Assembly (NCBI RefSeq): GCF_002924445.1
Contig: NZ_PIGG01000064.1
Location: forward strand, 124,001 to 188,000
Direction: 5' to 3'
Length of the DNA: 64,000 bases
Source: Minwuia thermotolerans
Lineage (GTDB): Bacteria > Pseudomonadota > Alphaproteobacteria > Minwuiales > Minwuiaceae
Of the stretch, positions 1-64,000 are shown piece by piece. The first letter of the stretch is position 1; each line of letters opens with the position of its first letter. The notes under the pieces were generated by a model that saw only the letters and a program-made list of their open reading frames with translations, was not told the origin of the DNA and did no database searches. The position numbers and the translations under genes are program-made.

Positions 1-600
1 TTCGTCCTCGCCAGCGCGGCGTTGCTCGCCGTGCCGGGACCGACGGTCATGCTGGCGGTCTCGCACGCGTTGAACGGCGGCCGGCGGACCGCGCTCGGCA
101 CCGTGCCGGGCACCATGCTGGGCGATTTCACCGCGATGACGGTCTCGCTGGCCGGGGCGGGCGCGGTGCTGGCGGCCTCGGCGACCCTGTTCACCGTATT
201 GAAGCTCGCGGGCGCCGCCTATCTGATCTGGCTCGGCGTGAAGCTGTGGCGGTCGAAGCCCGATCCGGCGGTGCTTGAACAGAGCATCGCTCCGGCCAGC
301 ATGCGGTCGGTCTTCCTGCAGAGCTTCGTCGTCACGGCGCTCAACCCGAAGGGCATCGTCTTCTTCGTTGCCTTCGTGCCGCAGTTCGTCGACCCGGCCG
401 CGCCGGTGCTCATGCAGTTCGTCGTGCTGGAGGCGACTTTCGTCATCCTCGCCGGGGTCAATGTCGCACTCTGGGCCATGGCGGCGGGGACGCTCCGCTC
501 CCGCTTCCGACGGCCCGCGACCATGCGCCTGGTCAACCGCATCGGCGGCGGCTTCCTGATCGGCGCGGGGCTGCTGACGGCAGCGGTGCGAAGGGCGTAG
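1..600 (+). CDS. LysE/RhtB family amino-acid exporter, 5' truncated by window edge
   Basis: The reading frame is open from base 1, so the true start lies to the left of the window. The visible 199 codons contain the LysE/RhtB signature near the N-terminus (a PGP motif in LAVPGPTVM) and four to five hydrophobic segments, ending with a membrane segment and a short basic tail. Family members are inner-membrane exporters of amino acids or their derivatives, about 200-210 residues long, so only about ten residues seem to be missing. The substrate cannot be read from the sequence. A TTG at 22 could be taken as a start but would cut the first helix. No regulator is visible next to it. Confidence 0.85.
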   Translation, partial: FVLASAALLAVPGPTVMLAVSHALNGGRRTALGTVPGTMLGDFTAMTVSLAGAGAVLAASATLFTVLKLAGAAYLIWLGVKLWRSKPDPAVLEQSIAPASMRSVFLQSFVVTALNPKGIVFFVAFVPQFVDPAAPVLMQFVVLEATFVILAGVNVALWAMAAGTLRSRFRRPATMRLVNRIGGGFLIGAGLLTAAVRRA

Positions 601-650
601 GGCGCGGCGGTAAAGTATCGCCGCACTTCCCGCGCGGGCCGAAATCCACT

Positions 651-2270
651 ATGTCCCCCGCCATGACCACCATCCAGACCGAGACCGCCCGGCGGCGGAC
701 CTTCGCCATCATTTCCCACCCGGACGCGGGCAAGACGACGCTGACCGAGAAGCTGCTGCTGTTCGGCGGCGCGATCCAGGCCGCGGGCGCCGTCCGCGCG
801 CGCGGCGAGCAGCGGCGCACCCGCTCCGACTGGATGAAGATGGAGCGTGAGCGCGGCATCTCGGTCTCCGCCTCGGTGATGACCTTCGACTATGGCGGCC
901 ACGCCTTCAACCTGCTGGACACGCCGGGCCACGAGGACTTTTCCGAGGACACCTACCGCGTACTGACGGCCGTCGACTCGGCGGTGATGGTGATCGACGC
1001 CGCGCGCGGCATCGAGCCCCAGACGCGCAAGCTGTTCGAGGTCTGCCGCCTGCGCGACGTGCCCATCATCACGTTCATCAACAAGATGGACCGGGAGGCG
1101 CGCGATCCCTTCGAGCTGATGGACGAGATCGAGCAGGATCTTGCCCTCGACGTCACGCCGGCCAACTGGCCGATCGGCATGGGCCGCGATTTCCAGGGCT
1201 GTTACGACCTGATGGGCGACCGGCTGGTGCTTATGGAGCGCACCAAGGACAAGCAGGGCGACCGCATCGCCGAGGTGAAGGGCCTGGAGGACGCGCAGCT
1301 CGACCGGCTGCTGGGCGAGGCTCCGGCGGCGGAACTGCGCGAGACCGCAGAGATGGCGCGCGGTCTCTGCCCGGCCTTCGACCGCCAGGCCTATCGCGAC
1401 GGCACCATGACACCGGTCTTCTTCGGCAGCGCGCTGAACGCCTTCGGCGTGCAGGACCTGCTGGACGCGCTGGGCGCCTTCGCGCCGCCGCCGCGCCCGC
1501 TGCAATCGGACGTCCGCATGGTCCAGCCCGAGGAGGACAAGGTCTCCGGCTTCGTCTTCAAGATTCAGGCGAACATGGACCCCAAGCACCGCGACCGCGT
1601 CGCCTTCGTGCGCATGGTCTCGGGCCATTTCAAACGCGGCCAGCGGCTGAAGCACGTGCGCACGGGCAAGTCGCTCGCCGTCTCCAACCCGGTGATGTTC
1701 CTGGCCGGCGACCGCGCCACCACCGAGGAAGCCTGGCCGGGCGATATCATCGGCATTCCGAACCACGGCCAGCTTTCCATCGGCGACACGCTGACCGAGG
1801 GCGAGGACCTGCGTTTCCGAGGCGTGCCGAGCTTCGCGCCGGAACTGCTGCAGCGGGTCCGGGCCACCGACCCCATGCGCGCCAAGCATCTGGGCGCGGC
1901 GTTGCAGCAGCTGGCGGAGGAGGGCGTGGCGCGCGTCTTCAAGCCGCGCTTCGGCGCCGACTGGGTGGTCGGGGTGCTGGGCGCGCTGCAGTTCGACGTG
2001 CTGCAGGAGCGGATCAGCTCGGAATACAACGTCCCGGTCCGCTTCGAGCCGGCCGAGCTGTATACCGCGCGCTGGGTTTCCGCCGACAGCCATGCCGAGC
2101 TGAAGAAGTTCTGCGACGCCAACAACACCGCCATCGCCGACGATCACGAGGGCGACCCGGTCTACCTGGCGCGCAACGCCTGGCACCTGGACAGGGGCCA
2201 GAAGGACTGGCCGCAGATCCGCTTCACCGCCACCAAGGATCCGGGCGTGGCCGAGAAAGCAGCCGCCTGA
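651..2270 (+). CDS. prfC: peptide chain release factor 3
   Basis: A translational GTPase that recycles RF1/RF2 from the ribosome after termination. The 539-residue protein has a G1 loop (SHPDAGKTT, about residues 21-29), the switch II motif DTPGHEDF, and NKMD for guanine recognition. The stretch around FGGAIQAAGAVRAR and WMKMERERGISV is typical of RF3 rather than EF-G. Domain II and the RF3-specific C-terminal domain follow, and the length matches the family (about 530). The ATG at 651 is used; a second ATG at 663 (MTTIQTE) is also possible. It stands alone and converges with tldD, leaving only about 20 bp between the stop codons. Confidence 0.95.
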   Translation: MSPAMTTIQTETARRRTFAIISHPDAGKTTLTEKLLLFGGAIQAAGAVRARGEQRRTRSDWMKMERERGISVSASVMTFDYGGHAFNLLDTPGHEDFSEDTYRVLTAVDSAVMVIDAARGIEPQTRKLFEVCRLRDVPIITFINKMDREARDPFELMDEIEQDLALDVTPANWPIGMGRDFQGCYDLMGDRLVLMERTKDKQGDRIAEVKGLEDAQLDRLLGEAPAAELRETAEMARGLCPAFDRQAYRDGTMTPVFFGSALNAFGVQDLLDALGAFAPPPRPLQSDVRMVQPEEDKVSGFVFKIQANMDPKHRDRVAFVRMVSGHFKRGQRLKHVRTGKSLAVSNPVMFLAGDRATTEEAWPGDIIGIPNHGQLSIGDTLTEGEDLRFRGVPSFAPELLQRVRATDPMRAKHLGAALQQLAEEGVARVFKPRFGADWVVGVLGALQFDVLQERISSEYNVPVRFEPAELYTARWVSADSHAELKKFCDANNTAIADDHEGDPVYLARNAWHLDRGQKDWPQIRFTATKDPGVAEKAAA

Positions 2271-2289
2271 GAGGCGCCGCCGCCCCGGT

Positions 2290-3720
2290 TCAGCCCGTGC
2301 CGCCGACCGTCAGGCCGTCGATGCGCAGGGTCGGCTGGCCGACGCCGACCGGCACGCCCTGGCCGGCCTTGCCGCAGGTGCCGATGCCGGGATCGAGTGC
2401 CATGTCGTTGCCGATCATGGCGACCTTCTTCAGCACTTCCTCGCCCGAGCCGATCAGCGTCGCGCCCTTGATCGGCCGGCCGATGCGGCCGTCTTCGATC
2501 TCGTAGGCCTCCGTGCAGGTGAAGACGAACTTGCCGGAGACGATGTCGACCTGGCCGCCGCCGAAGCTGGTGGCGTAGACGCCCTTCTTCACGCTGCGCA
2601 GGATTTCCTCCGGATCGCGGTCGCCGTTCAGCATCACCGTGTTGGTCATGCGCGGCATGGGCATGTGGGCGAAGCTCTCGCGCCGGCCGTTGCCGGTGGG
2701 TTTCATGCCCATCAGCCGGGCGTTCATGCGGTCCTGCATGTAGCCGGTCAGGATGCCGTCCTCGATCAGCACCGTGCGGCTGGACGGCGTGCCTTCGTCG
2801 TCGATGGTGAGCGAGCCGCGGCGGTCCTCGATGGTGCCGTCGTCGACCACCGTCACGCCCGGCGCGGCGACGCGCTGGCCCATCAGGCCGGAAAAGACCG
2901 AACTCTTCTTGCGGTTGAAGTCGCCCTCCAGACCGTGGCCGATGGCCTCGTGCAGCAGGATGCCGGGCCAGCCGGGGCCGAGCACCACGGTCTGCTCGCC
3001 GGCCGGGGCGGCGACGCTTTCCAGATTCACCAGCGCCTGGCGCAGCGCCTCGTCGACTTCCGCCTGCCAGCGGGCCGGGTCCAGATAGGCTTCGAAGCCG
3101 GTCCGGCCGCCGGTGCCCGCGGAACCTGTTTCCTGACGATCGCCGTCGCCGACGACGACGGAGACGTTGAGGCGCACCAGCGGACGGATGTCGGCGGCGC
3201 GCTGGCCATCGGCGCGGATGATCTGCACCGCCTTCCAGGAGCCGGCAAGGGAACAGGTGACCTGCTGCACGCGCTGGTCCTTCGCGCGGGCATAGGCGTC
3301 GATCTCCTGCAGCAGCTTCACCTTCTCCGCGAAGCTGGGCGAGCCGATGGGGTTCTCGTCGCCGTAGAGCAGGCGGTTGGTGCCGGCAGGGCCGTCGGCC
3401 ATGGAGCCGGAATGGCCGCGGCGCACGGCCTGCACCGTGCCGATGGCGCGCCCGATAGCCTCCTCCGACAGGTCCGAGGCATGGGCATACCCCTGAGCCT
3501 CCTCGGCGACTGAACGCAACCCGAAGCCCTGGGCGGTGTCGAAGCTGGCGTTGCGCAGGCGACCGTCATCGAAGGCCAGCATCTCCGACTGGCTGTACTC
3601 CAGATACAGCTCGCCGTCGTCCATCCCCTGCAACGCCTCCGATACCTGCCGTTCGGTCTTCGCGCGGTCGAGCCCGGCGCGGGCGAAGAACAGCTCGTCG
3701 GTCTGCGAAAGGTCGGACAT
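2290..3720 (-). CDS. tldD: TldD family metalloprotease
   Basis: TldD is the metal-binding subunit of the TldD-TldE (PmbA) peptidase that trims small peptides such as microcin precursors and degrades CcdA. The 476-residue product carries the TldD motif HEAIGH at residues 257-262, with H257, E258 and H262 as zinc ligand and catalytic residues, followed by a family-typical glycine-rich C-terminal half. The start was set at the ATG at 3720 (MSDLSQTDEL) because a CAGGAG ribosome-binding site sits about 9 bases upstream; the frame stays open further upstream without a credible start. No tldE/pmbA gene is visible in this window, so the partner must be encoded elsewhere. Confidence 0.93.
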   Translation of the reverse strand: MSDLSQTDELFFARAGLDRAKTERQVSEALQGMDDGELYLEYSQSEMLAFDDGRLRNASFDTAQGFGLRSVAEEAQGYAHASDLSEEAIGRAIGTVQAVRRGHSGSMADGPAGTNRLLYGDENPIGSPSFAEKVKLLQEIDAYARAKDQRVQQVTCSLAGSWKAVQIIRADGQRAADIRPLVRLNVSVVVGDGDRQETGSAGTGGRTGFEAYLDPARWQAEVDEALRQALVNLESVAAPAGEQTVVLGPGWPGILLHEAIGHGLEGDFNRKKSSVFSGLMGQRVAAPGVTVVDDGTIEDRRGSLTIDDEGTPSSRTVLIEDGILTGYMQDRMNARLMGMKPTGNGRRESFAHMPMPRMTNTVMLNGDRDPEEILRSVKKGVYATSFGGGQVDIVSGKFVFTCTEAYEIEDGRIGRPIKGATLIGSGEEVLKKVAMIGNDMALDPGIGTCGKAGQGVPVGVGQPTLRIDGLTVGGTG

Positions 3721-3749
3721 GCGGGAAAACTCCTGAGGCGGGAAAGACG

Positions 3750-4736
3750 TTACCCGGAGAATAGGGATGGCTCGGCCGCGCTCCAAGTGCCGCCGTGCGG
3801 AAGGCAGCCCATCCGGCCCATGGTTTCCTCGACCGCCGCGTCGATCGCGGTGCGCGGCTCCGGCCCGATCAGGGCCTCCAGGCGGGTATTGTCCAGCCGC
3901 ACGTCGGTGAACCATAGATAGCGCATTTCCAGCAGTTCCCGGCACAGCGGCACGAATGGCGCGGCCAGGCGCACCGCCCACCAGGGGAAGGCCTTGATCT
4001 TCCGCGACTCGAGGCCGGCGGCGTGGGCCGCAATTTCGGCCAGGCGAATGCCCGGGTCGAGGTAATGACCGGCGAAATTCAGGTCCTCCACATCTTCCAT
4101 GCGGTCCTCCTGTTCGATCAGGCGCATGAACGCCTCCGCATAGTCCGGGAGGTACGCGAAGGCGTGACCGCTCGCCCGGTCGCCGGGCCAGTAGATGCGC
4201 CGGGGCGTGCGCCCGGGCTTCGCCATCACGTTGGAGAACCAGGACGCCGGCGCCTGCACGCCGAAATAGTCGCCCGCGTGCAGGATGGTCACGCGCGCGC
4301 CGCTGGCCTTCACAGCCTGCTCCATCGCCTTGCGCACCGCGCCCTTGGCCGAGATGGGGTTCTGGGGGGCGTCCTCGTGGATGAGCGGGAACTGGTCGGG
4401 GCCGAAATTGTAGACATTGCCCGGCAGCAGCAGCCGCGCGCCGGCGGCCTTCGCCGCCATGGCGGCGTTCATGGCCATGGGCTCCACCAGCCTGTCCCAG
4501 TGCCGGTAGCCCGGCGGATTGGCGCCGTGGAAGATGAAGTCGGCGCCGCGTGCTGCCTCGGCCACATCGGCGGCGTTCATCGCGTCGCCCCGGCGGATCT
4601 CGATGCGGCGGTCGAGTTCGGCAGCCTCGGGCCGGCGCTGCAGCGCCCGGACATCATGCCCGCGTGCCAGGGCGGCGTCGGCCACGGCGCGGCCCGCGCC
4701 GCCGGTGGCTCCGATGATCAGGATGGTTCTTGTCAT
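3750..4736 (-). CDS. NAD-dependent epimerase/dehydratase-like (extended SDR) protein
   Basis: An atypical or extended short-chain dehydrogenase of 328 residues. The N-terminus has a Rossmann nucleotide-binding loop (IIGATGGAGRAV, residues 7-18) and the frame continues with an epimerase-like fold (LLLPGNVYNFGP). The usual YxxxK catalytic pair is not obvious: the region after GNVYNFG contains a lysine in AKGAVRKAMEQ but no clear partner tyrosine. Reaction and substrate are unknown. It is transcribed away from a LysR-type regulator across a 100-bp gap, the classical arrangement for a regulator and its target, so control by that regulator is likely but inferred. Confidence 0.8.
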   Translation of the reverse strand: MTRTILIIGATGGAGRAVADAALARGHDVRALQRRPEAAELDRRIEIRRGDAMNAADVAEAARGADFIFHGANPPGYRHWDRLVEPMAMNAAMAAKAAGARLLLPGNVYNFGPDQFPLIHEDAPQNPISAKGAVRKAMEQAVKASGARVTILHAGDYFGVQAPASWFSNVMAKPGRTPRRIYWPGDRASGHAFAYLPDYAEAFMRLIEQEDRMEDVEDLNFAGHYLDPGIRLAEIAAHAAGLESRKIKAFPWWAVRLAAPFVPLCRELLEMRYLWFTDVRLDNTRLEALIGPEPRTAIDAAVEETMGRMGCLPHGGTWSAAEPSLFSG

Positions 4737-4801
4737 GGCTCGCTCCTTTCGTGTTCCCGAAGGCCTGACGGGAAGATGCGCATGACTGTGACGAATGGAA
4801 A

Positions 4802-4829
4802 TTGACTGAATTCGTGAGTTATCTATTCA
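4802..4829 (+). promoter_or_regulatory. possible promoter of the LysR regulator gene
   Basis: In the AT-richer gap between the divergent epimerase and lysR genes, a TTGACT hexamer (4802-4807) is followed 16 bases later by TATTCA (4824-4829), just ahead of the ATG at 4837. The -35 is good and the -10 weak. The leader would be very short. This is a pattern match only. Confidence 0.3.
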
Positions 4830-4836
4830 TTTTCGT

Positions 4837-5730
4837 ATGAAAGCGGAATTCGACTGGAATCACCTGCAGAGCTTTCTCGCGGTCCTGAAGGAAGGCGGGC
4901 TCTCCGGGGCGGCGCGGGCGCTGGGGCTTTCGCAGCCCAGCGTCGGCCGCCACATCGACGCGTTGGAAGCGGAACTGGGCGGGGCGCTGTTCACGCGGTC
5001 CCGCTCCGGCATGAGACCGACGCCGCTGGCGCTCCGCCTGGCGCCGCATGCCGAGGCGATGGCTGCCGCCGCCTCGGCGCTGAAGCGCTCGGCGGGCGGT
5101 TCGGAGAGCGCGATCGCCGGACCGGTACGGCTGACGGCCCCGGCGGTGATGGCGGAGGCCGTCCTGCCGCCCATGCTCACCGCCTTCGCCGAGGATCATC
5201 CCGGCATCGAGATCGAGCTGGTCTCGACCAACGAGCCGCTTAACCTGCTGACGCGGGAGGCGGATGTCGCCGTCCGGACCGTCCGGCCCGAACAGCTCGC
5301 CGTGGTCGCGCGGCGTGCGGCGACGGTCCGGCTGGGTCTCTACGCGCATCGAAGCTACATCGCCCGCCACGGGCTGCCGGCCGGCATCGGCGACATCGCC
5401 GGGCACCGGTTGATCGGCTATGACCGCAATCCGCGCATCCTGCAGCTGATGGCCGCGAAGGGCGTGCCGGTCTCCGCCGAGACCTTCGCCTTCCGCACCG
5501 ATTCCGAGACCGCCCAGCTCGCCATGCTGCGTGCAGGCTACGGTATCGGCGGCTGCCAGGCGCCGCTGGCCGCCCGCGACTCCGAGCTCGAGCCGGTGCT
5601 GCCCGGCGTGCTGGACCTGGAGCTGGAGATCTGGCTGGCGACCCACGAGCGGCTGCGCAACAGCCCGGCCGTGCGCGCGCTGATCGATCATCTCGCCGCC
5701 GGACTGGCCGCCTATGCGGGGGCGGCCTGA
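4837..5730 (+). CDS. LysR family transcriptional regulator
   Basis: A 297-residue LysR-type regulator. The N-terminal winged helix-turn-helix is clear (FLAVLKEGGLSGAARALGLS, then QPSVGRHIDALEAELG, about residues 10-50), and the rest is the periplasmic-binding-protein-like effector domain. LysR proteins usually regulate the gene divergent from them, here the epimerase at 3750-4736. The effector is unknown. Its last 19 bp (5712-5730) overlap the 3' end of the convergent EAL-domain gene, which could allow transcriptional interference. Confidence 0.92.
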   Translation: MKAEFDWNHLQSFLAVLKEGGLSGAARALGLSQPSVGRHIDALEAELGGALFTRSRSGMRPTPLALRLAPHAEAMAAAASALKRSAGGSESAIAGPVRLTAPAVMAEAVLPPMLTAFAEDHPGIEIELVSTNEPLNLLTREADVAVRTVRPEQLAVVARRAATVRLGLYAHRSYIARHGLPAGIGDIAGHRLIGYDRNPRILQLMAAKGVPVSAETFAFRTDSETAQLAMLRAGYGIGGCQAPLAARDSELEPVLPGVLDLELEIWLATHERLRNSPAVRALIDHLAAGLAAYAGAA

Positions 5731-7037
5731 GCCGCGTTCCAGCCGCGCCAGTCCGGTCCCGATTGCGCGAGCATACCGCGCAGGTCCGACGCCGAGCAGG
5801 GCCGTGCCATGAGATAGCCCTGGCCGAAGTCGCAGCCAAGTTCGGCAAGCTCGGCGTATTCCGCCTCGGTCTCGACGCCCTCGGCCACGGTCTGCAGGCC
5901 GAGATCGGCGGCGAGGTCGACGATCGCGCGCACCAGCAGGCGGCTGGCCATGTCGTGGTCCATGCGGCTGACGAAGGAGCGGTCGATCTTCAGCGTGTCC
6001 AGCGGGAAGCGATGGAGATAGCTTAGGCTGGAGTATCCGGTGCCGAAATCGTCGATGGCCAGCGTGACGCCCAGATCCTTGAGTCGCCCGAGGGCCTCCG
6101 CGGCATGCTCGGGATCGTCGGCCATCAGGCTCTCTGTGATCTCCAGCTTGATCTGATCCGGCTCGACGCCCGCGGCCTCGATGATGCCCGCGAAGCGGTC
6201 GATTTCCGAAAGATCGTGCAACTGGGCGGCGGAGACGTTGATGCTGATGAAGGGCGGCGGCTGGCCGGGATGGACGGTGCGGTAGACCGCGGCGATCGCG
6301 GCATGTTCCTGCAGGCCGCGCTCCAGCGCCCAGCGCCCCATCTGCACCACCATGCCGCTTTCCTCGGCCAGGGGGATGAAACGGGCGGGGGGCACGAAAC
6401 CCTGCTCGGGGTGGTTCCAGCGCATCAGCGCCTCGTAGCCGGCCAGACTGCCGTCGGCGATACCGACGATCGGCTGGTAGTGGAGCGCCAGCTCGTCCTT
6501 CTCGATGGCGCGGCGCAGCTCGCGTTCGGTGCGCACGCGCCGCAGCGCCAGTTCGCGCACCTCGGCGAAGGCCCGGCGCTGGGCCTCGCTGCCCTGGCTG
6601 ATCAGCGGCTGGCCGGCCTTCCAGCGGGAGGCGTCGTTGAGCCGCTCCACCATCATCTGGATGGTCAGCCGCATGATCGGGTCGGCGGTCTCGATCGGCT
6701 TCATCAGGCGGTTGCGGCGCAGCACCAGCAGCGTGCAGGGCTCGATCGTGGTGGCGGTGGCCGAGCGCGGGGCGTTGGCGATCAGGGCCATTTCGCCGAA
6801 AATCTCGCCCGGCTCCAGCACGGCGATCACGCGTTGCGCATCGCCCTCGCCCATGGATATCTCGATCCGTCCGCTCTCCAGGATGTAGGCGTCGTCGCCG
6901 GCTTCTCCCTCGCGGAAGATCACCTGGTTCGCCGCCATCTCCCTGGCATGTATGTGCTCAGACAATCCGCGCCTCGCCGCGCCGTTCCCCGACCCGCGAA
7001 CAGCATCATCCCGCTCCGTGGTTACCGAATCGTGCAC
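5712..7037 (-). CDS. cyclic-nucleotide-binding domain plus EAL phosphodiesterase
   Basis: A 441-residue protein joining a cNMP-binding domain (about residues 25-145) to a c-di-GMP phosphodiesterase EAL domain (about 190-430), with no GGDEF and no membrane segment. The cNMP cassette reads FGEMALIANAPRSATATT, keeping the Glu and Arg that grip a cyclic phosphate. The EAL domain keeps its signature (YEALMRW), the metal ligands in EITES and DDFGTGYSSL, the lysine in LKIDRSF and AEGVET, so it is predicted to be active. By architecture, binding of cAMP or cGMP would tune breakdown of c-di-GMP to pGpG in the cytoplasm. That control is inferred. It is monocistronic as far as can be seen. Confidence 0.9.
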   Translation of the reverse strand: MHDSVTTERDDAVRGSGNGAARRGLSEHIHAREMAANQVIFREGEAGDDAYILESGRIEISMGEGDAQRVIAVLEPGEIFGEMALIANAPRSATATTIEPCTLLVLRRNRLMKPIETADPIMRLTIQMMVERLNDASRWKAGQPLISQGSEAQRRAFAEVRELALRRVRTERELRRAIEKDELALHYQPIVGIADGSLAGYEALMRWNHPEQGFVPPARFIPLAEESGMVVQMGRWALERGLQEHAAIAAVYRTVHPGQPPPFISINVSAAQLHDLSEIDRFAGIIEAAGVEPDQIKLEITESLMADDPEHAAEALGRLKDLGVTLAIDDFGTGYSSLSYLHRFPLDTLKIDRSFVSRMDHDMASRLLVRAIVDLAADLGLQTVAEGVETEAEYAELAELGCDFGQGYLMARPCSASDLRGMLAQSGPDWRGWNAAQAAPA

Positions 7038-7096
7038 ACGTCAGTATCGGATGTCTGTCGCCGCCGACACGCAATGGACGCGAGGCGCGGGGGCCG

Positions 7097-7774
7097 TCAG
7101 GCGTCGACGTGCTCGGCGAAATGCTTCAGCGTCAGTTCCCTGGCGACCCGGGCGTTCTCGGCGTGATAGTCGGCCCGGTGGTCGCAGTTGAAGCCGTGGC
7201 CGGTGTCCTTGTAGAGGTGCACGCCGACTTCCGGATGGGACTCGGCGATGTTGCGCACGTCCTGCAGCGGGATCGACTTGTCGTTCTCGCCGAAGTGCAG
7301 GATCAGCGGCGCTTTCACCTCCTCGGTGATGTGCGGCATGATCTGGCCGCCGTAATAGCCCGAGCCGGCCGCCACCTTGTCGCCCATGCGGCAGCAGGAG
7401 ATGTAGACCAGCGAGCCGCCCCAGCAATAGCCGACCATGCCCACCTTGCCCGCCTTCGACGCCTCGTCCACCGCTGCCTCGATGTCCAGCAGCACCTTGT
7501 CCAGGTCGCAGGCGGCGCGCCATTCGCGGGCCTTGGCGATTTCCTCGGGCGTGTAACCGCATTCCAGGCCGGGCTCGATCCGGTCGTAAATTGCCGGCGC
7601 GATGGCCAGGTAGCCTTCCGCGGCATAGCCCTCGGCCACGTCCCGGATGTGCGCGTTGACGCCGAAGATCTCCTGGATCACCACGACCGCGCCTTTCGGC
7701 GTGCCGGCGGGCGCGGCCCGCCAGGCGTCGAATTCGTGGCCGTCCGAGGCCTTCAGCTTGATCCACTGGCCCAT
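7097..7774 (-). CDS. dienelactone hydrolase family protein
   Basis: An alpha/beta hydrolase of 225 residues. The cysteine nucleophile elbow GYCWGG places Cys117; Asp165 (GENDKSIP) and His193 (DTGHGF) complete the triad, and Glu36 (QEIFG) is the helper residue of classical dienelactone hydrolases. The family opens lactones in chlorocatechol breakdown, but many members have other ester or lactone substrates. It is the last gene of a minus-strand run (hydratase, cupin, MaoC, this gene), with about 70 bp between it and the MaoC gene. The context suggests a catabolic pathway through CoA esters, and the exact substrate is unknown. Confidence 0.9.
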   Translation of the reverse strand: MGQWIKLKASDGHEFDAWRAAPAGTPKGAVVVIQEIFGVNAHIRDVAEGYAAEGYLAIAPAIYDRIEPGLECGYTPEEIAKAREWRAACDLDKVLLDIEAAVDEASKAGKVGMVGYCWGGSLVYISCCRMGDKVAAGSGYYGGQIMPHITEEVKAPLILHFGENDKSIPLQDVRNIAESHPEVGVHLYKDTGHGFNCDHRADYHAENARVARELTLKHFAEHVDA

Positions 7775-7843
7775 GTCGTCCTCCCGCGTCGATCCGGATT
7801 CCGGCGATGATAACGGCTGGCCGTCGCCGGCGAAACGGTCGTG

Positions 7844-8290
7844 TCAGTCGGCGCCGCGCTTGCGGTAGATGCCGATCAGTTCGGCGTCGAGCACCACTTC
7901 GCCCTTCTGGTTGACCACCTCGGTCTTCCAGCGGGCGGAGCCCCGGTCGGGCTTCGAGCGCGACGGCGTCTTGTCGATGCAGGTGGCGCGGACGTGGATC
8001 GTGTCGCCGGGCCGGAGCGGCTTCAGCCAGCGCAGGTCGTCGAACCCCGGCGAGCCCAAGGAGTAGTCCGACTTCCAGGCGTCCATCTGCAGCCGCATCA
8101 TCAGCGAGGCCGTGTGCCAGCCGCTGGCGCAGAGACCGCGGAAGACGGTCTGTTTCGCGGCCTCCTCGTCCAGGTGGAAGATCTGGGGATCGAACTCCTC
8201 GGCGAAGGCGAGGATCTCCGCCTTCGTCACCGTCCGTCTCGCCGTCTCCCGGGCCTCGCCGACCTCGATATCCTCGAACGCGCCTTTCAT
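7844..8290 (-). CDS. MaoC family (R)-hydratase-like protein
   Basis: A single hot-dog domain of 148 residues. The MaoC/hydratase-2 motif is visible (EFDPQIFHLDEEAA), with the catalytic Asp and His spaced as in (R)-specific enoyl-CoA hydratases. It likely hydrates or dehydrates an acyl-CoA double bond in the cytoplasm. The gene starts 6 bp after the stop of the cupin gene, so the two are probably cotranscribed with the upstream crotonase. Having both a crotonase and a MaoC hydratase in one operon suggests two stereochemically different hydration steps, or a racemase-like pair. The substrate is unknown. Confidence 0.88.
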   Translation of the reverse strand: MKGAFEDIEVGEARETARRTVTKAEILAFAEEFDPQIFHLDEEAAKQTVFRGLCASGWHTASLMMRLQMDAWKSDYSLGSPGFDDLRWLKPLRPGDTIHVRATCIDKTPSRSKPDRGSARWKTEVVNQKGEVVLDAELIGIYRKRGAD

Positions 8291-8296
8291 GATCCG

Positions 8297-8569
8297 TCAG
8301 CCGTACTTGCGGCCGACGATGAATTTCAGGCCGTCGGCGCCCACGTCTTCCGTGTGCTCGCGGTCGGCGGCCATGGTCAGCACGTCGCCTGGCCCGCACT
8401 CGCGGGTCTCGTCGGCACAGGCGACCGTGATATGCCCTTCCAGCACCAGCGCCCGCACCTCGAAGTCGTGGGCATGCGCGTCGTTGTGACAGCCGGGCGG
8501 CATTTCCCTGACCCCGGCATTGTCGAAGCCGTCGCGGGCGAGGCCCGCCTCGAATGCATTCCTGTCCAT
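8297..8569 (-). CDS. small cupin domain protein
   Basis: A 90-residue single-domain cupin. The beta-barrel motif is seen as [22 protein letters not shown], which supplies His residues and a Glu as probable metal ligands, followed by the second cupin motif [19 protein letters not shown]. Such small cupins may be metal-dependent isomerases, dioxygenase-like enzymes or ligand sensors, and the role here cannot be decided. It lies between the enoyl-CoA hydratase (16 bp upstream) and MaoC (6 bp downstream) genes, so it is part of the same catabolic operon. Confidence 0.82.
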
Positions 8570-8585
8570 CGCGTGCTCTCCTTTC

Positions 8586-9401
8586 TCAGGCGTCGCTCTT
8601 GGGATCGAAGACCGGCTGGCGCTTCTCCAGGTGCGAATTCAGTCCCTCGACGACCTCGGGCGAGGTGAAGCCCAGCATCTCCAGCGCCACCGAGGCGTCG
8701 AAGGAGGGGCCGGCCATCCGGTACCAGTTGTTCAGCGCGTACTTGGTGAAGCGCAGCGCCGAGGGCGCGCCGTTGGCCAGCCGCGTCGCCACTTCCAGCG
8801 CCTTGGCCTCCAGTTCCTCCGGCTCCACGGCCAGGGAGACGAGACCCATGCGCTCGGCCTCCTCGCCGGTCATCGGCTCGCACAGCATCAGGTGGTACTT
8901 GGCCTTGGCCATGCCGCAGAGCAGGGGCCAGTTGATCACCGCGTGGTCGCCCGCGGCCACGCCGAGGCGCGTGTGGCCGTCGACGATCCTGGCGTTCTTC
9001 GCCGCGATGGAGATGTCGGCAAGCAGCGCCGACACCAGTCCCGCGCCGACGGCGACGCCGTTGATCGCGGAGACGATGGGCTTGCCGCAGTTGATGATGT
9101 TGTAGACGAGGTCCTTGGCTTCCTTCCAGGAGCGGACGCGGGCGTGATAGTCCTTCACCATCGCGTCGATCATCTTGAAGTCGCCGCCCGCCGAGAACGC
9201 CTTGCCCTTGCCGGTCAGGATCACCGCCGAGATATCCGGGTCCTTGTCGACCTCGTTCCAGACATAGGTCAGGTGGTTGTGGCCCGTCTGGTCCAGCGAG
9301 TTCATGGACTTCGGGTTGTTGATGGTGAGCCGCAGCACGCGCTCGGCCGGATAGTCGACCTCGAAGGTGCTGAACTCGGCGTAGCGATCGGTCATCTTCA
9401 T
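8586..9401 (-). CDS. enoyl-CoA hydratase/isomerase family protein (crotonase)
   Basis: A 271-residue crotonase fold protein and the first gene of the minus-strand operon. The oxyanion-hole segment [11 protein letters not shown] (about residues 70-80) and the second one [20 protein letters not shown] (about 115-135) are clear. The catalytic region reads [19 protein letters not shown], a variant in which Asp/His replace the usual Glu-rich loop. This variant is common in a subgroup annotated only as enoyl-CoA hydratase/isomerase. It probably acts on a short or branched acyl-CoA. The start ATG at 9401 has GAGGAA just upstream. Confidence 0.9.
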
Positions 9402-9473
9402 TCCTCCTCAGGATGCCGGTCCGGGATGGTGCACCGTCCGCGCCGCCGGCTCAAGAGACCCCGCGCCAACCTG

Positions 9474-10163
9474 CTAACGCGCCGCGGTGGTGCCGCGCCG
9501 GCCGCGTCTCCGCCGGCGGAGCGCGGCATGGAGGGCGCCGGCCAACCAGAGCGCATAGGCGAACAGTTCGATCGCCTCCTCGAGCACCTTGTCCTGATGG
9601 AGCTGAAGCACCCCCTTCTCGAAGAGCAGGTCCGCGGCCAGGAAGCAGCCTACGCCGATGATCAGGAACTCGAACTCCATTGAGGCAAACGCCTTGCGTA
9701 GCCCTTCCAGTCTCGAGGGTTCCCGGAACAGCCAGCGATAGAAGGCGGCCAGGACCAGGGCGGCGGCGGCAGGCCAGCTGACCAGATGGGCCGCCAGCAC
9801 CGCGTCGGCGGGCCAGTCCCAGATCTCGCCCCAGGTGATCTCACGCCCCAGCCCGGCAATGCATGCCGCCGCGACGCCGAGGGCGAAGGCGCGGAATGTT
9901 TCCGCGAACTCGGGGCGGGGACGGGCCGCCGCAAGCAGCCAGAGCGCGCCGGCCGCGCTCAACGCGACAAGCTGCAGGTTCTCGACCGCGCCCTGTTCCG
10001 TATCGTCGAGGCCGAACAGCCTGTCCAGGATGGCGATGGCGGCGATCCAGAGCAGCAGTCCCCCTGCGACCGCCATCCGGACTCCCCATCGGGAGAGAAT
10101 GAACGCGTCGGCATCCCCGAATCTTTCCAGCAATACGGTGAGCGTGCCGGAACTGTATCTCAT
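9474..10163 (-). CDS. conserved membrane protein of unknown function
   Basis: About 229 residues with five to six hydrophobic segments (for example GGLLLWIAAIAILDRL, LQLVALSAAGALWLLAA, a segment around ALVLAAFYRWLF, and a C-terminal one around AIELFAYALWLAGALHAAL), ending in a strongly basic tail. No family is recognised. The ATG at 10163 (MRYSSG) was chosen because the frame further upstream encodes a hydrophilic cysteine-containing stretch with no ribosome-binding site; the start remains uncertain. It sits alone between a crotonase operon and a uracil-DNA glycosylase gene on the same strand. Confidence 0.65.
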   Translation of the reverse strand: MRYSSGTLTVLLERFGDADAFILSRWGVRMAVAGGLLLWIAAIAILDRLFGLDDTEQGAVENLQLVALSAAGALWLLAAARPRPEFAETFRAFALGVAAACIAGLGREITWGEIWDWPADAVLAAHLVSWPAAAALVLAAFYRWLFREPSRLEGLRKAFASMEFEFLIIGVGCFLAADLLFEKGVLQLHQDKVLEEAIELFAYALWLAGALHAALRRRRRGRRGTTAAR

Positions 10164-10228
10164 CGACCCGGAAACCTGATGGCCGCACCTCTCCCTGAAC
10201 GGGCGTAATGTTGCAGTATTGTTACCAA

Positions 10229-10240
10229 GTCCGGCCGGAC
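10229..10240. other. 12-bp perfect palindrome upstream of the membrane-protein gene
   Basis: GTCCGGCCGGAC reads the same on both strands and lies 66 bp upstream of the proposed start at 10163, next to an AT-richer stretch (TTGCAGTATTGTTACC). It could be an operator or just a chance GC palindrome. Confidence 0.25.
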
Positions 10241-10295
10241 ACTGGCCACAGGAAAACATGACGCGCCGTTTCCGGGCCGTCGAAGACAGGACCCG

Positions 10296-11138
10296 TCACG
10301 TCTGGCCGGTGATCCCCAGTTCGGCGCATTTCGCCTGCAGGGCCAGCAGGTCGGACCAGCTTTCCTTCTTGGCCGCCGGATTGCGCAGCAGATAGGCGGG
10401 ATGGAAGATCGGCAGGACAGGCGCCGGGCCGAAACTGGCTTCGTAGACCCGCCACTTGCCGCGTTCGCGGGTGATCCGCGCCTCCACGTCATAGAGGGCC
10501 GACAGCGCAGTGCCCCCAGCCAGCACCATGACTTTCGGGCGGACCAGTTCGATATGGCGCTTCAGGAACGGCAGCATGGCCTGGATCTCGGCCGGGTTCG
10601 GCTTTCGGTTGCCGGGCGGGCGCCACAGAATCGTGTTGGTGATGTAGACCGAATCCCGGTCCAGTCCGATCGCGCCCAGCATCCGGTCCAGCAGCCGTCC
10701 CGCCTCGCCGATGAAAGGCTTGCCGTGCCGGTCCTCCTCGCGTCCCGGGGCCTCGCCGATGATCATGATCTCGGCTTCCGGATTGCCGTCGGCGAACACG
10801 AGTTGCGTCGCGGTCTGGCGGATGGCCAGTCCCTCGAACTGCTCAAGCGCGGCCCTGAGGTCTTCCAGGGTCTCGCAGGCCGGTGCGATCCGCTGCGCGC
10901 TTGCCACCGCCCGGCGGTCGCTGTCGATCTCCGATGCCGGGGTCTGCCGCGGCGTCCCGGCGGTGACCACACGGGCCGGCCGGACGTCCTCGACCTGCGG
11001 CGCCGGCACGGGCGGCGGGGGGGCCAGGCGGTCGTGAGGCTCGGCCTCGATCGCCACGTCCACGCCGGCGTCGACGTAGAACTGCAGCACCGCGAGGTCA
11101 GACTTGAATCGGGCTTCCCGGTCGTCCATAGGCCCCAT
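10296..11138 (-). CDS. uracil-DNA glycosylase, family 4-like, without the usual iron-sulfur cysteines
   Basis: A 280-residue DNA repair glycosylase that would remove uracil from DNA. The UDG superfamily motifs are clear: GEAPGREEDRHGKPFIGEAG (residues 128-147) and the second motif HPAYLL (246-251). The N-terminal 85 residues are proline-rich and low in complexity, as in many alphaproteobacterial homologues. Family 4 enzymes normally bind a [4Fe-4S] cluster through four cysteines; this protein has only two (Cys88 and Cys271), and positions where related proteins often have Cys read GL and ML. ATGs at 11138 and 11129 are both possible starts, neither with a strong ribosome-binding site. Confidence 0.87.
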   Translation of the reverse strand: MGPMDDREARFKSDLAVLQFYVDAGVDVAIEAEPHDRLAPPPPVPAPQVEDVRPARVVTAGTPRQTPASEIDSDRRAVASAQRIAPACETLEDLRAALEQFEGLAIRQTATQLVFADGNPEAEIMIIGEAPGREEDRHGKPFIGEAGRLLDRMLGAIGLDRDSVYITNTILWRPPGNRKPNPAEIQAMLPFLKRHIELVRPKVMVLAGGTALSALYDVEARITRERGKWRVYEASFGPAPVLPIFHPAYLLRNPAAKKESWSDLLALQAKCAELGITGQT

Positions 11139-11281
11139 TCTAAGGCGTTTCGGCGTCGGATGGCACCGCCGGAGGGCTGATCCGCCCGCCATTGCCGTGC
11201 GTTTGAAATTGTGGGAACTGTCATTACTGTGATGAAGGCCGCCGGTACAGCGCCATCGGCGGCTCTGCCAGGGAGTTGGGG

Positions 11282-12943
11282 ATGGAACGCGATTCAATGG
11301 AATATGACGTCGTCGTTGTCGGCGGCGGACCTTCGGGGCTTGCGGCGGCCATCCGGCTGAAGCAGATGGCCGAGGAAGCCGGCAACGAGATCGCGGTCTG
11401 CGTGCTCGAGAAGGGTTCCGAGATCGGCGCACACATCCTTTCCGGCGCCGTGGTGGATCCGAAGGGCATCGGCGAGCTGTTTCCGGACTGGCAGGAGCGG
11501 GGCGCACCGCTGAACGTGCCCGTCAGCGCCGAGAAGTTCCTGCTGCTGACCGAACCGAGCAGCATCAGCGTGCCGGTCAAGCTGCTGCCGCCGCCGATGC
11601 AGAACCACGGCAACTACATTGTCAGCCTGGGCAATGTCTGCCGCTGGCTGGGCGAGCAGGCCGAGGCGATGGGCGTCGAGATCTACCCGGGCTTCGCGGC
11701 CGCCGAAGTGCTCTATCACGAGGACGGCTCGGTGAAGGGCGTGGCCACGGGCGACATGGGCATCGGCCGCAGCGGCGAGAAGAAGGAAAGCTACACCCCC
11801 GGCATCGAACTGCATGCGAAGTACACCTTCTTCGCCGAGGGTTGCCGCGGGTCGCTGACCCGGCAGCTGATGAACAAGTTCAGCCTGCAGGAAAGCTGCG
11901 AGCAGCAGACCTACGGCATCGGCATCAAGGAACTCTGGGAGATCGACCCGGAGAAGCACCAGGAGGGCCTGGTCGTCCACACCACCGGCTGGCCGCTGGA
12001 CCGCGGAACCTATGGCGGGTCGTTCATGTACCACCTGGAGGACAACCAGGTGGCGATCGGCTTCGTCATCGGGCTGGACTACACCAACCCGTATCTGTCG
12101 CCCTATGACGAGTTCCAGCGCTACAAGACCCATCCCGATATCCGGCACTATCTGGAAGGCGGCAAGCGCATCTCCTACGGCGCCCGCGCGCTCAACGAGG
12201 GCGGCCTGCAGTGCGTGCCCGACCTGGCTTTCCCGGGCGGCGCGCTGATCGGCTGTGCCGCCGGTTTCATGAACGTGCCCAAGATCAAGGGCAGCCACAC
12301 GGCGATCAAGACAGGCATGATGGCCGCAGAGGCCGCCTTCGAGGCGCTGCAGGCGGCGGGCGAGGGCGGCGAGCCGGCCAGGGTGCTGGAGGCCTATCCG
12401 GAAGCCTACCGTGAAAGCTGGGTCTACAAGGAACTTCACCAGGCCCGGAATGTCCGCCCGAGCTTCGCCAAGTGGGGTCTGATCGGCGGCATGCTCTACA
12501 CCGGCATCGAGCAGCTGATCTTCCGTGGCAACGTGCCCTGGACCTTCAGCCACGGCCACAAGGACAACGAGGTGCTGAAGAAGAAGTCGGACGCCAGGCC
12601 GATCGAATATCCGAAGTACGACGGCGTCCTGACATTCGACAAGCCGTCCTCGGTCTATCTCTCGAACACGAATCACGAGGAAGACCAGCCGATCCATCTG
12701 ACGCTGAAGGACGACAGCGTGCCGGTGGAGCACAATCTGAAGTACTATGACGCGCCGGAGCAACGCTATTGCCCGGCCGGGGTCTACGAGATCGTCCGCG
12801 ACGACGACGGCTCCAATCCGCGGCTGCAGATCAACGCGCAGAACTGCGTGCACTGCAAGACCTGCGATATCAAGGACATCACCCAGAACATCGTCTGGGT
12901 GACGCCGGAGGGTGGCGGCGGACCGAATTACCCGAACATGTGA
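11282..12943 (+). CDS. electron transfer flavoprotein-ubiquinone oxidoreductase
   Basis: ETF-QO passes electrons from acyl-CoA, sarcosine or dimethylglycine dehydrogenases, via ETF, into the membrane quinone pool. The 553-residue product starts with an FAD-binding Rossmann motif ([13 protein letters not shown], about residues 9-21), continues with the quinone-binding region, and ends with the ferredoxin-like domain: CPAGVYE, then [15 protein letters not shown], giving the four cysteines of the single [4Fe-4S] cluster. Length matches bacterial and mitochondrial ETF-QO. The ATG at 11282 has GGGAG six bases upstream; a TTG six bases earlier is less likely. The acyl-CoA dehydrogenases at 22-25 kb are natural electron donors. 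Confidence 0.95.
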
Positions 12944-13013
12944 CGGCGGGGGAACGCGGGGCCGGCAGAAGGCCGCGCCGCGCCGGAGACCCGCCTGACG
13001 GAGGGCGCCGGCC

Positions 13014-13979
13014 ATGAGGCGGCTCGGCTTTGGGATCGCGGTGATCGTGCTCCTGGCGACGGCGGGCAGTTTCGTCTTCGCCGACATCTGGTATTTCGAC
13101 GTCCTGGCGAGCCTGCGGCTTCAGCTTCTGATCGCCTGCGCCGCCTTGTGCCTTCTCGCGCTGCTGCTGGGCAGCCGCCGCACTTCCGCGGTGCTGGCGG
13201 CGGCGGTGTTGCTCAACGGCTTTCCGGTCGCGCGCGCGGCGCTGCAGTCGCCCCCGCCGCCGCCGGCGATGGCGGCGCATGACGTCTCGATCCTTTTCTA
13301 CAATACGGCCAGGCGCACGGTGGACCTGTTCGAATTCCGCGCCTTTGTCCGCGCCCGGCAGCCCGACGTGCTGGCGCTGACGGAGGTTTTCGCCTGGAAC
13401 ATCGCCGACATCCGCCGGACCTTCCCCGAGTTCCCCTACTCGGTGGGCGAGCCCGGCGTGTTCGGCGCCGTCATCCTCAGCCGCACGCCGATCCGCGATT
13501 TCCGCATCCACGAGCACGCCGGAGGACCTTCCGGCCGCACGCTCGGGATCCGGCTCTGCGGCAAGCTCGACGCTGACAAGTGCATGGCGCTGCTGGTGCT
13601 GCATCCGCCACCGCCGCTGTCTGCCGACTATCACCGTCTCCGGGATCAACAGATCATGGCCGCCGCCATGCAGGCGGGCATGGCGAGCGAAGAACGCGCC
13701 GTCAGCGGACGGGTCGCGATGATCGGGGATTTCAACCTGACGCCGTGGAACGCCGTCTACCACAAGTCGCTGAAGGCTGGCGGGCTGGCCGACGCCTTCG
13801 CCGGCGGGCCGCCGCACAGCACCTGGTTCTCGACCTTCGCCGCCGCCGGTCTGGCGATCGATCACGTCTGGCTGGGCCCCGGCCTCGGTATCCGTCGCGT
13901 CGATATCGGGCCGCCGACAGGTTCCGACCACTTCGCCGTCTACGTGGAGCTTGCCGTCGACGTCGACCTGCGCTGGTGA
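13014..13979 (+). CDS. endonuclease/exonuclease/phosphatase (EEP) family membrane-anchored protein
   Basis: A 321-residue protein with two or three N-terminal membrane helices (residues about 4-25, 32-55 and 57-75) followed by an EEP-fold catalytic domain facing the periplasm. Catalytic motifs are LTEVF (metal-binding Glu), GDFNLTPWN (Asp-Asn pair) and GSDHFAV (final Asp-His). The family includes DNases and sphingomyelinase-like or inositol phosphatases; this arrangement of membrane helices plus an EEP domain is widespread and uncharacterised. It follows ETF-QO by 70 bp on the same strand and converges with the BCCT transporter gene. Confidence 0.85.
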   Translation: MRRLGFGIAVIVLLATAGSFVFADIWYFDVLASLRLQLLIACAALCLLALLLGSRRTSAVLAAAVLLNGFPVARAALQSPPPPPAMAAHDVSILFYNTARRTVDLFEFRAFVRARQPDVLALTEVFAWNIADIRRTFPEFPYSVGEPGVFGAVILSRTPIRDFRIHEHAGGPSGRTLGIRLCGKLDADKCMALLVLHPPPPLSADYHRLRDQQIMAAAMQAGMASEERAVSGRVAMIGDFNLTPWNAVYHKSLKAGGLADAFAGGPPHSTWFSTFAAAGLAIDHVWLGPGLGIRRVDIGPPTGSDHFAVYVELAVDVDLRW

Positions 13980-13984
13980 CGTCA

Positions 13985-14026
13985 GCAAGAAAAAAGAAAG
14001 GGGCCGGAGCGGAACTCCGACCCCTT
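13985..14026 (-). terminator. intrinsic terminator of the BCCT transporter gene
   Basis: A 12-bp stem is formed by 13998-14009 and 14015-14026 with a five-base loop. On the minus-strand transcript it is followed by a U-rich run (complement of the A-rich 13986-13999). The one imperfect pair is C-A on the plus strand but G-U on the minus-strand RNA, so the hairpin is best on that strand. It lies 28 bp past the stop codon of the transporter. Confidence 0.8.
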
Positions 14027-14053
14027 GCAGAGGTGAAGTGCTTCGGTGCGCGT

Positions 14054-15688
14054 CTATCTGGGCTCGGACCTGAGCCCCTTGACGATGGCGAAGCATGCCA
14101 GCAGCAGCACGATGGTGAACGGGAAGCCCGTTGACACCGCCATGGCCTGCAGCGCGGCGAGGCCGCCGCCCAGCAGCAGCGCGATCGCCACCAGGCCCTC
14201 GAAGATGCACCAGAACACGCGCTGGGAGACCGGGGCGTTGACCTTGCCCCCGGCGGTGATCGTGTCGATGACCAGCGAACCGGAGTCCGACGAGGTCACG
14301 AAGAACACGATCACCAGGATGATCGCGACCAGCGAGGTGATCTCGGCAAGCGGCAGCGCGCCCAGCATCTCGAACAGCTTGATCTCCAGGCTGGCCTCCT
14401 GCACCGCGGTGTAGCCCTGATCGACGATCTGGTGGATCGCGGTGCCGCCGAAGGCGGTCATCCAGAACACCGACACGATCGACGGGATCAGCAGCACGCA
14501 GACCATGAACTCGCGCACGGTGCGGCCGCGGCTGACCCGGGCGATGAACATGCCCACGAACGGCGACCAGGAAATCCACCAGGCCCAGTAGAAGGCGGTC
14601 CAGCCCTGGCTGAAGTTCGCGTCCTCACGCCCGAACGGGTTCGACAGCGGCGCCAGCTCGGTGACATAGGCGCCGAGATTGGTGAAGAAGCCGGTGAAGA
14701 TGGCCAGGGTCGGCCCCACGATGACGACGAAGCCCAGCAGCAGGATCGCCAGCAGCATGTTGATCTCCGACAGCCGCTTGACGCCCTTGTCCAGGCCGGC
14801 GAGCACCGACACCAGCGCCGCCGCGGTAATCAGCAGGATCAGGACGACCTGTGCGCCGGTCGATGTCGTGATGCCGAACAGGAAGTCGAGGCCGGCATTG
14901 GCCTGGGTGGCGCCGAGACCCAGCGACGTGGCGAGGCCGAACAGCGTTGCGAACACCGCCAGGATGTCGATGACGTGACCGGTCCAGCCCCAGACCCGCT
15001 CCCCGAAGATCGGGTAGAAGATCGAGCGGATGGTGAGCGGCAGGCCCTTGTTGTAGCTGAACAGCGCCAGCGCCAGCGCGACGATGGCGTAGATCGCCCA
15101 GGGGTGCAGACCCCAGTGGAAGATGGTCGCCGCCATGCCCAGCGAAAGCGCGGCCTGCTGATCGCCGGCCGCGGCGCCCAGCGGCGCCCAGTCGGTGCGC
15201 GCGCCGCCCTCGCCGACCGCCGTTCCGCCCACGGACGAACTGAAATGCGAAATGGGTTCGGAGACGCCGTAGAACATCAGGCCGATGCCCATCCCGGCGG
15301 CGAACAGCATCGAGAACCAGCCGAGATAGGAATAGTCGGGCTTCGAATCCTTGCCCCCCAGGCGGACTTTCCCCAGCGGGGTGAAGATCAGCACCACGCA
15401 GAGGATCACGAAGATGTTCGCCGAAAGCAGGAAGAACCAGTCCAGCGACGATGTCAGCCAGGCTCTCAGGCTCTCGAAAGCGGGCGCCAGGCTGTTCTGG
15501 AAGGCCAGTGTCAGCACGACGAAGGCGACGATCACAAGTCCCGAAACAAGAAAGACCGGGTTGTGAATGTCCAGACCGAACGGTCCGAGCCTTGTCTGAA
15601 TGTTGTGTTGGCCGATCTCGTATTCTGTATCGATGAGGTCGGCCGGTCCTTCCGGCGCCCGAATGGCGTCGGCTGTGGAATCGCTCAT
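14054..15688 (-). CDS. BCCT family betaine/carnitine/choline transporter
   Basis: A 544-residue inner-membrane transporter with about twelve hydrophobic segments. The BCCT signature around transmembrane segment 8 is clear (FYWAWWISWSPFVGMFIARVSRGRT), as is the glycine-rich GMGIGLMFYGVSEP in segment 3. Family members take up quaternary ammonium compounds such as glycine betaine, choline or carnitine with Na+ or H+. The length is usual; long N- or C-terminal osmosensing tails seen in BetP are short here. A GGAGGGGGG ribosome-binding site lies just ahead of the ATG. Its likely substrates feed the sarcosine oxidase pathway at 56-62 kb, but the two loci are far apart. Confidence 0.93.
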   Translation of the reverse strand: MSDSTADAIRAPEGPADLIDTEYEIGQHNIQTRLGPFGLDIHNPVFLVSGLVIVAFVVLTLAFQNSLAPAFESLRAWLTSSLDWFFLLSANIFVILCVVLIFTPLGKVRLGGKDSKPDYSYLGWFSMLFAAGMGIGLMFYGVSEPISHFSSSVGGTAVGEGGARTDWAPLGAAAGDQQAALSLGMAATIFHWGLHPWAIYAIVALALALFSYNKGLPLTIRSIFYPIFGERVWGWTGHVIDILAVFATLFGLATSLGLGATQANAGLDFLFGITTSTGAQVVLILLITAAALVSVLAGLDKGVKRLSEINMLLAILLLGFVVIVGPTLAIFTGFFTNLGAYVTELAPLSNPFGREDANFSQGWTAFYWAWWISWSPFVGMFIARVSRGRTVREFMVCVLLIPSIVSVFWMTAFGGTAIHQIVDQGYTAVQEASLEIKLFEMLGALPLAEITSLVAIILVIVFFVTSSDSGSLVIDTITAGGKVNAPVSQRVFWCIFEGLVAIALLLGGGLAALQAMAVSTGFPFTIVLLLACFAIVKGLRSEPR

Positions 15689-15851
15689 GTTCCCCCCTCC
15701 GTTTCTGTTGGGTCGGGCTTCTGCGCGCAGCGGTGTTCTGCCACCTTTACCGAATCATGACATTGTGCCTGCGGAATAGGCAGATGTAACCCCCCATTGC
15801 GACACGGCGAAGCCGCATCCCGACAGGCTTTCGGCTTGGAAACCGGCCTGG

Positions 15852-17009
15852 TCAGTCGGCCAGATGAGCGATCAGGCGGTCCATCAGGTCCATGCAGCGG
15901 CTGATCTGGTCGACGTCCACGAACTCGTTCGGCTGGTGGGCGACGCCGATGTCGCCGGGGCCGCAGATCACCGTGGACATGCCCGCCTCCTGGAAGATTC
16001 CGCCCTCGGTGCCATAGGATACGGCTTCGGTGTCGTTGCGGACGGCCAGGCGCTTGAACAGCGTCTCCGCCGCGCCGTCCGGCTCGGGCGCGAGGCCCGG
16101 CACGTCGGCCTTGACGATCGTTTCCACCGACGCTTCCGGGAAGCCCTTGCGCATGCGCGGCAACAGGTTTTCCTCGATGAAGGCCTGAACGCGTTTGCGG
16201 ATGTCGGCGCCGTCGTCGCCGGGGACAGCGCGGTATTCCCAGCGGATCTCGCAGTGGTTGGGCACGATGTTGACCGCCGTGCCGCCATGCATCAGGCCGA
16301 CATGGACGGTCGTGTAGGGCGGATCGAACGCCGGCGCGGGGCGCTGCATCCGCTCTTCGGCCAGTCCGGCGATGAAGCTGACCAGTTCGGCGCCGTAGTA
16401 GACGGTGTTGACGCCCCGGTCGATCTGGGAGGAATGCACTTCCCTGCCCTTCAGGGTGGTGTGGAACACCGTGCAGCCCTTCTGGGCGTTGACGACGCGC
16501 ATCATGGTCGGCTCGCCGACCAGGCACATGGCGGGTCTCAGGCCGGCGGTGGCGAAGTGGTCGATGATGCCGCCGACGCCCAGGCAGCCGACCTCCTCGT
16601 CGTGTGAGAAGGCGAAGTGGACGGGCCGCGACAGCCGGTTCTCCTTCAGGCGGGGCGCGGCCGCCAGCGCGCAGGCGATGAAGCCCTTCATGTCGGAGGC
16701 GCCGCGGCCATAGAGCCGGTCGCCCTTGCGGGTGAGGCGGAAGGGGTCGGTATGCCAGTCCTGGCCGTCAACCGGCACCACATCGGTATGGCCGGAGAGC
16801 ACGATCCCGCCGTCACCCTCCCCGCCGATGGTGGCGACCAGGTTGGCCTTTCGGCCGTCCTCGCTCATCACCTTGCGGCTTTCGATGCCGAGGCCGTCCA
16901 GGTAATCCCGGGTCCAGTCGATCAGGGGCAGATTGGAATCCCGGCTGGTGGTATCGAAGCCCACCAGCCGCTCGAGAATCTCGATGGCGTTGTCAGTCTG
17001 GCTGTTCAT
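15852..17009 (-). CDS. argE: acetylornithine deacetylase
   Basis: A zinc amidohydrolase of the M20 family, 385 residues, that hydrolyses N-acetylornithine to ornithine and acetate in arginine synthesis. Metal and catalytic motifs: SGHTDVVPV (zinc His and catalytic Asp), YGRGASDMKGF (bridging Asp), HDEEVGCLG (general base Glu and metal Glu), and a late His in VCGPGDIGVAHQPNE. The pattern fits ArgE of the proteobacterial type rather than DapE. It is divergent from the RND efflux operon. The presence of argD and argF at 27-30 kb supports the arginine role, although some M20 members of this type act on other N-acyl amino acids. Confidence 0.88.
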   Translation of the reverse strand: MNSQTDNAIEILERLVGFDTTSRDSNLPLIDWTRDYLDGLGIESRKVMSEDGRKANLVATIGGEGDGGIVLSGHTDVVPVDGQDWHTDPFRLTRKGDRLYGRGASDMKGFIACALAAAPRLKENRLSRPVHFAFSHDEEVGCLGVGGIIDHFATAGLRPAMCLVGEPTMMRVVNAQKGCTVFHTTLKGREVHSSQIDRGVNTVYYGAELVSFIAGLAEERMQRPAPAFDPPYTTVHVGLMHGGTAVNIVPNHCEIRWEYRAVPGDDGADIRKRVQAFIEENLLPRMRKGFPEASVETIVKADVPGLAPEPDGAAETLFKRLAVRNDTEAVSYGTEGGIFQEAGMSTVICGPGDIGVAHQPNEFVDVDQISRCMDLMDRLIAHLAD

Positions 17010-17096
17010 GGCGTCACGTTAGTTATCCGGGCCGGACGATGATAGGGTCCGGTGCAGTTACGAATTGTTGCGTACCGGGTCGTTGTTTCACATCTG

Positions 17097-17118
17097 CGCC
17101 GCATCCATATCTGCGGCG
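17097..17118. other. inverted repeat in the argE / RND efflux divergent region
   Basis: CGCCGCA (17097-17103) and TGCGGCG (17112-17118) form a 7-bp inverted repeat with an 8-base AT-rich spacer, 24 bp before the proposed adaptor start. It could be an operator for an unlinked regulator or a leader hairpin; no regulator gene is adjacent. Confidence 0.3.
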
Positions 17119-17141
17119 TGATTGACGGGAACGTAAAGCAA

Positions 17142-18539
17142 GTGGCGCCCGATTCCAGCAAGAGCGAATGGACCGAGACCAGACCGACGGCGCGCGACGG
17201 CGACCTCCTCCGCGTCTCCGGTGTGCCGGAAGCGTCCGGCGGCGTGCGCTCTGGCCGCCGTCGGCGGATGGTGAACTATGTCGGCCTGATCGCGCTCATC
17301 CTGGCGGGCGTCGCCGGCGCCGTGGCGCTGTTCATGACCCGCTCCACGCTGACGCCGGCCGAACGCGGCGAAACGGTTTATTCGGTTTCGACCATGCCGG
17401 CCGAACGCAGCGACAATTTCCCGGTCATCACCGCGTTCGGAGAAATCGCAGCGGGCCGGGAGGCCGACATGCGGGCCCTTGTCCAGGGCGAGGTCGTGGA
17501 GGTCGGCGATTATTTCCGCAATGGCGGAACGGTGCGTCAGGGCGATCTGTTGCTCCGCATCGACCCGTTCGACTACGTCGCCGCCGTCGACGAACTCAAA
17601 GCGCAGATCGCCGAGACCAGGGCGCGCGTCGCCGAGGCCCGCGCGCGGCTCGCCTCCGAGCGCTCGGCCCTCATAGAGGACCGCTCGATCCTCGAGATCA
17701 AGGCCCAGGACGTCGAGCGTTTCGAGCGCCTGAACCAGAAGGGCACGATTTCCGACCAGTCGCTCGGCAATGCCCGGATCGAGTATCAGACGCAGCAGCA
17801 GAAGGTCACCCAGCGGGAAGCGGCGATCGAGGCCGAGCAGGCGCGCATGCAGCAGCAACAGGCCGCGCTTGAGCGGCTGCAGGTCTCGCTTGCCCGCGCC
17901 GAGCGCGACCTCGCGCGCACGGAGCTGCGCGCACCCTTCGACGGTTTCCTTTCCCAGGTTTCGGCGCAAGTCGGATCCCTGCTCGGCCCCAGCGACCGCG
18001 TCGCCCACCTGGTCGCCGCCGACTCGCTGGAGGCCCGCGGGCACCTCTCGGACGCCCAGTACGGCCGCCTGCTCGCCGATGGCGGGCTGGATGGCCGGCC
18101 CGCCACGGTGACCTGGAAGATGGGACCGGAGCGTCTGGCCTACGAGGCCGTGATCTCCCGCATCACTTCCGAGATTGATCCGGGTTCCGGCGGCGTGACC
18201 TTCTATGCCCTGCTGGCCGCCGACGGCCTGGATCTGCCGATCCGTCCCGGCGCCTTCGTCGAGATCGAGCTGCCCGACCGGCGCTTCCCGGACACGATCC
18301 GCCTGCCGGCCGTCGCGGTCCATGACGACAATCGCGTCTTCGTCATCGAGGAGGGCCGCCTGGTCCGCCGTGACGTCGAGGTGCTGGCGCGGCAGGGCGA
18401 CGATGTGATCGTCGAAGGCGAACTGCAAAGCGGCGCCCGGGTGGTGCTGACCCGGTTCAACGAGATGGCGCCCGGCGTGCGGGTGCGCGACGCGGCCGCC
18501 GGCGGCGATGACGGGGCCGAAGCCGCGAGCGGCCGATGA
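17142..18539 (+). CDS. RND efflux periplasmic adaptor (HlyD/MFP family)
   Basis: The membrane fusion subunit of a tripartite RND pump. After a basic cytoplasmic tail (RSGRRRR) comes a single membrane segment (MVNYVGLIALILAGVAGAVA), then the lipoyl half-domains, a long helical hairpin rich in Arg, Glu and Gln (about residues 150-260 of the product), and a beta-barrel domain. Length of about 465 residues is usual. The start is uncertain: GTG at 17142 keeps the positive-inside tail, while ATG at 17268 begins right at the membrane segment. The stop overlaps the pump start by 4 bp (ATGA), so the two are translationally coupled. No outer membrane channel gene is present. Confidence 0.88.
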   Translation: MAPDSSKSEWTETRPTARDGDLLRVSGVPEASGGVRSGRRRRMVNYVGLIALILAGVAGAVALFMTRSTLTPAERGETVYSVSTMPAERSDNFPVITAFGEIAAGREADMRALVQGEVVEVGDYFRNGGTVRQGDLLLRIDPFDYVAAVDELKAQIAETRARVAEARARLASERSALIEDRSILEIKAQDVERFERLNQKGTISDQSLGNARIEYQTQQQKVTQREAAIEAEQARMQQQQAALERLQVSLARAERDLARTELRAPFDGFLSQVSAQVGSLLGPSDRVAHLVAADSLEARGHLSDAQYGRLLADGGLDGRPATVTWKMGPERLAYEAVISRITSEIDPGSGGVTFYALLAADGLDLPIRPGAFVEIELPDRRFPDTIRLPAVAVHDDNRVFVIEEGRLVRRDVEVLARQGDDVIVEGELQSGARVVLTRFNEMAPGVRVRDAAAGGDDGAEAASGR

Positions 18540-21500
18540 ATCCCGCCCAGCTCGTCTCGATCTTCGTTCGCCACCGCAACGCGGCGAACCTGCTGATGGC
18601 GCTGATGCTGATCAGCGGCATCTTCGCGCTCGACCGGCTGAATACGCAGTTCTTCCCCGATACCGGCCTGGACTTCGTTACTGTTTCCATCGCCTGGCCC
18701 GGCGCCAGCGCCGAGGACGTCGATTCCAACATCGTTTCGGCGGTGGAGCCGGAGGTGCGTTTTCTCGACGGGGTGAAGGAAGTCAACTCCTACTCCAGCG
18801 AAGGCGCGGCGACCATCGTCGTGGAGTTCCAGGCCGGCACCGACATGCAGTCGGCGCTTTCCGACGTGGACGCCGCCGTCGCCGGGGTGACGACCCTGCC
18901 CGAGGATGCGGAAGAACCGCTGGTCAAGCGCGTGGTGCGTTATGACGAGATTTCGCGGCTGGTGATCAGCGGCGACGTCAGCGAGGCCGAGCTGAAGACC
19001 GTCGCCAAACGTATCCGCGACGACCTGCTGGCGCGGGGTGTCGACAAGATCGACTTCTTCGGCATGCGCGACGAGGAGGTCCAGGTGAAGGTGCCGCCGC
19101 AGGCGCTGCGCCGGCTGGACATGACCATCGGCGACATCGCCCAGCGGATCGCGGACACGTCCGTCGACCTGCCGTCGGGGGAACTGGGCGGCGCCTCGCA
19201 GATGCAGGTACGCGCCCTGGGCGAGCGCAAGACCGCGCCCGGCTTCGGCGAGATCGAGCTGCGCGCGACTGCCGGGGGGCAGTCGATCCTGCTGCGCGAC
19301 GTCGCTCGGGTGACGGAAGGCTTCGATGACGATCAGCCCGTCGGGCGGCTGGGCGATGACCTGGCGATCGAGATGATCGTCAAGCGCGCGACCACCACCG
19401 ATGCCCTGGAGGCCGCGGCGATCGTCGAGAGCTACGTCGCCGACATCCGGCCGACCTTGCCGCCCACGGTCCAGATCACCGAATACAGCGTCGCCGCCGC
19501 CCTGATCGAGGACCGCATCAGCCTGCTGGTCAACAACGGCCTGGGCGGGCTGGTTCTGGTGCTGGTGGTGCTGTTCATCTTCCTGTCGGCGCGCGTCGCC
19601 TTCTGGGTCGCGATGGGCATTCCCGTCGCGATCTTTGCCACCGCCGCGGTCATGCTGCTGACCGGGCAAAGCATCAACATGGTGAGCCTCTTCGCGCTGA
19701 TCATGACGCTGGGTATCATCGTCGACGACGCCATCGTGGTCGGTGAACACGCCGCCACCCTGCGGCGGCGCGGCCACGGTGCGCTGGAGGCGGCGGAAAA
19801 GGGCGCGCTGCGGATGCTGGCGCCCGTGACCGCGGCGGCGCTGACCACCATCGCCGCCTTCATGCCGCTGTTCCTGATCGGGGACGTGATCGGCCAGATC
19901 ATCGTCGCGATCCCGCTGGTGGTGGTTTCCGTGCTCGTCGCCAGCCTGATCGAGTGCTTCTTCGTGCTGCCCGGTCATCTGCGCGAGGCGCTGCATGGCG
20001 ACAGCCGCCGCGCGGGCTGGTACGGGCGATTCCGCGAGCGTTTCGATGCGGGGTTCGACCGGCTGCGCGATGGACCCTTCACGGCGGCGGTGCAGCGCGC
20101 CGTGGATTACCGCTATGTCACCATCGGCGCCATTGTCGCCGCGTTGATCCTCTCCATCGGCCTGGTCGGCAGCGGGCGCGTCGGCTTCAACTTCTTCCCC
20201 AGCCCCGAGTCAGACACCATCGAGGGCAATATCGAGATGGCCGCCGGCACCCCGCGCGAGGACGCGCTGGCGGCGCTGGACGAGCTGGTCGATGCTCTGC
20301 GCCGCGCCGAGCAGCGCCTGACCGACGGCGAGGGCGGCCTGGTCAGGATCGCCTTCCAGCGGGTGGGCCGCAGCCAGGGCCGTTCCTTCGAGAGCGTGCC
20401 GGGCGACAATCTGGGCGGCATCCAGGTGGAGTTGGCGCCGTCCGACAGCCGTGACGTCCGCACCACCGAGGTGGTCGAGGCCTGGCGCGAGGAGTTCCAG
20501 CCGGTCCCCGGCCTGAAGCGCTTTTCGATGCAGCAGCCGGCCGCTGGCCCGCCCGGGCGCGAACTGGACATCCGCCTGTTCGGCGGCGACGTGCAGAGCC
20601 TCAAACGGGCGGCCCAGGCGGTGAAGGAGGAACTGGACCGTTTCGCCGGCGTCAGCGACGTCGAGGACGACCTGCCCTACGGCAAGCAGGAGCTGATCCT
20701 GGAACTGACGCCGCGGGGGCGGGCGCTCGGCTATACCACCGAAACCGTGGCCCGCCAGGTCCGCGACGCGTTCCAGGGCGCCATCGCCAAACGCTTCGCG
20801 CGCGGCGACGAGGAGGTCACGGTCCGCGTGCAGCTGCCCGACGAGGCCGCGACGGAGGCCGCGATCCGGACCATGTACATCCGCAGTCCCTCCGGCGCCG
20901 AGACGCCGCTGGAGGAGGTGGTCCGCTTCCGCGAGGACGCCGGATTCGCGCGCATCCGGCGCAATGACGGCCACCGGGAAGTCGGGGTGTACGCCGAGAT
21001 CGACGAGACCGTGACCGGCGCCGGGCCTGTCATCGACGCGCTCGAGGACGGACCGCTCGACCGCATCGCCCGGCAGTACGGCGTCGACTACCGCTTCGCC
21101 GGCAAGGCCGAGGAGCAACAGCAGACCTTTGGCGACATGAAGGTGGGCGCCGCGGTCGGCCTCGCCGCGATCTACATCATCCTGGCGTGGGTCTTCGCCT
21201 CCTACAGCCGGCCGATCATCGTCATGTCCATCATTCCCTTCGGCCTGATCGGCGCGGTTCTCGGACACCTGCTGCTGGGTTACGACCTGTCCATTCTGTC
21301 GCTGGTGGCGCTGATCGGCCTGGCCGGCATCCTGGTGAACAACTCGATCATCCTGGTCGCCGCCATCGACGACCGCGTGGCCGAGGGCGAGGGCGCAATG
21401 GAAGCCATTGTCTCGGGCGCCGGTGACCGCCTCCGGGCGGTGACCCTCACCTCGATCACCACCATCGTCGGGCTGACGCCGCTGATGTTCGAGACCAGCC

Positions 21501-21670
21501 TGCAGGCCCAGTTCCTGATTCCGATGGCGATCACCATCGTCTTCGGCCTCGCCACCGCGTCGATGCTGGTGCTGTTCGTGGTGCCGGCGCTGCTGGGCAT
21601 GCTGATCGACATCGGCGAAGGCCGCCGCCGACTCCTCCGCCGGTTGCGCGGCGCGGAAGGGGCCGATTGA
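18536..21670 (+). CDS. RND efflux transporter permease subunit (AcrB/MexF superfamily)
   Basis: A 1044-residue inner-membrane proton-driven pump. It shows the RND layout: one N-terminal helix, a large periplasmic loop, then TM2-6 (from about residue 335), a second periplasmic loop and TM8-12. The proton-relay pair of Asp residues is visible in TM4 (LGIIVDDAIVVGEH). The second half-repeat has GLAGILVNNSIILVAAID, with Asn instead of Asp, as is normal. It belongs to the HAE-type branch often paired with adaptors like the one just upstream. Substrate is unknown. A GC-rich hairpin (21694-21710) 24 bp past the stop may end transcription. Confidence 0.93.
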   Translation: MNPAQLVSIFVRHRNAANLLMALMLISGIFALDRLNTQFFPDTGLDFVTVSIAWPGASAEDVDSNIVSAVEPEVRFLDGVKEVNSYSSEGAATIVVEFQAGTDMQSALSDVDAAVAGVTTLPEDAEEPLVKRVVRYDEISRLVISGDVSEAELKTVAKRIRDDLLARGVDKIDFFGMRDEEVQVKVPPQALRRLDMTIGDIAQRIADTSVDLPSGELGGASQMQVRALGERKTAPGFGEIELRATAGGQSILLRDVARVTEGFDDDQPVGRLGDDLAIEMIVKRATTTDALEAAAIVESYVADIRPTLPPTVQITEYSVAAALIEDRISLLVNNGLGGLVLVLVVLFIFLSARVAFWVAMGIPVAIFATAAVMLLTGQSINMVSLFALIMTLGIIVDDAIVVGEHAATLRRRGHGALEAAEKGALRMLAPVTAAALTTIAAFMPLFLIGDVIGQIIVAIPLVVVSVLVASLIECFFVLPGHLREALHGDSRRAGWYGRFRERFDAGFDRLRDGPFTAAVQRAVDYRYVTIGAIVAALILSIGLVGSGRVGFNFFPSPESDTIEGNIEMAAGTPREDALAALDELVDALRRAEQRLTDGEGGLVRIAFQRVGRSQGRSFESVPGDNLGGIQVELAPSDSRDVRTTEVVEAWREEFQPVPGLKRFSMQQPAAGPPGRELDIRLFGGDVQSLKRAAQAVKEELDRFAGVSDVEDDLPYGKQELILELTPRGRALGYTTETVARQVRDAFQGAIAKRFARGDEEVTVRVQLPDEAATEAAIRTMYIRSPSGAETPLEEVVRFREDAGFARIRRNDGHREVGVYAEIDETVTGAGPVIDALEDGPLDRIARQYGVDYRFAGKAEEQQQTFGDMKVGAAVGLAAIYIILAWVFASYSRPIIVMSIIPFGLIGAVLGHLLLGYDLSILSLVALIGLAGILVNNSIILVAAIDDRVAEGEGAMEAIVSGAGDRLRAVTLTSITTIVGLTPLMFETSLQAQFLIPMAITIVFGLATASMLVLFVVPALLGMLIDIGEGRRRLLRRLRGAEGAD

Positions 21671-21693
21671 GATCGGTCGGCCAGTGACGCCGT

Positions 21694-21785
21694 GCCCGCC
21701 CTGTGCGGGCATCCGGTCAGTCTTGAAGCCGGAACGGTCAGCAACCCGCATCAGGTTCTTGCCGCACCCCCGCACAGGGCGGGGG
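21694..21785. repeat. paired inverted hairpins between convergent genes
   Basis: Two self-complementary hairpins (21694-21710, stem GCCCGC/GCGGGC; 21767-21785, stem of 7 bp) are inverted copies of each other, sharing CCCGCCCTGTGCGGG. They can also pair with each other as a perfect 15-bp stem enclosing 59 bases. They sit between the stops of the RND permease and the enoyl-CoA hydratase. A bidirectional terminator is the simplest reading, though no U-run is present. The enclosed 59 bases are unassigned. Confidence 0.6.
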
Positions 21786-21811
21786 CGGCGGCGAGGGGAG
21801 CTGGGAAGGGG

Positions 21812-22579
21812 TTACCTGAGCGCCTTGGACAGGTATTCGCGCGGTTCGGGCCCCCGATTGGCCTCCTCGAAGGCGTCGATGGCGGCGCGGATCGCGGCGT
21901 CGATGGGCATGTTCTCCCATGCCCGGATCAGCTTCTTCTGCTGGCGCACGGCCTTCGGGCCGGAAGCGAGGATGGAGCCGAGCCAGGCGTCGACCTGCTC
22001 GTCCAGCCTGTCCTTCGTCGTGACCTTCTGCACCAGTCCGCAGAGACGCGCGTCCTCGGCATCGATCATGTCGCCGGTCAGCAGTATTTCGGCGGCCTTG
22101 CCCCAGCCCATGACATGGGGCAGCAGCACCGCTTCGATGACGCTGGGCAGGCCGACGCGGACCTCGGGCATGCCGAACTTCGCGTTGTCGCTGGCGACGC
22201 GGAAGTCGCAGGCGGCGACCAGTTCCAGTCCCGCGCCCAGGCAGTAGCCATGGATGCGCCCGATCACGGGCACGGGCATGCGGCGCACCTCGTCGATGGC
22301 CAGATGCAGGTTGGTGATGAATTCCCGCGCCGAGGGGCCGTCCATCTGCGACATCTCGCCGATGTCCGCGCCGCCGACGAAGGCGCGGTCGCCCGCCGCC
22401 TGCAGGACGACGGCGCGCAGGTCCCGATCCTGCGACAGCTCGCGGGCCGCCTCCCGCAGTTCCCGGTTCATCTGCCGCGACATGGCGTTCAGCTTGCCCG
22501 GCCGGTTCAGAATCAGCCGTGCGATCGGGCCGCCGTCACGCGCCTCGCGCTCGACACGCACCAGTTCGTGGTTGCTCAT
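21812..22579 (-). CDS. enoyl-CoA hydratase/isomerase family protein
   Basis: A 255-residue crotonase. The oxyanion-hole sequences AFVGGADIGEM (about 66-76) and HGYCLGAGLELVAACDFRVA (about 109-128) are typical. The catalytic loop reads FGMPEVRVGLPSVIEAVLLP, which matches a well-populated crotonase subgroup lacking the usual second glutamate, so a hydratase, isomerase or hydrolase activity cannot be chosen. It is the third gene of a minus-strand operon: it starts 4 bp after the stop of the second acyl-CoA dehydrogenase, and would process the enoyl-CoA that those enzymes make. Confidence 0.9.
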   Translation of the reverse strand: MSNHELVRVEREARDGGPIARLILNRPGKLNAMSRQMNRELREAARELSQDRDLRAVVLQAAGDRAFVGGADIGEMSQMDGPSAREFITNLHLAIDEVRRMPVPVIGRIHGYCLGAGLELVAACDFRVASDNAKFGMPEVRVGLPSVIEAVLLPHVMGWGKAAEILLTGDMIDAEDARLCGLVQKVTTKDRLDEQVDAWLGSILASGPKAVRQQKKLIRAWENMPIDAAIRAAIDAFEEANRGPEPREYLSKALR

Positions 22580-22583
22580 GCGC

Positions 22584-23621
22584 CTATCCCGTGATGTCGG
22601 GCCAGAACATGTCCGGCCCGCGCCCGACCGACCGTTCGCCCAGCCGGCGCCACCAGAAGCGCTGGCCGCCGAACTCGGATCGCCAGGACCAGAGCCGGCG
22701 CGTGGCGAAGTGCAGGCTGTGCTCGTAGGTGAAGCCGATGGCGCCGTGCGTCTGATGACCCACCGAGGCGGCGATCCCGGCTGCCTCCGATGCGCGGGCC
22801 TTCGCCGCCGCGATCAGGAACTCGGCCGGCCGGCCCTCGTCCAGCGCGGCGAAGGGCGCTTCGGCGATGACGCCGGAGGCCGCCGCTTCTCCGGCGGTCT
22901 TCGCCAGTTCCTGCTGGATCGCCTGGAACTTGCCGATGGGACGGCCGAACTGGGTGCGTTCGTTGGCGTATTGCACAGCCTGCTGCAGCACCTTCTCCAG
23001 CGCGCCGGCAAGCTGCGCGGCGCGGATCATGGCGCCGTAGAGCAGCACGCCGTCGGCCGGCATGTCGTTGGGCAGGGGGACGGTCTCGACCGGCACACCG
23101 TCGACGGTGACGTCGTCGCGCGGCTCCTTGGCGACGTTCTCGCCTTCCCCGATCTTCGCCTGCGAGAGGTCGAGCAGGCCGATCTTGGGCCCGCCCTCGT
23201 CCTCGGCGACGAAGATGGCGTGACCGGCCTTCCGCGCCCAGGGCACGCGGCCCGCAGCGCCGGAGAGCTTGCCGCCCGCCAGCTTCAGCGTGTCGCGGCC
23301 GTCGATGACGGTAGAGACGCCGTCCGGCACCGGCAGGCCGGCCTTCTCGGCCAGCCAGGTCGCCAGGATCGTCTCGCCCATGGGCACCGGCGCGCAGTGA
23401 TAGCCGCTGGCGTAGAGCAGCACATGCGCATCGCGCCATTCGCCGCCGACGCCGCCGTTCTCCTCGGAGACCAGCGGCCGGGTCAGGCCCTGCGCCTCGA
23501 CCTCGTCCCAGAGGCCGCCGTCATTGCCGTCGGCATCGAACTGCGTCAGCAGCTCCTTCGTCACGCGGTCGCCGAAGAGGCCGTTGACGCTGTCGGTCAG
23601 GATGTTCCGCAGTTCGCTCAT
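22584..23621 (-). CDS. acyl-CoA dehydrogenase-like protein, possibly the non-catalytic partner
   Basis: A 345-residue acyl-CoA dehydrogenase fold protein, shorter than the usual 380-400. The middle helix motif (QYANERTQFGRPIGKFQAIQQELA) and the terminal helices are recognisable. The position where isovaleryl-CoA-type enzymes carry the catalytic Glu reads IRAAQLAGALEK, and the usual C-terminal EG/GG-T motif is missing (TYEHSLHFATRRLWSW instead). It overlaps the stop of the larger acyl-CoA dehydrogenase by 4 bp. Such unequal adjacent pairs form alpha2beta2 heterotetramers in steroid side-chain degradation, with one subunit lacking the base. That assignment is inferred from sequence. Confidence 0.85.
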   Translation of the reverse strand: MSELRNILTDSVNGLFGDRVTKELLTQFDADGNDGGLWDEVEAQGLTRPLVSEENGGVGGEWRDAHVLLYASGYHCAPVPMGETILATWLAEKAGLPVPDGVSTVIDGRDTLKLAGGKLSGAAGRVPWARKAGHAIFVAEDEGGPKIGLLDLSQAKIGEGENVAKEPRDDVTVDGVPVETVPLPNDMPADGVLLYGAMIRAAQLAGALEKVLQQAVQYANERTQFGRPIGKFQAIQQELAKTAGEAAASGVIAEAPFAALDEGRPAEFLIAAAKARASEAAGIAASVGHQTHGAIGFTYEHSLHFATRRLWSWRSEFGGQRFWWRRLGERSVGRGPDMFWPDITG

Positions 23622-24766
23622 CTGAGGCCGAGCCCCCGGGCGATGATGCCGCGCAGGATCTCGCGGGTGCCGCCACGCAGGGAGAAGCTGGGCGCTTCCT
23701 GCATCAGGAAGGCGAGCACTTCCTGGAAGTCCGTGCCGTCCTGCAGCGTCGGTTCCTCGTCGATCAGGCGCTGGGCGATTTCCGGGATGGACTGCTCGAA
23801 GACGCCGCCGACGTCCTTGACCACACTCGCTTCAAGGGCCGGGTTCTCGCCGCGCTGCAGCTTGCCGGCGACCGCCAGCGACATGCGCCGGAGCGTCATG
23901 ACATGGGCCGTCATCCGGCCCAGCTCCTCGGTCAGCGCCGGGTCGCCGCGGTGCTGCGCCACGGCCAGCATCTCGTAGATGAGCTGGATGCAGGAGAGAT
24001 AGCGTTCGGGGCCGCTGCGTTCGAAGGCGAGTTCGCTGGTCACCTGGTGCCAGCCGTCGCCTTCCTTGCCGATCAGCCGCTCGTCGGGCACGAAGACGTC
24101 CTCGAAGACGCATTCGTTGAAATGGTGCTCGCCGGCCAGGTTGATGATCGGCCGGATCGACAGGCCTTCCGACTTCGTGTCGATCAGGAACTGGGTCAGA
24201 CCCTGGTGTTTGCTTTCCGGATTGGGATCGGAACGGAACAGCCCGATCATCCAGTCGGCGGTGTGCGCGCCGGACGTCCAGACCTTGGTGCCGTTCAGAT
24301 GCCAGCCGCCGTCGACCTTCGTCGCCCGCGAACGCGTGGCGGCGAGGTCGGAGCCCGAATCCGGCTCCGACATGCCGATGCAGAAGCTGAACTCGCCGGC
24401 GGCGATCTTCGGCAGGAAGAATTCACGCTGCTCCTCGGTGCCGACGGACAGGATCATCGGCCCGCTCTGCCGGTCGGCGACCCAGTGGGAGGCCACCGGC
24501 GCACCCGCGGCCAGCAGTTCCTCCATGACGACATAGCGCTCCAGGAAGGTGCGCTCGTGTCCGCCGTATTTCTTCGGCCAGGTCATGCCGATCCAGCCGC
24601 GCTGACCCAGCTTGCGCGAGAAGTCGCGGTCGCGGCCCATCCAGTTGAAGGCCCGGTCCACGGGCTTCATGTGGGCGGTGTTTTCCTTGATGAACTCGCG
24701 CACCTCGCCGCGCAGGGCCTCGGCCTCGGGCGGCAGCGTGAGCGGCTCGAAATTGAAGAATCCCAT
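23618..24766 (-). CDS. acyl-CoA dehydrogenase (catalytic FadE-type subunit)
   Basis: A 382-residue flavoenzyme that oxidises an acyl-CoA to the enoyl-CoA and passes electrons to ETF. It has FAD and substrate motifs (FCIGMSEPDSGSDLAATRSR, about 130-150) and the C-terminal motif LRGGTREILRGIIARGLGL. The Glu in ELAFERSGPERY lies where isovaleryl-CoA dehydrogenase keeps its catalytic base. The start was placed at ATG 24766 (MGFFNFEP), since the frame further upstream is arginine- and proline-rich with no ribosome-binding site. It is the first gene of the three-gene operon, and its electrons would enter the chain through ETF-QO (11.3 kb). Substrate is unknown; the pair resembles those for branched or ring-linked acyl chains. 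Confidence 0.9.
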   Translation of the reverse strand: MGFFNFEPLTLPPEAEALRGEVREFIKENTAHMKPVDRAFNWMGRDRDFSRKLGQRGWIGMTWPKKYGGHERTFLERYVVMEELLAAGAPVASHWVADRQSGPMILSVGTEEQREFFLPKIAAGEFSFCIGMSEPDSGSDLAATRSRATKVDGGWHLNGTKVWTSGAHTADWMIGLFRSDPNPESKHQGLTQFLIDTKSEGLSIRPIINLAGEHHFNECVFEDVFVPDERLIGKEGDGWHQVTSELAFERSGPERYLSCIQLIYEMLAVAQHRGDPALTEELGRMTAHVMTLRRMSLAVAGKLQRGENPALEASVVKDVGGVFEQSIPEIAQRLIDEEPTLQDGTDFQEVLAFLMQEAPSFSLRGGTREILRGIIARGLGLR

Positions 24767-24797
24767 CGGTCTGTCCCTGATTTCTCCCCGGCCGCCA

Positions 24798-24825
24798 AAC
24801 CTATCAGCAGGCGCGGTCCGGTCAA
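24798..24825 (-). promoter_or_regulatory. possible promoter of the acyl-CoA dehydrogenase operon
   Basis: On the minus strand a TTGACC hexamer (24825-24820) is followed 16 bases later by TAGGTT (24803-24798), ending 31 bp upstream of the acyl-CoA dehydrogenase ATG. The -35 is close to consensus, the -10 weak. Confidence 0.35.
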
Positions 24826-24908
24826 TCTTGCTTACGCGCCGGTCTTGCGCGCGGATCGGCCGGGCCGTAGCGTCGCTGGGCTTCGGAGGCTTGGCGGAGA
24901 GGCGGGGG

Positions 24909-26567
24909 ATGACCACGAACACCAATCGGCGCACGGGCGGGCAGCTTCTGGTCGACGCGCTGGCCCATCACGGCGCGGACCTGGCCTTCTGCGTGCCGGG
25001 CGAGAGCTATCTGGCCGCCCTGGACGCCCTGCACGACCGGCCCGACATCCGCCTGATCACCTGCCGCCAGGAAGGCGGGGTCACGATGATGGCCGACGCC
25101 TACGCCAAGCTGACCGGCAAGCCCGGCATCGCCTTCGTCACCCGGGGCCCCGGCGCGACCAACGCGACGCCGGGGCTGCACATCGCGCATCAGGATTCCT
25201 CGCCGGTCATCCTTTTCATCGGCCAGGTCGCCCGCGACCAGACCGAGCGCGAGGCCTTTCAGGAACTCGACTACCGCCGCTTCCTCAGCCAGGTCACCAA
25301 GTGGACCGGCGAACTGCAGGACGCCGGCCGCGCCACCGAGTTCGTCAGCCACGCCTTCCATACCGCCGCCGGCGGGCGGCCCGGGCCTGTGGCGATCTCG
25401 CTGCCCGAGGACATGCTGCGCGATCACGCCGAAGGTGCGCTGGGCACGCCCTTCCACGCGCCGGACTACGCGCCGGTGCGCGAGGACATCACCCGCTTCG
25501 AGGCGATGGTCGCGGCGGCCGAGCGGCCGGTGATTATCGTCGGTGGCGGGCGCTGGTCGGAGGAGACCGGCCGGAAGCTCTCGAAGTTCGCCGAGGCCAA
25601 TGACATCCCGCTGATGACCTCCTTCCGCTGCCAGGACTATGTGGACAATCGCGGGCCGGCCTATGCGGGCTGCGCCGGCATCGCGCCCGACCCGGAACTG
25701 GTCGAGCGGATCAGGACAGCCGATCTGGTCATCGTCGTCGGCGCCCGCATGGGCGAGATGACCAGCGGGCGTTATTCCTACCTGGCCATTCCGCGCCCCG
25801 TGCAGCGGCTGGTGCATGTCCATCCGGACCCGGAGGAGATCGGCCGGGTCTACCAGGCGGATCTCGGGCTGGTGGCGACCCCCGCGGGCTTCGCCGGCGC
25901 CATCGGAAACATCGTCGTGCGCAAGGACAGGGGCGTGGCGAAGGCGGCGCACCGGCGCTTCCTGGAATTCACGACGCCGGTGCCGATGTCCGGCGACGTG
26001 CAGATGGCCGATATCGTCAACTGGATGTCGGAGAACCTGCCCGAGGACACGATCTACGCCAATGGCGGCGGCAACTGCACCGTCTGGCTGCACCGCTTCA
26101 TGCGCTACAAGCGCTACCGCACGCAGCTCGCGCCGACTTCCGGCTCCATGGGCTATGGCGTGCCCTCGGCGGTGGCGGCGAAGCTGGTGCACCCCGACCG
26201 CCATGTCATCAGCTTCTCCGGCGACGGCTGTTTCATGATGAACGGCCAGGAGTTCGCGACCGCGGCCCAGTACGACCTGCCGATCGTGTTCCTGGTCATC
26301 AACAACGCCATGTACGGCACCATCCGCATGCACCAGGAGCGGGACTACACCGGCCGCGAGATCGCGACGGTGCTGAAGAACCCGAACTTCGCCGATCTCG
26401 CGCGGGCCTATGGCTGCCACGGTGCGGTCGTCGAAAAGACGGAGGACTTCCGGCCGGCGCTGGAGACGGCGCTGCAGCAGAACGGCCCGTCGATCATCGA
26501 GGTCCGCATCGACCCCGACGTGCTCTCGCCGACGGTCACCATTTCCGGCCTGCAGTCGAAGGGATAG
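24909..26567 (+). CDS. thiamine-diphosphate-dependent enzyme, acetolactate synthase-like
   Basis: A 552-residue ThDP enzyme with the three-domain layout of acetolactate synthase, benzoylformate decarboxylase and relatives. The activating Glu is in TCRQEGGVTMM (about residue 53), the central FAD/nucleotide-like domain is about 190-330, and the ThDP/Mg motif runs from GDGCFMMNGQE to the NN of LVINNAMYGT. The specific substrate is not decided by these motifs: proteins like this are often annotated as acetolactate synthase large subunit, but no ilvN follows, so a decarboxylase or carboligase of catabolism is as likely. It is divergent from the acyl-CoA operon. Start ATG at 24909 follows GGAGAGGCGGGGG. 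Confidence 0.87.
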   Translation: MTTNTNRRTGGQLLVDALAHHGADLAFCVPGESYLAALDALHDRPDIRLITCRQEGGVTMMADAYAKLTGKPGIAFVTRGPGATNATPGLHIAHQDSSPVILFIGQVARDQTEREAFQELDYRRFLSQVTKWTGELQDAGRATEFVSHAFHTAAGGRPGPVAISLPEDMLRDHAEGALGTPFHAPDYAPVREDITRFEAMVAAAERPVIIVGGGRWSEETGRKLSKFAEANDIPLMTSFRCQDYVDNRGPAYAGCAGIAPDPELVERIRTADLVIVVGARMGEMTSGRYSYLAIPRPVQRLVHVHPDPEEIGRVYQADLGLVATPAGFAGAIGNIVVRKDRGVAKAAHRRFLEFTTPVPMSGDVQMADIVNWMSENLPEDTIYANGGGNCTVWLHRFMRYKRYRTQLAPTSGSMGYGVPSAVAAKLVHPDRHVISFSGDGCFMMNGQEFATAAQYDLPIVFLVINNAMYGTIRMHQERDYTGREIATVLKNPNFADLARAYGCHGAVVEKTEDFRPALETALQQNGPSIIEVRIDPDVLSPTVTISGLQSKG

Positions 26568-26683
26568 ACACGGGCCACGGCGGACGAGATGCGGCGAAGC
26601 CAGGGCTTGCCCAAACGCGGCCCGCTCTCTAGGTGAAGGGCTTCGTCACCCACGCGGCACCGGGCCGCTCTCCGGGAACCGTC

Positions 26684-27475
26684 ATGCAGCCCAAGCCCCA
26701 GGACATCGGACGCGTCAACTGGATCGGTCTCTGGACCCTCTACTCGAAGGAGGTCCACCGCTTCGTCAAGGTCGCGGGGCAGACCATCTTCGCGCCGATC
26801 ATCACGACGCTGCTGTTCCTCGCCATCTTCAACCTGGCGCTCGGCGACATGCGCGGACCGGTGGGCGGCGTGCCCTTCGAGGTGTTCCTGGCGCCCGGCC
26901 TGGCGATGATGGCGGTGACCCAGAACGCCTTCGCCAACTCGTCGTCGGCGCTGCTGATCGCCAAGATCCAGGGCAATATCGTCGATCTGCTGATGCCGCC
27001 GCTCAGCCCCGCGGAGATGGTCTCCGCCATGGCCGCGGCGGCCGTGACCCGGGGCTTCGCCGTCGCCGTGTCGGTGATCGTGGCGATGTCCTTCTTCGTC
27101 GAACTGCCGATCCATTCGATTGGCTGGTCGGTGCTGTTCGTGCTGCTGGCCTCGCTGATGATGGGGCTCATCGGCCTCCTGACCGGGCTCTGGGCCGACA
27201 AGTTCGATCATCTGGCCTTCATCACGAACTTCGTGATCACGCCGCTTGCCTTTCTTTCCGGCACATTCTATTCGATCGAGCGACTGCCCGAATTCGCACA
27301 GGCGATTGCACACGTGAACCCGTTCTTCTACGCCATCGACGGTTTCCGCCACGCGCTGGTCGGCCAGGGGGACGCGCCCCTGGGCCTCGGCGCCGCCGTG
27401 CTGTTCGCGATCGACGCCGTTCTGGCGGTCTGGGCCTACGCCCTGGTCCGACGAGGCTACAACCTCAAGGCTTGA
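26684..27475 (+). CDS. ABC-2 type transporter permease
   Basis: A 263-residue inner-membrane protein with six hydrophobic segments and the ABC-2 permease fold (YadH/NodJ-like): LTGLWADKFDHLAFITNFVITPLAFLSGTFY near the C-terminus is the characteristic segment. Such permeases work with a separate ATP-binding protein to export lipids, polysaccharides or drugs. No ATPase gene lies beside it, so the partner is elsewhere, or the gene before the TPP enzyme region has been rearranged. ATG at 26684 (MQPKPQD) is chosen; a GTG at 26633 would add a 17-residue non-hydrophobic extension. It precedes argD by 126 bp. Confidence 0.86.
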   Translation: MQPKPQDIGRVNWIGLWTLYSKEVHRFVKVAGQTIFAPIITTLLFLAIFNLALGDMRGPVGGVPFEVFLAPGLAMMAVTQNAFANSSSALLIAKIQGNIVDLLMPPLSPAEMVSAMAAAAVTRGFAVAVSVIVAMSFFVELPIHSIGWSVLFVLLASLMMGLIGLLTGLWADKFDHLAFITNFVITPLAFLSGTFYSIERLPEFAQAIAHVNPFFYAIDGFRHALVGQGDAPLGLGAAVLFAIDAVLAVWAYALVRRGYNLKA

Positions 27476-27601
27476 CCGTAGGGCAAGCGCCCGATACACC
27501 CCCGCCTTTTCCCGCTCAGGCCAGTCCCGCGGGCGGTGAACAGGTACTCCAAACCCGCCATAGTCTGTATCGACACAGCAGAACCGCCGTTGGAGGCGAG
27601 A

Positions 27602-28789
27602 ATGATCGAAGCCGTAATGCCCACCTATGCCCGGATTGGAATTTCCTTCGAGCGGGGTGAGGGCGCTGCCCTCTTCACGGCGGACGGCCGACGATTCCTC
27701 GACTTCGGCAGCGGCATCGCCGTCAGCCTGCTGGGCCACAGCCATCCGGCGCTGGTCAAGGCGCTGACCGATCAGGCCGGCAAGCTCTGGCACACATCCA
27801 ATCTCTACGAGATCGAGGGCCAGAAGCGGCTGGCGAAGAAGCTGGTCGACAACTGCTTCGCCGACACCGTGTTCTTCTGCAACTCCGGCGCCGAGGCGAT
27901 GGAGGGCTGCATCAAGACCGCCCGAAAGTATCACAGCGCCAACGGCAATCCCGAACGCTACCGCGTCATCACCTTCGAGGGCGCCTTCCACGGCCGCACG
28001 CTCGCCACCATGGCGGCCGGCGGCCAGAAGAAGATCCTCGACGGCTTCGGCCCGGTCGTGGACGGCTTCGATCAGGCGCCCTTCGGCGACCTGGCGGCGA
28101 CCGAGAAGCTGATCGGCCCGAACACCGCCGCGATCCTGGTGGAGCCGGTACAGGGCGAGGGCGGCGTCCGCGTCGGCGAGCGGGCCTTCCTGACCGGCCT
28201 GCGCAGGCTCTGCGACAAGCACGGCATCCTGCTGCTGATGGACGAGGTCCAGTGCGGCATGGGCCGGACAGGCAAGCTGTTCGCGCACCAGTGGACCGAC
28301 ATCGCCCCCGATGTCATGGGCCTGGCCAAGGGCATCGGCGGCGGTTTCCCGCTGGGCGCCTTCCTCGCCACCGAGGAGGCCGCGAAAGGCATGACCGCCG
28401 GCAGCCACGGCACGACCTATGGCGGCAACCTGCTGGCCATGGCCGTGGGCAATGCGGTCATCGACCAGGTGCTGGCCGAAGGCTTCCTGGAGCGCGTGAA
28501 CGTGGTCTCCAGCCGCCTGAAGCAGGGCCTGGCCGCCATCGCCGACAGCTATCCGACGGTGATCAAGGGTATCCGCGGCACGGGCCTGATGCTGGGCCTG
28601 GAATGCGCCATGACCAATGGCGACGTGGCGACGGCGCTCAGGGAGCGGCAGCTGCTGACCGTGCCGGCCGGCGACAATGTCGTCCGTATCCTGCCGCCGC
28701 TGGTGGTGACCGACGCAGAGGTCGACGAGTCCCTGGAGTTGATCGAGAGCGCCTGCCGGGATCTGGCTGGCGGGGAATCCGCGTCATGA
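27602..28789 (+). CDS. argD: acetylornithine/succinyldiaminopimelate aminotransferase
   Basis: A class III PLP aminotransferase of 395 residues that converts N-acetylglutamate semialdehyde to N-acetylornithine in the cytoplasm. Motifs: [12 protein letters not shown] near residue 100, the YFHGRTL-like [25 protein letters not shown] (PLP-binding Asp) and [14 protein letters not shown] (Schiff-base lysine). A GGAGG ribosome-binding site is 5-6 bases ahead of the ATG at 27602; the open frame upstream lacks one. It heads argD-argF-hslO with 4-bp or larger overlaps, so arginine synthesis genes are cotranscribed. ArgE at 16 kb supplies the following step. Confidence 0.93.
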
Positions 28790-29718
28790 TCCAGGGCGCG
28801 CATTTCCTCTCCATCGCGGAGACGCCCGAGGCCGAGCTTCGGGCGGTGCTGGAGGACTCGGGCCGCCGCAAGGCGGCCCGGCAGGGCAGACCGAAGGCGG
28901 CGCCCGACGACGACCGGCCGATGGACGGCCGTCTGCTGGTGATGATCTTCGAAAAGCCTTCGACGCGCACGCGAGTGTCGTTCGACGCCGCCATGCGCCA
29001 GCTCGGCGGCGAGACCACAATCCTGAACGCCGGCGATCTCCAGCTCGGCCGCGGCGAGACCATCGCCGATACCGCGCGGGTGCTGTCCGGCTATTGCGAC
29101 GCCATCATGCTGCGCACCTACGCCCAGCAGAATCTGACGGAACTGGCCGAACACGCGACCGTGCCGGTGATCAACGGCCTGTCCGATTCCGGCCATCCCT
29201 GCCAGCTCGTCACCGACGTGCTGACGCTGGAGGAGTATCGCGGGCCGTCCCGCGGCCAGATCGTGGCCTGGTGCGGCGACGGCAACAACATGGCCAACAG
29301 CTGGATCGAAGGTGCCGCGCGCTTCGGCTACCGCCTGCGCCTGGCCTGCCCGGTGGGCCTGGAGCCCGATCCGAAGGTGCTGCGGTGGGCCCGCGACAAT
29401 GGCGGGGACGTGATCCTGACGAACGATCCCAGGGCGGCGGTGGACGGCGCGGACTGCGTCGTCACCGACACCTGGGTCTCGATGGGCGACGACGCCGCTG
29501 ACCGGCACAATCGCCTGGCGCCCTTCCAGGTCGACAGCGCGTTGATGGCGGCGGCCAGGCCCGACGCCATATTCATGCACTGCCTGCCCGCCCACCGCGG
29601 CGAGGAGGTCACGCCGGAGGTGATCGACGGCCCGCAGTCGGTCGTCTTCGCCCAGGCGGAGAACCGCGTCCACGCACAGAAGGGCATTCTCAATTGGTGT
29701 CTCTCGACGACGACCTGA
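28786..29718 (+). CDS. argF: ornithine carbamoyltransferase
   Basis: Transfers the carbamoyl group of carbamoyl phosphate to ornithine to make citrulline. The 310-residue protein has the carbamoyl-phosphate motif STRTRVSF, the ornithine-binding HPCQLVTD (about residue 140), and [11 protein letters not shown] near the C-terminus, all diagnostic of OTCase rather than aspartate transcarbamylase. The start ATG overlaps the argD stop by 4 bp (ATGA). The 3' end overlaps the start of hslO by about 22 bp. A 12-15 residue linker in the first domain (around [14 protein letters not shown]) is longer than in E. coli ArgF. Confidence 0.94.
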
Positions 29719-30578
29719 TCCAGCCTTTCCACCTCAACGGCCGAGAGATCCGCGGCCGGCTCGTGCGTCTCGGGCCGGTCGCGGACGCCATCCTGAACCG
29801 TCACGACCTGCCGCCGGCGCCGGCGGCCCTGCTGGGCGAGGCCCTGGCGCTGTCGGCGATGATCGGCAGCGCACTGGACTTCGACGGCATCTTCACCTTC
29901 CAGGCGGAGGGCGACGGCCCGGCCAACATGCTGGTCTGCGACTATCGGGGCCGCGGCGACCTGCGCGGCTATGTCCGGCTGCGCCGGCAGGAGGGCGAAG
30001 CCGTCGGAGCCAGTCCCGCCGCGAGCCTGCTTGGGCGGGGCAGCCTGGCGCTGACCATCGACCGGGAGGGCGACCGCCAGCGCTATCAGGGTCTTGTGGA
30101 ACTGCTGGGCGACGATCTGCCGAGCTGCGCCGAGCACTATTTCCAGCAGTCCGAACAGCTTCCGACCCTGTTCCGGGCGGTATCGACGCGTGGCCCGGAT
30201 GGCGCCTGGCGGGTCGGCGGTCTGATGCTGCAGTCCCTGCCCAAGGACCCCGACGAGGACAAGGCGGCCGAGGACTGGAATACGGCCCAGGTTCTGGCGC
30301 GGACGGTGAAGCCGCAGGAACTGCTGGACCAGTCCCTGACGGCGCCGGAGCTGCTCTACCGGCTGTTCCACGAGGATGGTGTCTGGCTGCACGACGTGCA
30401 GCCGCTGAAGGACCGTTGCACCTGCTCGGCGGATCGGGTGGTGAGCGTGGTGCGGCGCTTCCCGGAAGAGGAGATCAGGAACCTTGCCGACGAATCGGGT
30501 AAGGTCACTGTCACCTGCCAGTTCTGTGCGCGGGCCTATGATTTCTCCGCCGGGGAGTTGCTGGGAGAGACGGAATGA
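29697..30578 (+). CDS. hslO: Hsp33 redox-regulated chaperone
   Basis: A cytoplasmic holdase that is activated by oxidation and heat. The 293-residue protein ends with the zinc-binding redox switch: CTC in LKDRCTCSADR and CQFC in TCQFCARAY, four cysteines in the CxC...CxxC pattern of Hsp33. The N-terminal substrate-binding domain and the linker are complete. GTG at 29697 or TTG at 29694 is the start; both overlap the end of argF, so translation is coupled. It overlaps the following lipoprotein gene by 4 bp. hslO at the end of an arg operon is common in alphaproteobacteria. Confidence 0.93.
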   Translation: MSLDDDLIQPFHLNGREIRGRLVRLGPVADAILNRHDLPPAPAALLGEALALSAMIGSALDFDGIFTFQAEGDGPANMLVCDYRGRGDLRGYVRLRRQEGEAVGASPAASLLGRGSLALTIDREGDRQRYQGLVELLGDDLPSCAEHYFQQSEQLPTLFRAVSTRGPDGAWRVGGLMLQSLPKDPDEDKAAEDWNTAQVLARTVKPQELLDQSLTAPELLYRLFHEDGVWLHDVQPLKDRCTCSADRVVSVVRRFPEEEIRNLADESGKVTVTCQFCARAYDFSAGELLGETE

Positions 30579-31165
30579 TCCTGACGAGGCGCGGTTTTCT
30601 GGTCCTGTCCGGCGGTTTCGCCCTCGTCGCTTGTGAAGGCGGCGCGCCAGATGAGTTCACCGAGCCGGTGCCCCAGGTCACGTTCCGGCACCTGCCGCCG
30701 ATCCGGCTGGACACCGCGACGCTGGACGTCCGCCAGCCCTTCGTCGCCCCGGGACAGCCGCCCAACATCGAGCATCTGCTGCCGACGCCGCCGGCCCGGG
30801 TCGCGGCCAACTGGGCTCGCGACAGGCTCCGGGCCGCCGGGTCGGGCGGGCAGGCCACCTATGCCGTCCTGGACGCGTCGATCACGGAAACCGATCTGGC
30901 GACGGACAAGTCCCTGCAGGCGCTGTTCAAGACCCAGCAGGGCAGCCGGTTCGCCGGCCGTATCGAGGTGCGCATCGACGTCGCCAACGCGCGCGGCCGC
31001 GGCTTCGCCCATGCGGTCGTCGAGCGTTCCCAGACGATCCGCGACGACCTGACCCTGAACGAACGCGATGTTGTGCTGGTGGAATTCGTCGAGCAGATGG
31101 GTCGCGACCTCAACCGCCGCCTTGAGGACGAAATCGCGAAACACCTGGGCGACTTCGTACTCTGA
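30575..31165 (+). CDS. putative Tat-type lipoprotein of unknown function
   Basis: 196 residues with an N-terminal TRRGFLVLSGGFALVAC: a twin-arginine motif (RR plus a hydrophobic FLVL) directly before a lipobox, which would acylate Cys20. This suggests a Tat-exported lipoprotein. The rest has no domain I can name: a proline-rich segment, then an alpha/beta portion with RIEVRIDVANARGRGFAHAVVERS and a C-terminal helix. Its stop-to-start overlap with hslO (4 bp) ties it to the argD operon. An envelope-related role is inferred from the signal only. Confidence 0.78.
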   Translation: MILTRRGFLVLSGGFALVACEGGAPDEFTEPVPQVTFRHLPPIRLDTATLDVRQPFVAPGQPPNIEHLLPTPPARVAANWARDRLRAAGSGGQATYAVLDASITETDLATDKSLQALFKTQQGSRFAGRIEVRIDVANARGRGFAHAVVERSQTIRDDLTLNERDVVLVEFVEQMGRDLNRRLEDEIAKHLGDFVL

Positions 31166-31180
31166 GCGGCGGCAAGGGGG

Positions 31181-32014
31181 TCAGTCCGCCGCGTCCTTCA
31201 CCATGTGGACGGTGCGCTGCGGGAAGGGAATCTCGACGCCCAGCTCGTCCATCTTCTCCTTCAGCGCGCGGGTGAATTCCCACTTCAGACCCCAGTAGTC
31301 GGTGGCGTTGCACCACAGCCGGATGGTCAGATCCACCGAGCTCTCGCCCAGGTTGGAAACCACCACCATGGGGGCGGGATCTGGATGGACGCGCTCGTCG
31401 GCGTTCGCCATCTCCCTGATCGCCTCGATCGCGGCGCCGATGTCCGCGCCGTAGCCGATCCCGAGCAGCAGATCGAGCCGCCGCGTGGGATGGAAGCTGT
31501 AGTTCTTGATCGCGGTGTTCCACAGCTGGCCGTTGGGCATGATGATCTGCACGTTGTCCGGCGTCTTCAGCTCGGTCATGAACAGATGCACGTCTTCGAC
31601 GGTGCCGGAGGTGCCGCCGCCCTCGATGTAGTCGCCCTGCCGAAACGGCTTGAAGACGAGGATCATCACGCCCGCTGACAGGTTGCCCAGGGTGCCCTGG
31701 AAGGCCAGGCCGATGGCGAAACCGGCGGCGGCGAGCACGGCGACGAAGCTGGTGGTTTCCACGCCGAACTGGTCGAGCGCGGCGATGACCGCAAAGACGA
31801 GGACGCCATAGCGGGCGATGGTCGCCGTGAAGCGCGCGACCATCGGGTCCATCTTGCCGGTGCGCATCAGGCCGGCCCGCACCAGCCGTGCCGCCCAGTT
31901 GGAGGCGAAGTAGCCGGCGATCAGGATGATCACCACGCCGATTACCGCGAGGCCGTACTCGATGAAGTAGGCCGTCAGGAACTCACCGATGTTCGATGCT
32001 TCCATTTCCGTCAT
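31181..32014 (-). CDS. small-conductance mechanosensitive channel, MscS family
   Basis: A 277-residue channel subunit that opens on membrane tension and protects against hypo-osmotic lysis. Three N-terminal membrane segments are followed by the pore helix with the glycine/alanine pattern (AAAGFAIGLAFQGTLGNLSAGVMILVFKPFRQGDYIE) that defines MscS. The C-terminal cytoplasmic domain is of usual size. The gene is convergent with the lipoprotein gene (15 bp gap) and followed upstream by the AsmA gene on the same strand (40 bp away), so those two may share a transcript. Confidence 0.92.
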   Translation of the reverse strand: MTEMEASNIGEFLTAYFIEYGLAVIGVVIILIAGYFASNWAARLVRAGLMRTGKMDPMVARFTATIARYGVLVFAVIAALDQFGVETTSFVAVLAAAGFAIGLAFQGTLGNLSAGVMILVFKPFRQGDYIEGGGTSGTVEDVHLFMTELKTPDNVQIIMPNGQLWNTAIKNYSFHPTRRLDLLLGIGYGADIGAAIEAIREMANADERVHPDPAPMVVVSNLGESSVDLTIRLWCNATDYWGLKWEFTRALKEKMDELGVEIPFPQRTVHMVKDAAD

Positions 32015-32054
32015 TGAATGGCTTCTCCGATTTCTTGTTGTCGTTGCCCCTGTC

Positions 32055-34091
32055 TCAGTCGCCGAACAGGCCCTTCAGCTTCTTCGTGGCGCCGGAGACG
32101 GGGTCATCGCCCTTCTCCGAACCGCTATTATTGCCGGTCACGCTGTCGAGCACGCCCTTGACCGCGCCCGCGCCGCCTTCGCCGACGTTCTTGACCGTGT
32201 CCGCCACGCCCTTGGCTGCATCCACCGGCGATTCCAGAACGCCCCTGACGACGCCTTCCATGTCCGGCTGCACGGAGGGATCGTCCCAGGAGCCCCTGAT
32301 CAGGATCGGTACCGAGATGCCGCGGTCGTCGCCGCCGCCCTGACCGGTCAGGCTGGCCACCACTTTCGGCACCGCACGGTAGTCGATGGTGCGCGGCGGC
32401 AGGGCGATGTCGCCCGAGCCCGTGACCCGGAGCAGCGGCGCATTCATGGCCAGGTCCGGATTGTGGATCAGACCGTTCTTTGCCGTGAAGCTGCCCGACA
32501 GTTCGGCGAAGTCCGTCTTCTCCGACTTGTCGTAGGTCATGTCGAGTCCGCCGGTGGAGACATTGCGCACCGCCGCGGCGAGGTTGTAGCCGATGATGGC
32601 GCCGTCGGTGACCGTGATCCGGCCCGCACCGTTCAGCGCCGAGACCAGCTTCCGCTCGGTGTTGCCGCGGGTGGTGAGATCGAAGTCCGCGTTCACCGTG
32701 CCGAGGAAGTCGCCGAAATCGGCGAACTGCTGCAGCGCCGGGCGCGCCTGCACGCCGGCGAGTTCCAGCTTCACCGACATGCCGGGCTCCGCGCCGCGCA
32801 GGTCGATCTTTGCGCTGCCGGTGGCATTGCCCTCGTAGAGCGCGAGCTGGCGCAGCGTCACTTCGGCGCCGTTGCCGCGGCCGGTCACGGCGATGTCGGT
32901 GGCGCCGACATCCAGCATGCCCGTCGTGATCGAACTGGCCTTGAGCGACAGGTCCACGTCCGCTGCGCCGAGCGCGCTCAGATCGATGGGGTCGTCGGAC
33001 CAGTCGGCGCTTCCCGCCGGGGCCGCGCCGTCGCCTCCCGGCGCCGTCGCGCCGCCGCCCTCGGGCAGGTAGGCGCGGAAGTCCAGGTCGCCGGCCGTGA
33101 GCTCGGCGGTGACCGCCGGGCGCTGGCCCGAGAGTTCGGCGGCGATCGAGCCCTCGATGCGGTTCTTGTCGAAGAGAATGGCGGCCTCGGCGATGGCCAG
33201 GCGCGTCGGCGACGCCGTCATGTCGCCTTCCAGGGACAGGGTGCCGGGCAGCCTGACGTCGGGACCCAGCGCGATGTCCGCCCAGGCGAGCAGTTCCGCC
33301 ACATTGGCGACGGAAACCGCGCCGCGGCCGGCGGCCTCCGGCGCGGCGCCGGCCGTGGCGGCGCCGTTGAAGGCGATGGAGAACAGGTCGTCGCTGGAAA
33401 CCTCGGTGTTGATCGCTGTCTGACGGCCCGCCGTGATTGCCGACGGGTCGTCGACATGGGCCACGATGTTGACTCTTCGCCCGCGCCATTCGGCATCGGC
33501 GGTCATGTCGAAGGGACCGGACATGGAGGGCAGGGACATCGTCGTGTTCAGACCGCTGATGTCGTGGCGCTCGCCGGTCTGGGCGTCGATGTAGACCACT
33601 GTCGCATTTTCCATCCGGAAATCGTCCAGCGAGAGCACCAGGTCGCCGCCGCCCGATTCGCCGCTGCGCTCCAGCTTCTCACCGTCGCCGGCGGCGGCCG
33701 TGGCGCCCCCGAAGTCGAAGTTGAAGCGGCCCTCCGCGTTCTTCTCGATAACGATCACCGGCTCCACGAGCACGAAGCGGCGGACGACCACTTCGCCGGA
33801 GAGCGCCGCCATCAGGTCGACCTTGATATCGGCAGAGCGGATCTCGGCCATGTTCTCGGTCGAGCCGCCTTCGAAATTGGAAAGCGAGACCTGATTGATC
33901 GACAGGGTGACGTCCGGAAAGACCGAGAACTCGGGTTCGCCGCCCACGGTGACCTTCCGGCCCGTCGCCTCCTCCATCTTGGCGACCACGAAATCGACCA
34001 TGGCGCTCTTGGGCACGACGAATGGCAGCGCGACCACGGCGGCGACAAGAATGACCAGAATGGCCGCGACGATGATCAGGAACCGTTTCAC
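32055..34091 (-). CDS. AsmA family protein
   Basis: A 678-residue AsmA-like protein with one N-terminal membrane anchor (FLIIVAAILVILVAAVVALPFVV, about residues 4-26) and a long periplasmic beta-rich body. AsmA relatives are bridge-like lipid transport proteins of the cell envelope. The C-terminal AsmA-2 region (NGLIHNPDLAMNAPLLRVTGSGDIALPPRTIDY) is clear, and several low-complexity Gly/Ala/Pro stretches lie in the centre. The start is a GTG at 34091 with AGGAGG about 9 bases upstream. The gene ends with a Ser/Gly/Asp-rich tail. Confidence 0.88.
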   Translation of the reverse strand: MKRFLIIVAAILVILVAAVVALPFVVPKSAMVDFVVAKMEEATGRKVTVGGEPEFSVFPDVTLSINQVSLSNFEGGSTENMAEIRSADIKVDLMAALSGEVVVRRFVLVEPVIVIEKNAEGRFNFDFGGATAAAGDGEKLERSGESGGGDLVLSLDDFRMENATVVYIDAQTGERHDISGLNTTMSLPSMSGPFDMTADAEWRGRRVNIVAHVDDPSAITAGRQTAINTEVSSDDLFSIAFNGAATAGAAPEAAGRGAVSVANVAELLAWADIALGPDVRLPGTLSLEGDMTASPTRLAIAEAAILFDKNRIEGSIAAELSGQRPAVTAELTAGDLDFRAYLPEGGGATAPGGDGAAPAGSADWSDDPIDLSALGAADVDLSLKASSITTGMLDVGATDIAVTGRGNGAEVTLRQLALYEGNATGSAKIDLRGAEPGMSVKLELAGVQARPALQQFADFGDFLGTVNADFDLTTRGNTERKLVSALNGAGRITVTDGAIIGYNLAAAVRNVSTGGLDMTYDKSEKTDFAELSGSFTAKNGLIHNPDLAMNAPLLRVTGSGDIALPPRTIDYRAVPKVVASLTGQGGGDDRGISVPILIRGSWDDPSVQPDMEGVVRGVLESPVDAAKGVADTVKNVGEGGAGAVKGVLDSVTGNNSGSEKGDDPVSGATKKLKGLFGD

Positions 34092-34368
34092 GAGGGATGT
34101 CCTCCTGCTTCTGCGACGATGGGCCCGGCTGCCGCCGGACCCGCGATGACGCCCGATACAGTCTAAACATGCCGGCGCGGTAGGCGGATATCACAAGATG
34201 AGACAATTCCCGTTCCCCGGTCACGATTTCGCCGCCGCCGACCCCTACATAGCACGTCGCATGCCGGATCGCCGGGCCGTCATGGGCCCCGCGCCGAAAC
34301 AGCGTTTCACCCGGCGCGGCGGATATGCGATAGCCTCCTCGCACCTGACATGAAACGGGGGAGTGTGG

Positions 34369-35184
34369 ATGTCCGGTCCCGATCTGAGCGGCAAGTTCGA
34401 CCATGTGAAGCCAAGGCCTGCGAGCAGCCTCCTGCTGATCCGCGACGGGGTGGAGGGGCTGGAGGTCTTCATGGTCCGCCGCCATCACGAGATCGACTTC
34501 GCCTCGGGCGCGATGGTCTTCCCCGGCGGCAAGGTCGATCCCGAGGATTCCGATGTGCGGGTCCGGTCCCGCGCGCTGGACGCCGATCCGCTGGACGACA
34601 TCGCCCTCGGCTTCCGCGTGGCTGCGATCCGTGAAGCCTTCGAGGAGATCGGCGTGCTGCTGGCGCTCGAGGCCGATGGCAGCGCCCTTGGCGCCGCGCG
34701 GAGCGGACAGCTGAAGGACCGCTATGCGGCGGACCTGGAAGCCAATCGCGTCACCATGGGGGAGATGGCCGAGCGCGAGGATCTGCGCTTTCCGTTGCAG
34801 AGTCTGGTGCCGTTCGCCCACTGGATCACCCCGCCGGTACTGCCGAAACGCTTCGACACGCCGTTCTTCATCGCGGAAATGCCGGAGGCCCAGTCGGCCC
34901 TGGCCAGCCATGACGGCACCGAGGCTGTCGACAGCGTCTGGGTCCGGCCCGGGGAGGCCATCCGCCAGGCCGAAGCCGGACAGGTCACGATGGTGTTCGC
35001 CACGCGGCTCAATCTGGTCCGGCTGGCACGGACGGAGAGTGTGGCCGACGCACTGGAGCACGCCCGGCGCAACCCGCCGGTGGTGGTCACGCCGCACGTC
35101 TACCGCCGCGGCGATCGGCGCATGATCGACATTCCCGTGGAGGCGGGTTTCGGCGGGCCGAGCTTCGACGTCGGCGCCGCCTGA
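34369..35184 (+). CDS. Nudix hydrolase with an interrupted Nudix box (NUDT19-like)
   Basis: A 271-residue Nudix pyrophosphatase. The first half of the Nudix box is FPGGKVDPED, but REAFEEIGVLL comes about 27 residues later instead of about 8, the insertion seen in NUDT19/RP2p-type enzymes. Those members cleave CoA esters; activity here is inferred. The metal-binding EExxE-type glutamates (REAFEE) are present, so it is probably active. The start is ATG 34369, preceded by GGGGGAG; a GTG two codons earlier is less likely. It is monocistronic and convergent with hemA (about 5 bp between stops). Confidence 0.85.
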   Translation: MSGPDLSGKFDHVKPRPASSLLLIRDGVEGLEVFMVRRHHEIDFASGAMVFPGGKVDPEDSDVRVRSRALDADPLDDIALGFRVAAIREAFEEIGVLLALEADGSALGAARSGQLKDRYAADLEANRVTMGEMAEREDLRFPLQSLVPFAHWITPPVLPKRFDTPFFIAEMPEAQSALASHDGTEAVDSVWVRPGEAIRQAEAGQVTMVFATRLNLVRLARTESVADALEHARRNPPVVVTPHVYRRGDRRMIDIPVEAGFGGPSFDVGAA

Positions 35185-35189
35185 GACGC

Positions 35190-36419
35190 TTACTCCGCCG
35201 CGTCGGCCTTGGGCTGAAGCTGCAGGCCGAGGCGCTCCCACACCATCAGCAGCGCATCGACCAGCTGATCCATCATGGCGTCGTCATGGCCGGGTCCCGG
35301 CGTGATCCGCAGCCGCTCCGTGCCCCTCGGGACCGTCGGGAAATTGATGGGCTGGATGTAGATGCCGTAGTCGTCCAGCAGCATGTCGGTGGCCTGTTTG
35401 CACAGCGCCGGTTCGCCGACCAGCACCGGCACGATGTGCGTCACCGAGGGCATCACCGGCAGTCCCGCCGCGGCCAGCCGCGCCTTCAGCGTCGCCGCCC
35501 GTTCCTGCTGCTTCTCGCGCTCCGCGTCGCTGGTGCGGAGATGGCGGATGCTGGCCGTCGCCGCCGCCGCGATTCCCGGCGGCAGGGCGGTGGTGAAGAT
35601 GAAGCCGGGCGCGTAGGAGCGCACGGTATCCACCAGATCGGCCGAGGCGGCGATATAGCCGCCGATGACCCCGAAGGCCTTGGCCAGCGTGCCCTGGATG
35701 ATGTCGATTCGGTCCATCACGCCGTCGCGCTCGGCGACGCCGGCGCCGTGCGGACCGTACATGCCCACGGCATGGACCTCGTCCAGATAGGTCATGGCGC
35801 CGAACTCGTCGGCCAGGTCGCAGAACTTCGCCAGCGGCGCGATGTCGCCGTCCATCGAGTAGACGCTTTCGAAGATGATCAGCTTCGGCCGCGCCGGATC
35901 GGTTTCCTGCAGCAGCTCGCGGAGATGATCGATGTCGTTGTGGCGGAAGATCTTCTTCTCCGCCCCGGAATGGCGGATGCCGGCGATCATGGAGGCGTGG
36001 TTGAGCTCGTCGGAGTAGATCACACAGCCGGGCAGGAAGCGCGCGATTGTCGAGATCGCCGCCTCATTGGCGACGAAGCCCGACGTCAGCACCAGCGCCC
36101 GTTCCTTGCCGTGAAGGTCGGCCAGCTCCTTCTCGAGCTCGACGATGGCGTGATGCGTGCCGGAGATGTTGCGGGTGCCGCCGGCGCCCGCGCCCATGCG
36201 GTCGACCGCCGCCTTCATGGCCTCCACCACCTTCGGGTGCTGGCCCATGCACAGATAGTCGTTCGAGCACCAGACGGTGACGCCGGGCCGACCGTCGCGG
36301 GAGTGGTTGGTCGCCCGGGGAAATTCGCCCAGGTGACGCTCCAGCTCGGTGAAGATCCTGTAGCGACGCTCGTCATGGAGCTGCCGCACGGCATCGGAGA
36401 AGATCTGGCCGTAGTCCAT
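35190..36419 (-). CDS. hemA: 5-aminolevulinate synthase
   Basis: Condenses glycine and succinyl-CoA to 5-aminolevulinate, the first haem/chlorophyll precursor in alphaproteobacteria and mitochondria. The 409-residue PLP enzyme shows the [16 protein letters not shown] motif, [17 protein letters not shown] (PLP Asp and His) and [14 protein letters not shown] (Schiff-base lysine). The start is the ATG at 36419 (MDYGQIF), which matches the usual beginning of the family. It is monocistronic on the minus strand with a leader of about 90 bp. The presence of HemA, not glutamyl-tRNA reductase, is a good taxonomic pointer. Confidence 0.95.
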
Positions 36420-36488
36420 GATACCGTTCCTTCTCGGCGTCGTGTTGGCCTTGCGCCGCGGCGGGCCGCAGCCGGCGTTCCGCTTCCC

Positions 36489-36548
36489 GCGCGCGAACAA
36501 GCGCGCTGGTTGTGGAAATCACAATAACGGATTGACGTCGAACGGCAA
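36489..36548 (-). promoter_or_regulatory. possible hemA promoter with a leader hairpin
   Basis: On the minus strand TTGCCG (36548-36543) and TATTGT (36526-36521) are separated by 16 bases, upstream of hemA. In the predicted leader, GCGCGC (36489-36494 and 36501-36506) can form a 6-bp hairpin with loop GAACAA. Both are pattern matches. Confidence 0.4.
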
Positions 36549-36607
36549 TGTGACACAGGCCACGCGGACGTGGCGAAACGGCGCTGCCGGCGCCGCTGGC
36601 GCGGCCG

Positions 36608-37114
36608 TCAGCGGCGGCGCTGGGTCAGCTTGTGCAGGCTGTCGACGATTTCCACGCCGATGGGGTCGTCGCTGCCGCGTACGTCGTGCTTCAGGATCGC
36701 CCTCAGCGCCTCGACATGCGGCGCGATCACCGTGAGGTCATCCACGGACGGAGCGGAGAGATTGTCGATGAAGTGGCAGAGATTGTCGCCGACGCTGGTC
36801 AGCAGGGTATAGCCGAAGGTGCCGCCCTGACCCTTCAGGTCATGGACGACGCCGAAGATGCGGTCATAGTGCTTGTCGAGATCGCCGGTCTGGTTCGGCG
36901 TGTCCGCCACCATCTCCTGGACCTTCATGATGTCCTTCTCGGCCCAGACGCGGAACTCCTCCGCCATCTCGTCGATGGCGTCCTGGGCCTTCCTGATCAG
37001 CTCCGGGTCGACGCCGCTGCCCGAACCGACCTTGGCGCGCAAAGTGTTCGGCACGTGAATGATCTGATGATCCTTCGGCTTTTTCTCGTCGACCTTGGTC
37101 GCAGGCTCACTCAT
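36608..37114 (-). CDS. Hpt domain (histidine phosphotransfer) protein
   Basis: A 168-residue soluble protein. The phosphotransfer helix reads FGVVHDLKGQGGTFGY, giving His91 as the phospho-acceptor; the HDLKGQGGTFGY pattern is a version found in stand-alone Hpt proteins. An N-terminal 30-residue tail (VDEKKPKDHQIIHVPNTLRAKVG) precedes the domain. No sensor kinase or response regulator is near, so its phosphorelay partners are elsewhere. A GGAG site (AAGGAG) lies 6 bases before the ATG at 37114. The gene is divergent from the GH114-like gene. Confidence 0.82.
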   Translation of the reverse strand: MSEPATKVDEKKPKDHQIIHVPNTLRAKVGSGSGVDPELIRKAQDAIDEMAEEFRVWAEKDIMKVQEMVADTPNQTGDLDKHYDRIFGVVHDLKGQGGTFGYTLLTSVGDNLCHFIDNLSAPSVDDLTVIAPHVEALRAILKHDVRGSDDPIGVEIVDSLHKLTQRRR

Positions 37115-37208
37115 GGCGTACTCCTTGCCTCCGAAACCTTTGCGAGGCGATTTGTCATGCCGATCTATAGCGTCATGGCAGTAAACAGAACGATAACGGA
37201 GCCGGCGG

Positions 37209-38153
37209 ATGACAACATTGGTAGTATTGTACCGGCTGCTGTTGATAGTGGCAGTTGCAGCTATGGGGCCGGGCATGGCGCGGGCCGCTGACATCGCCGA
37301 TGCGCGGTCCCTGACCTACTGGTTGTCGGGGCCGGACCCGGCACTGGTCGCGGCCAGCGGGTTCGACCTGGCGATCGTCGACTATTCCCGCGACGGCAGC
37401 GGCGCCCGGGCGCTGGCGCCCGAGGACGTGGCCCTGATGAAGCGCAAGCCCGATGGCGGCCGGCGCATCGTGCTCGCCTATCTTTCGATCGGGGAGGCCG
37501 AGGACTACCGCTACTACTGGAAGCGGGCATGGTCGCGGAATCCGCCGCTCTGGCTGGAGGCGGAGAACCCCGACTGGGCCGGCAACTACAAGGTCCGGTT
37601 CTGGGATGAGGACTGGCAGCGCCTCATCTTCGGCGGACCCGAGGCCTATCTCGACCGGATCATCGACGCCGGCTTCGACGGGGTCTACCTCGATATTGTC
37701 GACGCCTACTGGTACTTCCAGGAAAAGGGCCGGAAGAACGCCGAAGCGGAAATGGTCGCCTTTGTCCGCGCTCTGGCCCGGCATGCCCGCAGCCGCGAGC
37801 CCGGCTTTCTGATCGTGCCCCAGAACGCCGAGGATCTGCTGGCCAACGAGGCCTATCGCCGGACCATTGATGCCCAGGCCAAGGAGGATCTGTTCTTCGG
37901 TCTGGACGGTCCCGACACGCCAAACGCCCGGGAATCCTTCGACTGGGCGAAGAAGCACCTGGACATGGCGCGCGCCGCCGGCAAGCCGGTCCTGCTGGTC
38001 GAATATCCCGAAACCGCCGCCAATATCGCACGGGTCTACGAAAAGGGCCGGGCCGCCGGCTATCTGCCCTATGCGACGGTCCGGCCGCTGGACAGGATGA
38101 CGGTCAACGCCGGCTTCGACCCGCCCGTCCCCGATCTGCTGTTGCGGGACTGA
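37209..38153 (+). CDS. secreted glycoside hydrolase-like protein (GH114/TM1410 family)
   Basis: A 314-residue protein with an N-terminal signal peptide (about residues 1-27, AMGPGMARA cleavage). The body is a TIM-barrel of the MJ1477/TM1410 group, related to endo-alpha-1,4-polygalactosaminidase. Conserved acidic positions are YLDIVDAYWYF and DLAIVDYS, which could supply catalytic Asp/Glu. The family is reported to act on galactosaminogalactan-type or unknown polysaccharides; substrate here is unknown. The gene is divergent from the Hpt gene and convergent with the regulator at 38163. Confidence 0.8.
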   Translation: MTTLVVLYRLLLIVAVAAMGPGMARAADIADARSLTYWLSGPDPALVAASGFDLAIVDYSRDGSGARALAPEDVALMKRKPDGGRRIVLAYLSIGEAEDYRYYWKRAWSRNPPLWLEAENPDWAGNYKVRFWDEDWQRLIFGGPEAYLDRIIDAGFDGVYLDIVDAYWYFQEKGRKNAEAEMVAFVRALARHARSREPGFLIVPQNAEDLLANEAYRRTIDAQAKEDLFFGLDGPDTPNARESFDWAKKHLDMARAAGKPVLLVEYPETAANIARVYEKGRAAGYLPYATVRPLDRMTVNAGFDPPVPDLLLRD

Positions 38154-38162
38154 GAGCCGGGT

Positions 38163-39071
38163 TCACCCGGCGTCCTGCTCGGCGCGGTAGGCGTCGGCCT
38201 CGGCGATCAGCCAGTCCCGGAACGCCGCCACCTTGGGCTGTTCGGCCACCCGCGGGACATGCACCAGGTAATAGGCGAAGTCGGACGCCAGGGTGATCGA
38301 AAACGGCCGGACGAGACGGCCCGCCAGCAGGTCGGCATAGGCCAGTGCGTGGCGCGCCATCGCAACGCCCAGGCCCTCGGCGGCGGCCTGCAGCAGCATG
38401 GCCGAGTTGTCGAAGGTGGGACCGCGCTTCGGGTCGACACCGCTGACTCCGGCCGCCGCCAGCCATTCCGTCCAGCCCACGGGGTAGTCGTCGTGCAGCA
38501 GCACGTGTCCCGCCAGGTCCTGGGGACGGCGCAGGGGCTTGTCGCCGTTGAGCAGGCCGGGACTGCAGACCGGAAAGACCGCGTCGTCGAACAGCCGGTA
38601 GACCGTCAAGCCGGGATACTGGCCCCAGCCCGAACGGATGCCGATGTCGAAGGGTTCGACATCCAGGTCGACCATCCGCTCTTCGGTCGACAGCAGTACG
38701 TCGATGTCGGGGTAAAGGGTCCGGAAGTGCGACAGGCGGGGCACCAGCCATTTGGAGGCGAAGGAGGGCATGCAGGTGATGCGCAGCTCCGAGCCGCCGT
38801 CGCTGGCCGACAGGCGCTGGGTCGTCGATTCCAGCAGGTCGAGCGCGTCCCGCACGCCCGGCAGCAGCATCTGCCCGGCCTCCGTCATCAGAATCTCGCG
38901 GTTGCGGCGCTTGAACAGTTTCAGCCCGAACCAGTCCTCCAGTCCCTTGACCTGATGGCTGATCGCCGCGGGGGTCACGTTCAGCTCTTCGGATGCCCTC
39001 GTGAAACTTAAATGACGGGCCGCGGCCTCGAAGGCGCGAATTGCGTTAAGCGGCGGTAAACGGCGGGCCAT
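38163..39071 (-). CDS. GcvA-like LysR family transcriptional regulator
   Basis: A 302-residue LysR-type regulator with the GcvA-type N-terminus: PPLNAIRAFEAAARHLSFTR, then ELNVTPAAISHQVKGLEDWFG. The effector domain fills the rest (about residues 95-300). The ATG at 39071 (MARRLPPLN) fits the family start; an upstream ATG at 39104 adds eleven residues that family members do not have. It is divergent from the DUF1127-osmC pair, with a palindromic site between them, which is consistent with regulation of that pair and of itself. Confidence 0.9.
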   Translation of the reverse strand: MARRLPPLNAIRAFEAAARHLSFTRASEELNVTPAAISHQVKGLEDWFGLKLFKRRNREILMTEAGQMLLPGVRDALDLLESTTQRLSASDGGSELRITCMPSFASKWLVPRLSHFRTLYPDIDVLLSTEERMVDLDVEPFDIGIRSGWGQYPGLTVYRLFDDAVFPVCSPGLLNGDKPLRRPQDLAGHVLLHDDYPVGWTEWLAAAGVSGVDPKRGPTFDNSAMLLQAAAEGLGVAMARHALAYADLLAGRLVRPFSITLASDFAYYLVHVPRVAEQPKVAAFRDWLIAEADAYRAEQDAG

Positions 39072-39092
39072 GGCGATTCTTCCGTAATAGAT

Positions 39093-39115
39093 TTTCTCAT
39101 ACATACCCTGAGAAA
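39093..39115. promoter_or_regulatory. palindromic LysR-type operator candidate
   Basis: TTTCTCA (39093-39099) and TGAGAAA (39109-39115) form a perfect 7-bp inverted repeat with a 9-base spacer, in the gap between the GcvA-like regulator and DUF1127. The shape and spacing fit LysR recognition sites (T-N11-A at the core). This is the best operator candidate in the window after the Fur-like box. Confidence 0.6.
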
Positions 39116-39198
39116 CTGTCGTTTGTCAGTACCCCTTGACGCCCCTAGATGAGCCCCTGCGCCGAAGACGTCGGCGCGACCTGACTGGAGTAGTTAAG

Positions 39199-39420
39199 AT
39201 GGCGAAGATCATTGAAACCGCTGGACCCGCCGTCCACCACAACCCCCTGAGCTCGCTGGTTGACGGCGTGCTGCGGCGTGGCAACACTCTCTCGCTCTGG
39301 CATCAGCGCCAGTCCGAGCGCTCGCAGCTCGCCAAGCTGGACGACCGTCTGCTGGCGGATGTCGGCATCGACCGCGAGGCGGCCTGGCGCGAAAGCCGCA
39401 AGCCCTTCTGGAGGCGTTGA
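39199..39420 (+). CDS. DUF1127 small basic protein
   Basis: 73 residues, starting at ATG 39199 with GGAG about 10 bases ahead. The C-terminal half carries the DUF1127 signature (WHQRQSERSQLAKLDDRLLADVGIDREAAWRESRKPFWRR). This arginine-rich helical module is found in small RNA- or protein-binding proteins such as YjiS; some relatives affect phosphate or stress physiology. The N-terminal 30 residues are variable. It is directly followed (5 bp) by osmC, whose ribosome-binding site lies within its last codons, so both are cotranscribed, and the divergent LysR-type regulator probably controls the pair. Confidence 0.82.
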   Translation: MAKIIETAGPAVHHNPLSSLVDGVLRRGNTLSLWHQRQSERSQLAKLDDRLLADVGIDREAAWRESRKPFWRR

Positions 39421-39424
39421 TCCG

Positions 39425-39898
39425 TTGAGTGCGAACGGACGGCACGACTATCGCATCGAACTGCGCTGGACGGGCGCGGCAGGCGGCTTCCGGTCCTACG
39501 AGGATTTTGATCGGACTCACCGTATCGCCGCGCCCGGAAAGCCGTCGCTGACGACGTCGTCCGATCCGGCCTTTCTGGGCGTTCCCGAGCTCTGGAACCC
39601 CGAGGACATGCTCGTCGCCGCCCTGTCGAGCTGTCACATGCTGAGCTATCTCGCCTGCTGCGCCCGCGCCCGCATCGAAGTTCTGGACTACAGCGACGAA
39701 GCGCGCGGCACGATGGTCGAGGACGGCAAGGGCGGCGGCCGCTTTACCGAAGTGGTGCTCGAGCCGCGGGTGGTCATCGCCGACGCGGTCAGGCTGGACC
39801 ACGCCAGGCGCCTGCACGGCACGGCCCACCGCGTGTGTTTCATCGCCAATTCCGTCAATTTCGACGTCATTCACAATCCCGAGGTCGTGGCGCGCTGA
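39425..39898 (+). CDS. OsmC family peroxiredoxin with a TTG start
   Basis: A 157-residue organic hydroperoxide reductase fold protein. The two catalytic cysteines are at Cys70 (ALSSCHML) and Cys138 (HRVCFIANSV), the OsmC pair for peroxide reduction and resolution. The start is taken as TTG at 39425, because GGAGGCG (39410-39416) lies 8 bases upstream within the end of DUF1127; later Met codons would remove part of the fold. It probably detoxifies organic hydroperoxides with thiols in the cytoplasm. Its closest family is the OsmC/YciN-like branch rather than Ohr. Confidence 0.85.
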   Translation: MSANGRHDYRIELRWTGAAGGFRSYEDFDRTHRIAAPGKPSLTTSSDPAFLGVPELWNPEDMLVAALSSCHMLSYLACCARARIEVLDYSDEARGTMVEDGKGGGRFTEVVLEPRVVIADAVRLDHARRLHGTAHRVCFIANSVNFDVIHNPEVVAR

Positions 39899-39950
39899 GC
39901 CGTGCGCGGCGCTATTGCTTTTTTGTGACCCCCCGTGGTAGCGGGATTAC

Positions 39951-40487
39951 ATGCTGAGCCGACGTCGATTCCTTGTCGCATCCACGGCGATGCTGGCGAT
40001 GCCGACGGCGGTTCACGCCGAAGTGCGTCTGCCGGCGCGCAACGCCGTGCGCGCCCTGGCCGGCCTCCCCGGTATTGACGGTCCCGCCCTGGCGGAGGCT
40101 GATATCGAGGACCGTCCGGTGCTGGTGACGTTCTGGGCGAGCTGGTGTCCGCCCTGCCGCAACGAATTCGCTCATTTCAACCGCATCCACGATCTCTATG
40201 CCGGCAAGGGGCTGCTGGTCGTCGGCGTGAACGTGCATGAAGACTTCGGCGGCCGGTCCAGCCCGGAGCAGCGCGCGCGCTTCATCGAACAGACCGCGCC
40301 GCGCTTCCGGCTGGTCGAGGGCGACGGGGAGACGCTCTCCACCTTCGGCGACGTCCGCGGCGTTCCGGCGGTCTTCCTCTTCGACCGCAATGGCGAGGTT
40401 ACTTACCTGTTCGTCGCCGAGGACGGCCCGTCCCAGACCCACGTCACCTATGGCGACCTGCGTCCCGCGCTTGAGCGGCTGTTCTGA
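39951..40487 (+). CDS. TlpA-like thioredoxin family protein, exported
   Basis: A 178-residue protein. It has a Tat-like N-terminus (SRRRFLVASTAMLAMPTAVHA, residues 3-23) and a thioredoxin-fold domain with the redox motif WCPPC (Cys66 and Cys69). TlpA/ResA-type proteins reduce disulfides in the periplasm, for example during cytochrome maturation. The last part (GVPAVFLFDRNGEV) shows the cis-Pro loop. The exact client is unknown. It follows osmC by 52 bp on the same strand, so a redox-defence context is plausible. Confidence 0.87.
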   Translation: MLSRRRFLVASTAMLAMPTAVHAEVRLPARNAVRALAGLPGIDGPALAEADIEDRPVLVTFWASWCPPCRNEFAHFNRIHDLYAGKGLLVVGVNVHEDFGGRSSPEQRARFIEQTAPRFRLVEGDGETLSTFGDVRGVPAVFLFDRNGEVTYLFVAEDGPSQTHVTYGDLRPALERLF

Positions 40488-40552
40488 CTCCACGCTTCCG
40501 ACTCGCGGCCTTGCCGGTATCATGAGGCGCTGAACGGCGGAGAGGGCGGGCC

Positions 40553-41170
40553 ATGCATCAGATCGCGATCATCGGCGCCGGCGGACACGCCCGGGAATGC
40601 CTGGAGACGGCGCGCGCCATGGGCCTGGAGGTCGTCTGCCTGTTCGACGACGACCGCATGCTGTGGGACACCGAAGTGCTGGGCGCGCCGGTCCGCACCG
40701 GTGGTCTCGATGCCGTGTCGGACCTGGACCGCAACACGGCGCTGGTCATCGGCGTGGGCGACAACGCCCGTCGCCGTGACATCGCCGGCCGCTTCGAAGG
40801 CCGCTCCTTCGCCACGCTGGTTCATCCCTTCGCCTGGGTTTCGCCCAGCGCCGAACTGGCCGAGGGCGCCGTCGTTCATCCCGGCGCGGTGGTGCAGGCG
40901 GAGGCGCGCATCGGCCGCCACGCGATCCTCAATACGTCCGCGAGCGCCAGTCATGGCGTCGTCATCGGCGACTTCGCCCACATCGCCGTCGGCGCGCGCC
41001 TCGCCGGTATTGTCACGGTGGGGCAGGGCGCACTTGTGGGCGCCGGCGTCGCCGCCCGGCCCGGCGCGCGGATCGGCGACTGGGCGACCGTCGGCGCGGG
41101 CGCCGCGGTCATCGGCGACGTGGCCGACGGCGTCACCGCCTACGGCGAGGGCCGCGCCCGGCCGCGCTGA
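40553..41170 (+). CDS. NeuD/PglD-type acetyltransferase (left-handed beta-helix)
   Basis: A 205-residue protein with an N-terminal NAD-like Rossmann fold (IAIIGAGGHARECLETA) and a C-terminal left-handed beta-helix of hexapeptide repeats (HPGAVVQAEARIGRHAILNTSASASHGVVIGDFAHIAVGARLAG). The Rossmann part binds the sugar substrate. Relatives O- or N-acetylate sialic acid or bacillosamine. No surrounding glycan synthesis genes are visible, so its substrate is open. It is monocistronic on the plus strand, after the thioredoxin gene. Confidence 0.87.
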   Translation: MHQIAIIGAGGHARECLETARAMGLEVVCLFDDDRMLWDTEVLGAPVRTGGLDAVSDLDRNTALVIGVGDNARRRDIAGRFEGRSFATLVHPFAWVSPSAELAEGAVVHPGAVVQAEARIGRHAILNTSASASHGVVIGDFAHIAVGARLAGIVTVGQGALVGAGVAARPGARIGDWATVGAGAAVIGDVADGVTAYGEGRARPR

Positions 41171-41182
41171 CGGCCCGGCCAG

Positions 41183-42109
41183 CTATTTGTTCAGGAAGTT
41201 CAGCGCCAGTCCCGGCCGGGCCCATTCCACCGCGGCCAGCCGGCCGGTCGAGCTCAGCGTGATGAAGGCCGTCTTCAGGTCCGCGCCGCCGAAACAGATG
41301 TTGGTCGTGATCTCGTCGGGCATGGGCACGTGGCTGACATGGCTGCCGTCGGGCGGCACGACCGTGATGCCGCCATTGTGGATGGTCGCCACGCAGACAT
41401 TGCCGGCGCTGTCGACGGCGAGCGAGTCGAGGAGCTGGTGGCCGGGCAGCCCGACCAGCAGCCGGCCCTGGGCCCCGCGCACGGGACGTCGGCCGCCGGC
41501 GATCTCCCCGGGACCGCTCAGCGTGTAGGCCCAGACGCGGCCGGTGTGGGTCTCCGCCACATAGAGTTCGTCCTCGTTGGGCGACAGCCCGACCCCGTTC
41601 GGTCCGTCGGAGGGAAAGATCGCCTCCACGATCTTCGATCCGTCGGGCAGGGCGTAGTAGACCCCCGTGGTGTCCCGTTCGCGCTTGCGCATCTTGCCGT
41701 GATCGGTGAACCAGAAGCCGCCGGCCTTGTCGAAGACGATGTCGTTCGGTCCCTTCAGCGCCACGCCGCCGCAATGGGTGTAGAGCACCTCGACTTCGCC
41801 GGTCTCGATGTCGATGCGCTCGATCCGGCCGCCGGAATAGTCGTCCGGCTGATCCAGGGGAATGATGCGGCCGTCGCGTTCGAAGATGCGGAAGCCGCCA
41901 TTGTTGCAGACATAGCACTTGCCGTCGGGGCCCATCGCGGCGCCGTTGGGGCCGCCGCCCGGTTCCGCGACGACGGTCGTCGAACCGTCCGGGTGGCAGC
42001 GGGTCAGCCGGCCGGCGGCGATCTCCACGACCAGCACGTCGCCGTCGGGCAGGGCGATGGGGCCTTCGGGGAACCGCAGTCCCTCGGTGACGATACGGAT
42101 CTCTGACAT
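41183..42109 (-). CDS. SMP-30/gluconolactonase family protein
   Basis: A 308-residue six-bladed beta-propeller with a calcium-dependent lactonase or hydrolase site. Family motifs: FPEGPIALPDGDVLV at the N-terminus (metal Glu), GGPNGAAMGPDG, LKGPNDIVFDKAGGFWFTD (Asn and Asp of the metal site), and VCVATIHNGGI. It may open sugar or other lactones. The ATG at 42109 (MSEIRIVTEGL) is chosen; upstream residues do not match the family. It is divergent from the large decayed-EAL gene and convergent with the acetyltransferase gene. Confidence 0.88.
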   Translation of the reverse strand: MSEIRIVTEGLRFPEGPIALPDGDVLVVEIAAGRLTRCHPDGSTTVVAEPGGGPNGAAMGPDGKCYVCNNGGFRIFERDGRIIPLDQPDDYSGGRIERIDIETGEVEVLYTHCGGVALKGPNDIVFDKAGGFWFTDHGKMRKRERDTTGVYYALPDGSKIVEAIFPSDGPNGVGLSPNEDELYVAETHTGRVWAYTLSGPGEIAGGRRPVRGAQGRLLVGLPGHQLLDSLAVDSAGNVCVATIHNGGITVVPPDGSHVSHVPMPDEITTNICFGGADLKTAFITLSSTGRLAAVEWARPGLALNFLNK

Positions 42110-42198
42110 GTCGTTCCGGCCTCCCCTCCGGTTAACGGATCGTACAATGTTACCGCCCCAGTATCGTGGCGGACGCAATACCGGTACAGGTCGGCAGG

Positions 42199-43761
42199 AT
42201 GAATGCAAACCCCCATGTTCGGCTGGGCAAACCCTCGGTCACGTTGAAGCTCTCCGCCGAGGACCATATCCGCGAGCTCTCGGGCGAGGTGGAGGCGCTG
42301 TTCGGCGCGTCGGCAGTGGAACTCTGGCGCAAGCCACTCCGCCGAGCCTTTCAGGCCCCGGTCGCCGAAGCCATGGCGCGGGTGGCGCTGGGCATCCGCC
42401 AGGGCGGCGACGAGCCGCAGGTCTGTGGCGACGGCCATGGCGGCGAGTACATGCTGGTCGGCCGGCCCGCGGGCCGCGAGGAGCCGGGCGGTGTGGTGCT
42501 TTTCGTCTACCGTCTTTCGGGCGATGCCGAGTGGTGGGAACACGATGCGGCGGCGGCGCGTCCGGACGGGCAGGCCGACCGCGACGGCTTCCTTGACGAA
42601 GCGGCGCTGACGCTGAAGGACGGCGACGGGTCCGTCACCATGTTCTCGGTCCACGGCGGGCTGGACGCGGAAGCCGACGGGCGCATGAGCCGCGTCGTGG
42701 AGGATCACGCCCGGCGCAGCGGCGCGCGGCGCACCGCGCGCCTCGACAACGCCCTCTACGGCATCCTCCACGGCCGCGACGCCGACGCCGAGAAGATGCT
42801 TCACGAGATTTCGGGTGCGGCGCTGGACGCCGGCCTGGTGAAGGATCGGGACGTCTTCTCCGCCGAACAGATCGAGGCGGATGGCGCCGATCTCGCCGCC
42901 GACGCCGTGCGTGCGACCCTCAGCCATGGCGCGCGCGGCCTTCGCGGCCGCATTGCCTCAGGCTTCCGGCGCTTCGGGCTCGGCCGCCGGTACGACGAGG
43001 CCCGCTCGGAGACGGCGGCGCTGGCGAATGCCGTGCGCCAGGCGATCAAGGCCGGGACGATGGCGGTCGAGACCCGGCCGATTCTCAGTCTCAAAAGGCA
43101 GGCGGTGGCGATCCGTCAGGTGCGGGCGCATCCGCTGGTCGATGGCCGTCCGGTCGACAGCGACGTTCTGCTCACGCTCGGCGGTGACAATGCCCTCGCA
43201 AGGGAGCTGGAACTGGCCGTGATCGGACAGGCGCTGGCGCAGCATCGCGACTGGAAGCTGTGGCGCGGCGTTTCATTGAGAGTAATGGCGTCGGTTCGCG
43301 CCGAAACGCTGCGCGAGCCGGACATGCAGATGGCGATCGGCAGGCTGATCGGCCGCGCCGAGGTCTCGCCGGGACGGCTGATCCTGCGTCCCGAGGCGCC
43401 GCTCGGCGGCACGCTTGCCGGCAAGGGCGATGTCTTCCTGGACAGTCCTTCGGCCCACGCATGGCGGATCTCGGTACCCGATTTCTACGCCTTCCTGAAG
43501 GGCGAGGTCGCTCTCGACAGCGCCGGACTCGCGCCTTCGGAGCCCTCGGCCTATATCGAGGTCGCCGCCGACCGGCTGAAGGGATTGATCGGACAGAAGG
43601 ACGGACGCTTCCTGGTGCGTACCCTGCTGAAGACCTGGCGCGATCAGGGCACGGAGATCATCGCCACCTCGGTCGATCATCACGACCAGTTCGCCATGCT
43701 GGAGGATCTGGAGGTCCGTTACGCCAAGGGTGCCCGCATTGGCGACTGGACGTCAAATTGA
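42199..43761 (+). CDS. protein of unknown function with a decayed EAL-like C-terminal domain
   Basis: 520 residues without signal or membrane segment. The N-terminal 280 residues are not recognised. From about residue 285 (AIKAGTMAVETRPILSLKR) to the end, the layout follows an EAL domain: a matching beta-strand, WRGVSLRVMASVRAETLREPDMQMAIGRL, GRLILRPEAPLGG in place of the LEITE strand, FLDSPSAHAWRISVPDF in place of the DDFG loop, and EIIATSVDHHDQFAMLEDLEVRYAKG in place of AEGVET and the QG end. None of the EAL catalytic acids is kept. It is probably a non-catalytic sensor or scaffold. Start: ATG 42199, with a GTG at 42166 as alternative. Confidence 0.75.
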   Translation: MNANPHVRLGKPSVTLKLSAEDHIRELSGEVEALFGASAVELWRKPLRRAFQAPVAEAMARVALGIRQGGDEPQVCGDGHGGEYMLVGRPAGREEPGGVVLFVYRLSGDAEWWEHDAAAARPDGQADRDGFLDEAALTLKDGDGSVTMFSVHGGLDAEADGRMSRVVEDHARRSGARRTARLDNALYGILHGRDADAEKMLHEISGAALDAGLVKDRDVFSAEQIEADGADLAADAVRATLSHGARGLRGRIASGFRRFGLGRRYDEARSETAALANAVRQAIKAGTMAVETRPILSLKRQAVAIRQVRAHPLVDGRPVDSDVLLTLGGDNALARELELAVIGQALAQHRDWKLWRGVSLRVMASVRAETLREPDMQMAIGRLIGRAEVSPGRLILRPEAPLGGTLAGKGDVFLDSPSAHAWRISVPDFYAFLKGEVALDSAGLAPSEPSAYIEVAADRLKGLIGQKDGRFLVRTLLKTWRDQGTEIIATSVDHHDQFAMLEDLEVRYAKGARIGDWTSN

Positions 43762-43798
43762 CTTGAAGTCGCCGCCGGACCGTGGTCAACGGTCGGAC

Positions 43799-44011
43799 AT
43801 GAGCGACGACACGCCAGCCATCCCTTCGCCCTGCATCTCGGTCTGCAAGCTGAACCCCGGGCGCGACTACTGCCTCGGCTGCTACCGCAGCCGTGCAGAG
43901 ATCGCCGAATGGCGCAAGGTCGACGATGACCGCCGCCGCGAAATCCTGGAAAGCGCCGGCGCTCGCCGGGTCGAGATCGTCAGCCGCTCGATTTCCGCGC
44001 CGCGTCGATGA
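43799..44011 (+). CDS. DUF1289 small cysteine-rich protein
   Basis: A 70-residue DUF1289 protein: SPCISVCKLNPGRDYCLGCYRSRAEIAEW, with four cysteines in the spacing CxxxC...CxxC. It may bind zinc or an iron-sulfur cluster; function is not known. The start is the ATG at 43799. It begins 37 bp after the decayed-EAL gene and may share its transcript. Its last 32 bp overlap the 3' end of the convergent DsbA-like gene. Confidence 0.85.
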   Translation: MSDDTPAIPSPCISVCKLNPGRDYCLGCYRSRAEIAEWRKVDDDRRREILESAGARRVEIVSRSISAPRR

Positions 44012-44726
44012 ACTGACGGAACTGCTCGGGGCTGATGGCCCCGGGCACCACCTCCGTGCCGATGACGAATCCGGGCGTGCCGCGGATGCCCAGCAACTGC
44101 GCCAGTTCGTAGTTGGCGGAAATCTCGGCCTCGGTCGTGGAACTGAACATCTGCCGCTTGAGCTCTGCTGTATCGAGGCCCAGATCGCCGGCGATCGACA
44201 TGATCTTCGCTTCGGTCAGCCCGCCGCGGGTCTGCATCAGGGCCAGGTGCATGTCGCGGTAGCGGCCCTGGGCCGCCGCGGCGATGCCGGCACGGGCCGC
44301 CAGTACCGAATCGTCACCCAGCACCGGGAACTCTTTGAACACCAGGCGGACATTGCCGTCGCGCTCGACCTCGTCGAACAGCGTCGGCATCACCCGCTTG
44401 CAGTAGCCGCAGCGGTAGTCGAAGAACTCCACGATGGTGACGTCGCCCTCCGGATTGCCGGCGACGAAGCGCCCCGTCGGATCGTCCAGCCGGTCGGCGT
44501 GGGCGATGATCATGCGGCGCGTCCGTTCGGCCTGCGCCATCTCCTCGCGCTCCTGCATCTTCTGCAGGGCTTCCACGATCACCTGCGGATGTTCGATCAG
44601 GTATTCGCGGACGATGGTTTCGATCTCGGCCCGGCTCAGGCCGGCGGCAGGATCGGAATCCTCCGCCTCTGACGTGAAGGGCAGGACGAGGCACAGCGCG
44701 AGCGCCGCGCAGAGGGATCGCAACAT
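43980..44726 (-). CDS. DsbA family thiol oxidoreductase/isomerase
   Basis: A 248-residue secreted protein with a signal peptide (residues 1-20), a helical N-terminal segment (SRAEIETIVREYLIEHPQVIVEALQKMQ) like the oligomerisation helices of ScsC- or Com1-type proteins, and a thioredoxin fold with CGYC (Cys106, Cys109). The cis-Pro loop is IRGTPGFVIG. It probably forms or shuffles disulfides in the periplasm. The ATG at 44726 begins the signal peptide; upstream residues do not fit. It overlaps DUF1289 tail-to-tail. Confidence 0.88.
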   Translation of the reverse strand: MLRSLCAALALCLVLPFTSEAEDSDPAAGLSRAEIETIVREYLIEHPQVIVEALQKMQEREEMAQAERTRRMIIAHADRLDDPTGRFVAGNPEGDVTIVEFFDYRCGYCKRVMPTLFDEVERDGNVRLVFKEFPVLGDDSVLAARAGIAAAAQGRYRDMHLALMQTRGGLTEAKIMSIAGDLGLDTAELKRQMFSSTTEAEISANYELAQLLGIRGTPGFVIGTEVVPGAISPEQFRQFIDAARKSSG

Positions 44727-44819
44727 GTAAGGCTCCTTGAATGCAGCACCCTCAATGCCCGAGCGCCGGGGCCCGGACAAGGCACATGGGCGTGAAACCG
44801 GTTGTCGGGGACCCGCGCG

Positions 44820-46166
44820 CTACCCGTTGAGCGCCCGGATCGCGTTGTCGAGGTCCTGGGCGCGGAAATGCTCGGGCGTGCCGGGTTTCAGGGTCCTGAG
44901 CGCCCGGTCGATCTGCTCGCGCGCGTATTTCGGCTGACCGGAGTGATAATATTGCTCGGCGCTGGCGAGCATCGACTTGCCGATTTCGCCCTGGCGGCCA
45001 TAGGCGACGGCGAGCTGCTGCCAGGCGCCGGGAAACTCCGGGTCCTCGCGCACCAGCCCCTCCAGCATCTCTACCGCTTCCGCATCGGTCGTCTCGAGCT
45101 TGCGGGCAAGCAGGGCCTGTCCCAGCATGACCTTGATCGCGCCGTGACCGGTCGCCTCGGCGGCGCGGCGCAGCGGCGGCAGGCTCTCCTCCACGCGACC
45201 GCCTTCCAGCAGGATCTGCCCGCGCAGCTCGTGGAAATAGGGATTGTCCGGCTCCGCCTCCAGCAGAGGCTGCAGTTCCGCCAGCGCCTCGGCGGTGCGC
45301 GCCTGGCGCATCAGCGCCACAGTCCGGGCGTAGTGCGCCGGGTCTGAATTGTCGGAAACCGGGAACTCCCGGAAGGTCTCGGCCGGCGGCTTGGTGAAGC
45401 CGAACAGCTTCGCCTTGATCATCTCGTGGGCGTGGACCAGTTCCGGCGGATAGGGTTTGTCGACGATCGGGGAGTTCCGGACCATGTGCTCGACGGCCTG
45501 GATGCGCTCGTAGCCCAGCGGGTGGCTGCGCATGTAGGGGTTGCCCCGCAGACCCATCATCAGCTCCTCCTGGTCGAGGACTTCCATGAAGGTCATCAGC
45601 CCGCGCGGCGACCAGCCGGCCCGCTCCATCAGGTCGATCGCGGCCTGGTCGGCCGCGGACTCCTGGGTGCGCGAATAGCTGAGGAACATCTGCTGGCCCG
45701 CGCCCTGGCCGCCCAGTATGCCGGCCCCGGCGGCGTTGCCTTCGCCGGAGGCTGCGGCCGCGATGCCGCCCAGCAGGGTCGCCAGGATGGCGATGGTCTG
45801 CGAATTGGCGATGGCGTCGCGGGTGCGCGACAGGTGTCCGCCGCGGATGTGGCCGGTCTCGTGCGCCATCACGCCGATCAACTCGCCGGGACTGCGCGTG
45901 CGCAGGATCAGACCGGTGAAGACGAAGATGCGCTGCCCTCCGGCGACGAAGGCGTTGATGGTGTCGTCGTGCACCAGATAGACCTTGACCGCCCCGGCCT
46001 GCAGATTCGCGGCCTGGAACAGCGGCTTGGCGTAGATCGAGAGGATATGCTCTATTTCCGCGTCGCGCACGAGGGCGAGGCCGCGGTCCTGCGCGGCGGC
46101 GGGACCGGAAATGAGGGTGACCATGCAGATCAGGGCGGCCGCGATGATGCGGCGTGAATATCGCAC
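44820..46166 (-). CDS. BepA-like M48 metalloprotease with TPR repeats
   Basis: A 448-residue periplasmic protease-chaperone. After a signal peptide comes the peptidase M48 domain with HETGH (His102-His106) and the third zinc ligand Glu in SRTQESAADQAAIDLM; the C-terminal half holds TPR repeats. BepA/YfgC assists and degrades outer membrane proteins such as LptD. GTG 46166 has GGGAG 9 bases upstream, which decides it over the GTG at 46232. The gene is followed by the convergent disulfide gene and is divergent from the aminotransferase gene. Confidence 0.88.
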   Translation of the reverse strand: MRYSRRIIAAALICMVTLISGPAAAQDRGLALVRDAEIEHILSIYAKPLFQAANLQAGAVKVYLVHDDTINAFVAGGQRIFVFTGLILRTRSPGELIGVMAHETGHIRGGHLSRTRDAIANSQTIAILATLLGGIAAAASGEGNAAGAGILGGQGAGQQMFLSYSRTQESAADQAAIDLMERAGWSPRGLMTFMEVLDQEELMMGLRGNPYMRSHPLGYERIQAVEHMVRNSPIVDKPYPPELVHAHEMIKAKLFGFTKPPAETFREFPVSDNSDPAHYARTVALMRQARTAEALAELQPLLEAEPDNPYFHELRGQILLEGGRVEESLPPLRRAAEATGHGAIKVMLGQALLARKLETTDAEAVEMLEGLVREDPEFPGAWQQLAVAYGRQGEIGKSMLASAEQYYHSGQPKYAREQIDRALRTLKPGTPEHFRAQDLDNAIRALNG

Positions 46167-46253
46167 GCCTTTTTGCTCCCACGAATTGGCCGGCGCGCCG
46201 CCCGCGGGGCGGGACGGCAGCGTCTCGTTCACCTTATGTAAGTGGAATTGGGC

Positions 46254-47396
46254 ATGAAAGTGTCAAAGCGCGGCGCGGTGCCGCCCTTCTACGTGATGGA
46301 GGTCATGAAGGCCGCCGCCCGGCGGGAGGCCGAGGGCAAGGACGTGCTGCACCTGGAGGTGGGGCAGCCCTCCACCCAGGCGCCGAAGGGCGTGATCGAG
46401 GCGGCGACGACCGCGCTCCGGGAGGAGCGTCTGGGCTACACGGATGCGCTCGGCATGCCGGAGCTGCGCACCCGGATCGCGCGCCACTACCGCGACTATT
46501 ACGGCGTCCGGGTGCCGGCGGAGCGGATCGCGGTGACCACCGGCTCGTCGGGCGCCTTCCTGCTCTCCTTCCTTGCCTGCATGGACGCCGGCGACCGGCT
46601 GGCGCTGGCCGAACCCGGCTATCCCGCCTACCGCAACATCCTGACCTCGCTGGACGTCGAGGCCGTCGGCGTGCCCGTGGGGCCGGAGACGCGCTTTCAG
46701 CCGACGCCGGAGATACTGGATGGGGTGCCGGGCCGGCTCGACGCGCTGCTGGTGGCGACGCCGGCCAACCCGACCGGCACGATGCTGGGCGCCGACGATC
46801 TGCGCGCCCTGATCGCCTGGTGCGACGGGCGGGAGACGCGGCTGATCGTCGACGAGATCTATCACGGCATCACCTATCACGGCCGGGCCGTGACCGCGGC
46901 GGCGCTGTCCGATCGGGTCATCGTCATCAACTCGTTCTCGAAATACTTCTCCATGACCGGCTGGCGGCTGGGCTGGATGGTGGTGCCGCAGGACCTGCAC
47001 CGCTCCGTCGAGTGCCTGGCGCAGAACCATTTCATCTCGCCGCCGGCGCACTCCCAGAGGGCCGCGATCGCCGCCTTCGATTGCGCCGAAGAACTGGAGG
47101 CGAACGTCGCGCGTTACCGCGCCAACCGCGAGGTGCTGCTGCGGGAACTGCCGAAGGCCGGCTTCGACCGGCTCGCGCCGGCAGACGGGGCCTTCTACAT
47201 CTACGCCGACGTGGCGGGGCTTACCAACGACTCGGCGGAGTTCTGCAAGCGCATGCTGGCCGAGACGGGGGTCGCTGCGACGCCGGGCATCGACTTCGAC
47301 CCGCCGCGCGGCCACCGCTATGTCCGCTTCTCCTTCGCCGGCTCGACGGAGGAGATGGAGGAAGCGGCCGAGCGGCTGAAGAAATGGGTGGGGTGA
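46254..47396 (+). CDS. class I PLP-dependent aminotransferase
   Basis: A 380-residue fold-type I aminotransferase. Motifs: LGYTDALGMPELR near residue 65, ATPANPTGTML (substrate carboxylate Asn), DEIYHGITY (PLP Asp and Tyr) and NSFSKYFSMTGWRLGW (Schiff-base lysine). It resembles the aspartate/alanine/aromatic group (subgroup I-gamma); the exact substrate cannot be told. The ATG at 46254 is chosen over GTG 46242. It is followed 20 bp later by the palindromic repeat and is convergent with the class IV aminotransferase. Confidence 0.9.
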   Translation: MKVSKRGAVPPFYVMEVMKAAARREAEGKDVLHLEVGQPSTQAPKGVIEAATTALREERLGYTDALGMPELRTRIARHYRDYYGVRVPAERIAVTTGSSGAFLLSFLACMDAGDRLALAEPGYPAYRNILTSLDVEAVGVPVGPETRFQPTPEILDGVPGRLDALLVATPANPTGTMLGADDLRALIAWCDGRETRLIVDEIYHGITYHGRAVTAAALSDRVIVINSFSKYFSMTGWRLGWMVVPQDLHRSVECLAQNHFISPPAHSQRAAIAAFDCAEELEANVARYRANREVLLRELPKAGFDRLAPADGAFYIYADVAGLTNDSAEFCKRMLAETGVAATPGIDFDPPRGHRYVRFSFAGSTEEMEEAAERLKKWVG

Positions 47397-47415
47397 GGGA
47401 AGTGAAGATGGACTG

Positions 47416-47486
47416 GCGCCCTTGGACTTGATCCAAGGGCCCAGCGGGCAGCGAAACTGGGTCCTGGGGTCAAGCCCCAGGACGCC
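47416..47486. repeat. palindromic intergenic repeat, copy 1
   Basis: Two perfect hairpins in tandem: GCCCTTGGA/TCCAAGGGC (47418-47440, loop CTTGA) and GTCCTGGGG/CCCCAGGAC (47461-47483, loop TCAAG). The loops are reverse complements of each other. It lies between the class I and class IV aminotransferase genes, which converge here. A second copy flanks the other end of the class IV gene. It is REP/BIME-like and may act as a terminator or a mobile-repeat relic. Confidence 0.85.
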
Positions 47487-47519
47487 AAGGTGTTTGTTGG
47501 CGCCGGCCCTGGCGGTCTC

Positions 47520-48452
47520 TCAGTACGCCACCGGCGTCGTGTCCCAGCCCTCGCCGTGGCGGCGCCAGTATTCTTCCTTCAGCTTCAGCGAGATCGGGCC
47601 CGGCCGGTCGTTGCCCATGATGCGGCCGTCGACGCGGCTGCAGGGCATCACCCCGCCGGCGGTGGTCGAGGTGAAGACCTCGTCGGCCTCGCGCAGCTCG
47701 TCCGCCGTCAGCGCCCGGATCTCGGCAGGGATGCCGAGCTCGGCGCAGAGATCGAGCACCGAGCGCCGCGTGATCCCTTCCAGCGCGCCGCGGTCGGGGC
47801 TGACCACCACGCCATCGATCACGGCGAAGACGTTGAAGCCCGGCCCCTCGGTGACGTGGCCTTCCGCGTCCAGCAGCACGGCGGTGTCGGCGCCGGCGTC
47901 CTCGGCCTCGAACAGCGCCCGGATCATGTCGCCCCAGTGGTAGTTCTTGATCGTCGGATCGACCGAGGCCGACGGGATGCGCGGCGTCCGGGCGATGATC
48001 AGGTGCGCGCCACGCTCCTGGATCTCCGGTGAGATCACGTCGACCCATGGAACGGCGTAGGCGATGAAGCGGTTCTCGATCAGACTCGGCTTGCGCGGCG
48101 TCCCCGGCGCCGGCACGCCGCGGGTGGTGACCATGGCGACATAGGCGTCGCGCAGCCCCGCCTTGCGGACGCACTCGGTCAGGATCTCCGCGATTTCCTC
48201 CCGGCTGTAGGGGATCGACATGCGCAGCCCCTTCATCGAGGCCCGGAAACGGTCGAGATGATGGCCCAGGCGGAAGAACGCGCCATCCTTCACGTGCACC
48301 ACGTCATAGGTGACGTCGGATTTGTTGAAGCCCCAGTCGAGCACACTCACCGTGACTTCGTGGATCGGCTTGTAGACCCCGTCCTGGAAGCCGCAGCCCT
48401 TCGCGAAGGGGTTGTCCGCGTCCGTCTCCCGCATCGGCCGGTTCTCGTTCAT
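47520..48452 (-). CDS. class IV aminotransferase resembling (R)-selective amine transaminases
   Basis: A 310-residue fold-type IV PLP enzyme. The catalytic lysine is Lys169 in DPTIKNYHWGD, and the PLP-binding TEGPGFNVF follows (about 201-209). The N-terminal DNPFAKGCGFQDG, LDWGFNKSDVTYDVV, FFRLGHHLDRFRAS and the C-terminal TTAGGVMPCSRVDG plus YWRRH all match the pattern of fungal and bacterial (R)-amine:pyruvate transaminases more than D-amino-acid or branched-chain aminotransferases. The product would transfer an amino group to or from an (R)-amine or D-amino acid. The ATG at 48452 follows GGAGG. It is bracketed by two repeat copies, so it may be a separate transcription unit. Confidence 0.85.
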   Translation of the reverse strand: MNENRPMRETDADNPFAKGCGFQDGVYKPIHEVTVSVLDWGFNKSDVTYDVVHVKDGAFFRLGHHLDRFRASMKGLRMSIPYSREEIAEILTECVRKAGLRDAYVAMVTTRGVPAPGTPRKPSLIENRFIAYAVPWVDVISPEIQERGAHLIIARTPRIPSASVDPTIKNYHWGDMIRALFEAEDAGADTAVLLDAEGHVTEGPGFNVFAVIDGVVVSPDRGALEGITRRSVLDLCAELGIPAEIRALTADELREADEVFTSTTAGGVMPCSRVDGRIMGNDRPGPISLKLKEEYWRRHGEGWDTTPVAY

Positions 48453-48474
48453 CGCTGCCTCCTGTTCGACCATG

Positions 48475-48568
48475 GCGCCCTTGGACCCCGGATCGTGTCC
48501 GGGGCAGGCTTGATCCAAGGGCCCAGCGAACCAAAAAACTGGGTCCTGGGGTCAAGCCCCAGGACGCC
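48475..48568. repeat. palindromic intergenic repeat, copy 2 (with nested hairpin)
   Basis: Same outer stem as copy 1 (GCCCTTGGA at 48477-48485 and TCCAAGGGC at 48514-48522) and same second hairpin (48543-48565). The first loop is expanded by a nested hairpin, CCCCGGA/TCCGGGG with loop TCGTG (48486-48504). It lies just upstream of the class IV aminotransferase start and downstream of the PRISE-type reductase stop. Confidence 0.85.
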
Positions 48569-48588
48569 GCATCCTCTCTGCCCCGCCG

Positions 48589-49671
48589 CTACACCGGCAG
48601 TATCCGCCGTGCCTGCAGGTCGCGGAACCACTCGATCATGGCGTCCTCGCTGTCCATGCAGTCGTGGAAGCCCGCCTGCTGCAGCTTGATGGTAGACAGC
48701 ACCGTCGCCGAGGGCTTCTTGCCGAAGCCCAGCACGAAGTCCGCGAACAGCCACGACGCGCCGACGGTCTCGGCGAGACCGAGCGGTTTCAGCCCGTGCT
48801 TCTCCACGATCCGCCGCCAGACATCCTCCTTCGCCGGCATGGTCGCGGCCAGCGGGAAGGGGCGCGGCGGGGCCAGATCGACGCCGAAATGCCGCGCGAT
48901 CGCCGGGTAGAGATGCTGCCAGATGACGATATCGCCGTTGGCGATGTTGAAGTGCTGGTTCGCCGCCGCCGGGTTGTCGGCGGCCCATTCGAAGCCGCGC
49001 GCGATCAGCCGTGAATCCGACATCTGCTGGATGAAGGGCGGCCCGCCGGAGAATTCCATCTGCCGGCCTTCCTCCCGGCAGATTGCGGCGTAGGCGCCCA
49101 TGGCGAACAGCATGTTGATCGGGCTGCCGGGCGAGAAGCCGGTGACCAGATGCGGCCGCCAGATCGTCCAGGTCCAGCCGTGGCCCGCCTGCTGGCGTTC
49201 CTTCAGGTAGTCTTCCTGCAGCCAGTAGAAGTTGTCGTGGGGGTCGCGCGGCCAGCGTTCCTTCGCCGGGCTTTCCAGATGGTGGACGTGCACGCCATAG
49301 GCCTTCGCCCCCTGCATCAGGGATACGTGCCGCAGGCCCTTCGCTTCGCGCTCCAGCGGTCCGAGCAGATTGCGCAGCATCCGGTCGTTGACCGCCATCT
49401 GCTCCGGGTCGCGCCAGCCCGCGATCACGTCCTCCTTCTCGTAGAGCGCCGCATAGACCAGGTGCGTGACGTCGCCGAAGCGCTCCGCGGCCGCCTTCTC
49501 GCAGGCTTCCGCGTCCATCAGGTCGAGGGAGAGGTGCCGGGCCGAATGTTCGTAATCCGGCGCGCGCCGCGACAGCGCCACCACCTCCCATCCGGGCAGG
49601 GAACAGAAATGGCGCACCGCCGCGCCGCCGACGATGCCGCTCGCTCCGGCGATGAGGACCTTGCCGCCCAT
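48589..49671 (-). CDS. PRISE-like SDR (progesterone 5-beta-reductase / iridoid synthase type)
   Basis: A 360-residue extended SDR. Motifs: IAGASGIVGGAAV (nucleotide loop), VALSRRAPDYE (NADPH specificity), MQGAKAYGVHV with the PRISE lysine, NFYWLQEDYL in place of NFYYxxED, and WTIWRPHLVTGFSPGSPINMLF. These are diagnostic of PRISE enzymes, which reduce activated C=C bonds of enones. Bacterial members have poorly known roles. It starts 11 bp after the citryl-CoA lyase-like stop, so it is the third gene of a three-gene minus-strand operon with an SDR and that lyase. Confidence 0.85.
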   Translation of the reverse strand: MGGKVLIAGASGIVGGAAVRHFCSLPGWEVVALSRRAPDYEHSARHLSLDLMDAEACEKAAAERFGDVTHLVYAALYEKEDVIAGWRDPEQMAVNDRMLRNLLGPLEREAKGLRHVSLMQGAKAYGVHVHHLESPAKERWPRDPHDNFYWLQEDYLKERQQAGHGWTWTIWRPHLVTGFSPGSPINMLFAMGAYAAICREEGRQMEFSGGPPFIQQMSDSRLIARGFEWAADNPAAANQHFNIANGDIVIWQHLYPAIARHFGVDLAPPRPFPLAATMPAKEDVWRRIVEKHGLKPLGLAETVGASWLFADFVLGFGKKPSATVLSTIKLQQAGFHDCMDSEDAMIEWFRDLQARRILPV

Positions 49672-49682
49672 CGCCGCGGTCC

Positions 49683-50477
49683 CTACAGGTCCTCGGGCGG
49701 GTTGGGGCCGTCATAGACGGTGCCGGCGTCGCCCAGATGCGCCAGCCGGAAGCCGATGGGCCGCTCCAGTTCCTCGACGCAATGGCCGATCAGTCCGGCC
49801 GTGCGGCAGAGGATGGAAATGCCCTTCAGCGCCGCCTCGGGGAAGTCGAGGTCCAGCAGGATCGCCGGCAGGGGACCGTTGACGTTCATGACCATCTCGC
49901 GGCCGTAGATCCCGTCGGCGACGCCGGCCACGGCCTTCAGGAAGGCGACGTGATCGCCCGACGCGCCCTTCTCGTCGGCCAGAGCCAGCAGCTTGACAGC
50001 GCGCGGGTCGACCGGCCGGTGCAGCGGGTGGCCGAAGCCGGGCAGGAACTTCTTCTGATCGCGCAGCCCCTGCACCATCGCGCGGGCGACCTCGTCATTG
50101 CTCTCCCCGGCGCGGACCCGGGCGACGCCCTGCGAGAGGAACCGCCCGCAGCTCTCCGCCGAGCCCAGGATCACCGAGCCGCAGCCCAGGATGCCGGCGG
50201 CGACCGCGCCCTGCATCGCGTCGGGACCGGCCTGCAGGGTCATGCGCGCGGCCTGGGCGCTGGGCGTCAGGCCGTGCTCGGCCAGCGCCACCAGCATGGC
50301 GTTGAGGAAGAAGACCTGCTTCTCGTTCGGCATCTCCCCGGTCAGATGCAGGAAAAAGAAGGTGGTGAAGTCCACCTTGCCGATCAGGTCGTCGCAGAGA
50401 TCATGGCCGCGGATGCGGATCTTCGTCCGGCTCGCCTTGGCGATGGCTGTGGCGCCGGCGCCCTTGGCGCCCATCAT
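49683..50477 (-). CDS. citryl-CoA lyase / citrate synthase-like protein
   Basis: A 264-residue, single-domain member of the citrate synthase superfamily. The LPGFGHPLHRPVDPRA motif carries the catalytic His, and the last helices (LLDLDFPEAALKGISILCRTAGLIGHCVEE) match the citryl-CoA lyase family, which is shorter than citrate synthase. Members may cleave citryl-CoA or related hydroxyacyl-CoA thioesters to acetyl-CoA and a keto acid. The gene begins with ATGATG; its first ATG overlaps the upstream SDR stop by 4 bp. The middle gene of the SDR-lyase-PRISE operon. Confidence 0.85.
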   Translation of the reverse strand: MMGAKGAGATAIAKASRTKIRIRGHDLCDDLIGKVDFTTFFFLHLTGEMPNEKQVFFLNAMLVALAEHGLTPSAQAARMTLQAGPDAMQGAVAAGILGCGSVILGSAESCGRFLSQGVARVRAGESNDEVARAMVQGLRDQKKFLPGFGHPLHRPVDPRAVKLLALADEKGASGDHVAFLKAVAGVADGIYGREMVMNVNGPLPAILLDLDFPEAALKGISILCRTAGLIGHCVEELERPIGFRLAHLGDAGTVYDGPNPPEDL

Positions 50478-51262
50478 TTGCCGGCGGTCTGCCAGCCCGC
50501 CGAGAAGCCCGCCGACATGCCGCCGTCGACGATCAGGTGATGGCCGTTGACCCAGCCCATCTCGCCCTCGGCGAGGACCACCAGCGCTTCGGCGATGTCT
50601 TCGGGCTGGGCGGCGCGGCCGGCCATCCCGATCATGGTCTTCATCGTCTCCGCGCCGGCGAACTCGGTGAAGGCGGGCAGCAGCGGCGTGTCCACCGGGC
50701 CCGGGCCTACGTCGTTGACGCGGATGCCGCGGGTCAGGCCGCGGCCGGCCAGCGCCATGGTGTAGACCACGACCGCTTCCTTGGAGAAGGTGTAGGGGTC
50801 GGTGCCGACCGCGTCCTTGTTCTTGCGCCACCAGTCCATGCCGGTCTCGAAACCCTCGGTCGCCAGCAGCTCGCTCAGCGGACCGCGGCGCTTGCGCCAG
50901 TTGTTGCCGGCGATGGAGGAGACGCTGACCACGGTGCCGCCGTCGGCGATGCGGTCGAACAGCGCGTCGGTCAGCATGCGCAGGCCGAAGAAGTTGATCG
51001 CCATGCAGGTGTCGCCGCCGACGGATTCAGGCACGCCCGCCACGTTCAGCAGCGACGAATAGGTGCCGTCGAGCTTCTTCACCAGCGCGTCGATCGCCGC
51101 CGGGTCGCCCATGTCGCAGTGATGATGCTCGGCGACCTTCTGCTTCGGCTCCTTGATGTCGACGGAAATGACCTTGCAGCCGCGGTCCAGCAGCCGCTTG
51201 GCCGTGGCGTCGCCGATGCCAGAAGCCGAGCCCGTCAGGATGACCGGATGTTCCAGCGCCAT
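50474..51262 (-). CDS. short-chain dehydrogenase/reductase (3-alpha-hydroxysteroid dehydrogenase-like)
   Basis: A 262-residue classical SDR. The cofactor loop TGSASGIGDATA (about 10-21), the NVAG motif and the catalytic YTFSK (Tyr-Lys of YxxxK) are present; Asp/His residues after the second strand (VDIKEPKQ) suggest an NAD preference. The overall pattern with a short insertion after the catalytic Ser resembles 3-alpha-hydroxysteroid dehydrogenase/carbonyl reductase. It starts the three-gene operon with the lyase and the PRISE enzyme, suggesting a hydroxy/keto-acyl or cyclic terpenoid-like pathway. Substrate is open. Confidence 0.9.
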   Translation of the reverse strand: MALEHPVILTGSASGIGDATAKRLLDRGCKVISVDIKEPKQKVAEHHHCDMGDPAAIDALVKKLDGTYSSLLNVAGVPESVGGDTCMAINFFGLRMLTDALFDRIADGGTVVSVSSIAGNNWRKRRGPLSELLATEGFETGMDWWRKNKDAVGTDPYTFSKEAVVVYTMALAGRGLTRGIRVNDVGPGPVDTPLLPAFTEFAGAETMKTMIGMAGRAAQPEDIAEALVVLAEGEMGWVNGHHLIVDGGMSAGFSAGWQTAGK

Positions 51263-51338
51263 GTGTCGTTCCTCCCCAGGTGATTGGCGTTGATCGGGGG
51301 AGACTAGAGGAGGGCGAACCGGTTGGCGATGGGGTAGC

Positions 51339-51917
51339 TCAGGCGCGGATTGCCTCGGCGTGGACGATCAGGCGCAGCGGTCCCGGCGTCTGAGCGTCCA
51401 GCGGCCAGCAGGTGGACAGCGCCAGCCGCGGCCGACCGTCCCGTTCCGCAGGGAAGCGCCAGGTCCGGCTGTCGACGACCTCGGCGCCGGTGACGCGGAA
51501 GCGGTGGGTCTCGCCGCCGCGTTCGATGACGACCTCCGATCCCGGCCCGAGATCGCCGAGAAAGGCGAGATGGGAATCGCGGTGTCCGGCGATCGCGGCC
51601 AGCCCCGGCGCGCCCGGCAGCGCGGTGCCGCGCACATGACCCGGTCCCCAGGCCATGGCCTCGCCGGAGGCGCTGTCGAGCACGATCGTCTCGACGCCGA
51701 GCGCGGGCGCCGTGAGGCGCGCCAGCGGACTCATGTCGGCGCCGGACCAGGGCGCGTCCCGGTTCCCGTCCCAGGCGCGCTGCAGCAGCACCTGTCCCAG
51801 TTCCGCCTTGGCGGCCATCCACGCGCCCTCGCCGGCGAGCCAGAGGCCGCCGATGGCGGACGCCAGCACCGCGCTCCGCGTCAGCCAGCGCCGCCGGCTC
51901 ATGCGGTCCCCGGTCAT
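51339..51917 (-). CDS. class GN sortase
   Basis: A 192-residue sortase of the class found in marine proteobacteria. One N-terminal membrane helix (VLASAIGGLWLAGEGAW) anchors a beta-barrel; the catalytic triad is His112 (AGHRDSH), Cys170 (LSTCWP) and Arg182 (PLRLIV). Sortases cut a C-terminal sorting motif of a partner. The partner gene is immediately upstream, overlapping by one base (TGATG), so the two are cotranslated. ATG 51917 is preferred; ATG 51902 is an alternative that still keeps the helix. Confidence 0.9.
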   Translation of the reverse strand: MTGDRMSRRRWLTRSAVLASAIGGLWLAGEGAWMAAKAELGQVLLQRAWDGNRDAPWSGADMSPLARLTAPALGVETIVLDSASGEAMAWGPGHVRGTALPGAPGLAAIAGHRDSHLAFLGDLGPGSEVVIERGGETHRFRVTGAEVVDSRTWRFPAERDGRPRLALSTCWPLDAQTPGPLRLIVHAEAIRA

Positions 51918-54115
51918 CAGGTGGTCCGGCCGGCTGGCCAGCGGCGGTGCAGCCGCCAGCCGGCGATGGCCATCAGGAGAAGAAGAAGCCCGGCCAGCAC
52001 CCGCGCCCGCCAGTCGAGCGAGCCGCGGGGAACCGGCGCGCCGGAGGGCTGGGGCGCGGCGGCGGTGCTGAGCCGGGCAAGTTCCGCCTGCGGCAGGGCC
52101 GCCTTGCGAAGTTGCGGGGCGGGGGCCGGGGCGTCGAGGAAACGCTCCGCGTTCCAGCCGGCAGGCAGGTTGAGCGGTACTTCGGTGGCGGTCGATTCCA
52201 CACCGTCGGGACGGCTGGGGGTGACGTCGACGGCGACCAGCGAGGTCAGCCGGCTGACCAGGCGATGGTCCAGCGCCGCCTGCAGGATCGTCGCGTCCAG
52301 CTTCTCTCGGCCCATCTCCCAGCCCACCTGGCTTGACGCCAGAGCCTCCAGTTTGCGGATGTGCTTGCGCGCCCACAGCTTCGCGATGCCGGCGCGGGGC
52401 GCGGCCTGGGCCAGATCGATCCGCCATTCGAAGGCGTCGCCGCCGCGGCCGGCGGTGAGCGACACCGTGCCCGCTTCGCCTTCCGGCGTGTGGAAGGCGA
52501 AGACGACCGGGTCGCCGGCGTAGAGATCGGGCAGGGGGTCGGGAGAGAGGTCGCCCGCGCCGTCGGGCAGGGCGGCCCGGAGATCGGTCAGCACAGGGTT
52601 CTCGATTTTCGCGAACAGCGCCGCCATCTGGCCGGCCACCTCGGTCGGATCGTCGACATAGACCACCGCGCCGCGGCCGAGTTCCGCCGCCCGGGTCATG
52701 AAATAGCTGTTGGGCGCAGAACCGATGCCGACCGTGAACAGCCTGGACCGCCCGAGGCCGGCGGTGATGGCCTGCAGCATCTGCGCCTCGTTGCCCACCG
52801 CGCCGTCGGTCAGGAAGATCACCTGGCGCAGCCGGTCCGTCTCGCCGGGCGTCGCGTCGGCCAGCGCCTCCTCCAGCGCCGGCAGCATCTCCGTGCCGCG
52901 GTCGGCGCGCATGGCTGCGACCGCCGAGAGCGCCTTCGCGATATTGCCGGGCGTCGCCGGCACCATGTCGGGCGCGTAGCGCCACATGCGGTCGTTGAAG
53001 AAGACGATGTTGAAGCGGTCCTCGGCCTCCAGGCGGCGCAACGCCTGCGCCAGTCCTTCCCGGGCCTGGCGGATCGATTCGCCGTCCATCGAGCCGGAGA
53101 CGTCCTGCACGAAGATCACGTCGCGCGCCGGCGCGTCCGTCACCGCTTCGGGTTCGGGCGGCGTCAGCAGGGCGAGGTAGTAGTCGCGGCCGCCGGCGCT
53201 TTCCCGGAACAGGGCCGCGTGGGGCGCCGCGCCGACGTCCGGCGTCCAGCGCAGCACGAAATCCCGGTCCGCCGGCACCGCGCCGTCCAGGGTGACCGTC
53301 GCGGCTTCGTCGCCGTCCCGGGCGACCGTCACGTCATGGTGGCGGCTCTCGACCGCGCCCAGTGGGAAGCCGGCCTGCAGGTCGACCGAAATGATGACGG
53401 GATTGTAGATGGTTCCTTCCGGCTGTTCGCGCGGATCGGCGAGCGGCGATTCGATCGCCTCCCGACCGGGCACACGATCGCGGATCGCCCAGCCGCCCGG
53501 ACCGAAATCGACGGCATGGACGACCGGCTTGGGATTGTAGCGCGGCGCGACCACCAGCGGCAGGCGCAGTTCGAACGCGCCGTCGGCCGGCGCCAGGGTC
53601 TGCAGCCAGGCGATTTCCACCACCACAACATCGCCGGGACCGATATTGGCCACGTCGTTGGTGAACAGGTTCGGGCGCTGCTGCTCCACCAGGGCGGCCT
53701 TGCGGCCTTCGGTGCGGGCCTGCTCATAGTCGCGGCGCGCCTGATCCCGCTCCTTGACCACGCCCTCGATGAAGCGGCCGCCGATCCGCATCTTCAGGCT
53801 GTCGACGGCGGATTCGTCGGGCAGGGGGAAGGCGTAGCGGCCGTCCACCCATTTGTCCGACACGTTCCGGAACCGCTGGGTGACGGTGGCCCGGACGACC
53901 GGACCGGAGATGTCGATGTCGAAGCTGGATGCGACCAGCGGCGCGCGGACATAGCGGCCGGGCTCGTCCGTCCGGAGCAGCAGGCTGCCCGAGGCCACAT
54001 CGTTCAGCGCGACCAGCCCGCCGCCCGGCGTCTGGGCCAGCGCCGGTGCGGCAACCACCGCGAGCAGCGCCGCCCGCATCCCCTGCCGCAGCAATTCCCG
54101 AATCCCGATCCGCAT
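51917..54115 (-). CDS. proteobacterial sortase target protein with VIT and vWA domains
   Basis: A 732-residue exported protein, the dedicated substrate class of GN sortases. It has a signal peptide (about residues 1-28), a VIT domain (about 30-170), a von Willebrand factor A domain with the MIDAS motif FVQDVSGSMDGES (about residue 330), and a C-terminal membrane helix (VLAGLLLLLMAIAGW) followed by basic residues. The LPXTG-like sorting motif expected ahead of that helix is not evident; the nearest match is a decayed LSTAA. The start at ATG 54115 (MRIGIRELL) follows the signal peptide shape. The gene forms a two-gene unit with the sortase. Confidence 0.9.
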   Translation of the reverse strand: MRIGIRELLRQGMRAALLAVVAAPALAQTPGGGLVALNDVASGSLLLRTDEPGRYVRAPLVASSFDIDISGPVVRATVTQRFRNVSDKWVDGRYAFPLPDESAVDSLKMRIGGRFIEGVVKERDQARRDYEQARTEGRKAALVEQQRPNLFTNDVANIGPGDVVVVEIAWLQTLAPADGAFELRLPLVVAPRYNPKPVVHAVDFGPGGWAIRDRVPGREAIESPLADPREQPEGTIYNPVIISVDLQAGFPLGAVESRHHDVTVARDGDEAATVTLDGAVPADRDFVLRWTPDVGAAPHAALFRESAGGRDYYLALLTPPEPEAVTDAPARDVIFVQDVSGSMDGESIRQAREGLAQALRRLEAEDRFNIVFFNDRMWRYAPDMVPATPGNIAKALSAVAAMRADRGTEMLPALEEALADATPGETDRLRQVIFLTDGAVGNEAQMLQAITAGLGRSRLFTVGIGSAPNSYFMTRAAELGRGAVVYVDDPTEVAGQMAALFAKIENPVLTDLRAALPDGAGDLSPDPLPDLYAGDPVVFAFHTPEGEAGTVSLTAGRGGDAFEWRIDLAQAAPRAGIAKLWARKHIRKLEALASSQVGWEMGREKLDATILQAALDHRLVSRLTSLVAVDVTPSRPDGVESTATEVPLNLPAGWNAERFLDAPAPAPQLRKAALPQAELARLSTAAAPQPSGAPVPRGSLDWRARVLAGLLLLLMAIAGWRLHRRWPAGRTT

Positions 54116-54249
54116 GGCCCGCCTCCATCGTTTGTCCTCGTGCGGGCACCATGGCACTACGGCAATGGGGCGAAGCCGTGCCGAACTGAGGCGAAGTCGG
54201 GGTCATGTGCGGGCGGGGCCGCCGCAATTGGCCGCCCTGACGCAGCTAC

Positions 54250-55458
54250 TCAGTCGGGGCCGCCGCTCCCGGGCGCGAAGACAATACGGTCGGCGCCGAT
54301 GAAGCGGCGGACGCGATCCAGTTCCGCCTCCAGCCGCTGCCGCCGGCCGCTCGAGACCCGCACACCCGGCTCCCACCAGATTCGGCGGACGGCGAGCGCG
54401 CCGTCCTCGCGCTTCATGTCGATGCGGCCGACCAGGCGGTCCCCCTCCAGCATGGGAAAGACGTAGTAGCCGTAGCGGCGATTCGCAGCTGGTACGAAGA
54501 CCTCGATGCGGTAGTCGAAGCCGAACAGCCGCAGCGCGCGCTTGCGGTCGCGCAGCACCGGATCGAAGGGGCTGAGCATGCGCAGGCGCGGCGGCAGGGC
54601 GATGTCGTCGGCGTGCGTGTCCAGCACCGCCGGCTCGGCCAGCGCCTCCCGGGGGCGGCTGCCGTCGACGGCGCCGACCAACACGCGCGGGAAGCCGCGG
54701 CCCGCCGGGCCCGAGGCCCACGTCTTTGCCTCCTCGACCGAAGCCAGCCCCCAGAACTGGGCGAGTTCCCCCGGCGTTGCGACGCCGAGCCGCTCCAGCG
54801 CGCCGCGGCAGAGCCAGTCGACCCAGGTGTCGTGGTCCGGCGCGTCGGCCCGGTGCTCGGCCGGGATGACCCGTTCGCTCAGGTCGTAGGCGTTCTGGAA
54901 GCCGCGGCGGTGACAGATCGCCAGGTCGCCGGTGCGCCAGAGATATTCCAGCGCGGTCTTGGAGGGATGCCAATCCCACCACGCGCCGCCGGGCCGCCTC
55001 TCCGTCGTCATGTCGCGGGCCATGACGGGGCCGTTCCGTTCGACATGCGCCAGTACATCGTCCAACCGCTCCTCGAAGCCCTCGCGGCGCCAGGTGCGCC
55101 AGCGTTCGACCAGACGATCCCGGTCGCGGGCGAACTTGCGCCGCCAGAGGGGATAGAAGCGGGTAGGGATGACGGCGGCGTCGTGGGTCCAGTTCTCGAA
55201 CAGGTCCCGTTCGCGCTCCAGCAGGCGCTGCAACAGGTCCGGCCGGTAGGTCTGGTTGCGCGCGAACAGGATCATGTGGTGGGCGCGCTCGACGGTGTTG
55301 ATGCTGTCGACCTGGACGAAGCCCATGCGCTCGATCAGTTCCCGAACGCCGCCCGCATAGATCTTCCGTCCCGGCGCATCGGCGAGACCCTGGCGTTGCA
55401 GCAGCACCCGTCGGGCCAGCGCTGCACTGACCGATGGTTTCGTTTCGTTCCCTTCCAT
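54250..55458 (-). CDS. YcaQ-like DNA glycosylase (winged-helix, HTH_42 domain)
   Basis: A 402-residue member of the AlkX/YcaQ family of winged-helix DNA glycosylases, which remove alkylated bases or unhook interstrand crosslinks. The catalytic QxD motif is seen in FVQVDSINTVERAHH (Gln-Val-Asp), and the C-terminal part (LRLFGFDYRIEVFVPAANRRYGYYVFPML) is typical. A wHTH body precedes it. The gene is monocistronic, divergent from the bfd-bfr region. Confidence 0.88.
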   Translation of the reverse strand: MEGNETKPSVSAALARRVLLQRQGLADAPGRKIYAGGVRELIERMGFVQVDSINTVERAHHMILFARNQTYRPDLLQRLLERERDLFENWTHDAAVIPTRFYPLWRRKFARDRDRLVERWRTWRREGFEERLDDVLAHVERNGPVMARDMTTERRPGGAWWDWHPSKTALEYLWRTGDLAICHRRGFQNAYDLSERVIPAEHRADAPDHDTWVDWLCRGALERLGVATPGELAQFWGLASVEEAKTWASGPAGRGFPRVLVGAVDGSRPREALAEPAVLDTHADDIALPPRLRMLSPFDPVLRDRKRALRLFGFDYRIEVFVPAANRRYGYYVFPMLEGDRLVGRIDMKREDGALAVRRIWWEPGVRVSSGRRQRLEAELDRVRRFIGADRIVFAPGSGGPD

Positions 55459-55534
55459 GAGGCCATTTGGGACCGTGGCGCTGATTCCCGCAAGCGCCGG
55501 ATGGGAACGCCGGCTGCCGAGAGCCTCAATGATT

Positions 55535-55553
55535 AATAATGATTATCAATATT
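55535..55553. promoter_or_regulatory. Fur-like box upstream of bfd
   Basis: AATAATGATTATCAATATT matches the 19-bp Fur consensus at 15 of 19 positions and lies in an AT-rich island about 100 bp ahead of bfd and 77 bp upstream of the divergent glycosylase. A TTGAAA follows (55552-55557) and may be part of a promoter. Iron-responsive control of bfd-bfr is the natural reading. Confidence 0.7.
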
Positions 55554-55653
55554 GAAAATTATCGACTCCGATCATATTTGCCCGAGAGTACGCGATTGAC
55601 AGTCATTCGCAATCGCAGGAAAATGCCCGGGTCCGTTGGGGAGTCGACGAAGT

Positions 55654-55851
55654 ATGTATGTGTGTATCTGCAACGCCCTTTCCGATGATCAGGTGACCGG
55701 CGCCATCCGCCAGGGTGTGGACTGCGCCGAGGATCTCCACCCGCATCTGGGCTGCGAGGTGCGCTGCGGCCGTTGCGTATCGACAATCGTGGAAATGATG
55801 GATGCGGAACTCAACGGCGCAGGCGATGCGGCAATGATGGCCGCGGAATAG
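55654..55851 (+). CDS. bfd: bacterioferritin-associated ferredoxin
   Basis: A 65-residue [2Fe-2S] protein that reduces bacterioferritin and releases its iron. Four cysteines coordinate the cluster: CIC near the start (Cys4 and Cys6) and the CGRC of RCGRCVSTIVEMM near residue 41-44. The start is the ATG at 55654, in a GGGGAG-preceded region. It lies downstream of a Fur-like box, and is followed by a small frame and bfr. Confidence 0.9.
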   Translation: MYVCICNALSDDQVTGAIRQGVDCAEDLHPHLGCEVRCGRCVSTIVEMMDAELNGAGDAAMMAAE

Positions 55852-55873
55852 CGTTGTGTTCGCCAGCCGCCAG

Positions 55874-56011
55874 ATGTTTCACTGGTTTGCCGCGGCGCGG
55901 GAAATCCGCGCGCAGGGCCAGGCGCTGAAGGCGCAGGCCGAGGCGGCGGACCGTGCGCAGCCAAGGCCACGGCCCGAGACCGAACCAGAAAACAAGAAGG
56001 GCGGGTCATGA
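55874..56011 (+). CDS. small open reading frame between bfd and bfr (possible microprotein)
   Basis: A 45-residue frame ([14 protein letters not shown]..., ending with an NKKGGS tail) starts with ATG 55874 and ends with TGA 56011, overlapping the bfr start by 4 bp (ATGA). About three quarters of its codons end in G or C, as in the neighbouring genes. The content is a hydrophilic amphipathic helix rich in Ala, Gln and Arg, then a Pro/Glu-rich tail. It has no Cys or His pair suggesting metal binding, and no family is known to me. No clear ribosome-binding site. A GTG at 55856 would add six residues. Confidence 0.4.
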
Positions 56012-56493
56012 AGGGCAACCGCGACATCATCGATCACCTCAACAAGATCCTTTTCAACGAACTGACGGCCATCAACCAGTATTTCCTCCACAGCCGAATG
56101 CTGAAGGACTGGGGCATGCATCGTCTCGGCGATGTCGAGTACGACGAATCGATCGACGAGATGAAGCACGCCGACAGGCTGATCGAGCGGATCCTGTTTC
56201 TGGAGGGCCTGCCGAACCTGCAGGATCTCGGCAAGCTGCGCATCGGTCAGAATGTCAAGGAAGTGCTCGAAGGCGATCTGGCGCTGGAGATGTCCGGCCA
56301 TGACGATCTCAAGGCGGCGATCGCCGCCTGTGAGGGCGCGCAGGACTATGTCAGCCGCGAGATCCTCGCCGACATCATGGAGTCCGAGGAAGACCACATC
56401 GACTTCCTCGAGACACAGCTGGGCCTGATCGAGAAGGTGGGCATGCAGAACTATCTGCAGGCCCAGATGGGCGAGGGCGCCGCCTCGTCCTGA
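56008..56493 (+). CDS. bfr: bacterioferritin
   Basis: A 161-residue haem-containing ferritin that stores iron as a 24-mer. The ferroxidase residues are all present: Glu18 (FNELTAIN), Glu51 and His54 (IDEMKHAD), Glu94 (LALEM), Glu127 and His130 ([10 protein letters not shown]). Met52, the haem ligand, is kept. The start ATG overlaps the small frame before it by 4 bp and has GAAGGGCGGG ahead of it. Follows bfd in a probable iron-regulated operon. Confidence 0.95.
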
Positions 56494-56568
56494 TCCGGTT
56501 TCCGGCCGCGGCTGTCGTCCGCCGGCGCGAATTCGTCTCTTTCCCGACAGCGCCCGGCGCTTCAGGAT

Positions 56569-56602
56569 GCCGATCATGCCGCGCGGGCATGGAGGGATCG
56601 GC
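56569..56602 (+). promoter_or_regulatory. hairpin presenting the soxB ribosome-binding site
   Basis: A stem formed by GCCGATC (56569-56575) with GATCGGC (56596-56602), and inside it ATGCC (56576-56580) with GGCAT (56586-56590), leaves GGAGG (56591-56595) as a five-base bulge. That GGAGG is nine bases from the soxB ATG at 56605, the ideal position. Opening or closing this stem could control translation of the sox operon. Confidence 0.55.
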
Positions 56603-56604
56603 GG

Positions 56605-57855
56605 ATGGGCTATTCCGCGTTCAGGATTGTCAGGGAGGCGCTGACCGGCCATCGGGGCTGGAAGCCGGCCTGGCGCGATCCCGAACCGAAGGCGGAGTAT
56701 GACGCTGTGGTGGTCGGCGGCGGCGGGCACGGGCTGGCCACCGCCTTCTACCTGGCCAGGGAACATGGGCTGGCGAACGTCGCGGTTCTGGAGAAGGGCT
56801 GGCTCGGTTCCGGCAATATCGGCCGCAACACCACGATCATCCGCTCCAACTACCTGCTTCCCGGCAACCAGCCCTTCTACGAATGGTCAATGAAGCTCTG
56901 GGAGGGGCTGGAGCAGGCGCTCAACTTCAACGCGATGGTTTCCCAGCGCGGGGTGCTCAACCTCTGCCACAGCGACGCCCAGCGCGACGCCTATGCGCGC
57001 CGCGGTAACGCCATGATCATGTCCGGCGCGGATGCCGTACTGCTGGACCGGGACGGCGTCCGGCGCATGTGCCCCTTCCTCGACTTCGACAACGCGCGCT
57101 TTCCGATCACCGGCGGGCTCTGGCAGCCGCGCGGCGGCACCGCCCGCCATGACGCCGTGGCCTGGGGCTATGCCCGCGCCGCCGACCGCCGCGGCGTGGA
57201 CATCGTGCAGAACTGCGAGGTCACCGGCTTCCTGATCGAGGGCGGCGTCTGCCGCGGCGTCGAGACCACGCGGGGGCCGATCCGGGCGCGCCGTGTGGGC
57301 GTGGCCGTCGCCGGCTCGTCCTCCCGGGTCATGGCGCTGGCGGGGCTCCGTCTGCCCATCGAGAGCCATGTGCTGCAGGCGTTCGTCACCGAGGGGCTGA
57401 AACCCGTCCTGCCCGGCGTCGTCACGTACGGCGCGGGCCATTTCTACGTCTCCCAGTCCGACAAGGGCGGACTGGTCTTCGGCGGCGACCTGGACGGCTA
57501 CAACACCTACGCCCAGCGCGGCAACCTGCCGGTCGTGGAGGACGTCTGCGAGGGCGGCATGGCCATGATGCCGTCGATCGGCCGCGCCCGCGTGCTGCGC
57601 ATGTGGGGCGGCGTGGTGGACATGAGCATGGACGGCTCCCCCATCATCGACCGCACGCCGGTGGAGGGGCTCTTCTTCAACGGCGGCTGGTGCTATGGCG
57701 GCTTCAAGGCGACGCCGGCGAGCGGCTGGTGCTTCGCGCATCTGATGGCGACGGGCGATCCGCATCCCGTCGCCGCCGCCATGCGCCTGGACCGCTTCCG
57801 GACGGGCGCGCCGATCGACGAACGCGGCGCTGGCCCGCAGCCCAACCTGCACTGA
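56605..57855 (+). CDS. soxB: sarcosine oxidase beta subunit
   Basis: The FAD/FMN-carrying subunit of heterotetrameric sarcosine oxidase, which turns sarcosine, O2 and tetrahydrofolate into glycine, H2O2 and 5,10-methylene-THF. The 416 residues show the FAD loop VVVGGGGHGLATA (about 36-48), the GSGNIGRNTTIIRSNY pattern, and His182 in RGGTARHDAVAWG as the covalent FMN attachment. The C-terminal GGWCYGGFKATPASGWCFAH is typical. The first of soxBDAG; the ATG at 56605 follows GGAGG by nine bases. Confidence 0.93.
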   Translation: MGYSAFRIVREALTGHRGWKPAWRDPEPKAEYDAVVVGGGGHGLATAFYLAREHGLANVAVLEKGWLGSGNIGRNTTIIRSNYLLPGNQPFYEWSMKLWEGLEQALNFNAMVSQRGVLNLCHSDAQRDAYARRGNAMIMSGADAVLLDRDGVRRMCPFLDFDNARFPITGGLWQPRGGTARHDAVAWGYARAADRRGVDIVQNCEVTGFLIEGGVCRGVETTRGPIRARRVGVAVAGSSSRVMALAGLRLPIESHVLQAFVTEGLKPVLPGVVTYGAGHFYVSQSDKGGLVFGGDLDGYNTYAQRGNLPVVEDVCEGGMAMMPSIGRARVLRMWGGVVDMSMDGSPIIDRTPVEGLFFNGGWCYGGFKATPASGWCFAHLMATGDPHPVAAAMRLDRFRTGAPIDERGAGPQPNLH

Positions 57856-57865
57856 GGCCCGAGCG

Positions 57866-58153
57866 ATGATCATCGACCATCCGCTGCTCGGTCCCCGCGA
57901 CATTGCCGAGTTCATCTGCCTGGGCGACGCTGTACTGATCGAGCGCCCGGACCCGGCCGCCGGGGACGCCATGGACCGATTCCACGACTGGCTCCACCTG
58001 CGCGACAATCCCGCCGGCGAGCATCGGGAACTCTGGTATCACGAGCACGGCGACCGATCATGGCTGGTGGTCACGCGCGACACGCTGACCCACGAGATCA
58101 GACGCGTCGAGCTGGCCCGCGACGTCGCCCGCGCCAGAGGCCGGGGCGTATGA
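57866..58153 (+). CDS. soxD: sarcosine oxidase delta subunit without zinc-binding cysteines
   Basis: A 95-residue small subunit that normally carries a zinc site and holds the alpha and beta subunits together. The motif RDNPAGEHRELWYHEHGDRSWLVVTRDTLTHEI matches the family. In usual SoxD the N-terminal CPYCGPRD and a Cys in the GCRRW region bind zinc; here these positions read HPLLGPRD and GDRSW, so the zinc cysteines are gone. The stop overlaps soxA by 4 bp. A zinc-free variant probably exists as a subfamily. Confidence 0.88.
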   Translation: MIIDHPLLGPRDIAEFICLGDAVLIERPDPAAGDAMDRFHDWLHLRDNPAGEHRELWYHEHGDRSWLVVTRDTLTHEIRRVELARDVARARGRGV

Positions 58154-61089
58154 ACCAGCCCTTCCGCCTGCATGACGGGTTGATCGACCGCAGCGCGACG
58201 CTCTCCTTCACCTTCGACGACCGGGCGTTCGAAGGACACCCGGGGGACACGCTAGCCTCGGCGCTGCTGGCCAATGGCGTGCGGCTTGTCGGCCGGTCGT
58301 TCAAGTATCACCGCCCGCGCGGCATCTTCGCCGCCGGATCGGAGGAGCCGAACGCGCTGGTGGAAGTGCGCGCCGGCGCCCGGCGTGAACCCAATACAAG
58401 GGCGACGGTCGCGGAGCTGTTCGAGGGGCTGGAGGCCCGAAGCCAGAACCACCGCGGTTCTCTGAAACGGGATCTGCTGGCGGTCAACGACCTGCTGGCG
58501 CCATTCCTCACGGCCGGCTTCTACTACAAGACGTTCATGTGGCCGCGGCGCTTCTGGGAGAAGGTCTACGAGCCGGCGATCCGCAACGCGGCGGGGCTGG
58601 GGCGCCTTTCAGGCGAGACCGACCCGGACAGTTACGACAAGGGCTTCCTGCACTGCGATCTGCTGGTGATCGGGGCCGGACCGGCCGGACTGACGGCGGC
58701 GCTGACCGCTGCCCGCGCCGGCCGGCGCGTGATCCTGGCGGATGAGGATTTCCGTCTCGGCGGCCGGCTCAATGCGGAGACGCTCGAGGTGAACGGACGC
58801 GCCGGGGCCGAATGGGCCGCCGCGGTGGCGGGCGAGCTCTCGGCCATGGAAAATGTCCGCGTCATGGCGCGGACGACCGTCATCGGCGCCTTCGATCATG
58901 GCGGCTATGGCGCGTTGCAGCGCATGACCGATCACCTGCCCGATCCGGGCGCCGCGCCGCGGCAGGTGTTCTGGCGCATCCGCGCCCGCCATGCGGTGCT
59001 CGCCGCCGGCGCCACCGAGCGGGCCATCGCCTTCGGCGGCAACGAGCGGCCCGGCGTGATGCTGGCCGGGGCCGTGCGGACCTATCTTAACCGCTACGGC
59101 GTCGCGCCCGGCCGGCGCGTGGCGGTGTTCACCAGCAACGATGATGGCTGGCGCACGGCATCCGACCTTCGCGAACAGGGCGTCGAGGTCGCGGCGGTGA
59201 TCGACGCGCGCGACTGCAATGCGCCGCTGGAACTGCCGGGCGTGGAAGCCGTGCGTGGCGGGAGGGTGGTCGAGACCAGGGGACGTCATGCCCTGAAGGA
59301 GGTCCGCCTGGCGGACGGCCGGCGGATCGAGGCCGATTGTCTCGCCGTCTCCGGCGGCTGGAACCCCAACGTCCACCTGACCTGCCATCACCGCGGGCGC
59401 CCGGTCTGGCGCGACGACATTGCCGCCTTCGTGCCAGGTCCGGACCTGCCGCCCGGCATGATGGTCGCGGGCGCCGCGGCGGGCGATCTCACCCTGGCGG
59501 CGGCGCTGCGCGCGGGCCGGGAGGCGGCGCTCTCGGCGCTGGACCTGGACGGGCCCGGGCCGGACCTGCCGCAGGCCGAGGACGAGCCTGCCCGGGTGAC
59601 GGCGCTCTGGCATGTCGCGGAAACCAGGGGCCGGGCCTGGCTGGATCTGCAGAACGACGTCACCGTCAAGGATGTCCGGCTCGCCGCGCAGGAGGGCTAC
59701 CGTGCCGTCGAGCAGGTCAAGCGCTATACCACCCTCGGCATGGCCACCGATCAGGGCCGCACCGCCAACGTGCCGGCGATCGGCGTGCTGGCGGAGACGC
59801 TTGGCAGGTCCATCGCGGAGACGGGAACGACGATCTTCCGCCCACCCTACACCCCGGTTCCCGTCGGCGCCTTCGCCGGCCGGTCGCGCGGCCCGGATCT
59901 CCGGCCGATACGCCGCACGCCCAGCCATGACTGGGCCGTCGAGCAGGGCGCGGTTTTCGTGGAGGCAGGCCAGTGGCTCCGCGCCCAGTGGTTCCCGCGG
60001 ACCGGCGAAACGCACTGGCGAGAGAGCGTCGACCGGGAGGTCCGGCAGGTGCGCTCGGCCGTGGGCGTCTGCGACGTCACGACGCTCGGCAAGATCGAGG
60101 TGCAGGGCCGTGACGCCGCGACTTTCCTCAATCGGATCTATGCCAATGGCTTTGCCAGACTGCCCGTCGGCAGGGTCCGTTATGGACTGATGCTGCGCGA
60201 GGACGGCTTCGTCTGTGACGACGGCACCGCGGCGCGGCTGGCCGAGGATCACTTCGTCATGACCACCACGACCGCCAATGCAGGGCTGGTGTTCCGCAAT
60301 CTGGAGTTCTACCGCCAGTGCCACTGGCCGGACCTCGACGTGCACCTGATCTCCGGCACCGATCAGTGGGCGCAGTTCGCGGTCGCCGGCCCGCGTTCGC
60401 GCGAGTTGCTGGGCAAGCTGGTCGACGCGGATACCGACATCTCCAACGAAGCCTTTCCCTTCATGGCCTGTGCCGAAATCACGGTCTGCGGCGGCGTGCC
60501 GGCCCGGCTGTTTCGCATCTCCTTTTCCGGCGAACTGGCCTATGAGGTCGCCGTGCCGGCGCGTTATGGCGACGCCCTGATCCGGGCGCTGATGGCGGCG
60601 GGCGGGCCGCTCGGCGGCGTCCCCTACGGCACCGAGGCGCTGGGGGTGATGCGTATCGAGAAGGGGCATCCGGCCGGCAACGAACTGAACGGCCAGACCA
60701 CGGCGCTGGATCTCGGCATGGACCGGCTGGTCAACAGGAAGAAGGTCGCCATCGGCAATGTCCTCTGCGACCGGCCGGAGATGAAGCGCGAGGACCGCTC
60801 GCGCCTGATGGGCTTCCGGCCCGTGGACCGCACGCGGGAGCTGCGTTCGGGCGCGCATTTCGTCGATCGGGGCGAAGCGGTGACCACCGGGAACGATCTC
60901 GGCTGGATGAGTTCGGCGGCGTGGTCGCCGACGCTGGGCCATTCGATCGGTCTCGGTTTCATCCGCCGCGGGGCAGCGCGCCTGGGCGATGTGGTTGTCG
61001 CGGCCGATCCGCTGCGGGACGAGATGATCGAGGTCGAAATCGTCTCGCCGCATTTCGTCGATCCGGACGGGGAGCGGCTGCGTGGCTGA
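58150..61089 (+). CDS. soxA: sarcosine oxidase alpha subunit
   Basis: The largest subunit, 979 residues. It has an N-terminal ferredoxin-like fold (GDTLASALLANGVRLVGRSFKYHRPRG), an NAD-binding Rossmann domain (VIGAGPAGLTAALTAARAG, about 173-190), and a C-terminal GcvT-like tetrahydrofolate-binding domain (about 600-970) that produces methylene-THF. It binds NAD and THF; NAD is not consumed. The ATG at 58150 overlaps soxD by 4 bp. The stop overlaps soxG by 8 bp. Confidence 0.93.
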   Translation: MNQPFRLHDGLIDRSATLSFTFDDRAFEGHPGDTLASALLANGVRLVGRSFKYHRPRGIFAAGSEEPNALVEVRAGARREPNTRATVAELFEGLEARSQNHRGSLKRDLLAVNDLLAPFLTAGFYYKTFMWPRRFWEKVYEPAIRNAAGLGRLSGETDPDSYDKGFLHCDLLVIGAGPAGLTAALTAARAGRRVILADEDFRLGGRLNAETLEVNGRAGAEWAAAVAGELSAMENVRVMARTTVIGAFDHGGYGALQRMTDHLPDPGAAPRQVFWRIRARHAVLAAGATERAIAFGGNERPGVMLAGAVRTYLNRYGVAPGRRVAVFTSNDDGWRTASDLREQGVEVAAVIDARDCNAPLELPGVEAVRGGRVVETRGRHALKEVRLADGRRIEADCLAVSGGWNPNVHLTCHHRGRPVWRDDIAAFVPGPDLPPGMMVAGAAAGDLTLAAALRAGREAALSALDLDGPGPDLPQAEDEPARVTALWHVAETRGRAWLDLQNDVTVKDVRLAAQEGYRAVEQVKRYTTLGMATDQGRTANVPAIGVLAETLGRSIAETGTTIFRPPYTPVPVGAFAGRSRGPDLRPIRRTPSHDWAVEQGAVFVEAGQWLRAQWFPRTGETHWRESVDREVRQVRSAVGVCDVTTLGKIEVQGRDAATFLNRIYANGFARLPVGRVRYGLMLREDGFVCDDGTAARLAEDHFVMTTTTANAGLVFRNLEFYRQCHWPDLDVHLISGTDQWAQFAVAGPRSRELLGKLVDADTDISNEAFPFMACAEITVCGGVPARLFRISFSGELAYEVAVPARYGDALIRALMAAGGPLGGVPYGTEALGVMRIEKGHPAGNELNGQTTALDLGMDRLVNRKKVAIGNVLCDRPEMKREDRSRLMGFRPVDRTRELRSGAHFVDRGEAVTTGNDLGWMSSAAWSPTLGHSIGLGFIRRGAARLGDVVVAADPLRDEMIEVEIVSPHFVDPDGERLRG

Positions 61090-61669
61090 GTTCGAACTGG
61101 CTCCGCGAAGCCCGCTCGGCGGCATCCGACAGGATTTCGGCGGTGTGAGCCTGTCGGAGCCGGCCGGGCTGGGTATCGCCGCGATCGCCGTGCCACGCGG
61201 CGGCGATGCGGCGCTGGCGGACGCCGTGCGCGCGGTCTGGGGCATGGAGTTGCCGACTGTCGGCCGTTATTCGATCGGAACGGACGGCCTTCGGCTCATC
61301 GGCATGTCGCCGGACCAGTTTTTCGCGGTCTTCCCGTGCGAGGGACCCGACGCGGCGCGGATCGTGGCGACGGCGTTGGGCGAGGCGGCCTGGGTCACTG
61401 AACAATCCGACGCCTGGGCCGTGCTCGACCTGGAGGGGCCAGGGGTGCGCGCCGCCCTGGAGCGTGTCTGTCCGCTGGACCTGCATCCGGACCTCTTTGC
61501 CGCCGACTTGGCCCAGCGCACGCTGATGGAGCATCTCTCGGTCATCGTCATGCGCCTGGCGGAAGACCGCTTCCGCCTGATGTCGCCCTCGTCGTCGGCC
61601 CTGTCGTTCCTGCACATGGTCGAGACGTCGGCGCGGAACATTGTGCGCGGCGGGGATCACGGGGCATAA
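61082..61669 (+). CDS. soxG: sarcosine oxidase gamma subunit
   Basis: A 195-residue subunit, distantly GcvT-like, that closes the folate-binding side of the complex. Recognised by position and by the pattern AWAVLDLEGPGVRAALERVCPLDLHPDLF with PSSSALSFLHMVE near the end. It starts with GTG at 61082, overlapping soxA by 8 bp. It is the last gene of soxBDAG; formate dehydrogenase begins 30 bp later, so a shared transcript is possible. Confidence 0.88.
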   Translation: MAEFELAPRSPLGGIRQDFGGVSLSEPAGLGIAAIAVPRGGDAALADAVRAVWGMELPTVGRYSIGTDGLRLIGMSPDQFFAVFPCEGPDAARIVATALGEAAWVTEQSDAWAVLDLEGPGVRAALERVCPLDLHPDLFAADLAQRTLMEHLSVIVMRLAEDRFRLMSPSSSALSFLHMVETSARNIVRGGDHGA

Positions 61670-61698
61670 AGGGCGTCCCGAAGGCTAGGAGACTGCCG

Positions 61699-63390
61699 GT
61701 GCAGGGCGAGGCTGAACGCAAGGGCGTCTGGAAATCCGGAAAGGGCAAGGGGCGCCGTACGCCGAAGGGCCGTCAGCTCGACGACGACGCCCTGGCCGAG
61801 GTGCGTAGCCTGCTGGGCGAACGGCCGCGCCGCCGCGACCTGCTGATCGAGCATCTGCACCTGATCCAGGACGCCTTCGGCCATCTTTCGGCCGCCCATC
61901 TCCGCGCTCTGGCGGAGGAGATGAAACTGGCCCAGGCCGAGGTCTACGAGGTCGCCACCTTCTACGCCCATTTCGACGTGGTGAAGGAGGGCGAGACCCC
62001 GCCGCCGCCGCTGACCATCCGGGTCTGCGACTCGCTTTCCTGCGAACTGGCCGGCGCGCAGGGTCTGATGCGGGCTCTGGCGGACGATTTTCCCGCGGAT
62101 CGGGTCCGGGTCGTCCGCGCGCCCTGCATGGGCCGCTGCGACACCGCGCCGGCGCTGGAGATCGGCCACAACCATATCGACGCCGCGACGCCGGCGAAGG
62201 TGAAGGCGGCGATCACGGCCAACGACGTCTACCCGCATATTCCCGACTACCAGAATCTCGCCGCCTACACCGCCAGGGGCGGCTATGTGGAACTGACCGA
62301 CCTCCGCGGCGGCGCGCGTTCGCCCGAGGAAGTGCAGCAGACGGTGCTCGAGTCCGGCCTTCGCGGTCTGGGCGGCGCGGGTTTTCCATCGGGCCGCAAA
62401 TGGTCTTTCGTCCGCAGCTACGAGGGGCCGCGCTATCTCGCCGTCAATGGCGACGAGGGCGAGCCCGGCACCTTCAAGGACCGCTATTTCCTTGAGCGGA
62501 CGCCGCATCTCTTCCTGGAGGGCGCGCTGATCGCCGCCTGGGCGGTCGAGGCCGAACGGATCTTCGTCTACATGCGCGACGAATACCCGGCGGTGCTCGA
62601 GATCCTGCGGCGGGAGATCGCCGCCCTGGAGAAGGCGCGGCTGATCGAGCCCGGGTATATCGACCTCCGTCGTGGCGCGGGCGCCTATATCTGCGGCGAA
62701 GAGAGCGCGATGATCGAGAGCATCGAGGGCAAGCGCGGCCTGCCGCGTCACCGCCCGCCCTATGTCGCCGAGGTCGGCGTCTTCGTCCGCCCGACGCTTG
62801 TCCACAATGTCGAGACGCTCCACTGGGTCGCGCGCATCGTCCGGGAGGGTCCGGAGATTCTGAGCTCGGTCGAGAAGAACGGCCGCAAGGGGCTGCGCGC
62901 CTACTCCGTCTCCGGTCGGGTGAAGGAGCCGGGGGTGAAGCTGCTGCCCGCGGGCTCGACCATCCGCGATCTGATCGAGGCGTCCGGCGGCATGCTCGAC
63001 GGTCATGTCTTCAAGGCCTACCAGCCCGGCGGTCCGTCATCCGGCCTGCTGCCGGCGGCGCTGGACGACGTGCCGCTCGACTTCGACATGCTGCAGCCTC
63101 ACGGCAGTTTCATCGGCTCGGCCGCCGTGGTCGTCCTTTCCGACAAGGACAGCGCCAGGGCCGCGGCGCTCAACATGCTGCGCTTCTTCGAGGACGAGAG
63201 CTGCGGCCAGTGCACGCCCTGCCGCGTCGGTTGCGAGAAGGCGGTCAAGCTGATGGAGGCGGATCGCTGGGACGGCGACCTGCTGGAAGACCTCTGCCAG
63301 GCCATGGCTGACGCATCGATCTGCGGTCTGGGCCAGGCCGCGCCGAACCCGATAAGATCGACCCTGAAGCATTTTCCGGGGGAAGTCTGA
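61699..63390 (+). CDS. formate dehydrogenase beta subunit, NuoE-NuoF fusion (FDH1-type)
   Basis: A 563-residue fusion of NuoE-like and NuoF-like modules, like the beta subunit of Methylorubrum FDH1. The NuoE part (about 30-175) has four cysteines for [2Fe-2S]: Cys110, Cys115, Cys143, Cys147. The NuoF part has the NADH/FMN loop RGLGGAGFPSGRKW (222-235), GAGAYICGEESAM and the [4Fe-4S] cysteines in ESCGQCTPCRVGCEK. It reduces NAD with electrons from formate. GTG 61699 has AGGAGA seven bases ahead. A basic 30-residue tail precedes the NuoE module. It follows soxG by 30 bp. Confidence 0.9.
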   Translation: MQGEAERKGVWKSGKGKGRRTPKGRQLDDDALAEVRSLLGERPRRRDLLIEHLHLIQDAFGHLSAAHLRALAEEMKLAQAEVYEVATFYAHFDVVKEGETPPPPLTIRVCDSLSCELAGAQGLMRALADDFPADRVRVVRAPCMGRCDTAPALEIGHNHIDAATPAKVKAAITANDVYPHIPDYQNLAAYTARGGYVELTDLRGGARSPEEVQQTVLESGLRGLGGAGFPSGRKWSFVRSYEGPRYLAVNGDEGEPGTFKDRYFLERTPHLFLEGALIAAWAVEAERIFVYMRDEYPAVLEILRREIAALEKARLIEPGYIDLRRGAGAYICGEESAMIESIEGKRGLPRHRPPYVAEVGVFVRPTLVHNVETLHWVARIVREGPEILSSVEKNGRKGLRAYSVSGRVKEPGVKLLPAGSTIRDLIEASGGMLDGHVFKAYQPGGPSSGLLPAALDDVPLDFDMLQPHGSFIGSAAVVVLSDKDSARAAALNMLRFFEDESCGQCTPCRVGCEKAVKLMEADRWDGDLLEDLCQAMADASICGLGQAAPNPIRSTLKHFPGEV

Positions 63391-63920
63391 TGCGTCTCGT
63401 CCTTTTCGCGTTCGGTTGTCTGACCTATGCCGCCGCCGCCGCTGCCGATCAGGCGCAGCCCTATGCCGGGCAGCAGCACCGGGCGGTGAGCAGCTACAGC
63501 GAACGTGAAGTCGCCGCCCTGCTCGCCGGTGAGGGGCGGGGCATGGCGAGGCCGGCGGAGCTGAACGGCTATCCGGGACCGTCGCACCTGCTGGACATGC
63601 AGGAGGAACTGGAACTCAGCGGCGAACAGATCGCCGTCATCCGCGCCGCCTTCGAGCGGATGCAGTTGAAGGCGCGCGATCTCGGCGCGCGGCTGGTCGA
63701 GGCGGAGGCGGAGCTGGATGCGCTGTTCCGCGACCGCCGCGCCGATCCGGACACACTCGTCGTGGCGCTGCGGAAGGCGGCGGACCTGCGGATGGAACTG
63801 CGGGAGACGCACCTGCGCGCCCACCTGGAAGTCACGCCCCTGCTGACCGCGCACCAGCGCGAGGCCTATGCGCTGCTGCGGGGCTACGGGGCCGGACACG
63901 GCAAGCACGGAAGGCACTGA
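63390..63920 (+). CDS. Spy/CpxP-like LTXXQ periplasmic protein
   Basis: A 176-residue exported protein with signal peptide (about 1-20) and a helical LTXXQ-type domain: LELSGEQIAVIRAAFERMQLKARDLG and LLTAHQREAY are the two repeats of the Spy/heavy-metal-sensor family. Such proteins are periplasmic chaperones or metal sensors. It begins with a TGATG coupling to the beta subunit stop and is followed two bases later by the alpha subunit start, so it is embedded in the formate dehydrogenase operon. Its role there is unknown; a periplasmic assembly or stress function is possible. Confidence 0.85.
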   Translation: MRLVLFAFGCLTYAAAAAADQAQPYAGQQHRAVSSYSEREVAALLAGEGRGMARPAELNGYPGPSHLLDMQEELELSGEQIAVIRAAFERMQLKARDLGARLVEAEAELDALFRDRRADPDTLVVALRKAADLRMELRETHLRAHLEVTPLLTAHQREAYALLRGYGAGHGKHGRH

Positions 63921-63921
63921 C

Positions 63922-64000
63922 ATGACAGTTTCCTTCACGCTCGACGGCCGGGTCGTCACCGCGGCCGAGGGCGAAAGCATCTGGGACGTGGCCAGGCGCG
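63922..64000 (+). CDS. formate dehydrogenase alpha subunit, 3' truncated by window edge
   Basis: The first 26 codons of a large gene run to the window end. They begin MTVSFTLDGRVVTAAEGESIWDVARR, the start of the NuoG-like [2Fe-2S] domain found at the N-terminus of FDH1/FdsA-type Mo/W formate dehydrogenases. Only the start is visible. It begins two bases after the Spy-like stop, and probably completes an operon of beta, Spy-like and alpha genes. Confidence 0.75.
   Translation, partial: MTVSFTLDGRVVTAAEGESIWDVARR

Follow-up and report, generated by a model that had tools for sequence, protein, structure and literature searches.

Proteins of the VIT/vWA family are described in a passage of PMC3237569 as carrying one of three kinds of C-terminal tail, namely an LPXTG signal accompanied by an adjacent TIGR03784 sortase, a PEP-CTERM signal accompanied by an exosortase, or a GlyGly-CTERM. 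Swaps of tails within the family have already been published, according to the same passage. The role of class GN sortases in Gram-negative bacteria is called unknown in an excerpt of PMC10581121, and the matches listed in our literature search included no experiments on an enzyme of this class. LPxGA is included among alternative anchor motifs in a section of PMC8286594; LPXGS, LPQGA, LPQGS and VPXGS were not found in the literature searched. In Ensifer adhaerens OV14, a gene annotated as a marine proteobacterial sortase target and paired with SMc01580 is differentially expressed, as stated in an extract from PMC6637203, and this gene could serve as a laboratory model.

The locus analyzed here lies in a stretch of 64,000 nucleotides from Minwuia thermotolerans (contig NZ_PIGG01000064.1, positions 124,001 to 188,000 of the forward strand), referred to as the window; all of its features described below are on the minus strand, in window coordinates. 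The preliminary description of this DNA had claimed a VIT/vWA protein with a membrane helix and a basic tail, and the analysis agrees. The gene at 51917..54115 encodes 732 amino acids, and the whole protein scores 704.2 bits with TIGR03788 (marine proteobacterial sortase target), above the curated cut-off of 551.65. A probable Sec signal peptide was read from the sequence at residues 1-28 (54032..54115), with a presumed cleavage site, and is followed by a VIT domain at residues 63-168 (53612..53929; PF08487, 108.8 bits) and a vWA domain at residues 332-483 (52667..53122; PF13768, 57 bits, with PF00092 also matching). The C-terminus runs ...QPSGAP-VPRGS-LDWR-[ARVLAGLLLLLMAIAGWRL]-HRRWPAGRTT. 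Its membrane helix spans residues 704-722 (51950..52006; maximum hydropathy over 19 residues, 1.77), the basic tail HRRWPAGRTT occupies 51920..51949, and the spacer LDWR between motif and helix (52007..52018) may be set beside LNWR and ANW, found in the two distant homologues nearest to the target. This tail has the motif, helix and basic end of the TIGR03788 type; VPRGS keeps the place and the loose pattern, while the letters of LPXTG are mostly changed. As to what the protein might do once displayed, protein binding would be our guess.

The sortase gene (51339..51917) lies downstream on the same strand and overlaps the target gene by one base, within the sequence TGATG (51915..51919), where the target stop codon occupies 51917-51919 and the sortase ATG 51915-51917. 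The same order and strand were found in all 76 pairs measured, the window included, with the first possible sortase start codon located between -25 and +436 bases from the target stop. The product, 192 amino acids with an N-terminal helix, belongs to the sortase superfamily (PF04203, 86.6 bits against a cut-off of 26.6), and its predicted fold is confident (mean pLDDT 93.5), with a class C sortase, 8t28, as best PDB match (E 2.3e-11). TIGR03784 is by far its best NCBIfam match (143.7 bits; runner-up 56.1) and yet falls below the class GN cut-off of 158.25, so we call the enzyme class-GN-type and not a certified member of TIGR03784. The catalytic residues are His112 (51582..51584), Cys170 (51408..51410) and Arg182 (51372..51374); across 76 aligned sortases the first two are invariant and the third is conserved in 74. 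Thus, the coupling and the intact triad of the GN sortase described earlier stand, whereas its class assignment has to be loosened. That this sortase also processes another protein, with the VIT/vWA protein only a secondary substrate, seems very improbable. The sortase gene overlaps the target gene, and a genome-wide search with PF04203 at E 0.001 returned the window sortase as its single match. In addition, a passage of PMC3237569 describes the family as a dedicated sortase beside its LPXTG protein, the sole one per genome.

The preliminary description also stated that there is no motif just before the helix. However, VPRGS, residues 695-699 (52019..52033; predicted cut between Gly698 and Ser699), ends four residues ahead of the 19-residue hydrophobic maximum. 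A scoring matrix built on 73 other targets gives VPRGS +4.9. Only one training motif lies lower (4.3), the next lowest being at 7.9; LPDGA, inside the folded part of the protein (residues 516-520), scores 7.25 and hence exceeds VPRGS, and two further sites come close to it, LPAGW (650-654) with 4.4 and QPSGA (689-693) with 4.3. In 20000 shuffles of the 39-residue stretch, a score as high as that of VPRGS arose at any position in 3788 cases and at the position of VPRGS itself in 125. Three of the four fixed positions of LPXTG are changed. The C-terminus was also aligned with a profile of 105 other C-termini, built without the window, L002, L034 and L063, in a comparison whose E-values refer to these four sequences only. 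There, VPRGSLDWRARVLAG... aligns with LPQTATpAplliliG... at 20.7 bits, which places VPRGSLDW opposite LPQTATpA; Pro is the sole identical letter among the five of the motif, and the helix supplies much of the score. By its letters VPRGS is therefore a weak motif, and it is singled out because of its place and the alignment of the homologues. The sequence proposed earlier as the nearest resemblance to a signal, LSTAA, is indeed present at residues 682-686 (52058..52072), but 17 residues, not about 24, separate it from the hydrophobic maximum, and with its score of -3.4 against +4.9 we do not take it for the sorting motif.

The absence of a motif was to count as refuted, in the preliminary description, if close homologues had a normal LPXTG-like motif at this place, and nearly all homologues carry one in a loose form. 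In the enlarged set, the pattern.P.[TGS][ASG] precedes the helix in 109 of 110 sortase-adjacent targets, as compared with 356 of 5400 random 31-residue stretches from the same proteins. The exception is L072, whose tail reads ALATATP and in which the motif Pro is gone too. The first set comprised L027 and 76 targets with a sortase seen; of these 77, 75 have the pattern ahead of the helix, 44 of them with the commonest spacing, 4. The first position of the motif in the 109 targets is Leu in 86, Tyr in 6, Gly in 6, Val in 4, Met in 4, and Phe, Ala or Ile in one each; the fourth is Thr in 81, Gly in 27 and Ser in 1; the fifth is Ala in 85, Ser in 21 and Gly in 3. Pro at the second position is fixed by the regular expression, so a count of 109 of 109 for it is circular. 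Since Leu is replaced in 23 of the 109 targets and Thr by Gly in 27, a strict search for LPXTG misses much of the family. Location relative to the helix, together with xPx[TG][AS], would be a better rule for annotation. A false anomaly is removed: the window target is not motif-less.

The homologue set was assembled without the weaker partial target matches. The count of 110 targets leaves out L070, the loci L031, L094 and L140, which are cut by contig ends, the duplicates L001, L003, L080, L081 and L095, and the loci of AlkZ-like genes, L096-L102. Not classed as sortase-adjacent were L027, L114 and L115, which are short loci with no sortase seen in them, and 12 homologues that do not reach the TIGR03788 cut-off. 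In L070 the target frame is broken and the family match resumes as a second piece; the adjoining sortase is open. Relatives of the target were also seen on 16 plasmid records (H1-H16), seven of them from Rhizobium, and 15 match at least 80% of the protein. Signals beginning with Gly (GPxTA, GPAGA) occur in L062, L064, L068, L069, L071 and L085, and these targets group together. Residue 42 of the sortase is Pro in all six of this group, as opposed to 1 of 68 others, nearly all of the rest having Gln; the Fisher values for associations between motif and sortase, this one included, take no account of relatedness.

The closest relatives of the window target have similar signals. The congeneric protein L002 has the same tail as the window at the motif, VPRGSLDWR, and the two distant homologues L034 and L063 read VPQTSANW and IPKTALNWR. 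These four group together in a tree of 84 targets with the C-terminal columns included (SH-aLRT 99), and again in a tree of 108 targets from which the last 90 residues had been removed (support 100); both trees carry long branches here, and the tree program warns on the join of L034 with L063. Relatives were sought in the orders of G293, G299 and G128 (15, 5 and 4 genomes, respectively), and the 108-row tree, enlarged with the added loci, contains no further member of the clade beyond these four rows. Because the window groups with the proteins having VPQTSANW and IPKTALNW, Val or Ile at the first motif position is a trait that runs in its branch.

To what extent the system is maintained can be judged within the genus. 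The congener G001 (95% identity) is collinear with the window along the compared stretch. Between the two, the target gene has a dN/dS of 0.19 and the sortase gene one of 0.24, values that indicate purifying selection on both. Of the neighboring genes, that of the AlkZ-like protein is similar (0.18) and three others are more constrained (0.04, 0.09 and 0.03). The codons of VPRGS are identical in both congeners, so these ratios speak for the whole genes and not for the motif alone. Seven genomes of the genus were searched with TIGR03788 and five had no match, one of these being only 89% complete, and the AlkZ-like genes of these five genomes have no target/sortase pair adjoining them within the flanks examined. 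Another genome of the family with the system is G008, whose signal is LPQTA and whose copy is distant on the tree. With a match missing in five of seven genomes and low dN/dS where the system occurs, it is patchy in the genus and yet maintained where present.

The same data bear on the possibility that the signal has been lost, i.e., that the vWA protein stays unprocessed in the membrane and the sortase is a relic. Such a loss might be read from the low score of VPRGS and its departures from LPXTG, and the genomes without a match imply that members of the genus can do without the system. We nevertheless regard it as very improbable: target and sortase genes are both intact and under purifying selection, the triad is complete, and a signal beginning with Val/Ile-Pro is retained at the equivalent place in two distant relatives. 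The earlier suggestion that the target is no longer processed thus finds no positive support, whereas the other one, a divergent signal, survives in mild form, as xPxGS with Val for Leu. Least probable is that another site in the linker is cut, since LSTAA has the negative score given above, and QPSGA, although it fits the loose pattern and scores close to VPRGS, reads PPSGA in L002, is separated from the helix by 10 residues, the commonest spacing being 4, and is passed over by the homologue profile in favor of VPRGS.

We put the probability that VPRGS is the working signal of a normal sortase/target pair at roughly 85%. The pair, the motif in its place, the conserved triad and purifying selection on both genes can be read directly from the DNA. 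The locus would then hold an intact sortase system of the class GN (Gram-negative) type, with one enzyme and one target. The target would leave the cytoplasm by Sec, and its helix and basic tail would hold it in the inner membrane, where the sortase, itself membrane-anchored, would recognize VPRGS just outside the helix. Cys170 would attack the carbonyl of Gly698, Ser699 and everything after it would be released, and the thioester would be passed to an amine. Export of the target, the cut between Gly698 and Ser699 and the amine acceptor are features that we take from general sortase chemistry. We would give even odds to peptidoglycan as the acceptor, most plausibly through the free amine of meso-diaminopimelate, either in peptidoglycan or in lipid II. 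Val in place of Leu and Gly in place of Thr would be tolerated variants, to which this branch of the enzyme may be adapted. A passage of PMC9520033 reports that Ala or Ser after the cut is accepted by another sortase in vitro, and that in Streptococcus pyogenes sortase A the side chain of the motif Thr makes contacts that are impossible for Gly.

Two residues of the sortase provide leads as to whether enzyme and signal vary together. The first is Trp153 (51459..51461), which a predicted model places in the beta6/beta7 loop, after a strand ending at 149 and before one beginning at 163. Of 110 sortases, the four of the window's branch all have it and the remaining 106 lack it. According to a section of PMC9520033, the beta6-beta7 loop of S. 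pyogenes sortase A forms most of the pocket for the first motif residue. The comparison for Trp153 involves a single clade of four sortases, and it may mark ancestry rather than specificity. A simple rule whereby Val needs Trp is contradicted by L087, in another clade, which has the signal VPATA and His in this column. All four sortases of the branch fall below the TIGR03784 cut-off (window, 143.7; L002, 144.2; L034, 156.9; L063, 130.9), as against one of seven others scanned (L068, with the signal GPAGA, 153.2; the other six exceed it); the ten sortases scanned besides that of the window had trimmed N-termini.

The second residue is Met88 (51654..51656), which goes with Gly at the fourth motif position; it is found in 18 of 27 pairs with Gly there and in 4 of 81 with Thr. 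With a phi of 0.66 it ranked first among 740 column-letter associations. A tree-aware test yielded, on average, 3.5 independent pairs that were concordant, 0.0 that were discordant and 4.5 that were uninformative, with a median p of 0.25; such a test needs at least 6 informative pairs to reach 0.05. L034 and L063, the nearest distant relatives of the window, have Met88 together with Thr. We entertain, as a tentative and rather doubtful extension, that class GN sortases and their adjacent targets have co-diverged into natural specificity types, in which the window's branch would read [VI]Px[TG][AS]xxW by means of the Trp loop, and Gly at position four would go with Met88. Should enzyme and signal truly be linked, adjoining pairs could lend themselves to studies of sortase specificity; if co-divergence is true, this family of one enzyme next to one target would offer a natural map of the evolution of that specificity.

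Other tails of the VIT/vWA family were also seen among the homologues. L073, L074, L075 and L089-L093, all under the TIGR03788 cut-off, have tails that by eye are PEP-CTERM-like; three of these tails were scanned with TIGR02595, which was reached by L074 and L092 and not by L073. An exosortase match lies no more than about 1.1 kb from the target match in eight of the eight genomes of this kind examined, and 2 of 12 other genomes used for comparison (G217 and G299) have an exosortase as well. Three of the eight adjoining exosortases were scanned and proved to be XrtT, XrtQ and XrtT. Rhombosortases above the TIGR03902 cut-off are encoded at L076:1138-1992 and L079:3274-4140, beside VIT/vWA homologues with Gly/Ser-rich C-termini.

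The window pair can be compared with three known systems. The VIT/vWA proteins with PEP-CTERM-like or Gly/Ser-rich tails share the scaffold with it, and a processing enzyme encoded nearby; however, their signal is another one, their enzyme is unrelated, and their scaffold falls below the TIGR03788 cut-off. Class D sortases share the sortase domain, and their signal LPXTA (PMC5148588, in an excerpt) resembles LPQTA, the commonest class GN signal, but the window sortase reaches only 52-56 bits against class D cut-offs of 140-165. The TIGR03788/TIGR03784 pair agrees with the window in its VIT and vWA domains, in the C-terminal order of signal, helix and basic tail, in having the sortase as the next gene, and in the single sortase per genome. 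It differs in the signal, where the window has VPRGS for the common LPx[TG][AS], and in the score of the sortase, 143.7 against 158.25 bits. Because the homologue searches fit the picture given in PMC3237569, we assign the window to this known kind, with a mildly divergent signal. The pair looks like an ordinary one of a substrate and the enzyme that processes it, the tag being slightly unusual.
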